Source: Clostridia bacterium
GTDB lineage: Bacteria > Bacillota > Clostridia > Oscillospirales > CAG-382
Length of the DNA: 44,461 nucleotides
NCBI GenBank assembly: GCA_017397805.1
Contig: JAFQHW010000030.1
Location: forward strand, 1 to 44,461
Direction of reading: 5' to 3'
The position numbers and the translations under genes are program-made. The notes under the pieces were generated by a model. That model did no database searches, was not told where the DNA came from, and saw only the letters and a list, made by a program, of their open reading frames with translations. Below, in pieces: positions 1 to 44,461 of the stretch (the stretch's first letter is position 1; each line of letters begins with the position of its first letter).

Positions 1-51
1 CTGTCTCATAGCATTAACAAATTGTGAACGTTATGTGCAAGCTTAACAAAA

Positions 52-87
52 AATCAAGGACATCGCTTGAATGCCCTTGATTTTTTT
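52..87. terminator. Bidirectional hairpin terminator
   Basis: Arms AATCAAGG-ACAT and ATG-CCCTTGATT pair around a short loop, with an A-run on one side and a T-run on the other, so it can stop transcription on both strands. It lies about 80 bp beyond the stop of the minus-strand dockerin gene. A second weaker inverted repeat, TCTCAAA/TTTGAGA, sits at 110-130. Confidence 0.7.
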
Positions 88-168
88 GTAGCTTTTATAT
101 ATGGTTTCATCTCAAAATTTCAATTTGAGACAGCCCCTTTTCAATTAAATCTACTCTTGCTTATTTCC

Positions 169-2682
169 TCAACTCTGACCCATTACTATTTTTTCCAGGG
201 CGATGCAGTCGGTGGTCGTCAGCGCGCGGTCGCCGTCAAGGTCGGCGGCAACGAAGGCGGCGTCTGCAAGGGGGCGCTCGCCCTTTATTGCGGTGCTTAT
301 GCTTATACAATCCGCCGCCGAAACGATAGCGTCACCGTTAAGGTCCGAGATAAGTACGGCGGTACAGCTTTCGTCTGCACAGGTGATGGTAAATCCCGTG
401 CCTATCCGCACGTTGTCGGCAACCGCGTTGCCTTGGGAATCGTATATGGTAACCTCGTATTTAAAAAGCTCTTTCAAATCGGCACTCTGCGCACCCAAGG
501 AAAATCCCGAAAAATACTTTTCAGTAAGTTGATAGCCGCCTTCTTCCAAAACTTTGTCCTTAAGCACCAAACCGGGGGCAACCACTGTAAAGGCGGTGTC
601 TATAAGTGTATGCATGGTGGGCGCAGAGCCGCTTATGGTGCCCAACTCTACCTTGTAGTTGTATTCACCCACGTCAAGGGCATCAAAGGCTATGCTTTGG
701 TTAGCCGCAGACAAGTCAAAGCTGTAAGCGTAGGGGTTTTCCGTGTAGGTGGCGATGGTTCCGTCCGCACCCGAAAGGGTAACCCTTACGGTGTAGATGC
801 CCGCATCACTTTCCACGGTGCCGCCTATATTGAATCCGTCACCCTTCTTCAGCTCAACGGGATAGGCGGCTGACGCTACCCGTGACCACGCCGCATAGAA
901 GGTGACGATGTCCGTGTCAATACTTGAAGTGGAAGCTAAGGAACAGCCGTTAAGGTAGGCTCTTAAAAGGTTATCCGTGGTATCCTCGCCCACGTTTATC
1001 CAACTGCCGCTCAAATCGTTTACGTTCTTGTAGGACCATTGGTTTTTACTGCGACGGTGTGCTATCCAACCGGAGAACACGTAACCGTCCCTGACGAAAG
1101 CGTTCTTCGTGGTATAGGTATCGGTACCGTAAACCACTTTGGTGTCTGCCATAGTGCCCGTACCGCCGTTGCCGTCGTACTGCACGTAAAATGCCTTGGT
1201 GCCCGTGCTGTCGGGCGTCCATTGAGCGTGGCAGGTAACAGTGTCGCCGTCTACGCCCGAAAGCGCAGAAACCCTGCGGCGGTCTTCGTATAAAGCAAGA
1301 TATGCACCCATAGGCTGTTCGCCCTTGGTGTGCCATCTTGCGGAGCCGTCTGCTTCAAAGTAAAGCCATTTGCCGTCAGAGCTACGGCTGAGATACCAGC
1401 CTGCAAAGCTGTAGCCGTCCCTTGTAAAAGTGTTTATACGCAGTCTTGTGGCTATGCCGCGTATATGCTTGGTGGCACTCATAGAGCCACTGCCGCCGTT
1501 GGCATCGTACTTGGTGGTCCATACGATAGAGCTATCGTCAACTATGGGGGTAAAATCACCGCTTCCGCTGGTGTAGCTGCAGGAATATACACCCTCCTTG
1601 GAGATAGAGGAGGTGTTCATTATAAAATACAGTTTAAGGTCGCCGTCGGTGCCTTGCCCCGTTCTGAAGCTGCAGGATTCTATCTCAAATACCTCCTCAC
1701 TCGTGTCCTCAAACAAAAAGGAGGTCACCGTGGGGAACACGGTTGCAGAGGTTTCGGCAGTGCTTGCCAAACGCTCGTCCGTAACGAAATCTGCTATGTT
1801 GAACGTGATAATTACACTGCGGGAAGAGTTGTTGATCTTATCCCACAGGGGTATATAAAGCACCTTTTCGTTGTGGTTGTAGCCGAAGCCTTGGTTGGTC
1901 CAGCTTTCCATGTTGTCGTAGGTGCCGTAGGAGGAGCTGCTCGTTGCGAACACCGCGTTGTGCATATCTGCGTTGAACAGCTTGTATATGGTTATTTTGG
2001 TGGGGTTCGACTCAGGACCGCCCGTAGCGTCAACGGGTATCTTGCAGTAATAAAAGGTTGCCGAGCGTTTTATAAGAAAATAAAAGTAACCGCCTTCGGT
2101 TTTGATATGCCGCATAGAGCCGCAGTTGACCGAAGTGCCGCCCGTCGTAACCAGGTCAAAATACCCCGTAAAATACAGTCCGTCGTTATCGATCTTCAGG
2201 CGTGAAAGCGCTCTGCCCGTGATAATGGTCGCGGCAAACAGATAGTTTACCGTAACACCGTTTTCCTTGGTGCCGCACACCATAAGCTCGTTAGCGTGCC
2301 CTATGGTGTTACATCCTACGGGGGTAGTAGCCGTAAGACCGGGGTAGTAGTTCATATTAAAGCGCTCGCCGGTGTTCATATTTATACGGACTATGGCGGC
2401 AACCGCTTCACTGCTGGTTATCTTCGAAACGTAGCAGTAGTTGGTGCCCGTGTTCATACCCTGCAACGCCGTACAGGTGTATCCGTCCACCGACACGTTG
2501 GGAGTTTGCCATCTCATTGCAGCATCAGCCATGGTGTAGGTAGTATAACGGTCGCAGGTTATTTTGCTGGGCGTCAGCGATGGAATATTGCCGTCCTTAG
2601 CGGCAGAAACGAAAAGAGTCGCCAAACTCATCAATGTGCAAAAACACAAAATAATCGCCAAACTGCGTTTTGCTGTTTTCAT
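169..2682 (-). CDS. Secreted InlB-repeat protein with C-terminal dockerin
   Basis: 837 aa, exported. Residues 1-28 form a signal peptide (Lys/Arg start, hydrophobic core, cut near VSAAK). Residues about 30-385 are beta-rich with no family I recognise, possibly propeller-like. Two Listeria/Bacteroides (InlB B-type) repeats follow at about 390-490 and 497-600, with the usual YDANGGSG and RDGYSFAGWY signatures. Residues about 705-775 match the module found just before the dockerin of the protein at 37399-39849 (LKELF, then a G-TG step). Residues about 778-837 are a type I dockerin with two calcium loops (DLNGDAIVSAADC and DLDGDRALTTTDC). The ATG has a G-rich ribosome binding site 6 bp upstream. 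The protein probably docks on a cohesin partner at the cell surface; the ligand is unknown. Confidence 0.85.
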   Translation of the reverse strand: MKTAKRSLAIILCFCTLMSLATLFVSAAKDGNIPSLTPSKITCDRYTTYTMADAAMRWQTPNVSVDGYTCTALQGMNTGTNYCYVSKITSSEAVAAIVRINMNTGERFNMNYYPGLTATTPVGCNTIGHANELMVCGTKENGVTVNYLFAATIITGRALSRLKIDNDGLYFTGYFDLVTTGGTSVNCGSMRHIKTEGGYFYFLIKRSATFYYCKIPVDATGGPESNPTKITIYKLFNADMHNAVFATSSSSYGTYDNMESWTNQGFGYNHNEKVLYIPLWDKINNSSRSVIITFNIADFVTDERLASTAETSATVFPTVTSFLFEDTSEEVFEIESCSFRTGQGTDGDLKLYFIMNTSSISKEGVYSCSYTSGSGDFTPIVDDSSIVWTTKYDANGGSGSMSATKHIRGIATRLRINTFTRDGYSFAGWYLSRSSDGKWLYFEADGSARWHTKGEQPMGAYLALYEDRRRVSALSGVDGDTVTCHAQWTPDSTGTKAFYVQYDGNGGTGTMADTKVVYGTDTYTTKNAFVRDGYVFSGWIAHRRSKNQWSYKNVNDLSGSWINVGEDTTDNLLRAYLNGCSLASTSSIDTDIVTFYAAWSRVASAAYPVELKKGDGFNIGGTVESDAGIYTVRVTLSGADGTIATYTENPYAYSFDLSAANQSIAFDALDVGEYNYKVELGTISGSAPTMHTLIDTAFTVVAPGLVLKDKVLEEGGYQLTEKYFSGFSLGAQSADLKELFKYEVTIYDSQGNAVADNVRIGTGFTITCADESCTAVLISDLNGDAIVSAADCISISTAIKGERPLADAAFVAADLDGDRALTTTDCIALEKIVMGQS

Positions 2683-2724
2683 ATTTTACCCCCCAAATTA
2701 CCGAAATTATCATATTATGCTATA

Positions 2725-2753
2725 ATTATAACGGCATAAAAAGCCGTTGTCAA
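2725..2753 (-). promoter_or_regulatory. Promoter of the dockerin gene with palindromic spacer
   Basis: On the minus strand, TTGACA and TATAAT are separated by exactly 17 bp. The spacer is itself an inverted repeat (ACGGC...GCCGT), which could be an operator. Confidence 0.75.
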
Positions 2754-2981
2754 CAGATACGATAAAATATGGCTTAATAAGGCAAGCAACAAATAGCTTG
2801 GCAAAGTGCGGATAAGGTACTGTTAGCTGAGGTTGAGGACTGAAGGGGTAAATGCGTTGGAATTTGAGCCCCTATCGATACGCCCCTTTTCTGAAAACAT
2901 CACTATTCTAATGAATTGCGCCCATTATTTTGTGTTGCCGTAGGTAAAATTTCGGTTTATTATAATGCGGCAACCAATATA
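2754..2981. other. Intergenic region without a supported gene
   Basis: About 230 bp lie between the divergent promoters of the dockerin and ktrB genes. I see no convincing ORF. The only structure noted is a weak AGGGG/CCCCT pairing around 2844-2874. Confidence 0.5.
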
Positions 2982-3010
2982 TTGACAGAAACGGTATAGT
3001 ATGATATAAT
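2982..3010 (+). promoter_or_regulatory. Promoter of ktrBA
   Basis: Perfect TTGACA-N17-TATAAT about 75 bp before the ktrB start. The leader is too short to hold a ydaO-type c-di-AMP riboswitch. Confidence 0.8.
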
Positions 3011-3084
3011 GGCAGATGGTTAAATGAGGAATCAGCTGACTGCAGAGGATGTTGGTTCTTTTGCTTTTTTCGAGGGCGGTCTTT

Positions 3085-4446
3085 ATGAAACAGAAACGAA
3101 AACTCGCGCTATCTACCACACAAATCATTTTGCTAAGCTTCCTTGTTACGATCCTGCTCGGAAGTGTGCTTTTGGCGCTCCCTATCAGCTCGGCAACGGG
3201 AGAAGCCGTGCCGTACGTCGATGCTCTGTTTACCGCAACTACCTCCACCTGCGTAACAGGTCTTGTTACGCTCCCTACGGTTACTTCTTGGAGCACGTTC
3301 GGACAGGTCGTAATACTGATTTTAATACAGGTTGGCGGTCTTGGTATTATTACGATTGTGTCGGGACTGATGCTTCTTCTTAACAGAAAAATGGGCATCG
3401 GAGACCGGTTGCTTATTCAGGATGCTTTTAATCTCAATACCATGGCGGGGCTTGCGAAATTCGTGCGTAACGTGCTGTTCGGTACTTTGATCATCGAATG
3501 CATCGGCGCTTTGCTGTATATGCTCGTGTTCGTTCCCGAATTCGGTGCCAAAGGGATATGGATATCCGTATTCAATTCCGTATCCGCCTTTTGTAACGCC
3601 GGAATTGACATTGTCGCAGAAAACAGCCTTTGCAACTACGCAACCAATTTGCTGCTCAACACCGTAACCTCCGCGCTCGTTATTCTCGGCGGGCTCGGAT
3701 ATATCGTATGGTGGGACGTGTTGCGTGTTGTAAAGAGCCGTTCCGCAAAAAACAAAAAGATATTCAGGCATCTGACCTTACACTCAAAGATTGCCGTTAC
3801 GGTAACCGCAGGTCTTGTTCTCGTTGGCGGAATCCTCATATTTGTTTTTGAATATTCCAACCCGTTGACCATTGGAGAGATGTCTTTGTTCGATAAAATT
3901 CAAGTTTCCTTCTTTCAATCGGTTACCACGAGAACCGCAGGCTTTGCCACTATTCCTCAGGAAAATCTGACGAATGCCTCTGCCGCGGTGTCTATCATTT
4001 TGATGCTTATCGGCGGCTCGCCCGTAGGAACGGCAGGCGGTATGAAAACCGTGACCATTGCCGCCCTTGTTTGCTCGGCAGTTGCTACTATCAGAAACAA
4101 AAACAACGGATCGTTGTTCGGCCGCAGAATTTCCGAGAACTCGGTAAAAAAAGCAGTAGCAGTAGCAGTAACCTTTATCACCATCTGTACGACTTCTGCC
4201 GTACTCTTGATGGCAACGAGCGATGCGTCTGTCGTTGATGCGGTCTATGAAACGGTCAGCGCAACGGCAACCGTTGGACTTACAAGAAACTTGACGGCAA
4301 CGCTAAGCACTTTTGGAAAGCTGATTATCATTGCGACGATGTATTTCGGCAGAGTGGGTCCTATATCCCTTGCAGTCGCTTTTGGCAGTAAGAACGAAAG
4401 TCAGAACGTGATTTCCGAGCCTACGGAAGAAATCAGTATAGGTTAA
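3085..4446 (+). CDS. ktrB: Potassium transporter subunit KtrB (TrkH family)
   Basis: Integral membrane K+ (Na+-coupled) uptake channel subunit, 453 aa, normal for KtrB. Four pore-loop repeats are visible with their selectivity-filter glycines: TSTCVTGL (about 53-60), SAFCNAGID, TTRTAGFAT and SATATVGLTRN. They alternate with long hydrophobic segments, as in the TrkH/KtrB superfamily. The chosen ATG at 3085 follows GAGGGCGG at good spacing; an in-frame ATG at 3049 has its only GAGG directly against it and would add a poor N-terminus. It is followed 11 bp later by ktrA, its regulatory subunit, so the two form an operon driven by the promoter at 2982-3010. Confidence 0.93.
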   Translation: MKQKRKLALSTTQIILLSFLVTILLGSVLLALPISSATGEAVPYVDALFTATTSTCVTGLVTLPTVTSWSTFGQVVILILIQVGGLGIITIVSGLMLLLNRKMGIGDRLLIQDAFNLNTMAGLAKFVRNVLFGTLIIECIGALLYMLVFVPEFGAKGIWISVFNSVSAFCNAGIDIVAENSLCNYATNLLLNTVTSALVILGGLGYIVWWDVLRVVKSRSAKNKKIFRHLTLHSKIAVTVTAGLVLVGGILIFVFEYSNPLTIGEMSLFDKIQVSFFQSVTTRTAGFATIPQENLTNASAAVSIILMLIGGSPVGTAGGMKTVTIAALVCSAVATIRNKNNGSLFGRRISENSVKKAVAVAVTFITICTTSAVLLMATSDASVVDAVYETVSATATVGLTRNLTATLSTFGKLIIIATMYFGRVGPISLAVAFGSKNESQNVISEPTEEISIG

Positions 4447-4457
4447 AGGAGAAAAAT

Positions 4458-5108
4458 ATGAACGCAAAGAAAACATACGCCGTCTTTGGACTTGGGAGAT
4501 ATGGAACTGCTGTTGCCCGTGAGCTCGTGAAGAACGGCGTTGAGGTTATAGCAGTTGACACCGACCAAAGAATCGTCAACGACGCCGCAGCCTTCCTGCC
4601 GGTATGCAAGTGTGCCGACGTGACCGATGCCGAAGTTATTTCGCGCCTTGGAATTGAAAATATTGATACGGTTATCGTTTGCATGGCGAGCAATCTCGAA
4701 GCAAGCGTTATGGCGGTTACGCTTTGTAAGGAGGCGGGAGTTAAGACCATTATCGCAAAATGCGCAAATGAGATGCACCAAAAGATATTGCTCCGTGTAG
4801 GCGCAGATCAAGTCGTATTTCCCGAAACCGAATCGGGTATCCGACTTGCAAAGAATCTGTTAAGTTCGGGATTTATTGATATGATCTCTTTGTCCAAGGA
4901 CGTATCCTTGATTGAGATTGACGTGAGGGATGAGTGGATCGGCAAAAATCTGATCGAACTCAACTTGCGTAAGAAATACGGTGTCAACATCGTTGCCGTT
5001 AAGAAGGGTGAGCAAGTTGACGTAAATATCAATCCTGAGCAGGTGCTTGATGCGGAAACGACGCTGATTATAATTGCGAACACGTCGAAGCTTGGGAAAC
5101 TGAAATAA
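4458..5108 (+). CDS. ktrA: Potassium uptake regulatory subunit KtrA (RCK domains)
   Basis: Cytoplasmic gating subunit, 216 aa, forming an octameric ring on KtrB. The N-terminal RCK_N Rossmann domain has the dinucleotide motif GLGRYG and the acidic end of strand 2 (AVDTD), which bind NAD(H) or ATP/ADP. The C-terminal RCK_C domain (about 140-216) resembles those that bind c-di-AMP in Firmicutes. AAAGGAG precedes the ATG. It lies directly downstream of ktrB and ends at the hairpin-rich intergenic region. Confidence 0.93.
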   Translation: MNAKKTYAVFGLGRYGTAVARELVKNGVEVIAVDTDQRIVNDAAAFLPVCKCADVTDAEVISRLGIENIDTVIVCMASNLEASVMAVTLCKEAGVKTIIAKCANEMHQKILLRVGADQVVFPETESGIRLAKNLLSSGFIDMISLSKDVSLIEIDVRDEWIGKNLIELNLRKKYGVNIVAVKKGEQVDVNINPEQVLDAETTLIIIANTSKLGKLK

Positions 5109-5182
5109 TTATAATAAGAAAATGAATATTTTCTGCTGTAACCGCAGTAAACTGTATTAATTGCGGCGGTGATTGCATAAGA

Positions 5183-5216
5183 AGGGGCGGTAAAACCGAT
5201 GGTTTTTACCGCCCCT
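5183..5216. repeat. Hairpin repeat copy 1 (34 nt), terminator-like
   Basis: Strong stem AGGGGCGGTAAAA/TTTTTACCGCCCCT with a short loop. It is repeated without change at 5444-5477, 261 bp away. It lies between convergent genes, so it probably terminates ktrBA. Confidence 0.85.
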
Positions 5217-5217
5217 C

Positions 5218-5246
5218 AAGCTGATGACAAACCTTGTCATCAGCTT
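5218..5246. repeat. Inverted repeat in hairpin cluster
   Basis: AAGCTGATGACAA pairs with TTGTCATCAGCTT around a 3-nt loop. There is no T-run directly after it. It abuts hairpin copy 1. Confidence 0.75.
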
Positions 5247-5329
5247 GGCAGAGTGCTGAGAAAGAGCGCAGACAAGACGAACCGAGGCGAAAACTGTACC
5301 TCTGTACTGCAAGCCGAGGTTCGTTTTGA

Positions 5330-5410
5330 ACGAAAAAATATAACAAAATGCAGAAAAATAAGGAGGCTTGCCCCCTTATTTTTCTACTTCATTATATTTG
5401 TTTGTCTTCC
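5330..5410. repeat. Long imperfect inverted repeat
   Basis: The core 5352-5384 is a 12-bp perfect stem (AGAAAAATAAGG/CCTTATTTTTCT). Similarity between the arms continues outward through an AAATATAA motif on both sides with small gaps, giving about 25-30 nt per arm. No protein is evident inside. Confidence 0.6.
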
Positions 5411-5443
5411 TTTTTCGTGCTCTGTGCCTTTGTCAGTGGTCTG

Positions 5444-5477
5444 AGGGGCGGTAAAACCGATGGTTTTTACCGCCCCT
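5444..5477. repeat. Hairpin repeat copy 2 (34 nt), terminator-like
   Basis: Identical to 5183-5216. It lies 6 bp past the stop of the minus-strand acyl-CoA ligase fusion and probably serves as its terminator. Confidence 0.85.
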
Positions 5478-5483
5478 TAAAAA

Positions 5484-7943
5484 TTACTTTTTCAGTCCCA
5501 GTCTGTCAACGGACTCGTCACGCATTTTGTATTTGAGTATCTTGCCCGCCGCGTTCATGGGGAACTCGTCTACAAACAAGAAATATCTGGGCACCTTATG
5601 TCTTGCGATGGATGCGTTTCCGAACTCCTTCATCTCCGCTTCGTCGGCGGTTTCGCCTTTGTGGAGAATAACCCAAGCACAGCATTCCTCGCCGTACTTT
5701 TCGTCGGGCACACCTACCACCTGAACGTCACGAACCTTAGGGTTCGTCAGATAAAACTCCTCGATTTCGCGGGGGTAGAGGTTCTCACCGCCGCGGATTA
5801 TCATATCCTTAAGACGGCCCGTAACCTTGTAATATCCGTCGTGGGTACGCATACAAATATCACCCGAATGGAGCCAGCCGTCACTGTCTATAGCTTGCGC
5901 GGTAGCTTCGGGCATCTTGTAATACCCTTTCATAATGTTAAACCCGCGTGCTACGAACTCGCCGCTTTCGCCGTCGGGAAGCTCGTTACCCGTTTCGGGG
6001 TCGATAATCTTGCATTCAACACCGGGGAAGGCGCTGCCAACGGTCTCAACACGGTGGTCAAGGTCCTCGTTTACCTCGCCCATAGTGCAACCGGGGGAGG
6101 CCTCCGTTTGTCCGTACACGGAAATGATCTCACGCATATTCATCTCAACGGAAGCGCGGCGCATAAGGTCTGCGGGGCAGTTTGCACCCGCCATAATGCC
6201 CGTTCTCATATAGGAGAAGTCGGTCTTTGCAAAATCGGGATGACCGAACATGGCAATAAACATGGTAGGAACGCCGTTAAAGCAGGTGATACGCTCGTCG
6301 TTTACGCAAGCAAGGGAGGATTTGGGTGAGAAATACGGAATAGGACAAAGGGTGCCGCCGTGAGTCATCATAGAGGTCATCGAAAGCACCATGCCGAAGC
6401 AATGGAACATAGGCACCTGAATCATCATACGGTCGGCGGTGGAAAGATCCATTCTGTCGCCGATGGTCTTGCCGTTGTTTACGATGTTGCGGTGGGTGAG
6501 CATAACACCCTTGGGAAAGCCCGTAGTACCTGACGTGTACTGCATATTACATACGTCGTCGGGTTTTACCAGAGAAGCTCTTCTGCGAACTTCTTCACGG
6601 GGGACAAGCTCGGAACGGGAAAGCATCTGTTCCCAAGTAAGGCAGCCGTCCATATTGAAGCCTACCGTTACCACGTTACGAAGGAAGGGCAGGTTCTTTG
6701 AATACAAGGGGGCACCCGGCTTGATGCCTTTAAGTTCGGGACACAGCTCCTCGATGATTTCCTTATAGTTTATATCTTTGCAATACTCTACCATCACCAG
6801 GGTGTGAGTATCGGACTGCTTAAGCAAATATTCTATCTCGTGAATCTTATACGCAGTGTTAACCGTAACCAAAACCGCACCGATCTTAGTGGTTGCCCAG
6901 AAGGTAATAAACCACTGGGGCACGTTGGTTGCCCAAATTGCAACGTGGTCGCCCGCTTTTACGCCGAGAGAGATCAAAGCGGCGGCACATTCGTCCACGT
7001 CGCGGCGGAACTGCTCGTAGGTTCTGGTGTAGTCCAAGGTGGGATATTTAAAAGCATACTGGTCGGGATAAGTATTCGCCATGGTGTCCAGCACGTCGGA
7101 GAAGGTGGCTTCGATAACGTCGTACTTCTTCCATACGAAGGTGCCCGTCTTGGCGCGGTTATAATACTTGCCCTCTTTGGACTTTTTGTTGCGGCTTAAA
7201 GAGGAAATATAGTTCTTAAAGTGGGTAAGCACTATATCCGCGTCGCTTATCTCTTCGTTCCAAGCGGCGCAGATGAACCCGTCGTAATTCAAAGACGAAA
7301 GGGCACCCAATAATTTTTGAACGTCCAAATCACCCTCGCCTATCAAAACCGTCTTTCCGTCCTTCATATCGCCGAGGCGGACGTATTTGATGTACGCGCC
7401 AAGGTTTTTAATGGTGGTCTCGGCACTTTCGCCTGCGGCAAAATAAGTGCCCCTAACGTTCCAGGACGCACCAACCGTTGCAGAAGCAAAATGATTGATA
7501 ATGCCTATGACTTTTTCGGTGTCGGAGAGGAAGCCCACCGTTTCAAACAAAACGCTAACGTCAGCCGACTCGGCACGCTTGATGGCTTTTGCCAGCTTGC
7601 CGTTCAAAACCTCAAAGGAAACTTCGTTTTCTGCGTAAACTATAACGTTTTCAACGCCCGAAGCCGCCGCCATATCCACGTATTTTTCAATAATTTCCGC
7701 CGTAGCTTCTTCGCTGTCGATTGGCGCGGGGATACGGAGAGCAGAAACGGAAAGGTTTCTGTTTTTAAGCTTTCTTTTTGCGTCTGCAACGCGCTCGCGG
7801 CGCAAAATGCTGTCGTGATGCGCGTTCCTTTCCTTTATGGCATCGTATATCTCAAAGCCTTGAAATCCGTAGTCGTAGGCATAACGGCAGATGTCCAGAA
7901 AAGAAGCTCGACTTACGTTTTTAGTCGAAAACACTATCTTCAT
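5484..7943 (-). CDS. TIM-barrel / acyl-CoA ligase fusion protein
   Basis: 819 aa. Residues about 1-250 resemble a sugar-phosphate isomerase/epimerase (xylose-isomerase-like) TIM barrel. Residues about 270-819 are a full ATP-dependent acyl-CoA synthetase (AMP-binding, FadD/AcsM-like): P-loop YTSGTTGFPKG near 469, YGQTEASP near 610, HSGD and GRLKDMIIRGGENLYP near 692-725, and catalytic Lys in AAGKILKYK near 801. The ligase half therefore looks active. In the barrel, a glutamate (FETVGF) remains, but the D-x-x-H and H-x-D metal ligands appear replaced (SWNV, VRLGD). The start at 7943 is set by GAGGAGG; that site also encodes the last residues of the upstream gene, whose stop is 1 bp away, indicating translational coupling. 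The substrate is unknown; it is the last gene of the T-box operon. Confidence 0.88.
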   Translation of the reverse strand: MKIVFSTKNVSRASFLDICRYAYDYGFQGFEIYDAIKERNAHHDSILRRERVADAKRKLKNRNLSVSALRIPAPIDSEEATAEIIEKYVDMAAASGVENVIVYAENEVSFEVLNGKLAKAIKRAESADVSVLFETVGFLSDTEKVIGIINHFASATVGASWNVRGTYFAAGESAETTIKNLGAYIKYVRLGDMKDGKTVLIGEGDLDVQKLLGALSSLNYDGFICAAWNEEISDADIVLTHFKNYISSLSRNKKSKEGKYYNRAKTGTFVWKKYDVIEATFSDVLDTMANTYPDQYAFKYPTLDYTRTYEQFRRDVDECAAALISLGVKAGDHVAIWATNVPQWFITFWATTKIGAVLVTVNTAYKIHEIEYLLKQSDTHTLVMVEYCKDINYKEIIEELCPELKGIKPGAPLYSKNLPFLRNVVTVGFNMDGCLTWEQMLSRSELVPREEVRRRASLVKPDDVCNMQYTSGTTGFPKGVMLTHRNIVNNGKTIGDRMDLSTADRMMIQVPMFHCFGMVLSMTSMMTHGGTLCPIPYFSPKSSLACVNDERITCFNGVPTMFIAMFGHPDFAKTDFSYMRTGIMAGANCPADLMRRASVEMNMREIISVYGQTEASPGCTMGEVNEDLDHRVETVGSAFPGVECKIIDPETGNELPDGESGEFVARGFNIMKGYYKMPEATAQAIDSDGWLHSGDICMRTHDGYYKVTGRLKDMIIRGGENLYPREIEEFYLTNPKVRDVQVVGVPDEKYGEECCAWVILHKGETADEAEMKEFGNASIARHKVPRYFLFVDEFPMNAAGKILKYKMRDESVDRLGLKK

Positions 7944-7944
7944 A

Positions 7945-9333
7945 TTATGCCTCCTCAAATACTATCTTGTTCAAAGCGTTGATATAAGCTCTTATGCTTG
8001 CGGCAACTATATCTGTAGAGGTGCCGTTGCCTGAATAAAGCTTGCCGCCGTTGCGAAGTCTTACAAGAGCAGAACCCAACGCTTCCTTACCTTCCGTTAC
8101 GGATTGCACCTGAAAATCGTCCAATTCGTAGTGGTGACCGATGCACTGCTCGATGGCGCGGAAAGCGGAATCGATAGGGCCGTCACCGTCACTTACACCG
8201 CAGATTATCTCGTCGTTGCACTTTAAGGTTACCTGCGACATAGAGCTGGATACGTTGCTGCTGGTGGTGGTGTAGGTTTCAAAGTGATAAGTGGAGGGCG
8301 CTTGCATGGCAGAGCTTGCAATAACAGCCTCAAACTCTTTATAGCCAACGGTACCCTTCTTTTCGCAAACGCGCTTTAAAGCCTTATGTACGTTGCCCAC
8401 GTCAGAATCGGAAAGGTCGTAGCCCAAAACGCTTGCCGCCTGTGCTACCTGTGCAATGGTGCTGTCGGCATCAAGCAAAAGCTTCTTCTTTTCGCTGACG
8501 GTGCTTTCGTTTTCGTATGCCTCGTGGCTTATCTTTGAGAGCATATCGTCAATGCTTGCGTGTATCTTCGTGTTGTCAAGACCTATTTCCGCATCTATCT
8601 TGCCGGAGCAAACCTTCATGGCATCGGCTATCTTGCCCGTCAAAAGCACGTCTTTGCCCGCCATGGCGCATTTGATACCGTCTGCTCCCTTGGCGATAGC
8701 GGCAACGGCAGATGCTACTGCCATATTGATACCGTCGGAAACCTGAACGTAAACGGGCACGTTCACCGCCGCCTTAACGGCTTCGGTAAGTGCGGCAATC
8801 TCTTCGGGGGCGGAAACTCCCGCATCGTCGCAAACGGTTATAACCGTAGCGCCGTTGGCAACGGCTTCCTTAGCGGCAGTAATAATAAAGTCAAGCTCTG
8901 CGCGGGTAGCGTCAAGAGCAGAAAACTCTACGTCATCGCAAAGTCCCTTTGCCGCCTTAACAAGCTCCCCGATTTTCGCCAGCATTTTATCTGCCTTAAC
9001 GTGGTAAACGTACTCCATCTGAACGGTGGAAACGGGAAGCTCTACCTGCAGACGGGGATTCTTTGCCATCTTTACGGATTCCCACGCATCAACCGCGGAT
9101 GCAACCGTGGAGCCTACGGAGATGGCAACAACTGCGTTTTGAACGTTCTGTGCGATGGTCTTATATATAATAGTGTCCTCACGAACAGACTTTATTGCAG
9201 GTAATTCAACCGCATCCGCTCCGATGGCGTCTGCACAGTTGGCAATAGCGGATTTTTCACGGAAGAGCAAGGATACTGCTCTGTCCTCGGAAAGCTTTTT
9301 AAGCGTAATATCGGTAACGTTTATTTTTCTCAT
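7945..9333 (-). CDS. LeuA-like protein lacking isopropylmalate synthase catalytic residues
   Basis: 462 aa. The N-terminal part follows the HMGL/isopropylmalate synthase barrel, and the C-terminal part (about 340-462) is a good LeuA allosteric domain (SDGDGPIDSAFRAIEQ, then YSGNGTSTDIVAASIRAY). The signature TTLRDGEQ is replaced by ITLKKLSEDRA, removing the catalytic Arg and metal Asp. The HxHND metal site is replaced by VYVQVSDG, and no GERAGN motif is seen. It is therefore unlikely to condense acetyl-CoA with a 2-oxoacid. Known LeuA domains of this type bind leucine, so a sensor or scaffold role is my inference. ATG 9333 has AAAGGGG upstream; an in-frame TTG at 9351 is less likely. It is the second gene of the operon, 34 bp after the MaoC-like gene. 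Confidence 0.82.
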   Translation of the reverse strand: MRKINVTDITLKKLSEDRAVSLLFREKSAIANCADAIGADAVELPAIKSVREDTIIYKTIAQNVQNAVVAISVGSTVASAVDAWESVKMAKNPRLQVELPVSTVQMEYVYHVKADKMLAKIGELVKAAKGLCDDVEFSALDATRAELDFIITAAKEAVANGATVITVCDDAGVSAPEEIAALTEAVKAAVNVPVYVQVSDGINMAVASAVAAIAKGADGIKCAMAGKDVLLTGKIADAMKVCSGKIDAEIGLDNTKIHASIDDMLSKISHEAYENESTVSEKKKLLLDADSTIAQVAQAASVLGYDLSDSDVGNVHKALKRVCEKKGTVGYKEFEAVIASSAMQAPSTYHFETYTTTSSNVSSSMSQVTLKCNDEIICGVSDGDGPIDSAFRAIEQCIGHHYELDDFQVQSVTEGKEALGSALVRLRNGGKLYSGNGTSTDIVAASIRAYINALNKIVFEEA

Positions 9334-9367
9334 TTTAAAAACCCCTTTCAATTAACGGTTCAATATA

Positions 9368-9805
9368 TTATATATTTACGGTTTTGCATTTTACTATGGC
9401 TTCGGTTACGTCTTTAAGTACCAGCTCGCCCTTTTGGTTGTAAACGTCGATGGAAACTTCAACAAGTCCGTTTCGTTCACTTCGTTTTACAAGCTTGGTT
9501 ATGGTGGCCTTGCCCGTCAGAACGTCGTCGGCAAATACAGGCTTTAGCCACTCGATTTTGGTGGATTTCCCCGCAAGCAGCTCGTTGCCGAAAAAATCGA
9601 CCTCAAGATACTTTGCCCAAACCGACATAAACGACATCACTCCCGGCGCGATAAGCTTGCCGAAGGGCGTGCTTTTTGCGTATTCCTCGTGGGTGTGCAG
9701 AGGGATGTTATCGTAATCGCGGGCAAAAGCCAACATCTTTTCCTTTTCAATAAGTGCGGGCTCGGTATCTACCGCCATTCCCAACCTAAGTTCGTCAAAA
9801 TACAT
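9368..9805 (-). CDS. MaoC-like acyl-CoA hydratase (hot-dog fold)
   Basis: 145 aa, typical for a single MaoC-like domain. The (R)-hydratase region is present as D-x-x-x-I-P-L-H-T-H-x-E-x-A, followed by PFGKLIAPG (residues about 25-50), close to the D-x-N-P-x-H-x-D...G family pattern. Such enzymes hydrate 2-enoyl-CoA to 3-hydroxyacyl-CoA, or act on mesaconyl/methylcrotonyl-type CoA esters; substrate is not predictable here. The start at 9805 is supported by AGAGGTG 5 bp upstream; an upstream in-frame start would run into the T-box terminator. It is the first gene of the T-box operon, followed by the LeuA-like and ligase fusion genes. Confidence 0.85.
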   Translation of the reverse strand: MYFDELRLGMAVDTEPALIEKEKMLAFARDYDNIPLHTHEEYAKSTPFGKLIAPGVMSFMSVWAKYLEVDFFGNELLAGKSTKIEWLKPVFADDVLTGKATITKLVKRSERNGLVEVSIDVYNQKGELVLKDVTEAIVKCKTVNI

Positions 9806-9828
9806 CAAAACACCTCTTTTGCTGTTAC

Positions 9829-9867
9829 AAAACAAAAACCGTCCCAAAGCCTTTGCTTTGAGACGGG
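9829..9867 (-). terminator. T-box leader attenuator terminator
   Basis: On the minus strand, CCCGTCTCAAAG pairs with CTTTGGGACGG and is followed by TTTTTGTTTT. It sits just after the T-box sequence and before the MaoC-like gene, as expected for a transcriptional attenuator. Confidence 0.88.
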
Positions 9868-10112
9868 TGATAATAAACACTCGCGGTACCACTCAAATTG
9901 CGGACACGTAATCCGCCACCTCTTCGAAGTCCGACAACTTCTATGCACTGACGTAGCATACACGGAGACCCCTACACACGGAAAGCTTCAGGTCCTCGGC
10001 TCGGAAGTGAGAGGACGAGGATATGCAACGCGCTGATTCGCACCAACCATCAGCTCTCTGTGCCGTTCTTCTCCAAGACCATTCTTCGTCATAGCCTTTA
10101 CTATTAAATTTG
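9829..10112 (-). promoter_or_regulatory. T-box leader (tRNA-sensing riboswitch)
   Basis: The conserved T-box GAGTGGTACCGCGAG lies at 9880-9895 (minus strand). Upstream come a stem III-like hairpin (GCGGA/TCCGC), and stem I with AGAGAG and the GATGGTTGGTGCGAATC distal hairpin. The stem I base can pair GGTCTT with AGGACC. After the GAA of the specifier loop the sequence reads GCTTT: counting one spacer base, as in glyQS and tyrS leaders, gives CUU (Leu); reading directly gives GCU (Ala). Uncharged tRNA would favour antitermination and expression of the three downstream genes. I favour leucine because of the LeuA-like gene, but the codon is not proven. Confidence 0.9.
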
Positions 10113-10118
10113 CTATGG

Positions 10119-10147
10119 ATTTTAGCACAAGGAACCCCCGTTGTCAA
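10119..10147 (-). promoter_or_regulatory. Promoter of the T-box operon
   Basis: Minus strand TTGACA-N17-TAAAAT, which puts the transcription start just before the T-box stem I. Confidence 0.78.
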
Positions 10148-10217
10148 GAGCTTTTTTGAAAAAATTTGCAAAAAACTCGGCAAAAATCAAAAAAATTCAC
10201 CTTCCGAACCCAATCCC

Positions 10218-10258
10218 ATGTAACAAAAGTGCCGATTCCGGCAAAAATTTTAGATGGA
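10218..10258 (+). repeat. 41-bp direct repeat copy 1 upstream of ATPase gene
   Basis: Begins ATGTAACAAAAGTGCCG and ends TAGATGGA. It contains the small dyad TGCCGA/CGGCA. A near-identical copy starts 76 bp later; the two frame the promoter at 10263-10291. Confidence 0.85.
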
Positions 10259-10262
10259 AAGC

Positions 10263-10291
10263 TTGACATTCTCTATATTTCGTTATACAAT
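10263..10291 (+). promoter_or_regulatory. Promoter of first DUF4143 ATPase gene
   Basis: TTGACA-N17-TACAAT lying exactly between the two 41-bp repeats. The predicted transcript start falls inside repeat copy 2, so a repeat-binding protein could block it. Confidence 0.8.
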
Positions 10292-10293
10292 GT

Positions 10294-10334
10294 ATGTAAC
10301 AAAAGTGCCGATTTCGGCAAAAATATTAGATGGA
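10294..10334 (+). repeat. 41-bp direct repeat copy 2
   Basis: Differs from copy 1 at only a few positions (GATTTCGGC instead of GATTCCGGC, and ATATTAG instead of TTTTAG). It ends within the GGAGG ribosome binding site of the ATPase gene. Confidence 0.85.
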
Positions 10335-10342
10335 GGTGCGTT

Positions 10343-11644
10343 ATGGAGATAAAAAGGGACGTGTATTTGAACAGACTTATCGTGCGGAAACATAATGGAT
10401 TCATCAAGGTCATCACCGGAATCCGCAGAAGCGGAAAATCGTATTTGCTTAACAGCTTGTTTTATAATCATTTGATAAACGAAGGTGTTGCCGAAGACCG
10501 TATAATAAAATTTGCCTTTGACACGGCGGAGGACCTGTTAAAGATCGGTGAAAACCCAATAGTCCTTGATAACGAGCGTGAGGACCGAAAGGTGGACCCC
10601 TCCAAGTTTTTGAATTGGCTGCAACCGCAGTTAACGGGCGAAGGCGCGTATTACATCCTGTTGGACGAGGTTCAAAAGCTCGGTGCCTTTGAATCCGTGC
10701 TTAACGGATTTCTTCGCAAAAGCAATCTTGACGTGTACGTCACCGGCAGTAATTCCAAATTTTTATCAAAGGACATTCTGACCGAGTTTGAAGGGAGAGG
10801 GGATGAAATTCACGTTTTGCCGCTTTCTTTCTCGGAGTATTACGAATTTAAAAAAGGGGATAAAAGCGAGGCTTTTGACGATTATTCCGTGTACGGCGGA
10901 CTCCCCGCAGTGGCGCTTATGGCAACGGAGGAGCAAAAGTCGCAGTATCTTATATCGCAAATGAAAAACCTTTATCTTCGTGATATTACGGCTCGATACG
11001 GATTGAAGGACGATACGGCGATAGGCGAGGTTCTTGACGTGGTCGCTTCCGGTATATCCGCTTTGACCAACCCCAGAAACATTGCCAACACCATAAATAC
11101 CGTTCACGGCGTCAATATTTGCAGTACCACGGTGGACCGTTATATAGGTCACATGGAAGACGCCTTTATGCTTACCCGCGTAAAGAGGTATAACGTTAAA
11201 GGCAGAAAATATATCGGCACACCCTATAAGATATATTTTGAGGACGTGGGGTTGCGTAACGCGCGATTAAGCTTCCGACAGATCGAAGGCACCCATATTA
11301 TGGAGAACGTTATTTATAACGAGCTTCGTTACAGAGGATATCAGGTGGACGTTGGGGTGGTGGAAAGCCGTGAGATCGACGGCGAAGGGAAAGAGGTAAG
11401 AGTGCAGAGGGAAATTGATTTTATTGCCACCCTCGGCAGTAAAAAATACTATATCCAATCCGCGTACGCCATACCCGACCGTGAGAAGTACGAGCAAGAA
11501 ACCGCTTCTTTCGATAAGACCATGGATTCTTTTAAAAAGATCATCATAGTGGAAAAAAGCACGAAGCCCCGCCGAGATGAAAAAGGATACGTTATGATGG
11601 GCATTAAGGAGTTCTTGCTGGATAAGGACAGCCTTGAAGCTTAA
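10343..11644 (+). CDS. AAA_14 / DUF4143 ATPase
   Basis: 433 aa. P-loop GIRRSGKS near residues 26-33, Walker B YYILLDEVQ, and sensor-like TGSNSKFLS, followed by the DUF4143 C-terminal half with a winged-helix-like middle. The C-terminal restriction-like motif is atypical: REIDFIA is present but the usual EVK strand reads YIQSA, a variant seen in this family. The function of these ATPases is not established; they are common multi-copy accessory genes in anaerobes. ATG 10343 is chosen because GGAGGTG lies 6 bp upstream; an in-frame start at 10166 would put the promoter and repeats inside the protein. It stands alone, ending at the terminator at 11657. Confidence 0.88.
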   Translation: MEIKRDVYLNRLIVRKHNGFIKVITGIRRSGKSYLLNSLFYNHLINEGVAEDRIIKFAFDTAEDLLKIGENPIVLDNEREDRKVDPSKFLNWLQPQLTGEGAYYILLDEVQKLGAFESVLNGFLRKSNLDVYVTGSNSKFLSKDILTEFEGRGDEIHVLPLSFSEYYEFKKGDKSEAFDDYSVYGGLPAVALMATEEQKSQYLISQMKNLYLRDITARYGLKDDTAIGEVLDVVASGISALTNPRNIANTINTVHGVNICSTTVDRYIGHMEDAFMLTRVKRYNVKGRKYIGTPYKIYFEDVGLRNARLSFRQIEGTHIMENVIYNELRYRGYQVDVGVVESREIDGEGKEVRVQREIDFIATLGSKKYYIQSAYAIPDREKYEQETASFDKTMDSFKKIIIVEKSTKPRRDEKGYVMMGIKEFLLDKDSLEA

Positions 11645-11656
11645 TTGAATAAATGC

Positions 11657-11695
11657 AAAAATCCGATGAGGAACTGTTCCCCGTCGGATTTTTTG
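11657..11695 (+). terminator. Rho-independent terminator
   Basis: AAAAATCCGA and TCGGATTTTTT arms with an inner GGAAC/GTTCC stem. It lies 13 bp after the ATPase stop. Confidence 0.85.
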
Positions 11696-11747
11696 TTTGG
11701 AATCCTATCTTCAATTATGACCGAACCCCCGGTTAACGGCGGGCAGA

Positions 11748-11978
11748 TCAATCTTCTTCCAACAACTTGGAGGGAGATATTTTTAATACCTGTGCGATTT
11801 TGAACAGTGTTTCAAGAGAAACACCCCGAACTGTGCCCGTACCTTCAACTTGCCCTACGAAACTGACACTTTTTCCTATAAGCTCGGCAAAATATTCCTG
11901 AGTATAACCTGCTTTTCTTCTGTAATATGCAATTTTCAAGCCGAGAGTAATATATTTGTCCGCAAATTCCGTGTTCAT
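11748..11978 (-). CDS. XRE-family helix-turn-helix regulator
   Basis: 76 aa, essentially one Cro/C1-type HTH domain: LGLKIAYYRRKAGYTQEYFAE, then a turn and the recognition helix (KSVSFVGQVE), ending in the usual LFKIAQVLKISPSKLL helix. It probably acts as a small DNA-binding repressor. The start at 11978 has GGGGAGA 5 bp upstream. It is divergent from the SLOG gene at 12114 with a 135-bp shared promoter region, so it may control that gene and itself. Confidence 0.85.
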   Translation of the reverse strand: MNTEFADKYITLGLKIAYYRRKAGYTQEYFAELIGKSVSFVGQVEGTGTVRGVSLETLFKIAQVLKISPSKLLEED

Positions 11979-12048
11979 CGTATCTCCCCTTTTTCTATAT
12001 TTTATCGAAAAAGGCGAGAATTTATTATAAGATACGGTTGCAGATATA

Positions 12049-12077
12049 TTTACTTTAAGTGAAAGATAGTTTATAAT
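12049..12077 (+). promoter_or_regulatory. Promoter of the SLOG gene
   Basis: TTTACT-N17-TATAAT ending 36 bp before the SLOG start, in the region shared with the divergent XRE gene. Confidence 0.65.
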
Positions 12078-12113
12078 AATTAAATGATCTTTTACTTTGA
12101 AGAGGGGATTGGC

Positions 12114-12590
12114 ATGAGGGAAAATACTTGTTGCTTCATAGGGCACAGAACCATAAACGAAACCGAAGAGCTGAAAAACGAGCTGACGGAGCTTACGGAA
12201 AGGCTGATTGCGGAAAAAGGGGTGGACGCCTTTCTGTTCGGCAGTAAAAGCCGTTTTGACGGTCTGTGTCTGGAGACAGTGACCGTCCTTAAAGAAAAAT
12301 ACCCCCACGTAAGACGAATCTACGTGAGAGCAGAATTCCCCGAAATAAGCGAGGACTACGAAGCCTATTTGCTCGCCTTCTACGAGGACACCTATTATCC
12401 CGAAAAGCTGACGGGGGCGGGCAAAGCCGCCTACGTACGGCGCAACCGCGAGATGGTTGACGGCAGTAAATATTGCGTTTTTTACTATGATGAGAGCTGC
12501 GTGCCCACCGCCCGCAAAAGCGGCACCAAGCTTGCCCTCGACTACGCCGCCAAGCAAGGAAAAGAGATTTTTGTGTTGAAAAGCAAGTGA
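12114..12590 (+). CDS. SLOG-family protein (DUF1273/YpsA-like)
   Basis: 158 aa. The N-terminal CCFIGHRTI, the central FGSKSRFDGLCLETV and the C-terminal SGTKLALDYAAKQGK segments match the Rossmann-like SLOG superfamily, thought to bind nucleotide-type ligands. Some members are linked to stress or defence signalling; no catalytic role can be given here. The start at 12114 follows AGAGGGG at good spacing; an in-frame start at 12084 lacks one. It is divergent from the XRE regulator and convergent with the toxin gene 16 bp downstream. Confidence 0.82.
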   Translation: MRENTCCFIGHRTINETEELKNELTELTERLIAEKGVDAFLFGSKSRFDGLCLETVTVLKEKYPHVRRIYVRAEFPEISEDYEAYLLAFYEDTYYPEKLTGAGKAAYVRRNREMVDGSKYCVFYYDESCVPTARKSGTKLALDYAAKQGKEIFVLKSK

Positions 12591-12606
12591 ATCGCGCCCG
12601 GCTTGA

Positions 12607-12900
12607 TCAGTTCTTCATATATCTTTTAAGCTCGTCATAAAAATTTTCGCGGGTGCCCGCCATTATTACAACGATAATCTTGTTTTCTGCGTACTCCACC
12701 CTGTAGGCAAGCTCGTAGTTGGTTTTGTTGTAAAAAATATCGTAACCGTAAACACCGTAAAGGTCGCCGCTTTTGGCTTCTCCGACGGTGTGGTCTGCTC
12801 TGATCTTGTCAATGGCTTCTCGGTACAGACCTTTAAGCTTTTTATCCTTCAGCTTTTTTAAAAACTTTGCCGCGGGAGGCAAGAATATGACCTCAGTCAT
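12607..12900 (-). CDS. RelE/ParE-superfamily toxin
   Basis: 97 aa, the usual size for a RelE/YafQ-like type II toxin (ribosome-dependent mRNA endonuclease in characterised members). It has a basic N-terminal helical region (FLKKLKDKKLKG), a central strand pattern ending in YELAYRVEY, and the C-terminal GTRENFYDELKRY where catalytic basic and aromatic residues lie in the family. Its ATG is 3 bp after the antitoxin stop, and its ribosome binding site (GAGGAGGAA) is inside the antitoxin 3' end, so the pair is co-translated. Confidence 0.83.
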   Translation of the reverse strand: MTEVIFLPPAAKFLKKLKDKKLKGLYREAIDKIRADHTVGEAKSGDLYGVYGYDIFYNKTNYELAYRVEYAENKIIVVIMAGTRENFYDELKRYMKN

Positions 12901-12903
12901 GCT

Positions 12904-13281
12904 TCATTCCTCCTCGTTTCCGAAAACGTCGTCGTAGGAATAGTATTCCCCCATACCGTTTGCCGCATCCTCGGCTTTTGCTATCACGGCTTCTACGGCG
13001 GGGCGCACCTGTGCTTGCTTTTCTTTGAAGCGCAACAGAAGCTCGTCGCCGGAAAGCCCTTGCTTGATAAGGTCGGCAAGTATCTGTTCGGCAAATTCTC
13101 CGCCCGTATTACGGCTTGCGGGGCGAATTATAAGCTCGTTTCCGCGCACGATGCATTCCGCTTCGTCCGTAAAGCCAAGGGCGGCAAAAAACTTCTGCGG
13201 TATGGTAATTTGCCGCTTGGAAGAGATGCTTACTATCTTTTTGTCCATGGTAGATTTACCTTTCAGTGTCGCCGTATCCAT
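12904..13281 (-). CDS. AbrB/MazE-type antitoxin
   Basis: 125 aa. Residues about 14-55 form a SpoVT/AbrB swapped-hairpin DNA-binding domain (ISSKRQITIPQKFFAALGF, then ECIVRGNELIIRP). The acidic, helical C-terminus is expected to wrap and neutralise the toxin encoded next. The start at 13281 has AAAGGAG 6 bp upstream. Such antitoxins repress their own promoter; a 46-bp inverted repeat covers the promoter here. Confidence 0.85.
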   Translation of the reverse strand: MDTATLKGKSTMDKKIVSISSKRQITIPQKFFAALGFTDEAECIVRGNELIIRPASRNTGGEFAEQILADLIKQGLSGDELLLRFKEKQAQVRPAVEAVIAKAEDAANGMGEYYSYDDVFGNEEE

Positions 13282-13311
13282 TTTATGCTCCTTTACAGTA
13301 TATGCGTTTTC

Positions 13312-13357
13312 ATAGTAAAAATTCTTGGTTTCTTTGTTTCCGAGAATATTTTACTAT
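13312..13357 (-). promoter_or_regulatory. Inverted-repeat operator of the toxin-antitoxin operon
   Basis: Arms of about 17 bp (ATAGTAAAAATTCTTGG and its near-complement CCGAGAATATTTTACTAT) flank an 11-bp centre and overlap the -10 box and the transcript start. Confidence 0.7.
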
Positions 13358-13376
13358 ATTTTTTTCGGTTTGTCAA
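13348..13376 (-). promoter_or_regulatory. Promoter of the toxin-antitoxin operon
   Basis: Minus strand TTGACA-N17-TAAAAT, overlapped by the inverted repeat at 13312-13357. Confidence 0.78.
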
Positions 13377-13435
13377 TAGTTGCGGTTTTCGTTTTTTTGT
13401 GGTATAATTTATAAAAAATCAGGAGGTGCGTACGG

Positions 13436-14293
13436 ATGAACGAAAAGCCGTTGATTGACAGATTGGCTGAAGAGGCGCAAAAAGGAAAAGGTACTTACTA
13501 CAAAATAGCCGTTATTGAAAACGGCAAGCCGCAGACGGCGGTAATAAGGCGCGCAAGCGGAGCGCAAAACGGTTATTCCGTTGCCAAGACTTTTACCGCA
13601 ACCGCTATCGGTATGCTGGCAGACGAGAAGCTTCTGAGGTTTGACGAGAAGGTCTGCGATATTCTGCGTGACCTGTTGCCCGCGGATATGGACCCAAAAT
13701 GGGAGCATATGACGGTGCATCATCTGCTCAAGCACAGCGCGGGGTTTCCGTCGGGCTACTTAGACATCGATTGCGCGGACCATACCGATATTGCGGGGGA
13801 TGACTACCTCGGCTATTTACTGCGCACCGAGTTGAGCTACGTACCGGGGAGCGAGAGCCGATACACCGACGCGGCGTATTATCTGCTTTCCCGCGTGTTT
13901 ACCGCAAAAAGCGGTGAGAAGATGGATGATTATCTGCTTAGGAAGCTGTTTTATCCCTTGGGGTTCAGGGAAATGGCGTGGAGCAAGTGCCCCATGGGAT
14001 ACCCTATGGGCGCTACGGGATTGTACGTTTATACCGAGGATATGGTAAAGCTTGGTGAGCTGTACCTGAACCGCGGGGTATATGACGGCAAACGTATCCT
14101 TTCGGAGGAGTGGGTGGATACCGCGATCCGTGAGGGGTACGCGCTTACGAAAACCGACGGCGGCGGTTACGGCAAAGGCGGGATGTACGGGCAGATGCTT
14201 ATTTTTTATCCACAACGGAAGCTGGCGGTTGCCTACCATTCCTTCGGCGGCGACGGACTCGTGCCTTATCTTGATTCCCTTTCCGAGAATTAA
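13436..14293 (+). CDS. Serine hydrolase, beta-lactamase/PBP fold
   Basis: 285 aa, no signal peptide seen. The S-x-x-K nucleophile motif is SVAK (near residue 49), preceded by a short N-terminal region. YTDAAYYLLS at about 143 fits the Y-x-N-like second motif, and GYGKGGMYGQM near the C-terminus fits the third (H/K-x-G) region. Members (beta-lactamase/AmpH/EstB type) hydrolyse esters, amides or D-amino-acid peptides; the substrate is not predictable. AGGAGG precedes the ATG. It is shorter than many family members but ends in the normal strand region. Confidence 0.82.
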   Translation: MNEKPLIDRLAEEAQKGKGTYYKIAVIENGKPQTAVIRRASGAQNGYSVAKTFTATAIGMLADEKLLRFDEKVCDILRDLLPADMDPKWEHMTVHHLLKHSAGFPSGYLDIDCADHTDIAGDDYLGYLLRTELSYVPGSESRYTDAAYYLLSRVFTAKSGEKMDDYLLRKLFYPLGFREMAWSKCPMGYPMGATGLYVYTEDMVKLGELYLNRGVYDGKRILSEEWVDTAIREGYALTKTDGGGYGKGGMYGQMLIFYPQRKLAVAYHSFGGDGLVPYLDSLSEN

Positions 14294-14327
14294 GCCGCAA
14301 ATTCAAAAAACTTTACGGTTATCCGAA

Positions 14328-14369
14328 GCACCGCCTTTGGGGTGGATGTGCCCCGAAAGCGGTGTTTTT
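14328..14369 (+). terminator. Terminator, homologous to the one at 16942
   Basis: GCACCGC...GCGGTGTTTTT with an inner GGGG/CCCC stem and loop TGGATGTG. The sequence closely resembles the hairpin at 16942-16988. Confidence 0.82.
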
Positions 14370-14498
14370 ACGGTTTTTAATACCTCGGCGAATTATAATT
14401 CGTTATGCAGTTTTGTAGTTAGCAACAGAAAAACACAATAATAGACGGTAAAAACGAATTATATCCAATAAATATTACAAGTATACTTACAATATTTC

Positions 14499-14527
14499 TT
14501 GACAAAGATTGATTTTTATGCTACAAT
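14499..14527 (+). promoter_or_regulatory. Promoter of second DUF4143 ATPase gene
   Basis: TTGACA-N17-TACAAT, the same hexamers and spacing as the promoter at 10263. A perfect 14-bp palindrome CGAATTATAATTCG lies about 95 bp upstream at 14391-14404. Confidence 0.8.
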
Positions 14528-14552
14528 GCGTTCGAAAGGAGCTTGGTGAGTT

Positions 14553-16001
14553 ATGGCAATTACCTCTAAAGAGAGCATCCTGAAGGTGTTAACTGCGTAT
14601 AATCCGTGGTGGAAAACCGGCGTTGTAAATCCTATAATGTCCAAAACCTATAAAAGATTTGCCTTTCATGAGGCTATGAAAAAGCTTACCCGTAGGGATA
14701 TTCGAAGAACAGTTGTGTTGAGCGGAACGCGCCGAGTAGGGAAAACGACAATACAGTATCAGATGATTGAAGCCTTGTTGGCTGCAGGCGTTGCTCCGCA
14801 GAAGATCGTATTCATTTCTATGGATCACCCTATGCTAAAGCTCAGCCAGTTTCAAGACGTTTTAGAGTGCTACCATGAAAACATCTACGCCGAACAGGAC
14901 GTATATTACTTTTTTGACGAGGTTCAATATGCACAGGATTGGGATCGTTGGCTGAAAACCATCTATGACACACAGCCTGACACTCGAGTGGTAGCTACGG
15001 GCTCGGCAAGTCCTGCACTTATGAAAGGCAGTCGCGAAAGCGGAGCGGGAAGATGGTCCGTTATTCAAGTTCCGACATTGTCCTTTTATGAGTATTGTGA
15101 GTTGCTTGGCGTGGAACGTCCCGATATCCCTGAGGACTTGAAGGTAACGTCTCTGCTATACAAATCTCAAATTGAGCGTAACCGGATTATGTTACAGCTG
15201 TCTAAGGTGCAAAATCATTTTATGAGATATTTGCAGGTGGGTGGATTTCCTGAGCTTGCGCTTGCGGACAACGACCTGATGGCACAGCAGGTGATGCGTG
15301 AGGACGTTGTAGATAAGGTGCTCAAGAGAGATCTTCCTTCGCTGTATAACATTCGCAATGCAACGGAGTTGGAGCGTATTTTCTTGTATTTGTGCAACGT
15401 TTCATCGGAAATCGTTTCCATAGAAGCTATTACCAAAGAGCTGAACGGAGTATCGCGCACAACGGTGGAAAACTATATTCAGTTCTTGGAAAGCGCAAAT
15501 CTGATATATCAAAGCCGGCCTGTGGATATGGCAGGGAAAAAGGTGCTGAAAGCAAGACCTAAAATCTATATTGCCGATGCGGCAATCAGAAACGCCGTGC
15601 TGATGGACGATTCCGTTATGACCGATTCCGTTGGCATGGGGAAGGTAGTAGAAACCGCTGTTTACAAGCACGTTGCCGCGTTTTATTATCAATTCGCAAC
15701 TTCTGTCGGATATTTCAGAGGCGGAAAGAAGAATAAAGAAATTGACGTTGTGGTTGACTACCCCAACATTAAAAACATTCTTATTGAAGTGAAATACCGT
15801 GAAGGAGCACCGATTGCAGATGACGATGCCATCGTTGAATTTTGCGAGGAGTCCTCGGCGGCGATTATTGTAACCAAGACAGCAAATGACTTTGGCGTGC
15901 ACAATGCTCCTTGTGGGAAGGAGCTTCTCAGAATTCCGGCATTTGCTTTCTTGTACTTGCTTGGCAACGCTGAAAAGCACGGATACCGCGGAATAGAATA
16001 A
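14553..16001 (+). CDS. AAA_14 / DUF4143 ATPase
   Basis: 482 aa. P-loop GTRRVGKTT (about residues 58-66), Walker B VYYFFDEVQ, and sensor VATGSASPAL. The DUF4143 half ends in an apparently complete restriction-endonuclease-like motif: KEIDVVVDY followed by ILIEVKYR. It resembles the neighbours at 10343 and 17126 in layout but is clearly divergent in sequence, so they are not recent duplicates. AAAGGAG lies 12 bp before the ATG, rather far. The role is unknown; it may act on DNA or in a defence or maintenance function, which is an inference from the nuclease-like fold. Confidence 0.87.
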   Translation: MAITSKESILKVLTAYNPWWKTGVVNPIMSKTYKRFAFHEAMKKLTRRDIRRTVVLSGTRRVGKTTIQYQMIEALLAAGVAPQKIVFISMDHPMLKLSQFQDVLECYHENIYAEQDVYYFFDEVQYAQDWDRWLKTIYDTQPDTRVVATGSASPALMKGSRESGAGRWSVIQVPTLSFYEYCELLGVERPDIPEDLKVTSLLYKSQIERNRIMLQLSKVQNHFMRYLQVGGFPELALADNDLMAQQVMREDVVDKVLKRDLPSLYNIRNATELERIFLYLCNVSSEIVSIEAITKELNGVSRTTVENYIQFLESANLIYQSRPVDMAGKKVLKARPKIYIADAAIRNAVLMDDSVMTDSVGMGKVVETAVYKHVAAFYYQFATSVGYFRGGKKNKEIDVVVDYPNIKNILIEVKYREGAPIADDDAIVEFCEESSAAIIVTKTANDFGVHNAPCGKELLRIPAFAFLYLLGNAEKHGYRGIE

Positions 16002-16046
16002 CTAACTCTGCGGAAATGATGTGCTGTATAGACGAAAGAGGTAACT

Positions 16047-16928
16047 ATGGTATATTTAATGAGCTTCAGAATGCCCACGCAGGACGATGAAGAAAACTAT
16101 ATGATAAAAAGCAAAAAGGCATCGCGGACTTGCTATACCACCAAATACCCCTTCGGCTTGTTCCGTCACCGTGAGCTGCCTGAGTTTTATTTTACGGATA
16201 TAACCGTGTTTTGCGGCAACAACGGCAGCGGAAAAAGCAGTATCCTTAACGTTATGGGAGAAAAACTGCGCCTTGAACGGACGGCGCCCTTCAACCGCTC
16301 GGATTTTTTTGAGGACTACGTAGATTTGTGCGACTATCAGCTTGACAAAACTATTCCCAAGGGCAGTAAGATAATCACCAGCGACGGCGTTTTTGAAAAA
16401 GTGCTTGATATTCGCCGTATCAACGACGGTATCGACGTAAAAAGAGCCGATTTGATCGACGAGTATATTGCGGCAAACGGCCCCGGAGCCGCCTCTAATC
16501 TTTTGCAGGGTCTGGACGATTACGACCGATGGAAGCAAGTAAGCGATATGCGAAGCAGAAACCGCACTCAGTCCCGATTTTTGAAGGAAAACCTGATGCG
16601 TAATATTACGGAGCGGTCCAACGGAGAGAGCGCTTTGTCCTATTTCGTGGACTCTATACAGGAGAACGCCTTGTATCTTCTGGATGAGCCCGAAAACAGC
16701 CTTTCACCTCAAAATCAGTTACAGTTAAAATATTTTATCGAAGATTCGGTAAGAAACTTTGGCTGTCAGTTCGTTATCTCCACCCACTCGCCTTTTTTGC
16801 TTTCGCTGGGGGGCGCGCTTATCTATAACATAGACGAAACTCCGCCTGCGGAGCGGAAGTGGACGGAGCTTGACTGCGTAAGGGTGTATCACGATTTCTT
16901 TGAGGAGCAAAGGGATAAATTCATATAA
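16047..16928 (+). CDS. COG3910-type AAA ATPase (ABC/SMC-like head)
   Basis: 293 aa. Walker A CGNNGSGKSS (about residues 62-71), signature-like RSNGESALSYF, Walker B LYLLDEPENSLS and switch histidine in ISTHSPFLLSL make up a full ABC-type ATPase head. There is no coiled-coil arm or membrane part. COG3910 proteins are predicted ATPases of unknown function, often near mobile or defence genes. AAGAGGT precedes the ATG. It follows the DUF4143 ATPase by 45 bp, so the two are probably co-transcribed, ending at the terminator at 16942. Confidence 0.83.
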   Translation: MVYLMSFRMPTQDDEENYMIKSKKASRTCYTTKYPFGLFRHRELPEFYFTDITVFCGNNGSGKSSILNVMGEKLRLERTAPFNRSDFFEDYVDLCDYQLDKTIPKGSKIITSDGVFEKVLDIRRINDGIDVKRADLIDEYIAANGPGAASNLLQGLDDYDRWKQVSDMRSRNRTQSRFLKENLMRNITERSNGESALSYFVDSIQENALYLLDEPENSLSPQNQLQLKYFIEDSVRNFGCQFVISTHSPFLLSLGGALIYNIDETPPAERKWTELDCVRVYHDFFEEQRDKFI

Positions 16929-16941
16929 TTCATATCATTAT

Positions 16942-16988
16942 AAACACCGCTTTTTGGGGGTTAGATGTGCCCCTAAAAGCGGTGTTTT
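16942..16988 (+). terminator. Terminator, homologous to the one at 14328
   Basis: AAACACCGCTTTT pairs with AAAAGCGGTGTTT, with inner GGGG/CCCC and loop containing GATGTG. The match to 14328-14369 extends through stem, loop and the following T-run. Confidence 0.85.
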
Positions 16989-16999
16989 TGCGTTTTGGT

Positions 17000-17109
17000 T
17001 TGAAAAGTTGGCAAAATACCCCTCAAAATTCATTGAAAAGTCAGATTTTTTCGCCAAAATTTTATTGAAAAGTTGACTTTTCTGTGCTATAATGTCATTG
17101 AAAAGTTGG
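17000..17109 (+). repeat. Four iterated TTGAAAAGT repeats around a promoter
   Basis: TTGAAAAGT occurs at 17000, 17033, 17065 and 17098, a spacing of 33, 32 and 33 bp, about three helical turns. Copies 1, 3 and 4 continue as TG. The third copy overlaps the -35 box and the fourth the transcript start. Confidence 0.85.
17065..17093 (+). promoter_or_regulatory. Promoter of third DUF4143 ATPase gene
   Basis: TTGAAA-N17-TATAAT; the -35 hexamer is part of the third TTGAAAAGT repeat. Confidence 0.72.
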
Positions 17110-17125
17110 CAAGGGGGATTTTCAG

Positions 17126-18475
17126 ATGTTATTCCGTAAGATAGAAAAGCTGATTGAAGAGCATTTAAGGTCGAATTCCAAAAAGATACTTTTGATTGAC
17201 GGAGCGCGTCAAATCGGTAAAACGTATATCATCAGACACGTGGGAGAGAAGCTGTTCAAAAACTACATTGAGATCAACATGGTTGAGGATTCTTTGGGCG
17301 ACCGTCTTTTTGAAAACGTCAAAACGGTAGAGGATTTTTATCTTCAGGTCAGCATGACAAAGGGCGAAAAGATGGGCGGTAAAGAAGACACGCTGATTTT
17401 TATCGATGAAATTCAGGCATATCCTCATCTGCTTACTTTGCTTAAGTTTTTGGCACAGGACGGCAAGTTCAATTACGTTGCCGGCGGTTCTTTGCTTGGT
17501 GTTACCCTTTCTCAAACTACGTCTATCCCCATGGGCAGTATCCGCAAGGTAAGAATGTTCCCTCTGGACTTTGAGGAATTTCTATACGCCAACGGAATGA
17601 ACGAGCTTGTTATTTCTTCCATGAGAAAAAAGTTTGAAAGGCTTGAAGCTCTTGAAGAAAAAACGCACAACAAAATGATGGATATGTTCCGCAAGTTTTT
17701 GCTTGTGGGCGGTCTTCCCGATGCGGTAAACGCTTATCTTGAAACCAACAACATACAGGCAGTTCGCCAGGTTCAGCGTGAAATTCACGATTATTACGCC
17801 GCCGACGCTTCCAAGTACGACGAAGCCAATAAGCTCAAGATACGCAGGGTGTTTGACCTTATTCCCTCCAATATGGGAAACAAAAAGAAGCGTGTCGTGG
17901 CGCAGAGCATCGAAAACAAAAAAGGCAAGACCTTCGGCGATTACGCGGACGAGTTTGAGTATCTTATCAGCGCAGGCATCGCTCTTAACGTTCAGGCGAT
18001 TTCAAATCCGATTTTTCCGCTGATAGAGTCTTCGGGCAAAAACCTGCTTAAACTGTATCTTAACGACGTGGGGATTCTTACGGGGATCCTTTACGGGAAC
18101 AATATCCGCGCGGTTTTGGATGACGAGAAGAGCATAAACCTCGGTTCGGTTTACGAAACCGTCGTGGCAAGCGAGCTTATCGCCCACGGACACAAGCTGT
18201 TTTATTACGACAACAGAAGCCGTGGAGAAGTGGATTATCTTATCGACGATTACGATTGTCTTTCCGCCGTGCCCATTGAGGTAAAATCGGGCAAGGATTA
18301 CACCGTGCACAGTGCCCTTAACGCCCTTGTTCAAAACGAGGATTATCACGTAAAAAAAGCGTTTGTGGTTTCAAACGAAAGAACGGTTACACAAAACGGC
18401 AAGATAACTTATATCCCCGTTTATTACGTTATGTTTTTCGATGCCAACGGAACTAACGGCGATATAAGCTTTTAA
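17126..18475 (+). CDS. AAA_14 / DUF4143 ATPase
   Basis: 449 aa. P-loop DGARQIGKTY (about residues 25-34), Walker B TLIFIDEIQ, followed by the FNYVAGGSLLG sensor region. The DUF4143 part includes YLNDVGILTGIL and a nuclease-like GEVDYLID followed by VPIEVKSGK. This D...ExK arrangement is the clearest of the three ATPases in the window. The start is supported by AAGGGGG 10 bp upstream. It is monocistronic, with its promoter embedded in the 33-bp-spaced repeats. The biological role of this family is not known. Confidence 0.88.
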   Translation: MLFRKIEKLIEEHLRSNSKKILLIDGARQIGKTYIIRHVGEKLFKNYIEINMVEDSLGDRLFENVKTVEDFYLQVSMTKGEKMGGKEDTLIFIDEIQAYPHLLTLLKFLAQDGKFNYVAGGSLLGVTLSQTTSIPMGSIRKVRMFPLDFEEFLYANGMNELVISSMRKKFERLEALEEKTHNKMMDMFRKFLLVGGLPDAVNAYLETNNIQAVRQVQREIHDYYAADASKYDEANKLKIRRVFDLIPSNMGNKKKRVVAQSIENKKGKTFGDYADEFEYLISAGIALNVQAISNPIFPLIESSGKNLLKLYLNDVGILTGILYGNNIRAVLDDEKSINLGSVYETVVASELIAHGHKLFYYDNRSRGEVDYLIDDYDCLSAVPIEVKSGKDYTVHSALNALVQNEDYHVKKAFVVSNERTVTQNGKITYIPVYYVMFFDANGTNGDISF

Positions 18476-18488
18476 AGCTTAAAAATCG

Positions 18489-18824
18489 TCACAAGGGGTT
18501 TACACCAAAACTTCTGCGCAGGCTTTCTATGCTCAGGAATATTTTTTCCATGGCACTATGGCGCGCTTTTTCTTCATCCCACAGGGCGGCGGCATCGTTA
18601 AGCTCCGCTATCAAACCATCAAGAAGGCTTTCGGATACGGTTATCCGCATAAGCCTTTTTTCTTTTTTTACGTATTCGGCGGCGCGCAACACATCCTCGC
18701 CGTTCTCGGCGCCCATTACCATGGCTTCCGTTTTGTCGATGACTCCGTCACCGTACAGCTTACAGCCTACCGCCGCGGCTATAACCAGCGACAATACCAC
18801 GCATCCAACGATAAATCCTCTCAC
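18489..18824 (-). CDS. DUF4363 family protein
   Basis: 111 aa. An N-terminal membrane segment (residues about 4-22) is followed by a helical extracytoplasmic domain (ESLLDGLIAELNDAAALWDEE). DUF4363 proteins commonly sit directly after DUF421 genes in clostridia, as here. The GTG start overlaps the DUF421 stop by 4 bp (GTGA), with GAAAGGA upstream, so translation is coupled. The function is unknown; it is probably an accessory of the DUF421 membrane protein. Confidence 0.8.
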   Translation of the reverse strand: MRGFIVGCVVLSLVIAAAVGCKLYGDGVIDKTEAMVMGAENGEDVLRAAEYVKKEKRLMRITVSESLLDGLIAELNDAAALWDEEKARHSAMEKIFLSIESLRRSFGVNPL

Positions 18825-19492
18825 TGCTTTTTCCTTTCGTAGCTTATATTGCCTTCGTCGTCCACACAGAAGTACAAAAGCTCCTTCGCCTTAAGACCTT
18901 CGTTTTTCAACTGCTTTTCAAGCCAGTTTGTGTCCTTTCCCGTTTGCCCCAAGGTGCGCGTTTCGGTTTTGCCGTCTATGATAAGCGGATGGCTTATACC
19001 CTTGGACTTTACCTTTATCCCCAAAGCCTCCGCGGTGGGGGGGAGGTGCGTTTCTTTGGGGATAACGCTGAGGGTGCCCGTCTGCTCAAGTATGACGTAG
19101 CTGACCTCCTCGGGCCCCGTAAGCCCCGCACTGCGGATAGTGGCAAACAGCTCGTCGGTGCTGATTCGTGATGCGGAAAGGTTTTTTTCCATTATTTTGC
19201 CGCCGCTTATAAGCACCAAGGGTCTCCCCTCCACCACGCGGCGCAGAGAGGGCAGCTTTTGGCACAGATGGGCACTGATTATCTCAAAACAGCATAAGGC
19301 AAGGACGGCAAGCACCCCGTAAAGCATGGGGATGTCGCTGTTAGTAATAGGGAGCAGTGCCAGCTCCGAAAGCATAACGGCGGTAATAAACTCGGTAAGC
19401 TGTATTTCCCCTATTTGCCGCTTGCCCATAAGCCGCATACTGCCATTGAGAAGCAGAAAAAATATAAGGGTACGAAGCAGAACCACACACAT
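18821..19492 (-). CDS. DUF421 (YetF-like) membrane protein
   Basis: 223 aa. Three N-terminal membrane segments (about residues 4-20, 32-50, 57-80) are followed by the soluble DUF421 domain with typical GRPLVLISGGKI, TDELFATIR and GPEEVSYVILEQTGTLSV segments. YetF-like proteins are membrane proteins of unknown function linked to spore or stress physiology in Bacillus. AAAGGAG precedes the ATG. It is co-transcribed with the DUF4363 gene and divergent from rlmB. Confidence 0.85.
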   Translation of the reverse strand: MCVVLLRTLIFFLLLNGSMRLMGKRQIGEIQLTEFITAVMLSELALLPITNSDIPMLYGVLAVLALCCFEIISAHLCQKLPSLRRVVEGRPLVLISGGKIMEKNLSASRISTDELFATIRSAGLTGPEEVSYVILEQTGTLSVIPKETHLPPTAEALGIKVKSKGISHPLIIDGKTETRTLGQTGKDTNWLEKQLKNEGLKAKELLYFCVDDEGNISYERKKQ

Positions 19493-19558
19493 AAAAGCAC
19501 TCCTTTGACCTTATTTTGGAAAAATATCGTTTTTTTATTCGAAAACTGTAAAAAAAGC

Positions 19559-19587
19559 GTGACAAAAGAGAAAAGGTGTGTTATAAT
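19559..19587 (+). promoter_or_regulatory. Promoter of rlmB
   Basis: GTGACA-N17-TATAAT, 36 bp before the rlmB start. Confidence 0.65.
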
Positions 19588-19622
19588 GTATTCTGTGTAG
19601 AATTATAAATAGGATTGGTATT

Positions 19623-20378
19623 ATGGCTGATTACAGAAAAACACCGCCCATGGAAAGCGAAAATTTGATAGCAGGCAGAAACGCTGTCAGAGAATTGCTT
19701 AAAAGCGGTAAACCCATAGATAAGCTTTATATTTTGAAAGGCACAAGGGATGGACTCCTCTCGGTAATATTTGCCGAGGCTACCCGTGCGGGCATACCCG
19801 TTGCGGAAAGGGACAGGGCGGCGCTTGACCGTATGGCTGTGGCTAACCAAGGGGTTATCGCTCAGATACCCGAAAGAGCCTATGCAAGCCTTGACGATAT
19901 AATAGCTTTGGCAAAAGAACGTAACGAAGCGCCCTTCGTGGTGATTGCGGATTGTATTAACGACCCTCATAATTTGGGTGCAATCATCCGTTCTGCGGAG
20001 TGTGCGGGTTGCCACGGGGTAATCATCCCCAAGCGGCACAGTGCCTTGCTTACCCCCGCCGCCGTTAAGGCTTCTGCGGGCGCGGTGGAGCATATCCCCG
20101 TTTGCAAGGTTTCCAATCTATCGATGGCGATTGAGTTTTTGAAGGAAAACGGACTTTGGATATATGCCTTGGAGGCAGACGGCGTACCTTACGACGGCTT
20201 GGACTATAAGGGCGGTTGCGCCCTGGTGCTGGGCAGTGAAGGGGAGGGAGTTTCCCGTTTGGTCAGGGAGAATTCCGATTTTGTGGTAAGCATCCCCATG
20301 CGCGGCAAGGTTAATTCTCTTAACGTTTCCAATGCCGCGGCAGTGGTATTGTTTGAGGTAGCAAAGGGACGCCGATAA
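19623..20378 (+). CDS. rlmB: 23S rRNA (guanosine-2'-O-)-methyltransferase RlmB
   Basis: 251 aa SpoU/TrmH-type SPOUT methyltransferase that methylates the 2'-O of G2251 in 23S rRNA with S-adenosylmethionine. The N-terminal substrate-binding domain begins IAGRNAVREL. The three SpoU motifs are clear: NDPHNLGAIIRSAE, LGSEGEGVSRLV and SIPMRGKVNSLNVSNAAAV, which form the trefoil-knot cofactor site. The ribosome binding site is weak (GGATTGG). It is followed 36 bp later by a large membrane protein gene, probably in the same transcript. Confidence 0.93.
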   Translation: MADYRKTPPMESENLIAGRNAVRELLKSGKPIDKLYILKGTRDGLLSVIFAEATRAGIPVAERDRAALDRMAVANQGVIAQIPERAYASLDDIIALAKERNEAPFVVIADCINDPHNLGAIIRSAECAGCHGVIIPKRHSALLTPAAVKASAGAVEHIPVCKVSNLSMAIEFLKENGLWIYALEADGVPYDGLDYKGGCALVLGSEGEGVSRLVRENSDFVVSIPMRGKVNSLNVSNAAAVVLFEVAKGRR

Positions 20379-20414
20379 TAACTACAGCTTTTATGTAAAG
20401 GGTGTGAAAAAACC

Positions 20415-22925
20415 GTGTCACATGAAGAAAACAAAAACAGCATATTGGAGATAGACGGTATACTGGCAGGCGCGGCTGACGCAACGAAGGCGGCAAAGGG
20501 CGTTTCCGTGCCCGATTTTAAGGCGGCGGCGGAAGCGGAGATAGAGCGTGAGTTTGCCGCAAAGAAGGAAGCGGTGAAGCCTGCTACGGAGAAGACCGAA
20601 GAAAGCGAGCTTATAGACGAATACAGCGGCAAGGCAAAGACTGACCCCAACATGAGCACCCATCGCTTGCAGGAGCTTCTTATGGCTCATTCCGATGACG
20701 ATAAGACCTTGCTTGAGTATTTCAGCAAGGGCAGTAAAAGGGGCAGTAGGCAGGTTGACCATATCTTTGCCATGATAGACGGTACCGAGCCGGAGGAGTC
20801 AAGACTTTCCGACGAAGTGCCCGAAAAGAAGAAGTTCGTGCAGGAGAAGCTTTTCAGCTTAGGAGACACCATGCAGATAGAGGAACTTCCTCTCGACAGC
20901 GGTGAGAAGGCGACCTTCGATGAGGATTTTGCCGCGCTGAGCAGCAAGATAAACAGCGGCGAGATACGCATAGACGGTGACGGCGACGAGGATAAAAACC
21001 AGCTCACCTTGGGTGTTGACGAGGAGGATATGCCCGTAGAATCCTCCGACAGCAGCGATAAGGATAAAAAGCTTCGCATGGTCTTCGATATGATGGAGGA
21101 CGGAGAAGTTCCTCACGAGGATATAGCACTCCAAAAGGATAAGGAGATTCTGGAGAGGGCGGCTTCCTCTAAAAAAACCAAGAAACACAGAAAAAATATA
21201 AAAAACAAAAAACAAGAAAAAACGGCTTTCGAATATAAGGACAGAGAGCAGAATACCGAGATAGCCACCATGCTTAACCGCGCAGTGGCAATGAGTCGTC
21301 TAAAGCTTATCGGCGTGCTTCTCCTTACGGGACTTATCTTCTATATGGAGCTGGCTAAGGGTACTTCGGACAGAAGCGCGTACTTAAAGCCCGGCCGTTT
21401 CGGTTACGTTTATATATTGGCAGACCTTCAGCTTTTGTTCTTTGCGGTCATGCTTATGTCGGAAAGCTTCCTTAACGGTCTGCGCGCTTTTAAAAACTTC
21501 AGGCTGACGGCGGACAGCGTTATGGCTTCAAGCGTTATCGCTTCCACTGCTTTTTCTTTGGTCAGTCTGGCGGTCAACCCCACCGACCCGACCCTCAAGC
21601 TTTTCAATTTGGTGTCTGCGTTTGCTTTGCTGGCGTCGGCACTTGTGAAGTATCTGCAGTGCAAAAAAGACCTTAACAGCTTCCGCATAGTGGCTGTCAA
21701 AAAGCCTAAGTTTGCGGCTATGTCCATAGACGGCAGCTCGGGCGAGGCGGGCGAGTTTGCAAAGCACATGAACGAAAGCAGTGATATTTTCACCGTTAAA
21801 AAGGCTTCGTTCATATCCGGCTTTTTCGCAAGAACCACCCGCAGACCCAAGAGCGACGATATATTTAACGTGTTGGTGCCCATTACCTTCGTCGTATCCG
21901 TAGCGCTGTTCTTGCTTTGCTACATCTTGGATGGGGACAGTTACGGCGCTTACACCGCCGCAACCCTTCTTTTCTGCGCGGCTACGCCTTTAACCTCTTA
22001 TTTTATGCTAAGCCTTCCCGTAATCGTTGCGTGCATGAACGCAAAACGCTACAACGGCACCTTCGTAGGTAACGCGGTAGCTGAGGAATACGCGGATGCG
22101 GCAGTGCTTTCCTTTGCGGATACGGAAGCGTTCTTGCCCCACATGGTAAGCGTTACGGGCATTAAGACCTACGGCGATTACACCATAGATAAGGTCATGA
22201 CCCGCTTGGGTATGCTCTTTGACTATATAGAAGGTCCGCTGAAGACGGTTACGGCAAATATGCTTGACAAGGTTCCCAAGCCCGACAGCATAAGGCTTAT
22301 CGATTCAGCCGCAGACGGCTTGTATATAGTTATGGACGGCGCCGATTATTATCTGGGCAAGCGCAGTTATATGCGCCACAGCCGTTTGGATGCCCCCGTG
22401 GACGAGGCGGACGACGTTTATTCCAAAAACGTGGGCACGGTTATGTATATGGCGATAAACGATACCGTGGTTGCCAAAATATACGTAAAATACAGCATAA
22501 ATCCCGAATTTGACAATCTTCTCAAGAGTATGTACCGCGCAGGTGTTTGCGTGGGCATAAAGACCCTTGACCCCAACATAAACAACGAGCTTTTGCAAAA
22601 GAGCATAGGCTATAAGAAGTGCCCCGTGGCAGTGCTTAAGGGCGGCGTGCCTGAGGAAATGAACGGCACGGCAGAGAGCGTGGATTCCGGCATCATCTCC
22701 GGCTCTTCCCTCCACAACTTCTTGAAGATGTTTATCCTTTGCGACCGTACCAGGCACGCAACCAAGAGTAACTGTATAATAAACATAGCCTCCATGATAA
22801 TGGCGGCGGCAGTTATCGCGTTCCTTTGCGTTACGGGCGCGGTGGGCGATTACGGCAGTACGGCAGTGGTGTTGTTCCAGCTTTTGTGGTTGGCACCCAT
22901 GTCGGCACTCACGTTTTTACTGTAA
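20415..22925 (+). CDS. Large membrane protein resembling an inactive P-type ATPase
   Basis: 836 aa, GTG start with AAAGGGTG upstream. Residues 1-290 are charged and low in complexity, probably cytoplasmic. Membrane segments lie at about 297-314, 330-350, 372-392, 396-415, 485-505, 512-540, and near the C-terminus at 787-805 and 815-836. The 512-575 stretch mirrors P1-type ATPases: a TM with ATPLTSYFMLSLP, then AKRYNGTFVGNAVAEEYADAAVLSF and, where DKTGTLT should be, ADTEAFL. Residues about 680-730 mirror the P-domain hinge, but TGD reads TLD. The phosphorylation motif is therefore missing and pumping is unlikely. A regulatory or structural role is my inference. Confidence 0.75.
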   Translation: MSHEENKNSILEIDGILAGAADATKAAKGVSVPDFKAAAEAEIEREFAAKKEAVKPATEKTEESELIDEYSGKAKTDPNMSTHRLQELLMAHSDDDKTLLEYFSKGSKRGSRQVDHIFAMIDGTEPEESRLSDEVPEKKKFVQEKLFSLGDTMQIEELPLDSGEKATFDEDFAALSSKINSGEIRIDGDGDEDKNQLTLGVDEEDMPVESSDSSDKDKKLRMVFDMMEDGEVPHEDIALQKDKEILERAASSKKTKKHRKNIKNKKQEKTAFEYKDREQNTEIATMLNRAVAMSRLKLIGVLLLTGLIFYMELAKGTSDRSAYLKPGRFGYVYILADLQLLFFAVMLMSESFLNGLRAFKNFRLTADSVMASSVIASTAFSLVSLAVNPTDPTLKLFNLVSAFALLASALVKYLQCKKDLNSFRIVAVKKPKFAAMSIDGSSGEAGEFAKHMNESSDIFTVKKASFISGFFARTTRRPKSDDIFNVLVPITFVVSVALFLLCYILDGDSYGAYTAATLLFCAATPLTSYFMLSLPVIVACMNAKRYNGTFVGNAVAEEYADAAVLSFADTEAFLPHMVSVTGIKTYGDYTIDKVMTRLGMLFDYIEGPLKTVTANMLDKVPKPDSIRLIDSAADGLYIVMDGADYYLGKRSYMRHSRLDAPVDEADDVYSKNVGTVMYMAINDTVVAKIYVKYSINPEFDNLLKSMYRAGVCVGIKTLDPNINNELLQKSIGYKKCPVAVLKGGVPEEMNGTAESVDSGIISGSSLHNFLKMFILCDRTRHATKSNCIINIASMIMAAAVIAFLCVTGAVGDYGSTAVVLFQLLWLAPMSALTFLL

Positions 22926-23004
22926 ATAGCTCAATTTGTTGCTTTTGCACAAATATAAGCACAATTATTTTACGTTTGCAAAAAAATTTATTGTCAAAAT
23001 TCTA

Positions 23005-23033
23005 TTGAATATTTTCAATTATTATTTTATAAT
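23005..23033 (+). promoter_or_regulatory. Promoter of the EF-G-like gene
   Basis: TTGAAT-N17-TATAAT in an AT-rich region, about 90 bp before the start. Confidence 0.65.
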
Positions 23034-23121
23034 AAATAAAGCTGTCTTTTTGTGACTAAAAGCAAAAGGCGGTACTATCTTTATGAAAAAATAAAATAAC
23101 ATATATTCGGAGGAAATCCAC

Positions 23122-25118
23122 ATGGCAAAATATCAATCTGATTCCATTAAAAACATTGCGCTGTTAGGACACAGCGGAGACGGTAAAACCGCATTGGCAG
23201 AGGCTATGCTTTTACTTGCAGGTGCTATCGACAGAGTCGGCGGCAACCTTGACTTTGACCCTGAAGAAAAGAAGCGCGGCAGCTCCATCGCCGCAAGTCT
23301 TGCAGCTTTCGAATGGAAGGGCAAGAAGATAAATCTGCTTGACACCCCCGGTTACTTCGACTTTGCAGGTGAAGTTAAGCAGGCACTGCGCGTAGCTGAT
23401 ACCGCAGTTTTGGTTGTTGACGGTAAGAGCGGCTTTAAGGTAGGTACCGAGCTTGCTTGGGATTATTCCGACGGCGTTTCCAAGTGCTTCTTCGTTAATA
23501 AGACCGATGATGAAAATGCAAATTTTGATAACGTTCTGAACGGCCTTAAGGACCAGTTCGGCTCATCTGTTTGCCCCGTTATCGTTCCCTGCCAGGCAGG
23601 CAAGGCAACAAGCTATTGTAACCTTATTACCGGCGAAGCTTTTGAGTATGATGCAAAGGGTAACGCAAAGAAGGTAGCCTTCGACGCTTCCGCTTTTGAA
23701 GATTATTATGCAGCACTTAAAGAAGTTCTTGCAGAAACCGACGAAGAGCTTATGGAAAAATTCTTCGGTGATGAAGATTTCACTAAGGAAGAAATGATTA
23801 ACGCCCTTCGCGTTGGTTTGAAGGACGGCAGCGTTGTACCCGTATTCTCCGGTTCCGCTACCGCTATGACGGGCATTTCCACCTTCCTGGACGTAGTGGC
23901 TGACTCCTTTAAGTCCGCTGCTGACAGAACGGACGATGCAGGCATTGCTCTTTCCGCAAGCGGCGATACCGCTCTCCTTTGCTTCAAGTCCGTTGCAGAC
24001 GCTTTCGGTAAGAAGAGCTTCTTCCGCGTTATGAACGGTAATTTGAAGAAGGATACCCAGCTTACCAACCTCAGAAGCGAGCAGGGTGAAAAGATTGCAA
24101 GAATCTATACCTGCGTAGGCGCTAAGGAATCTGAACTTGACGAGCTGGTATGGGGTGACATCGGTTACACCACAAAGCTTGTTGCTACCAACACCGGTGA
24201 TACCTTGGGCGGCAAGGAGGCTTTTGCGGCTATCGACTTCCCCAAGCCTTATTACCGTCAGGCGATCGTTCCCAAGAGCAAGGGCGACGAGGACAAGATC
24301 TCCACAGGTATCGCAAAGCTTCTTGAAGAAGATCCTACCATCAAGTATGAAAACAATGCGGAAACAAAGCAGATGTTAGTACACGGTCTCGGCGATATTC
24401 ACCTTACGTTGTTGCTTCCAAGCTTAAGAGCCGTTATGGCGTTTCCATCGAATACAGCGAGCCCAAGACGGCTTACAGAGAAACCATTAAGAAGACTTAT
24501 CAGGCAGAAGGTAAGCATAAGAAGCAGTCCGGCGGTTCCGGTCAGTACGGTCACGTTAAGATCACCTTCAGCCACGGCGAAGAAGACGGTCTTACCTTTA
24601 CACAGAGCGTTGTTGGCGGCTCCGTTCCCAAGAACTTCTACCCCGCAGTTGAAAAGGGTCTTCTGGAAGCAATGCAGAAGGGCGTCCTTGCAGGCTTCCC
24701 CGTAGTTAACCTGGCGGCTGATTTGTTCGACGGTTCTTACCACCCCGTTGACTCTAACGAAATTTCCTTTAAGCTTGCTGCAATTCTTGCATATAAGCAG
24801 ACGGTAAACGCTAACCCCATTATTCTTGAGCCCGTTGGCTACTTGAAGGTTCTTATCCCCACCTCCTACTCCGGCGATATCATGGGTGACGTATCCAAGC
24901 GCCGCGGCAGAATCATGGGTATGGGCGAAAGCGACCGTAAGGGTTACACCGTTATAGAGGCTGAGATTCCCTCTGCCGAAATGAACAACTATGCTATCCA
25001 GCTCAGAGCAATGACTCAGGGCAGAGGCAGTTATACCTTTGATTTCGTAAGATACGAAGAAGCTCCCGGCGAAATCGCTAACAAGATTATAGAAGAAGCT
25101 AAGAAGGCTGAAGAATAA
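23122..25118 (+). pseudogene. EF-G-like translational GTPase, frameshifted
   Basis: Intact length would be about 665 aa, as in the EF-G paralogue family. G1 GHSGDGKT, G3 DTPGY and G4 NKTD are present; domains II-V follow. At 24405/24406 one base is missing: the conserved GLGDIHL-D-V-V reads GLGDIHLTLLL. From there the correct protein continues in another frame (ASKLKSRYGVSIEYSEP, later QSGGSGQYGHV, GLLEAMQKG, and GDIMGDVSKRRGRIMGM) to the stop at 25118. The first frame instead runs on to 24705 as nonsense. Restoring one G after CTT repairs it exactly. It may be an assembly error or a real mutation. GGAGG precedes the ATG. Confidence 0.88.
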
Positions 25119-25167
25119 TATTTCGCTAAGGGAAAATACAGACCAATAGCAGAAACGAGGACAGCGT

Positions 25168-26685
25168 ATGCGTACTATGAGAAAAATTTTAGCTTTATTG
25201 CTTGCGCTTTTTATGGCGGCTTCCTTTGCCGCTTGCGTGGGCGACGTTGATACAGACCCGTTGGATGAATCTGTGATAGACCTTAACAAGAGTGATGTTG
25301 AGTCTGAAGACGTATCCGTGAAGGATCCTGAGCCTGCAGAGGGACAGACCGCTATGCCCGTTGTTAAAAGCGTGTTCAACAACAGCGCAACCAGCGTTGT
25401 TATAAGCGGTACTTGCGAAGAGAACGCAGTTATCACCTCTACCGGTGTAGGTCTTAGCACCACCGAGGTTAACGCTAAAGGCACCGACTATGTCATCGAG
25501 ATCGATTTGGGCATTAACGCTACCGCAACGGTAAGACTTACCGCTACCGCTGAGGGTAAAACCGAAAGCGATATAAGAGAGGTTCGCGTTGAGGATGCTC
25601 AGGGTTTACAGGGTAACTTGGTTACCCCCGTGGTTCTTGCCGACAAGTTCGTGTTCTTCAGTGAGGAATCCTTGGGCGTTTTGAGCAATCAGTCTGTAAG
25701 CTATACCAAGACGGATGCGCTTATTACCCAGATAAAGGGTATCAACACCGGCGACGGTGATACCGAGCTTATCTACGTGCTTGCTCCTTCCAGAGCAAAG
25801 GTGCTTGCAGATAAGCTTCCCGCAGAGTTGCAGGAAGAAATAAGCACCGTTTCCCTTTACAAGCAGACCGTAAAGGCACTTTCCGATGCGGGCGTTACCG
25901 TTATCGACTTGGAAGAGGCTTTTGCTGAGGCTGACGACTATCCTTTGTTCTACGATACCCACGGCGGCTGGAGCGATTACGCGGCGTTTATAGCTTATAC
26001 CGAGATCATGAACTATATTTCCGAAAAGTTCCCCGACGCGGCTCCTCACGGCATGGATCAGTTTGACGTTAACACCGTAGAAGACGCGCTTCTCGGCGAT
26101 TTGGCTTACAACTACGGCCTGGACATCAACCTTTTCAACGAGACCGTTTACGATTTCGTTCCCAAGTTTGATTTGGATATGGGCAAGGAATATGCAGTTA
26201 ACACTCAGAAGGCTCCCGGTGAAGATTCCGAGCTTGTTGACGAAGAGAGCTCTGCCGAAGAGCTTGAGGAAGAAGTTTCTTCCGAGCTTGACAGTGAGTT
26301 CCTTGAGAAGTTCTCCCTTATAAGCGACATAAAGGTTAACCTTTACGATAACGACTTCCGTTTCTACAACAGCGAGTTTGCAGATGAGTATTATGACGAA
26401 AACGACGTTGTAGTTCCCACCACCAACGATAGCGAGCTTTGCTTTGCTACCAACAGAGAGGAACTGTATCTGCCCTCCGCGCTCATCTACAGAGCTTCCG
26501 ATACGGCACCCATCATCCCCATGTTGGCAGAGCGTTTCCGTAACTCCATGTTCTACCGCGCAAACTCCTACAGCGTTAACGGTACTTACGCCTCCTCTTT
26601 GGCAGGCACACCCGATAACAGCAACGTGGATTATATTATAGTTCTTCTTACCGAAGAAGAAATAGCATCCATTTACGCTCAGTAA
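25168..26685 (+). CDS. AlgX/DHHW-like lipoprotein
   Basis: 505 aa. A signal peptide ends in lipobox ASFAAC (Cys near residue 22), so the protein is probably lipid-anchored outside the membrane. Residues about 60-130 form an Ig-like beta domain (VISGTCEENAVI). From about 150 it resembles the SGNH-like AlgJ/AlgX/DHHW family: KFVFFSEES, YVLAPSRAKVLADKLP, and THGGWSDYAAFIAYTEIM, which fits the family D-x-H-W-x-x-x-G-x-x-A-Y motif although W is replaced. An acidic Ser/Glu-rich insert lies at about 345-380. Relatives acetylate or deacetylate exopolysaccharide. The next gene starts inside its stop codon (TAATG). Confidence 0.72.
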   Translation: MRTMRKILALLLALFMAASFAACVGDVDTDPLDESVIDLNKSDVESEDVSVKDPEPAEGQTAMPVVKSVFNNSATSVVISGTCEENAVITSTGVGLSTTEVNAKGTDYVIEIDLGINATATVRLTATAEGKTESDIREVRVEDAQGLQGNLVTPVVLADKFVFFSEESLGVLSNQSVSYTKTDALITQIKGINTGDGDTELIYVLAPSRAKVLADKLPAELQEEISTVSLYKQTVKALSDAGVTVIDLEEAFAEADDYPLFYDTHGGWSDYAAFIAYTEIMNYISEKFPDAAPHGMDQFDVNTVEDALLGDLAYNYGLDINLFNETVYDFVPKFDLDMGKEYAVNTQKAPGEDSELVDEESSAEELEEEVSSELDSEFLEKFSLISDIKVNLYDNDFRFYNSEFADEYYDENDVVVPTTNDSELCFATNREELYLPSALIYRASDTAPIIPMLAERFRNSMFYRANSYSVNGTYASSLAGTPDNSNVDYIIVLLTEEEIASIYAQ

Positions 26686-27344
26686 TGACCGTAACAAAAC
26701 GGATTGAAATGATTAAAACCCTTGTGCCGAAAGGCGCAAGGGTTTTAGACGTAGGCAGTGATCACGCTTTACTGCCTATTTCTTTGTTTTTGGATGGAGT
26801 TATAACGGAAGCGGTTATCAGTGATATAAACGTAGGTCCTCTGGACAGCGGAAAAAGCAACGTGGCAAGGCTTGCCCCCGGCTTAAAGGCAAGCTTCGTG
26901 CTTTCCGACGGGTTTAAGAACGTGGAAAAAGGCGGCTATGACGTGGCGGCTGTTTGCGGTATGGGCGGTGAGCTTATTGCCGCCATCATCGACGAGGCGG
27001 AGGATAAAGCTCACGTTCCGCTGATACTTCAGCCCATGAGCCACGCGGAAAGGCTTAGAGAGTACCTGTGGAGCAACGGCTTCGAAATAAAGGAGGAGTG
27101 CTTTGCCGCCGAAGGTAAGCGCGCTTACTTGATTATTTCCGCGGTCTATACGGGCAAAAGCACCAAATACGATTACGACGACTTGTTTTACGGTCAGTTC
27201 CGCCCCGATAACGACGCCTTCGCCCTTTATTCGGCGGGGGTAGCAAAGGCGGCGAAGAAACGGTTGGAGGGATATAAGCTCCAAGGCGATGAAGCTATGG
27301 CTGCCCTGACGGAAAACTTGATTTTGCTAAACGGAAAGAAATAA
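26685..27344 (+). CDS. trmK: tRNA (adenine(22)-N1)-methyltransferase TrmK
   Basis: 219 aa, class I Rossmann methyltransferase that methylates N1 of A22 in tRNA. The SAM-binding motif is VLDVGSDHALLP near residue 20; the family-specific DINVGPL, AAVCGMGGELI and LILQPMSHAERLREYLW segments follow. The ATG overlaps the upstream stop by one base (TAATG), indicating translational coupling with the AlgX-like lipoprotein, an unusual partner for a tRNA enzyme. A strong bidirectional terminator follows. Confidence 0.9.
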   Translation: MTVTKRIEMIKTLVPKGARVLDVGSDHALLPISLFLDGVITEAVISDINVGPLDSGKSNVARLAPGLKASFVLSDGFKNVEKGGYDVAAVCGMGGELIAAIIDEAEDKAHVPLILQPMSHAERLREYLWSNGFEIKEECFAAEGKRAYLIISAVYTGKSTKYDYDDLFYGQFRPDNDAFALYSAGVAKAAKKRLEGYKLQGDEAMAALTENLILLNGKK

Positions 27345-27358
27345 GGTCGAATATACAA

Positions 27359-27391
27359 AATAGGGGCTGTCTTAATGAGACAGCCCCTATT
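27359..27391. terminator. Bidirectional terminator between trmK and ABC exporter
   Basis: Perfect 14-bp stem AATAGGGGCTGTCT/AGACAGCCCCTATT with a 5-nt loop. The GGGGCTGTCT sequence also appears (as its complement) near 127-139 at the window start. Confidence 0.9.
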
Positions 27392-27407
27392 TCAATTTAT
27401 AAGTTGT

Positions 27408-29258
27408 TTAAAATCTGTTAGATAAGCCTTCCTTATCCCAAGGATTGATCTCACTTAGCTTTTTAAGCTGATAAAACTTGCCTTTTTTCGCCATCAGCTC
27501 GTCAAAACTGCCGTTTTCCACCGCCACGCCGTCCTCCATAACTATAATTCTGTCGGCGTTGCGTATGGTGGAAAGCCTATGGGCAACCACGAAGGTGGTG
27601 CGGTCCTTAACAAGTCCGTTTATAGCCTGCTGTACCAAATATTCCGAATAATTGTCCAAGGCGCTGGTGGCTTCGTCCAATATCAAAATCTCAGGGTTTC
27701 GTATTATTGCGCGGGCAATGGAGATGCGTTGCTTTTGTCCGCCGGAAAGCTTGTCTCCGTGCTCACCTATTATAGTGTTCACACCGTTTGAAAGCCTCGG
27801 CAAAAACTCATCGATGTTGGCAAGGTGTGTAACTCTTGCCAGCTCCCCGTCGCTTATCTCGCCCATGCCGTAGGTTATGTTTTCCCTCACCGTACCGGTG
27901 AAAAGGATACTGCTTTGAGGCACAACGGAAATATGATGGCGGTAGGAGGACAAACTAAGCTCCTTTATATCCTTGCCGTCTATTAGCACCTGTCCTTCCG
28001 TGGATAACAAAAAGCCTATTATCATATTCATAACCGTGCTTTTGCCCGACCCCGACGAGCCTACGAAGGCTATGCATTCGCCGGGGTTTGCGGTAAAGGA
28101 TAGGTTTTTAACCACGTCCTCGTCACCGTCGGGATAACGGAAGGAAACGTTTCGGAACTCTATCTTTCCCTTGACGTTTTTAATCTTTTGCTTGCCGTAA
28201 TCATCCTCTACTTTGTCGGAAAGTACTATTTCCGATACGCTCTTTATAGACTCAAGTCCTTTGGTAAGCTGAGGATAGATGTTGACCAAGCTTTGGACGT
28301 TGTTGCTTATGGAGGTGAAATAGGTCTGAAAGATAACTATATCGCCAACGTCCATATAGCCGCGTATGGCAAGCCAAGCGGTAAACACAAGGCACACACC
28401 GCTGAGGGCGTGACTTATAACCCAGGTTATAGAGCCGAAATAAGCGTTGGTTCTGTCAAGCAGAAGCCCGCTTTTTTTAAGCCTCGTAATGTTTTCTTCC
28501 AAATTCTGTATCTCAAGGGATTCCAAGCCGTGTGCCTTGGTTACGGGTATCATCTCCAACATGGTGGCAACCTTGGCGGATATATCCTCCGACTCCTTGC
28601 GGAAGAGGTGGTTGGTCTCCTTCATTCTGCGGTTGAAAAGCCGCACAAGTATTACGTTTACGGGTACTACCGCCAAAAAGAACAGCGCCACCGACGGGCT
28701 TTTGTAAAGGGTTATCCCCATGGAAACCAATATGCCGATAAAGCTGGGCAACACACTCTTTATAAACTGAAAATTGAGAAACTCGATAGCTTCAATATCA
28801 CGCATGAACTTGGACTGCACTCTGCCCGACTCTATCTCCTTATGATAGGAGATGGAAAGATGCTGCAGTTTTTTTATAAGCGTGTTCCTGAGTCCTGCGC
28901 CAATGGTCCTCAGCATAGAGTCCGTATATCGCGCGTAAAGCATATGCATGGGTATGTTTTGTGCCAACAGCAGGGTAAGAATACCCATATAAGTCCATAC
29001 CCGTGCCATAATATTGCTTCCGCCGTCCGTTACCGTGTTGATTATAGCGGCGGTTATGACGGGGATTATCCAAACGGGGGAGGCTTTGATTATATACAAA
29101 AGGGAGGAGAACATTATCTTGCCCTTGTTCCCTTTAAGAAGCTTGGTAAGCACTCTAATGCCGCCGCCGTTTTCTTCTTCGCTTTCTGCAAACAAACCCT
29201 CGTAATCGGGGATATAGCTATCGTCTTCTTTAAGCCTTTCGGCTCTTTTGTTTTCCAT
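27408..29258 (-). CDS. ABC exporter, fused permease and ATPase (MsbA/LmrA type)
   Basis: 616 aa. Six membrane segments lie within about residues 48-345, followed by a nucleotide-binding domain with Walker A GSSGSGKST, signature LSGGQKQR, Walker B ILILDEATSALD and H-loop VAHRLST. It functions as a homodimer or with an unseen partner to export a lipid, peptide or drug; the substrate cannot be predicted. The N-terminus carries an acidic cytoplasmic extension. The start at 29258 has AAAGG about 11 bp upstream; it lies 6 bp after the rarA stop, so both are likely in one operon. Confidence 0.9.
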   Translation of the reverse strand: MENKRAERLKEDDSYIPDYEGLFAESEEENGGGIRVLTKLLKGNKGKIMFSSLLYIIKASPVWIIPVITAAIINTVTDGGSNIMARVWTYMGILTLLLAQNIPMHMLYARYTDSMLRTIGAGLRNTLIKKLQHLSISYHKEIESGRVQSKFMRDIEAIEFLNFQFIKSVLPSFIGILVSMGITLYKSPSVALFFLAVVPVNVILVRLFNRRMKETNHLFRKESEDISAKVATMLEMIPVTKAHGLESLEIQNLEENITRLKKSGLLLDRTNAYFGSITWVISHALSGVCLVFTAWLAIRGYMDVGDIVIFQTYFTSISNNVQSLVNIYPQLTKGLESIKSVSEIVLSDKVEDDYGKQKIKNVKGKIEFRNVSFRYPDGDEDVVKNLSFTANPGECIAFVGSSGSGKSTVMNMIIGFLLSTEGQVLIDGKDIKELSLSSYRHHISVVPQSSILFTGTVRENITYGMGEISDGELARVTHLANIDEFLPRLSNGVNTIIGEHGDKLSGGQKQRISIARAIIRNPEILILDEATSALDNYSEYLVQQAINGLVKDRTTFVVAHRLSTIRNADRIIVMEDGVAVENGSFDELMAKKGKFYQLKKLSEINPWDKEGLSNRF

Positions 29259-29264
29259 AAGCTA

Positions 29265-30506
29265 TTAACCTTTACCGGTAAGTTTTTTGTGATATTCGTG
29301 GGCGGCAGACTCGGTCTTGTTGTCGCCAAACTCATAGTAAACCTTGTTTTTCAGGGTGTCGGGAAGATATTGCTGTTTTACGTAGTGGTTGGGATATTCG
29401 TGGGGGTATTTATAGCCTTGTGCGCGCTTTTCCCCTTCACTGTCTGCGTGCACGTTCTGCAGATGACGGGGTATATCACCCGCAAGCCCTGCGGCAATAT
29501 CCGCCTCTGCCTTATTGTATGCCAAGTAGGCGGAGTTGGACTTGGGCAAGGTCGCCAAATATATCGCCGCTTGGGACAGGGGAAGCTTGGCTTCGGGAAG
29601 GCCCAATCTGTTTGCCGATTCAACGCAGGCGTTAACCACTGCCACTGCCATGGGTGCCGCAAGTCCTATATCCTCGCTGGCGGCGCACAGAAGCCTACGG
29701 CACACCGATGCCATATCGCCGCCCGTAAGTGCTCGGCACAGATAATGCACCGCCGCATCCGGGTCACTGCCCCGTATGGACTTGTGCAGGCCCGAAAGAC
29801 AGTCAAAATGCTTGTCCCCGCCGCGGTCAAAGAAAAGTCCCGCCATACGGGCAAGCTCCTCTGCTACGGAAAGCTCCAACCGTTCCCCGCAGGAGAAATA
29901 TACGCTTTCCAAAAGTCCCAAGGCTTTTCGCACGTCACCGCCCGTTGCGGTGGCAACAAGGGTAAACAGCTCGTCGTCGGCGGTTTTTGGCTCGTATTCT
30001 TCCGAAAGCAGGGAAAGACCGCGTTTTAAAACCGGTACTATATCCTCAGGCTTTACGCTTTTAAACTCAAAAACCGCAGAACGGGAAAGCAACGCGGGAT
30101 AGATGCAAAAGAAGGGGTTATCCGTAGTGGAGCATATAAGGGTAACGCGCCCGTCCTCCACGTACTCAAGCAGTGATTGTTGCTGTTTTTTATTAAAATA
30201 CTGTATCTCATCGATATACAAAAGTACGCCCCCTTGACCTGCAAGGGTTCCGCTGGCGGCAAGTGCCGCTTTTACGTCGGAAAGCGAGGCGGTGGTAGCG
30301 TTAATGCGTTGCAGATACTTGCCGCTTTTTCTGGCGATAATATCCGCAACGGTGGTCTTGCCCGTACCGGGCGGTCCGTAAAAGACCATGGAGGGGAAAT
30401 GCCCCTTCTCAAGCATGCGGCGCAACGGGCGTCCTTCGCCCAGCAAATGCTTTTGCCCCGCAACCTCGCAAAGCTCTGTAGGTCTTGCTCTGTCTGCTAA
30501 CGGCAT
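29265..30506 (-). CDS. rarA: Replication-associated recombination protein RarA
   Basis: 413 aa AAA+ ATPase of the clamp-loader clade (RarA/MgsA/WRNIP1), acting at stalled replication forks. N-terminal MPLADRARPTELCEVAGQKHLLG is diagnostic; Walker A GPPGTGKTT (about 44-52), Walker B LLYIDEIQYF, sensor STTDNPFF, and the C-terminal tetramerisation region with YKYPHEYPNHYV follow. GAGGAGG precedes the ATG. It is transcribed from the promoter at 30532-30560 together with the ABC exporter. Confidence 0.94.
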   Translation of the reverse strand: MPLADRARPTELCEVAGQKHLLGEGRPLRRMLEKGHFPSMVFYGPPGTGKTTVADIIARKSGKYLQRINATTASLSDVKAALAASGTLAGQGGVLLYIDEIQYFNKKQQQSLLEYVEDGRVTLICSTTDNPFFCIYPALLSRSAVFEFKSVKPEDIVPVLKRGLSLLSEEYEPKTADDELFTLVATATGGDVRKALGLLESVYFSCGERLELSVAEELARMAGLFFDRGGDKHFDCLSGLHKSIRGSDPDAAVHYLCRALTGGDMASVCRRLLCAASEDIGLAAPMAVAVVNACVESANRLGLPEAKLPLSQAAIYLATLPKSNSAYLAYNKAEADIAAGLAGDIPRHLQNVHADSEGEKRAQGYKYPHEYPNHYVKQQYLPDTLKNKVYYEFGDNKTESAAHEYHKKLTGKG

Positions 30507-30531
30507 CTCTTACCGCCTCCTCTCTGTGTGA

Positions 30532-30560
30532 AGTATATCACCGCACAATCTGTTTGTCAA
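30532..30560 (-). promoter_or_regulatory. Promoter of rarA
   Basis: Minus strand TTGACA-N17-TATACT. Its -35 box faces that of the divergent transporter promoter; together they form the inverted repeat TTTGTCAA/TTGACAAA. Confidence 0.75.
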
Positions 30561-30577
30561 GAAACAAAGTATTAAGG

Positions 30578-30606
30578 TTGACAAACAAGTATAAAAATGC
30601 TAAAAT
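30578..30606 (+). promoter_or_regulatory. Promoter of the AEC transporter gene
   Basis: TTGACA-N17-TAAAAT, back to back with the rarA promoter. The leader contains a GGAGGGG/CCCCTCC hairpin near 30653-30673, shortly before the ribosome binding site. Confidence 0.75.
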
Positions 30607-30689
30607 GCCTTATCAAAAGCAGTGTATCAGGCTATTTCGAAGGCTGTTTTAAGGGGAGGGGGATCGCCCCTCCGGAAAGAAGGACGTTT

Positions 30690-31619
30690 ATGACAGAGGT
30701 AGTTACAAAACAAGTTGTTTCCTTATTTATCATAATGCTCGTTGGCTTTCTCGCTTCGGGCATTGGCTTTTTTGATAAGCGCACCTCCGACGGTATAAGT
30801 AAGCTTATAGTTTACGTTACCAACCCCTTGCTTATCTTTACCGCTTTTCTTAACAGCGGCAAGGGCAATATGGGCGCCATGTTTACCGTTATCGGGTGCA
30901 GTATCCTTATCCACGTGGCGGTTACGGTGTTCGTTATGTTCTTGTTTAAGGGCAGATCTCCCAAGGAAGCGACTGCACTTCGCTTTTCCGTTATCTTTTC
31001 CAACTGCGGTTATATGGGTTATCCCTTGCTTACCGCGGTGTTCCCCAAAAACGGTATGTTCTACGGCGCTTGCTACGTGCTGTTCTTTACCCTGTATTTG
31101 TGGACGGTTGGCGTGTTTATGCTTTCCTCCGGTAAAAGAGGAACTAAGGCCGCTTGCTTGCGCAAAGCAGTGCTTAACCCCGGTGTTATCGCCGCGGTTT
31201 TGGGGCTCGTGCTTTCCCTTATCGGCATAAAGCTCCCCGATGCGTTGTCTACTGCTTTAAGCTCCACCGCAAATCTCACCTTCCCGCTATCTATGCTGGT
31301 GCTGGGATGTATGCTCAAATACGCACCGCTTAAAGAGATATTCACCAACGTTTATGCGTATATAGCTTCGGCAATAAGGCTGTTGCTCGTTCCTTTGGCA
31401 GTGCTTTTGGTTTGCGGTATATTTAACGTTTCTTCGGGCACTTCCTATATTTGCGTTATCCTTTCCGCTACTCCCGTTGCCGCAAAGGCACCTATAATGG
31501 CGGGCATCTACGGTGCGGATAAAAACACTACTCTTGCAACGGTGGCTATATCCACTGTTTTCTCGGTACTTACCATCCCTTTGGTTATAGCTCTTACAAA
31601 AGGCGTGGTAGGCGCGTAA
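30690..31619 (+). CDS. AEC-family transporter
   Basis: 309 aa membrane protein of the auxin efflux carrier family, with about ten hydrophobic segments in two inverted halves separated by a short basic loop (SSGKRGTKAACLRK). The family signature near the N-terminus (KLIVYVTNPLLIFTAFLNS) and FSNCGYMGYPL are present. Bacterial members move organic acids such as malate. The start at 30690 follows GAAGGA; an earlier in-frame ATG would be within the leader hairpin. It lies 23 bp before coaW, probably in one operon. Confidence 0.87.
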   Translation: MTEVVTKQVVSLFIIMLVGFLASGIGFFDKRTSDGISKLIVYVTNPLLIFTAFLNSGKGNMGAMFTVIGCSILIHVAVTVFVMFLFKGRSPKEATALRFSVIFSNCGYMGYPLLTAVFPKNGMFYGACYVLFFTLYLWTVGVFMLSSGKRGTKAACLRKAVLNPGVIAAVLGLVLSLIGIKLPDALSTALSSTANLTFPLSMLVLGCMLKYAPLKEIFTNVYAYIASAIRLLLVPLAVLLVCGIFNVSSGTSYICVILSATPVAAKAPIMAGIYGADKNTTLATVAISTVFSVLTIPLVIALTKGVVGA

Positions 31620-31642
31620 CAAATACATAACGGAGTGATATT

Positions 31643-32470
31643 ATGGGTATAATAGTCGGTATAGACGTGGGCGGAAGCACCACTAAAATAGCAGGTGTAA
31701 AGGATGGGAAGGTCATCTCCCCCATGATGACGCGCGCAACCGACCCGGTTGCGTCCCTTTACGGCGCCTTCGGTAAATTCACCTCCGCCAACGGAATAGC
31801 ACTAAGCGATATAGAAAGGCTTGCCGTTACCGGCGTGGGCAGTGTTTTTGCCGGGGAGGAGATATTCGGCTTGCCCGCAGAGCATATAACCGAGTTCGTT
31901 GCCATAGGCAAGGGCGGAAGCTACCTTTCGGGACTTGAAAAGGCGGTTGTTGTCAGCATGGGTACGGGTACGGCGTTGGTGTACTGCGATAAAAACGGAG
32001 CAGAGCACTTGGGCGGTACGGGCGTAGGAGGCGGAACCTTGGTAGGTCTTTCCAAAAAGCTTATCGGCACCGCAGACGTAAATGCCATCGAAACGCTGGC
32101 AGAGAAGGGTGACATCAACCAAATAGACCTTATGGTAAACGATCTGACCGCCAAGGATATAGGTCCCACCCTTCCGGCTTCCATGACCGCTTCCAACTTC
32201 GGCAAAATAGGTGATCTGGTAAGAAGCGAGGACGTTGCCAAGGGACTTATAAACATGATATACGAAACCGTGGCGGTGGTTGCCCGTTTCGCCGCAAGCA
32301 GTAAAGGTATAAAGGACATCGTGCTTACGGGCAGACTGTCTGCTTTAAGAAGCGCACCCGCGGCATTTGATATTTTGGGCAAGACCTTCGACGTTAATTT
32401 CGTTATCCCCGATAACAGCGAGTACGCAACGGTTATCGGCGCCGCGTTAACTCTAAGTGATAAGAAATGA
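31643..32470 (+). CDS. coaW: Type II pantothenate kinase
   Basis: 275 aa. ASKHA-fold kinase that phosphorylates pantothenate, the first step of coenzyme A synthesis. The phosphate-1 loop GIDVGGSTTKIAG at the N-terminus, the SMGTGTALVYC strand, LGGTGVGGGTLVGLSKKL, and the C-terminal DIVLTGRLS match type II (CoaW) enzymes. These are generally insensitive to CoA feedback. CGGAGTG precedes the ATG. It is co-transcribed with the upstream AEC transporter and ends at the terminator at 32479. Confidence 0.9.
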   Translation: MGIIVGIDVGGSTTKIAGVKDGKVISPMMTRATDPVASLYGAFGKFTSANGIALSDIERLAVTGVGSVFAGEEIFGLPAEHITEFVAIGKGGSYLSGLEKAVVVSMGTGTALVYCDKNGAEHLGGTGVGGGTLVGLSKKLIGTADVNAIETLAEKGDINQIDLMVNDLTAKDIGPTLPASMTASNFGKIGDLVRSEDVAKGLINMIYETVAVVARFAASSKGIKDIVLTGRLSALRSAPAAFDILGKTFDVNFVIPDNSEYATVIGAALTLSDKK

Positions 32471-32478
32471 AAGAAATA

Positions 32479-32503
32479 AAAAGTGCCCTGTTCGGGCACT
32501 TTT
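32479..32503. terminator. Bidirectional terminator after coaW
   Basis: AAAAGTGCCC/GGGCACTTTT with a 5-nt loop, A-rich and T-rich on either side. It lies between two convergent genes. Confidence 0.88.
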
Positions 32504-32505
32504 AA

Positions 32506-32772
32506 TTAAAAGAACAACAAAGCCGCTAAGGCGATAAGTATAATATCGTTGTCGGGATTTCCGTCCAATAAAATCAAAATGACGATGGCAATGATAAGCA
32601 GGTCTTCCGTGTCTATTCGGTTAAACAAACTGCGCTTGCTCCTGCCCATGGCGGCTACTGCCTGTTCTTCAGGTTGTGCGTCGGCACTTCGGCGCTCTTC
32701 CTCAAAGCTTCGCTCGTATTCTCTCAGCATCCCGTCGGAATCTATTCCGTTTTCATAACCACGGCTGTACAT
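32506..32772 (-). CDS. Small hypothetical protein with C-terminal membrane segment
   Basis: 88 aa, no family recognised. Residues 1-50 are charged and polar (EYERSFEEERRSADAQ); residues about 55-88 are hydrophobic with a central DGNPDND turn, suggesting a membrane hairpin. GGGAGGGAG precedes the ATG. It is the last of three small minus-strand genes that are 15 bp apart or overlapping, so they are likely one operon. Confidence 0.68.
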   Translation of the reverse strand: MYSRGYENGIDSDGMLREYERSFEEERRSADAQPEEQAVAAMGRSKRSLFNRIDTEDLLIIAIVILILLDGNPDNDIILIALAALLFF

Positions 32773-32787
32773 TTCGCGCTCCCTCCC

Positions 32788-33045
32788 TTACAGCTTCTTC
32801 ATGCCTTTATATGCACTTATTACGGATATTAACCCCTCGGCACTTTCTAATTTTTTGCGGCGGCTTTCCTTTAAAAACGGCGCCAGCGCGCTAAGCAGAG
32901 CCAGCCCTTTGTCTGTGCTTCTTGAAGGCGTAAGCACCGCCGCAGGTTCACTTGGGGGCGGTGCGGGCTCTTCTCCTTTGATAAGGGCGGTTATTTTTTC
33001 CATTAGCTCTTTGTTTGACAAAACCTGACTAAGCTTGTTATCCAT
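32788..33045 (-). CDS. Small hypothetical protein
   Basis: 85 aa, no family recognised. It has an acidic helical N-terminus (MDNKLSQVLSNKELMEKITA), a Pro-rich middle (PAPPPSEPA) and a basic C-terminal helix (LKESRRKKLESAEGL). The start at 33045 overlaps the end of the upstream gene by 8 bp, with AGAAGGA directly ahead. An in-frame ATG at 33096 would overlap the upstream gene by about 60 bp and is less likely. Confidence 0.62.
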   Translation of the reverse strand: MDNKLSQVLSNKELMEKITALIKGEEPAPPPSEPAAVLTPSRSTDKGLALLSALAPFLKESRRKKLESAEGLISVISAYKGMKKL

Positions 33046-33286
33046 TCCTTCTCTGCCTTTCCAACGCTTTGTATATTTCTTTGGCTTTTTCCGCACCCGC
33101 TTTTTGGATAAGGGCGTCTATCTCCTTATCGTCCATGGCGGTGATGATGCTTTTGAGCTTTTCGGGGTCTTTTGCCAGCGCAGAAGCGCGTCTTGGGTTT
33201 GCTCCCAAGGCTTTGGTTATATCAAGCACCAGGTCTTGAAGCTCGCCGTTGCTTAGTCGGCTTAAATTTTTATAGCGGTTACTCAT
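33038..33286 (-). CDS. Small hypothetical helical protein
   Basis: 82 aa, no family recognised. It is predicted all-helical and charged (LSNGELQDLVLDITKALG, then KAGAEKAKEIYKALERQRR), soluble. ATG 33286 is chosen over one at 33370 because AAAGGAG lies upstream and the longer form would overlap the divergent promoter region. It is the first gene of the three-gene set. Confidence 0.65.
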   Translation of the reverse strand: MSNRYKNLSRLSNGELQDLVLDITKALGANPRRASALAKDPEKLKSIITAMDDKEIDALIQKAGAEKAKEIYKALERQRRNG

Positions 33287-33356
33287 AAGACTAAAAACTC
33301 CTTTATTGCAGTTTATGCGTGTGATACCCAATATTATTACGAAAGGGAAGTGGCAA

Positions 33357-33821
33357 ATGAATATTTGCAAACCTTACAGAAGCGGTGTGCAAGCCGTGTT
33401 TATTATCGCGTTTACAACGGCGTTTACCTTGATTTCTTGCTTGTGCATGGGTTTTTACCCCGATATGGTATGGGGATTCAGAATCGTGGGCGCGGTGTTT
33501 TTATTTGCAGGCTTCGGTCTTTTGTACCGATTTTCCGTTACGGAGTTTGAATATTGTTTAGAGGGCGATTTCTTTTCCGTCCGCCGTTTTAACGGCATTA
33601 AGTGGCGCACTGCCTTTTCTCTTAAGCTCACGGCGGATACCGTCATCACCACCGACAAAAAGCAGTGTAAGAAACTAAAGGGCGTAAGCCATCGCCAAAA
33701 CCTTTCCGCTGCCTGCGCTTATTTAATTTACGAGCAGGCAGGGAAGAAAAAATATATGGAATTTGAACCAAACAGAATATTTTATAAAATAGTAAGGGAT
33801 AAGCTTAACGAAAAGAAGTAA
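33357..33821 (+). CDS. Small membrane protein, PH-like
   Basis: 154 aa, no named family. There are two membrane segments (about residues 14-32 and 42-60), then a C-terminal soluble part with a beta-rich pattern (YCLEGDFFSVRRFNGIKWRT) reminiscent of bacterial PH-like domains. The ATG at 33357 has GAAAGGGAAG upstream. It is divergent from the small-gene set and convergent with the SpoIID-like gene 4 bp away. Confidence 0.68.
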   Translation: MNICKPYRSGVQAVFIIAFTTAFTLISCLCMGFYPDMVWGFRIVGAVFLFAGFGLLYRFSVTEFEYCLEGDFFSVRRFNGIKWRTAFSLKLTADTVITTDKKQCKKLKGVSHRQNLSAACAYLIYEQAGKKKYMEFEPNRIFYKIVRDKLNEKK

Positions 33822-33825
33822 AGCC

Positions 33826-35634
33826 TTATCCGTTGGGCGGCAATGAATCCTCCGCTTCTCCGTAAACGGAGTTGAGCCGTTCCCAGGTCAGCGGACCTAC
33901 TATACCGTCTATCTCTAAGCCGTATGCTCTTTGAAAGGAGTATACGGCGTCTCTTGTGTTTACCCCGAATATCCCGTCCGTTTCTATGGTCGGAACAGCT
34001 GAGTTGTAGCGGCTTATGACGTTCAGAAGCTCTTGGATGTAATAAACGCTGTCACCTCTGTCCCCTCTTTGCAAGGGTGTGCCGGGATAGGGTCGGGGCC
34101 AACCGCTTACGGTGCCGCCGTTCAGCGGCGGTGATGCGGTGTCCTCCACCTCTTCATAAAGCCTCGTTATATCGTTCCAGGTGGCTTCGTCTATATCTCC
34201 CGTTTGGGGCAAGCCCAAAAGCCTTTGCAATGCCCTTACCGCGTTTGACGTTTCCTCGTCGTATATACCGTTAAGGGTTATGGTAGGCACTTGCGGAAAC
34301 TGACCCGAACGGGATATGGCGTTGATAAACCACTCCATCCTCAAAACGTTTGGCCCTCTGTCCCCTATGACCAGAGGGTTGCCGGGATATTCGCCGTCTT
34401 GAAGCTCCTCACCCTCGCTTTCCAACTCTGCCAAGCGTTTCACCGCGTTGTAAATATAAAGGATTCTGTACCAGGTGCTCTCGTCCACGTCGTTGCCCTG
34501 AGGTAAGCCGAAAACGCTTCGGAATATCCGCACCGCTTCCGCCGTAGGCTCGTCGTAAACTCCTTCGGGCAGAAGTATAAACGGAATGGCAGGGTAATTT
34601 ATGGCTATACGGTTAAGGCGGTTTTGCACCGTAAGCACGTCAACGCCCGTACTGCCTGCAGTAAGGGGCTCTCCGGGATAACTGTCGGGGTCGCTTTCCA
34701 CTATGGGGGCGGTTCTTATCTCCGTTTCCTGACCGTAATAATAGCGCACTATTTCCAAGGAGCTGTAGCCTTGCTCCGCAAGGGTAACGCTTCCCCATTG
34801 GGAAAGTCCTGAGCAGGCGCTTCGCGCTCCGTCGCAAAACTCCGCAAACAACGGCTCTAAAAATCCCTTGCGTGCAATGTAGTCGGTAAATATTCTGTCA
34901 ACTATAGCGTCTACGTTGGCAAATATCTCTCGCCGATGCACGTAGTATTGGTCAAAGGCGGGAGATGCGGAAACATCAAAATCGTAGCCTTGAGAGGGGT
35001 ACCATTCGGTGTAAACTCTGTTAAGGGCAAAGCTCACTTGGGCGTTGATGTTGGCAATCAAGGAATTTTCAGGCCAAGTGGGGTATATCTCACTGCAGGC
35101 AACGCTTTTTATGTAGTCTATAAAGGGCACCGTTACGTCCACCGCATCGGAGCCGGGCAGACCTAAATGCACCGTAATATTTTGGGGCACCACTACTTGC
35201 TTCGCTCTTTCCTCCGCAAATGCGGTAACCGCACCGTTTACGGAAGGCTCGGTGGGGTACTGAAAAAGACTGTGGGGCGTTACCGTTATAACGTCCTGTG
35301 TAACACCTCCGTTATCGTCTATACGCACCATGTTGTATCTGCACAGGCTTTCTACCCCTTCAAAAACGTGCACGCCGTAAACGGTTATGGTAACGTATCC
35401 GGGAAGGCTTATGCGTATGTCGTACACCGCGTAGGGGCGGACGGGCGGATTGGGAGTAAGGGACAGCGCCCTTGCGGGTGCGGGCACCGCTATCCGCACG
35501 GACCCGTTTTTGTCGGTGGTATATCGCTCTCCGCGGTTAAGTATTTCTACGGTTGCGCCCTCAAGCCTCAGCCGCCCCTCCATGTGGGTAAGCCGTACCA
35601 CTATATAACCGCGGGCACCCATGTAACTGTTCAT
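33826..35634 (-). CDS. SpoIID-domain protein with three peptidoglycan-binding domains
   Basis: 602 aa. N-terminal residues about 1-110 are a transthyretin-like beta domain (EGATVEILNRGERYTTDKNG), about 150-310 resemble SpoIID (VPFIDYIKSVACSEIYPTWP, with the catalytic-type Glu in CSE). Three PG_binding_1 repeats follow, each opening with YPGxPL...GDRG and closing with a TW motif (starting at about 325, 415 and 515). SpoIID is a lytic transglycosylase that cuts denuded glycan strands during spore engulfment; here the fusion suggests a cortex or cell-wall role. No signal peptide is seen. The start at 35634 follows AGAGGTG. Confidence 0.82.
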   Translation of the reverse strand: MNSYMGARGYIVVRLTHMEGRLRLEGATVEILNRGERYTTDKNGSVRIAVPAPARALSLTPNPPVRPYAVYDIRISLPGYVTITVYGVHVFEGVESLCRYNMVRIDDNGGVTQDVITVTPHSLFQYPTEPSVNGAVTAFAEERAKQVVVPQNITVHLGLPGSDAVDVTVPFIDYIKSVACSEIYPTWPENSLIANINAQVSFALNRVYTEWYPSQGYDFDVSASPAFDQYYVHRREIFANVDAIVDRIFTDYIARKGFLEPLFAEFCDGARSACSGLSQWGSVTLAEQGYSSLEIVRYYYGQETEIRTAPIVESDPDSYPGEPLTAGSTGVDVLTVQNRLNRIAINYPAIPFILLPEGVYDEPTAEAVRIFRSVFGLPQGNDVDESTWYRILYIYNAVKRLAELESEGEELQDGEYPGNPLVIGDRGPNVLRMEWFINAISRSGQFPQVPTITLNGIYDEETSNAVRALQRLLGLPQTGDIDEATWNDITRLYEEVEDTASPPLNGGTVSGWPRPYPGTPLQRGDRGDSVYYIQELLNVISRYNSAVPTIETDGIFGVNTRDAVYSFQRAYGLEIDGIVGPLTWERLNSVYGEAEDSLPPNG

Positions 35635-35677
35635 AACATCACCTCTGCTATAATATATGCAAAATCCGCCGCAGGTG

Positions 35678-35706
35678 TTGACTTTGCCTTCAGAAAGTGC
35701 TATACT
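35678..35706 (+). promoter_or_regulatory. Promoter of the cobalamin-riboswitch operon
   Basis: TTGACT-N17-TATACT just before the riboswitch. Confidence 0.75.
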
Positions 35707-35724
35707 TTTGGCGAAAAGAATATC

Positions 35725-35854
35725 AAACAGCGAATGGGGTCGTTGACCACGAACCTCTTGTCGGGGGCAAAAGCCTTCGGGGATAAGGAAACCGCGGTGC
35801 AATTCCGTGACAACAGCCATTGCCGTCAAAGTCGGAATGCTTATCTCGCTGTTT
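35725..35854 (+). promoter_or_regulatory. Cobalamin riboswitch
   Basis: Closing stem AAACAGCG (35725-35732) pairs perfectly with CGCTGTTT (35847-35854). Between them are the GGTGCAATTCCG element at 35796-35807, the B12-box-like GCCATTGCCGTCA at 35816-35828, and AAAGTCGGAATGC. These follow the order of cobalamin riboswitches. It controls the DUF4430/ECF genes downstream, with a terminator at 35928. The B12 box is a divergent version of the consensus. Confidence 0.8.
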
Positions 35855-35927
35855 TTGCATAAGTGCCCTTGGGCAAATGAAGGGGACGGCATATTACGGA
35901 CTGCAACAGGGGGCAGTCTTGGTTTGT

Positions 35928-35957
35928 CGCTCTTTCGGAAGGGCGGCTTTTGCTTTA
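35928..35957 (+). terminator. Riboswitch-linked terminator
   Basis: CGCTCTT-TCGG-AAGGGCG stem followed by a T-rich stretch (GCTTTTGCTTT), ahead of the lipoprotein gene. A competing GACTGC/GCAGTC hairpin precedes it at 35899-35918. Confidence 0.68.
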
Positions 35958-35994
35958 TTCTTTCCGAAATATCTATGTTAATAAGGAGAGAAAA

Positions 35995-36495
35995 ATGAAG
36001 AACTTATTCAAAACACTATCCCTGTTCCTAAGCCTCGCGCTTATCTGCGCGTCCTTCGTGGCTTGCGGCGATAAGGAGGAAGCGCAAAACTCCTCCGTGA
36101 CCGAGCAACCCGAGATAAGCACTGCCGCAACCGAAAGCAATGAGGAAAAAGCTCTGCCCGACCTTTGGGCAAGCGCCACCTATACCGAGGACACAAGCTT
36201 CGGTGAGGGGGCAAAGACCGTGGTGGTTACCGTAGAGGCGGACGGCTACAGCATAGAACTCACCGTTAACACCGACGCGGAAACCTTGGGCGAAGCACTT
36301 TTGGCTCATAAGCTTATCGCGGGTGAAGAAAGTCAGTACGGACTTTATATAAAAACCGTTAACGGTATCTTGGCAGACTACGACGTAGACGGCACCTATT
36401 GGGGTTTCTATCAAAACGGAGAATATATGATGAGCGGTGTTGACACCACAATCATTACGGGCGGTGAGCATTTTGAACTCGTCCGCACCAAGTAA
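35995..36495 (+). CDS. DUF4430 lipoprotein, likely corrinoid-binding
   Basis: 166 aa. A lipoprotein signal ends in ASFVAC (Cys near residue 24). After a Ser/Glu-rich linker comes a single DUF4430 (transcobalamin C-terminal-like) domain with TVNTDAETLGEALL, YGLYIKTVNG, the YWGFYQNGEYMMSGVDTT strand and HFELVRTK. AAGGAGAG precedes the ATG at 35995. It lies right after a cobalamin riboswitch and overlaps the ECF S-component gene, so it is probably the surface binding protein for a cobamide or a precursor. Confidence 0.85.
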   Translation: MKNLFKTLSLFLSLALICASFVACGDKEEAQNSSVTEQPEISTAATESNEEKALPDLWASATYTEDTSFGEGAKTVVVTVEADGYSIELTVNTDAETLGEALLAHKLIAGEESQYGLYIKTVNGILADYDVDGTYWGFYQNGEYMMSGVDTTIITGGEHFELVRTK

Positions 36496-37045
36496 AAAAT
36501 TAACCCTTAAAGAGATGGCGATATTCGCCATGTTTGCCACCCTTATGCTTATTTCCAAAAAGCTTATGGAGTTTGCGCCCAACATTCACCTTTTGGGTAT
36601 GTTTACGGTGCTTCTCACCCTCTGCTATCGCGTTAAGGCGCTTATCCCCCTGTATTTGTACGTGTTCCTTAACGGACTTATCGAGGGGTTCAGCTTGTGG
36701 TGGCTTCCTTATACTTATATATGGACTATACTGTGGGGACTTGTCATGCTCGTACCCAAAGGGCTAAGCCCAAAGTGGGGAGCATTCGTATATCCGCTTT
36801 TGTGCGCGTTCCACGGTATAAGCTTCGGCGTTCTGTACGCTCCCGCGCAAGCGCTTATGTTCGGCTTCGGGTGGGAACAGACCGTAGCGTGGATTTCCGC
36901 AGGACTTTACTTTGACGTGATTCACGCTATAGGTAATTTTGCCGCGGGGCTCCTGGTATTGCCCTTGTACGAAGCGATGAAAAAAATCGACCCCGTTGTT
37001 AAGAAAGCTTCGTCAAGAAGCACAAAAAATGCGAACCGAATTTGA
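36464..37045 (+). CDS. ECF transporter S component, likely for cobamide
   Basis: About 193 aa. Six hydrophobic segments, starting with the S-component-type KLTLKEMAIFAMFATLML and ending in a basic tail (KKASSRSTKNANRI). Energy-coupling EcfA/EcfT genes are not in this window. It overlaps the DUF4430 gene by about 30 bp. The start is uncertain: GTG 36464 is given, GTG 36437 and TTG 36473 (GGTGAG 4 bp upstream) are alternatives, and ATG 36515 would cut into the first helix. Riboswitch and partner point to corrinoid uptake. Confidence 0.82.
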   Translation: MSILNSSAPSKKLTLKEMAIFAMFATLMLISKKLMEFAPNIHLLGMFTVLLTLCYRVKALIPLYLYVFLNGLIEGFSLWWLPYTYIWTILWGLVMLVPKGLSPKWGAFVYPLLCAFHGISFGVLYAPAQALMFGFGWEQTVAWISAGLYFDVIHAIGNFAAGLLVLPLYEAMKKIDPVVKKASSRSTKNANRI

Positions 37046-37054
37046 GCAAAAAAC

Positions 37055-37090
37055 AAGGCAAAAGGGAGAGCATCTTCTTTCTTTTGCCTT
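37055..37090 (+). terminator. Terminator after the cobamide operon
   Basis: AGGCAAAAG pairs with CTTTTGCCT, followed by TTTTGCC. Confidence 0.78.
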
Positions 37091-37181
37091 TTTGCCTAAA
37101 AAAGCAAGCGTTTGTTTGTCTAACTTGCACACGGCACAAATTTAGCATGGTGAAATATGTTACAATTTTTACAAAAAGGAC

Positions 37182-37210
37182 TTGACACTATGTTTTTTTT
37201 GCTATATAAT
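37182..37210 (+). promoter_or_regulatory. Promoter of surface protein gene
   Basis: Perfect TTGACA-N17-TATAAT, 190 bp before the start codon, leaving a long structured leader. Confidence 0.85.
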
Positions 37211-37216
37211 ATGGAC

Positions 37217-37398
37217 AAGATAATAGAATAATTTCCCCAGCGCCTGAGTTTATTTGCAAAGGGCAATATTCTCGGGCGGTCTGCACACGTCACGGGCGCT
37301 GCGCGGTTAACGCATTTCGCTTTCCCGTACCGCAAGGCAAACGTTACGTGGGTAAGGCCAAAAAAATGCAGAAAAATTAGAAATTTGGAGGAAGATGC
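37217..37398 (+). promoter_or_regulatory. Long structured 5' leader of unknown class
   Basis: About 180 nt. Stem AGCGCC (37239-37244) pairs with GGCGCT (37295-37300), enclosing a smaller hairpin (CTGAG/CTCGG). A second stem GCGGT (37303-37307)/ACCGC (37329-37333) follows. It does not match c-di-GMP, TPP, cobalamin or T-box consensus elements I know. GGAGG lies just before the ATG. Confidence 0.5.
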
Positions 37399-39849
37399 AT
37401 GAAAAACTCTACTCGTCGCGTGTCTATGTTCTTAGCAATCATGATGGTAATCAGCATGCTCGCTGCATTCCCTACAATGGTTGTTGGCGCAGCTGACACT
37501 AACTACGCTTCTGGCTTAACCGCTACCGTTACCAAGGCCGGTGCTGATCTCGCACCCCAGGGCGGTACAACCGTTGCCGCTCTTACCGATGGTTCTTATC
37601 CCACCGAAGAAGCAAGCGGTGTTTATTTCTTCTCCGGCTCCGGCGGTCTTGCTGAGTTCGTTTTCGACCTCGGTTCTGTAAAGACTGACGTTTCCAGCGT
37701 TTACGCTTACGTTCGTTCCACCGGCAACCGTAGCTTCGACGCAGCTCTCGCTTCCGTTGAAGTTTCCAGCGACAACGTAACCTACACTGCAGTTGCAGGT
37801 AGCAAGTCCTACGTTGCTAACGCAAACGCAAATTACTATGACTTTACCTATGCGTTCACTGCAGCTCAGTCTGCTCGTTACGTAAAGGTTATCCTCGGTT
37901 CTGACCAATACGTTCTTTCTCTCGGTGAGATCGAAATCCGTAACTACGGTCTTTCTTCCGGCACCACCACTTCTTCTTCTGAAGCTGAAAGTGCTGATCC
38001 TACCCTCGTTGACGGTAACTACGCTTACGGCGCAACCTACACCGTAACTCTTAACGACGGTACTCCCGCATATCGTAACACTTACATGAACGACGCTAAC
38101 GGCAAGTGGCTCACCGACGGTTATGTTGGTACAGGTTCTAACATCGGTACAAACTACTACACCGTTGCTTACGCAGGCACCAACGGCGCTTACGTAATCA
38201 CCCTTTCCCTCACTGCTTCTCACAGCGACGTTAAGTATGTAACTCTTGAAAACGTTCCCGCAGAAGTAGATAGCGGTTCTTTCTGCTATCCTACAAACGT
38301 AGCTATCAGCACCTCTGCTGACGGTATCAGCTACACTCCCGCTTCTATCACAGAAGGTCAGTTCGCAGATGAAGGCGGCGCAATGGATATTACCTATACC
38401 TTCGCTTCCGCTGTAACTGCTCAGTACATTCAGATCTCCTTCACCAGCCCCAGATACTTGGTTGGTATGGATGAAATCGTTGTTGGCGGCGACGGCACAG
38501 CTCCCGAAATTCCCAGCACTTCTGATAGTACTTCCGACGAACCCACTTCTTCTATCGATCCTGACGATCCGTATCCTTTCGCAGATCCTTCCTTCGGCAT
38601 GAAGGTTGAAGCTCAGCTCGGCACCTTCGATCCCGACGGTGAAGGCACTGAGTTTGAAGAAGGCGAATACATCGCAGTTGACGTTATCTATGATAGCGTT
38701 GATACAACAGTTAACCCCTACGGTATGGCTTCCTTCGAAGCACTTCTTCAGTTCGACACTGAAGCTCTTATCCCCGTATTCTACAACCAGAAGCAGCTCA
38801 ACGGCGAAGTTGGCGTTTCCAATCCTCTTCCCGTTTACAGCTGGCCTACCTACACTGTAAGCCTTACTGTTCCCGGTCTTTCTGCTCCTGTAGTTTATGA
38901 CCTCTTCGCAGTTAAGGGCCTCTGCTGGTCCTATGCTTACCTTATGTCCGACGGTTCCTTCGTAGGTACCGGTGAAGTTCCTGCTGGTGATCCTGACGTT
39001 GACAGAAAGTTCTCTATCGACAAGGGTTATCTCAAGCTCACCTACCTCATCAACACTGAAAAGTATAAGGACGCTACCTGCACCGGTATCGGTGATGAAG
39101 GTACATTCCCCGAAGATAACATCGTATTCAGACATTACTTCAAGGCTGCTGACGGTTCCTTCGACGAAGGCGAAACCTTCACCTTCACCGTTCCCGACGG
39201 CCAGAACAAGGACGAATACGGCAACACCATCCCCAGCACCCAGGCTCCTTTCGCAGGCACCTGCCAGTTGTACGGCGGTTCCTACCAGGGTCCCGAAGCT
39301 GAAGTATCTCACGCTAACGCATACGGTACCGGTGACTCCGTAACCTTCACCGTTCCTTCTGCTGTTGTTGCTGAACACTTCACATTCACCGAAACTGCTG
39401 ACACTACCAACGTAGTTAAGAGCGAAGTTACTACCAACCTTTACTTCAAGGCTGGCGGCATCTCCGCAGCTGATTTGAAGGCTCTCTTCGTTGACGCTGA
39501 CATCGCAATCACCAAGGCTAACGGCACAGCTATCGCTGATACCGCTATCGTTGGTACCGGCGCTATCGTTACTTCTACCATCAACGGCGTTGCTGAATCC
39601 GTAACCGTAGTTGTTCTCGGTGACGTTACCGGTGACGGTGTAGTTGCTGGTTCTGACTACTCACAGGTTCTCCTTTCTGTTAAGGGTAAGAAGGCAATCA
39701 CCGACACCGCTAAGCTTCACGCTAGTAACGTTGTTGGTCCTAAGGCTGATGGCTCCGTAGCTTCCAGCGACCTTAGCGGTTCCGACTATGCACAGGTTCT
39801 TCTTATGGCTAAGGGTAAGAGAACTTCTTTCAACACCCAGGTTAAATAA
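37399..39849 (+). CDS. Secreted discoidin-like / cohesin-like protein with dockerin
   Basis: 816 aa, exported (signal peptide about residues 1-31, cut near VVGAA). Two F5/8 type C (discoidin)-like modules lie at about 33-185 and 205-365 (ATVTKAGADLAP..., ARYVKVILGSDQYVLSLGEIEI; AQYIQISFTSPRYLVGMDEI). A Ser/Thr/Asp linker (STSDSTSDEPTSS) follows, then a cohesin-like beta module at about 398-640. The pre-dockerin module (LKALF...VGTG) seen in the protein at 169-2682 leads to a dockerin (GDVTGDGVVAGSDYSQVLLS and GSVASSDLSGSDYAQ). The second loop is less canonical. GGAGG precedes the ATG. It is probably a cell-surface glycan- or protein-binding assembly factor. Confidence 0.83.
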   Translation: MKNSTRRVSMFLAIMMVISMLAAFPTMVVGAADTNYASGLTATVTKAGADLAPQGGTTVAALTDGSYPTEEASGVYFFSGSGGLAEFVFDLGSVKTDVSSVYAYVRSTGNRSFDAALASVEVSSDNVTYTAVAGSKSYVANANANYYDFTYAFTAAQSARYVKVILGSDQYVLSLGEIEIRNYGLSSGTTTSSSEAESADPTLVDGNYAYGATYTVTLNDGTPAYRNTYMNDANGKWLTDGYVGTGSNIGTNYYTVAYAGTNGAYVITLSLTASHSDVKYVTLENVPAEVDSGSFCYPTNVAISTSADGISYTPASITEGQFADEGGAMDITYTFASAVTAQYIQISFTSPRYLVGMDEIVVGGDGTAPEIPSTSDSTSDEPTSSIDPDDPYPFADPSFGMKVEAQLGTFDPDGEGTEFEEGEYIAVDVIYDSVDTTVNPYGMASFEALLQFDTEALIPVFYNQKQLNGEVGVSNPLPVYSWPTYTVSLTVPGLSAPVVYDLFAVKGLCWSYAYLMSDGSFVGTGEVPAGDPDVDRKFSIDKGYLKLTYLINTEKYKDATCTGIGDEGTFPEDNIVFRHYFKAADGSFDEGETFTFTVPDGQNKDEYGNTIPSTQAPFAGTCQLYGGSYQGPEAEVSHANAYGTGDSVTFTVPSAVVAEHFTFTETADTTNVVKSEVTTNLYFKAGGISAADLKALFVDADIAITKANGTAIADTAIVGTGAIVTSTINGVAESVTVVVLGDVTGDGVVAGSDYSQVLLSVKGKKAITDTAKLHASNVVGPKADGSVASSDLSGSDYAQVLLMAKGKRTSFNTQVK

Positions 39850-39890
39850 GTTGTAACTTTTAGCAGTTAGTTAAATAAAAACAATTTTTG

Positions 39891-39920
39891 CCCCCCTGCT
39901 TTTGCAGGGGGGATTTTTTT
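39891..39920 (+). terminator. Strong terminator
   Basis: CCCCCCTGC/GCAGGGGGG with loop TTTT, followed by ATTTTTTT. Confidence 0.93.
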
Positions 39921-40471
39921 GCGGTCTGGTGTCCCACGAAGTCTTCAGAATTCGTGGGGTGATTTTGTCCCCAAGAAGCCGTCAGCCTTCTTTGTGTGTT
40001 TTCTTGTTGCGTTTTTGACGCTGCGGGACGGCAAAAACGATTTCAGTTGTGCAAACCTACAATTATTTATCGATTTTGTATATGCTAACAAAAAATATGT
40101 AGCGCTATATGTTGTTTAAATGTCGCCCGATTCTAACAAGATATTAAACAATTCTATAGGTATAGTGAAACATTGACAAAAATCAAAGCGTGATAACGGC
40201 TATAATACCCAAAAACAAAATCAGCGATATGCACAAAAAACTTTTCTCATTACTGTCACAACTGTATAAAACAACGCCAAAACTCTTGACAAATCTAAGG
40301 ATTTAGGCTATTATTAACATAAGTTCAAATGTATAACCGTTGGGTTTTCTGCATTTAATCCCGATGGTATATATATTTTCCGTGCTCCCTGTTATTTTCA
40401 GGGGGCAGGTATCCTATTACTCAATTTGGGAAAGCGAAAAACAAAAGACTAATTAGGAGGAAAAACACCTA
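39921..40471 (+). other. 550-bp intergenic region
   Basis: Contains a CCCACGAA/TTCGTGGG hairpin near 39932-39957 and AT-rich sequence. A TTGACA at 40173 has TATAAT 22 bp later, too far for a standard promoter. No credible gene was found. Confidence 0.5.
40286..40314 (+). promoter_or_regulatory. Promoter of the duplicated-domain protein gene
   Basis: TTGACA-N17-TATTAT, 157 bp before the start. The leader has a GCTCCCTG/CAGGGGGC hairpin near 40384-40408. Confidence 0.72.
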
Positions 40472-42400
40472 ATGAAAAGACGCACTATAGCGACTATTCT
40501 TTCTTTAATGATGATGCTGTCTTTGCTTACTGCTTATCCTGCAGCTGTTAGCGTAGGAGCAGTTGGTGATGTACAGACCATCACCGCTACCGCAGAAGAT
40601 GACTACGGCAGTGGCAGCGAAGCTAATATCACGATTACAGCTCCTACCAGCGTAATTGTTGGTCAAACCTTCGAAGTAATTTATCAGTTCCATGATTACG
40701 TAACTTCCACCGGTAACCCCGGCTGCTTCGTAATCGATTCCACAATCGATACCAGCTTAGTAACTCTCGATGCTTCTATGCACGAAGCTGATTACACAGC
40801 AATTATCCAAGAGCCCACCACAGTTGCGTGGGAACTCACCGGTAATACAATGAACGCATTGGAAGCTGGTCAGAGCGGTTGGCACACAATCAGCTACACC
40901 ACCATCGAAGAAGATCCTGCAACAGCAGATACTCTTACCATTAAGGTAGTTTACTCTGCAAACGCAGTTGGTGCAGCATTGTTCGATATCAGCAAGATCG
41001 AATTCCAGGATGCATGGGCTTCCGAATTCTATTACTTCTACCCCGCAGACTTCACAGTTAACGTAGTAGCAGAAGGCACAACCGAAGAACCCTCTGAAGA
41101 ACCTTCCGAAGAACCCTCCGAAGAACCTTCCGAAGAGCCCTCTGAAGTTCCTTCCGAAGAACCTTCTGAAGAACCCGATGAACCCACACCTGATTTCGGT
41201 TCTCAGACCATCGATTCTACCGCAACCGACGATTACGGCAGCGGCAGCGAAGCTAAGCTCACAATCACCGCTCCCAACAGCGTAGTTGTAGGCGAAACCT
41301 TCGAAGTAATTTATCAGTTCCACGATTACGTAACTTCCACCGGTAACCCCGGCTGCTTCGTAATCGATTCCACAATCGATACCAGCTTAGTAACTCTCGA
41401 TGCTTCTATGCACGAAGCTGATTACACAGCAATTATCCAAGAGCCCACCACAGTTGCATGGGAACTCACCGGTAATACAATGAACGCATTGGAAGCTGGT
41501 CAGAGCGGTTGGCACACAATCAGCTACACCACCATCGAAGAAGATCCTGCAACCGCAGATACTCTTACCATTAAGGTAGTTTACGTTGCAAACGCAGTAG
41601 GTGCAGCATTGTTCGACATCGAAAAGGTTGAATTCCAGGATGCATGGGCTTCCGAATTCTATTACTTCTACCCCGCAGACTTCACAGTTAACGTAGTAGC
41701 AGAAGGCGGCGACGAACCCTCTGAAGATCCTTCCGAAGAACCCTCCGAAGAACCCTCTGAAGAGCCTTCTGAAGAACCCTCTGAAGATCCTTCCGAAGAT
41801 CCCGCAGAAGAATACAATGTTACATTCGAATGCGGCGATAACGGCACCATCATCGGCACAGACGATGAGGGCGAAACCGTTGTAGGCGGATACACAATAT
41901 CCGTTCCCGGCGGCAACAAGCTCGGTGCTTCCTTCGTAACTCCCACCGTAATTCCTGATGCAAACTACTACTTCGTAGGTTGGTACGCAGGCGACGAACT
42001 CGTTGACTTCAACACAGTTCTTGAAGGCGATATCACTATTACCGCAGTGTTTGCTAAGTATGCCGTATCTGTCGACAACGCAGTTGTTGGCGCACCTGAG
42101 GCAGGTTACGGTAACGTTAATATTTACGTAGAAGTAGACGACGGCATCACCGTTGACGATCTTAACGCAGCTGATTCTCCTTACGTATTGTATACGTTCC
42201 AGCACACTGAGGCCGGCGAAACCATCATCGGTACCAGCAAGCCCGTATTTGCAGAAGATGAAAACGGCATTTACATGGCGTTCAACTACATGGCAAACAA
42301 CGGCTTTGTATCTATGGACGTTTACGTTACAAACGGTCTTATCGACTTTGCTTCCTCCGATTGGGGCATAATCGATATCTATACAGATATTCAGCTTTAA
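40472..42400 (+). CDS. Secreted protein with duplicated cohesin-like domains and InlB-type repeat
   Basis: 642 aa. Signal peptide about residues 1-33. Two almost identical modules (about 37-205 and 247-415) have a cohesin-like beta-sandwich pattern; both are followed by (SEEP)n linkers (about 206-238 and 416-445). Residues about 448-535 form an InlB/Bacterial_repeat-type module (GDNGTIIGTDDEG, YYFVGWYAGDELVDF), and about 536-642 are an unassigned beta-rich end. No sortase motif, dockerin or membrane anchor is seen. AGGAGG precedes the ATG. It may act as a small scaffold for dockerin proteins such as the two in this window, but the cohesin assignment is only pattern-based. Confidence 0.8.
   Translation: MKRRTIATILSLMMMLSLLTAYPAAVSVGAVGDVQTITATAEDDYGSGSEANITITAPTSVIVGQTFEVIYQFHDYVTSTGNPGCFVIDSTIDTSLVTLDASMHEADYTAIIQEPTTVAWELTGNTMNALEAGQSGWHTISYTTIEEDPATADTLTIKVVYSANAVGAALFDISKIEFQDAWASEFYYFYPADFTVNVVAEGTTEEPSEEPSEEPSEEPSEEPSEVPSEEPSEEPDEPTPDFGSQTIDSTATDDYGSGSEAKLTITAPNSVVVGETFEVIYQFHDYVTSTGNPGCFVIDSTIDTSLVTLDASMHEADYTAIIQEPTTVAWELTGNTMNALEAGQSGWHTISYTTIEEDPATADTLTIKVVYVANAVGAALFDIEKVEFQDAWASEFYYFYPADFTVNVVAEGGDEPSEDPSEEPSEEPSEEPSEEPSEDPSEDPAEEYNVTFECGDNGTIIGTDDEGETVVGGYTISVPGGNKLGASFVTPTVIPDANYYFVGWYAGDELVDFNTVLEGDITITAVFAKYAVSVDNAVVGAPEAGYGNVNIYVEVDDGITVDDLNAADSPYVLYTFQHTEAGETIIGTSKPVFAEDENGIYMAFNYMANNGFVSMDVYVTNGLIDFASSDWGIIDIYTDIQL
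40667..41077 (+). repeat. Near-identical domain repeat, copy 1
   Basis: About 410 bp that recurs at 41297-41707 (period 630 bp) with 12 differences by my count. Synonymous sites are conserved as well, pointing to recent duplication or gene conversion. Confidence 0.85.
41083..41180 (+). repeat. SEEP-encoding 12-bp tandem repeat
   Basis: Units such as GAACCTTCCGAA encode the SEEP linker; about eight units, imperfect, with one SEVP variant. Confidence 0.85.
41297..41707 (+). repeat. Near-identical domain repeat, copy 2
   Basis: Partner of 40667-41077. Differences cluster near its 3' end around the FDIEKVEF segment. Confidence 0.85.
41713..41812 (+). repeat. SEEP/SEDP-encoding 12-bp tandem repeat
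   Basis: Second copy of the linker repeat, with SEDP units at both ends. Confidence 0.83.
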
Positions 42401-42715
42401 TTCAGTCTTTTGACATTGAGTTATTTAACGGTGCATCTTCCTTAAAAGTATAAACGGGTCGCACCGCCCGATGCCCTATTAGGGGACGGCGCTTTTAGCG
42501 CTGTCCCCAAAATAGGGGGACTTTTGAGGAAAAGCATTACCTTTTGTTTTCCGTAACGCTTCCGTTACGGCAGACATAAAGAAGTGTTCAGCACTTTTTG
42601 TGCTGTTGCGCTTCGGAGCGCGTGCTATCCGAAGCGGACCAGTTCAAAAAGAACTAAAATTTTTTAGCTTGTAGGCGTGCTTCTCAGGGCAGTCTATGGC
42701 AGAGGGAGAAATTTT
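42401..42715 (+). other. Hairpin-rich intergenic region / leader
   Basis: Holds a large stem at 42474-42517 (CCCTATT/AATAGGG with inner GGGGAC and GCGC pairs), then CCGTAACG/CGTTACGG at 42551-42570, AGCAC/GTGCT near 42590, GCGCT/GAGCGC near 42607 and GTTC/GAAC near 42644. The first may terminate the upstream gene. No standard promoter was clear, so the 5' end of the next transcript is unknown. Confidence 0.55.
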
Positions 42716-44461
42716 ATGAAGAAAAGGGCTTTGGCACTTTTGTTATCATTCCTTATGATAACAAGCATGTTCGTCAGCACTTTTGGCACTTCGGTTACAG
42801 CCGAAGGCGAAGCGATTGGCTTGTTCGAAGTCACAAGTGCGGTTTTAGTTGACGGGACTCTTACAGTCAGAGGTTCTGCGGTTGCAGTTTCCGACAGTAT
42901 GAGTGTCAGCGTTATGCTGTACGACGGTGTTACCGACGGTAATGACCCCAGCGGTTCAGGTAACCTGGCGGCGATGTACACGTATAGCTATGGCGATATA
43001 ATGACCGGTGACAGCAATAGCTCTACCTTTGTTATTACCAGAGCTGTTGATGCCGCTGTGCTTTCTTCCGATGGCGCGGTATATGTTGGCATCAAGACCA
43101 CTTCCAATACCGACGCAGTATGCTATGGCGGCGTTTCCTCCTACATATATTATGACCTTAATGCAGAGGATGCTAATGCAGTCGGTATCACTTCTCACCT
43201 TTTAGCTATAGGTGAGGCTTATAAAACACGCCTTACTTCAAAGACACCCACTCGTCCCGGCTACAGATTTAACGGTTGGACCGACGCGGACGGTGTTGCC
43301 GTTTCTTCTGCGGCAACGATGGCTCCCGGCGGTGTAACGGTGTATGCAAGCTGGACGGCTACCGATTTTTACGATATCAGCTTCATCGCGGGCGAAAACG
43401 GCACCCTTACCGGTGGTGTTCAGACCAAGGTTACCTACGGTAAGACTTGGGCTGAAGCAATAACCTCTCTCCCTACTCCCGTACCTGTAAATTCTGACTA
43501 TGTTTTCGCATATTGGTATCCTGAGATTCCTGCTGATGACTATGTAATAGATTCCGACATGAGCTTTACCGCGGTATTCCTCCGTGATGATGCTTCTTCT
43601 CAGTCTCTTATAGAGATAGACGAGGCGTTTTACAAGAACGGCAGCGTAACCGTTAACGGTAAGGTTAACTCCGTAAGCCAGAGCCAGTGGGACGTTGCTT
43701 TCACTGTTTACGGCGACGTTGAAGACGAAAGCGACGTTGGTGCTTCCTTCGGTTCTTCCGTGGTTGCGTTGAGAACGGTTAAGCTTTCCGATATAATTGA
43801 TGAAGATACTAACGAATTTTCCTATACCTTCAAGGCTGATGCTGATTTGTTTACCGGCCTTGTTTACGTGGGCGCTAAGTTTGTAACGGTTGACTTTGAT
43901 ACCGCGGCTTACGCTCCCGTTACCGCAGACATCGTTTTGGACAAGAACTCTGACGATGCAGTTGCAGGTGACGTTAGCACCATCGCCGTAAACATCGGTG
44001 CTGTTATGGGCGCAATCGGTGATGAAGCTACTCCTACCAGAGCCGGCCATAGCTTCGAGGGTTGGAAGTATGCAGACGGCACCGAGTATGATGAAACGGC
44101 AATTATGGGTAGCGACGGTATTACCCTTTACGCTCAGTGGGCGGCTGCTGTAACGTTCTCCGCCTCCGCAGGTGGCTCTCTCAGCGGCGAAACTTCCTTT
44201 ACCGTTATTACAGGCACCGCTTTTTCCGAGATCGCACCTACCCCCGTAGCAGAATACGGCTATAAGTTTGAGGGTTGGAGCCCTGCTCTTCCCGAAACAG
44301 TAACCGAATCCGCAAACTATACGGCAATCTTCGTAAAAGATGAGAGCTTGTGGCATACGATCAAGTTCGTAAGCGCAGTAGGCGGTTACCTTGAAGGCAC
44401 CGTAGAGTATACCGATATACTTAACGGTACCGCAATGGCAGACTTAGTACCCGAAGCAGTA
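42716..44461 (+). CDS. Secreted InlB-repeat protein, 3' end outside the window
   Basis: 582 codons without a stop; the gene continues past the end. Signal peptide (MKKRALALLLSF...TSVTAEG) about residues 1-30. Residues about 31-165 form a beta-rich domain (DGTLTVRGSAVAVSDSMSV) that recurs at about 305-420 (NGSVTVNGKVNSVSQSQ). Between and after these lie InlB/Listeria-Bacteroides repeats: RPGYRFNGWTDADG, NGTLTGGVQTKV, RAGHSFEGWKYADG and YGYKFEGWSPALPET. AGAGGGAG precedes the ATG. It resembles the protein at 169-2682; whether it ends in a dockerin cannot be seen. Confidence 0.85.
   Translation, partial: MKKRALALLLSFLMITSMFVSTFGTSVTAEGEAIGLFEVTSAVLVDGTLTVRGSAVAVSDSMSVSVMLYDGVTDGNDPSGSGNLAAMYTYSYGDIMTGDSNSSTFVITRAVDAAVLSSDGAVYVGIKTTSNTDAVCYGGVSSYIYYDLNAEDANAVGITSHLLAIGEAYKTRLTSKTPTRPGYRFNGWTDADGVAVSSAATMAPGGVTVYASWTATDFYDISFIAGENGTLTGGVQTKVTYGKTWAEAITSLPTPVPVNSDYVFAYWYPEIPADDYVIDSDMSFTAVFLRDDASSQSLIEIDEAFYKNGSVTVNGKVNSVSQSQWDVAFTVYGDVEDESDVGASFGSSVVALRTVKLSDIIDEDTNEFSYTFKADADLFTGLVYVGAKFVTVDFDTAAYAPVTADIVLDKNSDDAVAGDVSTIAVNIGAVMGAIGDEATPTRAGHSFEGWKYADGTEYDETAIMGSDGITLYAQWAAAVTFSASAGGSLSGETSFTVITGTAFSEIAPTPVAEYGYKFEGWSPALPETVTESANYTAIFVKDESLWHTIKFVSAVGGYLEGTVEYTDILNGTAMADLVPEAV

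Follow-up and report, generated by a model that had tools for sequence, protein, structure and literature searches.

What is an acyl-CoA ligase doing behind an RNA switch for leucine, in one operon with a LeuA relative that has lost its catalytic residues? The question is raised by a contig of a Clostridia bacterium (the window, by which we mean the whole stretch of 44,461 nucleotides that was analyzed). The answer that we favor from sequence comparison, with a probability of roughly three in four, is that the operon makes leucine from isovalerate and that the dead LeuA would act on the ligase as a leucine-binding regulator. The features on which this reading depends are as follows:

10142..10147, minus strand: predicted promoter -35 element TTGACA, read from the sequence
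10119..10124, minus strand: predicted promoter -10 element TAAAAT, read from the sequence
9856..10101, minus strand: T-box leader RNA (RF00230, 86.0 bits, E 4.9e-19, model positions 1-219)
10009..10011, minus strand: specifier codon CUC (leucine), from the covariance-model alignment; relatives read alike
9882..9891, minus strand: T-box antiterminator core TGGTACCGCG, from the RF00230 alignment
9840..9866, minus strand: terminator hairpin, then a U run, from the sequence; the hairpin also appears in the computed fold
9368..9805, minus strand: MaoC-like hydratase, accessory (PF01575, 44 bits; 1q6w, 56 bits)
7945..9333, minus strand: dead LeuA, 462 aa, likely leucine sensor (PF00682 and PF08502; catalytic residues lost; relatives in 80 loci)
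8656..9333, minus strand: degenerate HMGL-like barrel (residues 1-226; RDG, HxH and NGxGER lost)
7963..8340, minus strand: LeuA_dimer (leucine-binding) domain (residues 332-457, 104 bits; GDGPID and STDI motifs kept)
5484..7943, minus strand: TIM-barrel/acyl-CoA ligase fusion, 819 aa, likely isovalerate--CoA ligase (from Pfam and its position after the dead LeuA)
7179..7943, minus strand: xylose-isomerase-like TIM domain (PF01261, AP_endonuc_2, 54 bits; alignment)
5487..7178, minus strand: acyl-CoA ligase domain (PF00501, 317 bits; PF13193, 60 bits; 8weu, 272 bits)

The predicted promoter elements are separated by a 17-nt spacer. An earlier note, made from the letters alone, had described three genes with 34-bp and 1-bp gaps behind a complete T-box leader, together with a MaoC motif, intact ligase motifs and missing LeuA catalytic residues. 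The ORF calls, with stop codons counted, reproduce the spacing, Pfam matches lie above cut-off in all three proteins (profile search), confirming the MaoC and the AMP-forming acyl-CoA ligase with its AMP-binding and AMP-binding_C domains, and the leader and the catalytic losses hold up as described below. We found no paper describing this gene set in the open-licence PMC literature.

The leader fits the covariance model across all 219 positions and contains both the specifier codon and the UGGN antiterminator core, followed by the terminator hairpin. Its score falls just under the Rfam gathering score of 93 for RF00230, which is why scanning the window at that threshold gave no match. In four relatives the same gene is preceded by leaders with scores between 92.8 and 133.8 bits, and three of these scores exceed 93. 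In the ORF set of related loci, a T-box core was found upstream of 63 of the 67 LeuA-like genes and not before the other four. Specifiers were counted with three context patterns that left the codon letters free, and 62 of the 63 leaders read as leucine (61 CTC and one CTG); the single leader left undecided by the script is CUC in the covariance-model alignment. Among 26 longer stretches from further genomes, a leucine specifier could be read by eye in 20, and none was found or read in six. A specifier for an unrelated amino acid, which the earlier note had named as speaking against its proposal, was found neither in the window nor among the leaders read in these relatives. The core pattern also occurs before 2/7 MaoC, 1/9 ACT-lactamase and 1/18 ATPase ORFs (VorB 0/17, amidohydrolase 0/23). 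The ACT-lactamase match is the leader of a MaoC gene, and the ATPase match reads like ligase coding sequence, so single matches to this pattern can be chance. A chance match was rejected for the leader itself on the full-model score, the recurrence before LeuA-like genes and the scores of the relatives.

The gene next to the ligase retains the architecture of LeuA (HMGL-like, 91 bits, ahead of LeuA_dimer) and has lost the residues needed for catalysis. Neither RDG near the start nor HCH occurs in any of 103 locus records (a few genomes are represented twice), and in 20 diverse members the Asp, the first His, the GER and the linker are missing from all 20, the second His and the Asn from 19. 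The best score against the NCBIfam LeuA equivalog is 234.5, compared with a cut-off of 532. On the other hand, the G[DN]GP[IV]D motif of the allosteric domain is kept in 92 of the 103 records. Sequence errors in an ordinary LeuA were rejected as an explanation, given that both motifs are absent throughout, the frame is open and the length is nearly constant (456-469 aa among the records listed). Nor is the gene a chance product: of 7,998 candidates that were scored, 6,305 are homologs at E <= 0.001. The best 120 are 462-505 aa long and 77-100% identical, and beyond these many may be ordinary LeuA.

The two halves of the protein have also been conserved unequally. Mean identity among dead LeuA proteins is 69.5% in the regulatory domain versus 49.5% in the barrel, with the regulatory domain higher in 190/190 pairs, whereas true LeuA shows the reverse (51.4 versus 66.6%, regulatory domain higher in 0/21). 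This points to a sensor, which probably binds leucine and regulates the ligase as its partner; leucine binding, feedback and a complex with the ligase are what we infer from these patterns. Production of isopropylmalate by such a protein cannot be expected. AlphaFold models were too poor for use (mean pLDDT 64.2 and 44.0).

For the fusion, the acid is likely isovalerate, as judged from the genetic context. The best solved match to the ligase, 8weu, is a fatty-acyl/feruloyl enzyme and is too far away to name the acid. In the TIM domain, three of the four positions expected to hold metal ligands in the xylose-isomerase-like family are changed.

The earlier note had proposed the three-gene order as a unit, and this stood only for two of its members. 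The LeuA-like gene and the fusion keep their order in all 80 related loci, the closest ones retained from the genome scan, with the TIM part after the dead LeuA each time and the ligase seen in 79. Just 7 of the 70 annotated stretches contain a MaoC ORF (9 of 80 loci by tblastn, two of these being partial matches); its position varies, and it adjoins the LeuA-like gene only sometimes. MaoC was thus rejected as a core partner; it is an occasional passenger outside the conserved unit, and the proposed route gives it no step.

If this pair supplies leucine, its distribution relative to the classical pathway is informative. Across 197 genomes of the order, our own included, dead LeuA occurs in 42 and true LeuC in 110, and only one genome (98% complete) has both; 41 have dead LeuA only, 109 LeuC only and 46 neither (Fisher p=8.6e-17). 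Among 59 relatives the counts are 0 with both, 21 with dead LeuA only, 27 with LeuC only and 11 with neither (p=3.0e-8). By hand tally, dead LeuA was seen in 13 families, and 10 of them include LeuC genomes as well. IlvC and IlvD are both kept in 5 of the 21 dead-LeuA relatives, where the usual precursor should be available, and the 46 genomes with neither marker indicate that plain leucine auxotrophy may occur in the order. In our own genome (88.7% complete) we found no second LeuA-like match and no ordinary LeuA, no LeuC except for a 754-aa aconitase-size frame, no IlvC (22 bits) and no IlvD. It should be noted that sources, where they give these proteins a name, use hypothetical, AMP-binding, 2-isopropylmalate synthase or isopropylmalate synthase regulatory domain protein, and such names could mislead pathway predictions.

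The predicted route would begin with the ligase converting isovalerate to isovaleryl-CoA, after which VorBAG (a 2-oxoacid:ferredoxin oxidoreductase, in a direction that we assume) would add CO2 to give 2-ketoisocaproate, and a branched-chain aminotransferase would convert this to leucine. The window operon encodes only the first step of this route. In our own genome VorBAG lies on a different contig (VorB, 534 bits). In five related loci VorB, VorA, VorG and the aminotransferase directly precede the dead LeuA, so that ligase, oxidoreductase and aminotransferase form one cluster, and in two more loci these neighbors are rearranged; among the neighbors, VorB scores 557 bits and the aminotransferase 490 bits, both over cut-off. 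Less favorable to the route, VorB is common elsewhere too, being over cut-off in 16/21 dead-LeuA relatives (not in the other five) compared with 19/38 other genomes (p=0.059), and the T-box core was found before none of 17 VorB genes.

Similar ligases sit behind T-boxes for other amino acids. Of 48 sister-ligase leaders, 33 read Ile, 14 Val and one is undecided, and all nine PaaK leaders read Phe. The Ile and Val ligases separate on one tree branch with support of 100/100. The same logic would cover these ligases, with 2-methylbutyrate, isobutyrate and phenylacetate as the probable acids. The earlier note had suggested that a branched-chain acid is activated when leucine is short, with the dead LeuA as sensor. 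The conserved pair, the leucine specifiers and the near-exclusion of LeuC support that suggestion, and with the VorBAG and aminotransferase neighbors and the sister ligases it appears well supported and extends to a ligase family. A wider proposal, toward which we lean only slightly, is that gut Clostridia swapped classical branched-chain amino-acid pathways for T-box-coded acid ligases, every one of them paired with a sensor module of its own. Leu would then come from isovalerate, Ile from 2-methylbutyrate, Val from isobutyrate and Phe from phenylacetate; the discarded LeuA would have been turned into a feedback subunit that senses leucine for the very ligase by which it was replaced, and the specifier would label the ligase substrate.

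Other explanations of the operon have to be weighed. The altered barrel may be a new enzyme that catalyzes a different step of the pathway, on an acyl-CoA or a keto acid, and barrel residues such as QMEY (105-108) and DATRA (141-145) are indeed invariant in 17 aligned sequences. Some invariant residues nevertheless change in more distant members, the metal ligands, GER and linker are gone from nearly all or all of the diverse set, members resemble one another less in the barrel than in the regulatory domain, and ligase, oxidoreductase and aminotransferase already complete a route; we regard a new enzyme as unlikely. Alternatively, the ligase could salvage isovalerate for branched-chain membrane lipids and not for leucine; leucine shortage would then be the signal since isovaleryl-CoA is normally derived from leucine. 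There is a precedent in Staphylococcus aureus, where a short-chain acyl-CoA synthetase supports branched-chain fatty acid synthesis (PMC10026030). This idea is made quite improbable by the near-exclusion between dead LeuA and LeuC, by the VorBAG and aminotransferase genes that adjoin the operon in several relatives, and by the parallel Val and Phe ligases. Phenylacetate is not known as a usual membrane-lipid primer.

It is also conceivable that these bacteria are auxotrophic for leucine and that the operon handles some unrelated acid, the T-box being a remnant of a former leu operon. The genomes with neither LeuC nor dead LeuA suggest that the order may often lose leucine synthesis, but the leucine specifier is kept in nearly all leaders before the pair and in most of the further stretches, and the paralogous ligases match their specifiers clade by clade, which leaves this explanation very doubtful. 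Synthesis of leucine from isovalerate, with the dead LeuA as regulatory partner of the ligase, remains our preferred reading. If true, it could account for a possible dependence of many uncultured gut Clostridia on acids made by their neighbors, would provide a rule by which the RNA before the gene predicts the substrate of the ligase, and would clearly exemplify a biosynthetic enzyme retained solely for its sensor domain.

Several known systems come close. In the rumen, leucine can be formed from isovalerate, isoleucine from 2-methylbutyrate, valine from isobutyrate and phenylalanine from phenylacetate (PMC7356843), and the carboxylation of isovalerate to leucine by rumen bacteria goes back to Allison and co-workers (1962, 1966; cited in PMC7356843). 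The predicted chemistry (isovalerate, CO2, amination) and the four amino acids are the same; that route is known as physiology, whereas the present analysis links it to candidate genes, to an RNA switch and to a pseudoenzyme, which makes the 1960s question testable. Leucine genes under T-box control are likewise known, for example leuA of Geobacter (PMC2494555), with the same leader anatomy and leucine specifier; the known leader precedes leuA, but here it precedes an acid ligase and a dead LeuA, and the words CoA, phenylacetate and AMP-dependent are absent from the main text of that survey (PMC2494555). The Ile-type sister ligase of our own genome is 55.3% identical (299/541) to 3ETC, the Methanosarcina acetivorans Macs, whose preferred acid is 2-methylbutyrate, the isoleucine acid (PMC10455477); the match is limited to the ligase part (residues 222-762) and does not include the HTH-cupin part, and the leucine-type ligase of the window belongs to a different subfamily. 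With 2-isopropylmalate synthase (LeuA) the dead LeuA shares domain order and a LeuA_dimer domain with its motifs, and differs in the lost RDG, HxH, NGxGER and linker. A parallel in design is HisZ, which descends from a dead HisRS paralog. HisZ is the regulatory protein of HisG (PMC9734150), and the dead LeuA, having lost its catalytic residues and kept its ligand-binding domain, would similarly be a dead paralog next to the enzyme that opens an amino-acid route, with the proposed role of relaying feedback, although fold and target differ and the partner in this case would be the ligase.

The operon is laid out on the minus strand as follows.

Within 5484-10150, minus strand: promoter-like site, the first element of the operon
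9856-10101, minus strand: T-box leader (RF00230, 86.0 bits, E 4.9e-19)
After the leader, minus strand: terminator hairpin
9368-9805, minus strand: MaoC
7945-9333, minus strand: LeuA-like gene
5484-7943, minus strand: TIM-barrel/acyl-CoA ligase fusion

As the earlier note described, a T-box leader stands ahead of three genes, and the window ORFs show the spacing it gave (34 and 1 bp). Aligned to the Rfam model, the leader carries the specifier CUC (leucine); its score is slightly under the Rfam curated score, which three of four relatives' leaders exceed. Just downstream of the operon, two copies of the hairpin GGGGCGGTAAAACCGATGGTTTTTACCGCCCC (~5184-5216 and ~5445-5477) flank ~230 bp. Ahead of the divergent ATPase gene is a direct repeat (gtaacaaaagtgccgatt.cggcaaaaat.ttagatgga; ~10219-10336).

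A contig scan kept 80 loci of 101 relatives, all of them MAGs titled Clostridia, Clostridiales or Oscillospiraceae bacterium and, where record titles give a source, from ruminants. The three-gene order proposed earlier holds in part: a TIM domain follows the LeuA-like gene in 80/80 loci (≤20 nt past its stop in 77), with the ligase part also downstream in 79 (the contig of locus L007 ends before it), but a MaoC ORF is present in only 7 of 70 annotated stretches (9/80 loci by tblastn). Thus, the LeuA-like gene and the fusion form the conserved unit, to which MaoC is an optional addition. Identity across the 80 loci is mostly 90-96% for the ligase part (85% in L084), compared with 54-79% for the LeuA-like protein. 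In a second sample, 26 longer stretches from other genomes carrying the dead LeuA (the LeuA-like product lacking catalytic residues), the LeuA-like, TIM and ligase trio is always present, with lower ligase identity in divergent genomes. Also near the cluster are an amidohydrolase-2 family gene, often right after the ligase (L067:11864-12676 and 22 other loci), and, in nine loci, an ACT and metallo-beta-lactamase fusion protein (e.g., L049:15465-16901).

T-boxes were analyzed in the 70 of 80 loci annotated (stretches of at least 7 kb), with core motifs counted for ORFs having at least 350 bp upstream and codon letters left free in specifier calling. The core motif precedes 63/67 LeuA-like ORFs, 47/48 HTH-cupin-ligase fusion ORFs and 9/9 ORFs for PaaK (phenylacetate ligase), and was found before 0/17 ORFs for VorB (a 2-oxoacid:ferredoxin oxidoreductase gene) and 0/23 amidohydrolase ORFs with that much upstream sequence; elsewhere it precedes MaoC (2/7), ACT-lactamase (1/9) and ATPase (1/18) ORFs. 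The suspected tie to leucine is borne out by 62 of the 63 leaders before the LeuA-like gene (CTC 61, CTG 1; 1 undecided). Leaders of MaoC read CTC (2/2), those of PaaK TTC (9/9), and those of HTH-cupin ligases (n = 48, one with <350 bp upstream) ATC in 33 and GTA in 14, with 1 undecided. By-eye reading of ten leaders on the Rfam model alignment gave Leu in 5, Ile in 3 and Val in 2, and a Leu specifier was read by eye in 20 of the 26 longer stretches (in L096, L100, L104, L120, L127 and L130, the pattern gave no leader or the codon was unread). A T-box also precedes a tryptophan-synthase-beta-like gene (L002; G000:C9:21018-21275), its specifier looking by eye like UGG, perhaps for tryptophan from indole.

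Across 197 genomes of the order, our own included, the dead LeuA (E ≤ 1e-40) occurs in 42, two through partial matches, and LeuC (above cut-off) in 110; only G121 carries both (Fisher p = 8.6e-17, related genomes not being independent). Even so, a hand tally finds LeuC genomes as well in 10 of the 13 dead-LeuA families. Among 59 relatives, 21 have dead LeuA, 27 LeuC (frames <500 aa), none both and 11 neither (p = 3.0e-8); IlvC is found in 5 of the 21 and IlvD in those same genomes. A second LeuA, LeuC, IlvC and IlvD were sought in our own genome (88.7% complete) and none was found. Phylum-wide, the dead LeuA is rare (2/299 sampled genomes, ours being one). A 38%-identical LeuA-like protein is encoded at G272:C2:63545-64951, in a genome from another class of the phylum.

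The claimed loss of LeuA catalytic residues is upheld by an alignment of 20 diverse dead LeuA members with seven true LeuA from relatives: the metal-binding Asp and first His are lost in 20/20, the second His and the Asn in 19/20, and neither the GER segment nor the linker remains in any of the 20. Neither RDG near the start nor HCH appears in any of 103 locus records. The regulatory domain still has its GDGPID and STDI motifs; in true LeuA this domain binds leucine, with pockets at the dimer interface, according to PMC11057210. In 190/190 dead LeuA pairs, but in 0/21 true LeuA pairs, the two proteins resemble each other more in the regulatory domain than in the barrel, so selection seems to be preserving the sensor half. 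A similar picture comes from the TIM part of the fusion. Five divergent members (L095, L096, L098, L100 and L101) retain Glu, Asp, His and Glu at the positions that would presumably hold a metal in this family; in the window's protein, the last three of these are Asn, Arg and Ala.

Sister ligases extend the pattern. In a tree of 47 HTH-cupin ligases (1 short ORF of 48 left out; the undecided leader taken as ATC when the choice was limited to ATC/GTA), a single branch parts 33 Ile from 14 Val proteins (support 100/100). Our own genome has an Ile-type fusion behind a second T-box with an Ile specifier (L107:1008-4182, contig C3), and just upstream a second MaoC, 81% identical to that of the window. 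This ligase is 55.3% identical (299/541) to the archaeal PDB 3ETC, whose preferred acid is 2-methylbutyrate according to PMC10455477. This serves as an external test of the rule, by which a leader's specifier tells which amino acid is built from the acid its ligase uses. Two HTH-cupin ligases, the first behind an Ile T-box and the other behind a Val T-box, are neighbours in L018, L021, L037, L038, L051, L054, L057, L078 and L081, beside a ParA-like ATPase and, mostly, VorB. PaaK and an ACT-pair protein lie near the operon in L019, L032, L045, L053, L058, L105, L106, L108 and L132, with Phe specifiers where read.

Both VorB (557 bits, cut-off 399) and a branched-chain aminotransferase (490 bits, cut-off 307) are secure identifications. 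VorB, VorA, VorG (together VorBAG) and the aminotransferase stand immediately ahead of the LeuA-like gene and fusion in L063, L067, L101, L123 and L130, and adjoin the pair in different order in L129 and L131; L101, L123, L129, L130 and L131 represent five different families. A 2-oxoacid-oxidoreductase-related frame of 1,172-1,192 residues follows the ligase, replacing VorBAG, in genomes G008, G020 and G028. In loci L095, L097 and L099, the frame found there in place of VorBAG has ~1,180 residues. In our own genome, VorBAG is on a different contig from the operon. VorB occurs in 16/21 relatives with dead LeuA versus 19/38 others (p = 0.059); it is widespread, and therefore its presence alone is little proof.

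Uncharged tRNA brings about read-through of T-box leaders. Beside the genes, RNA and distribution observed here, all activities in the following scheme, the likeliest mechanism, are predictions. Uncharged tRNA-Leu would allow read-through of the window leader, and the ligase would convert isovalerate excreted by neighbours to isovaleryl-CoA. After carboxylation of this product by VorBAG, the aminotransferase would form leucine, which, once bound to the dead LeuA, would dampen ligase activity.

A search of literature available without subscription returned no paper on these genes. According to PMC7356843, which cites Allison and others, isovalerate can serve as the source of Leu, 2-methylbutyrate of Ile, isobutyrate of Val and phenylacetate of Phe; PMC10658910 gives the same acid origin for Ile and Leu in rumen methanogens. 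Those four acids correspond to the four specifiers found here (Leu, Ile, Val and Phe).
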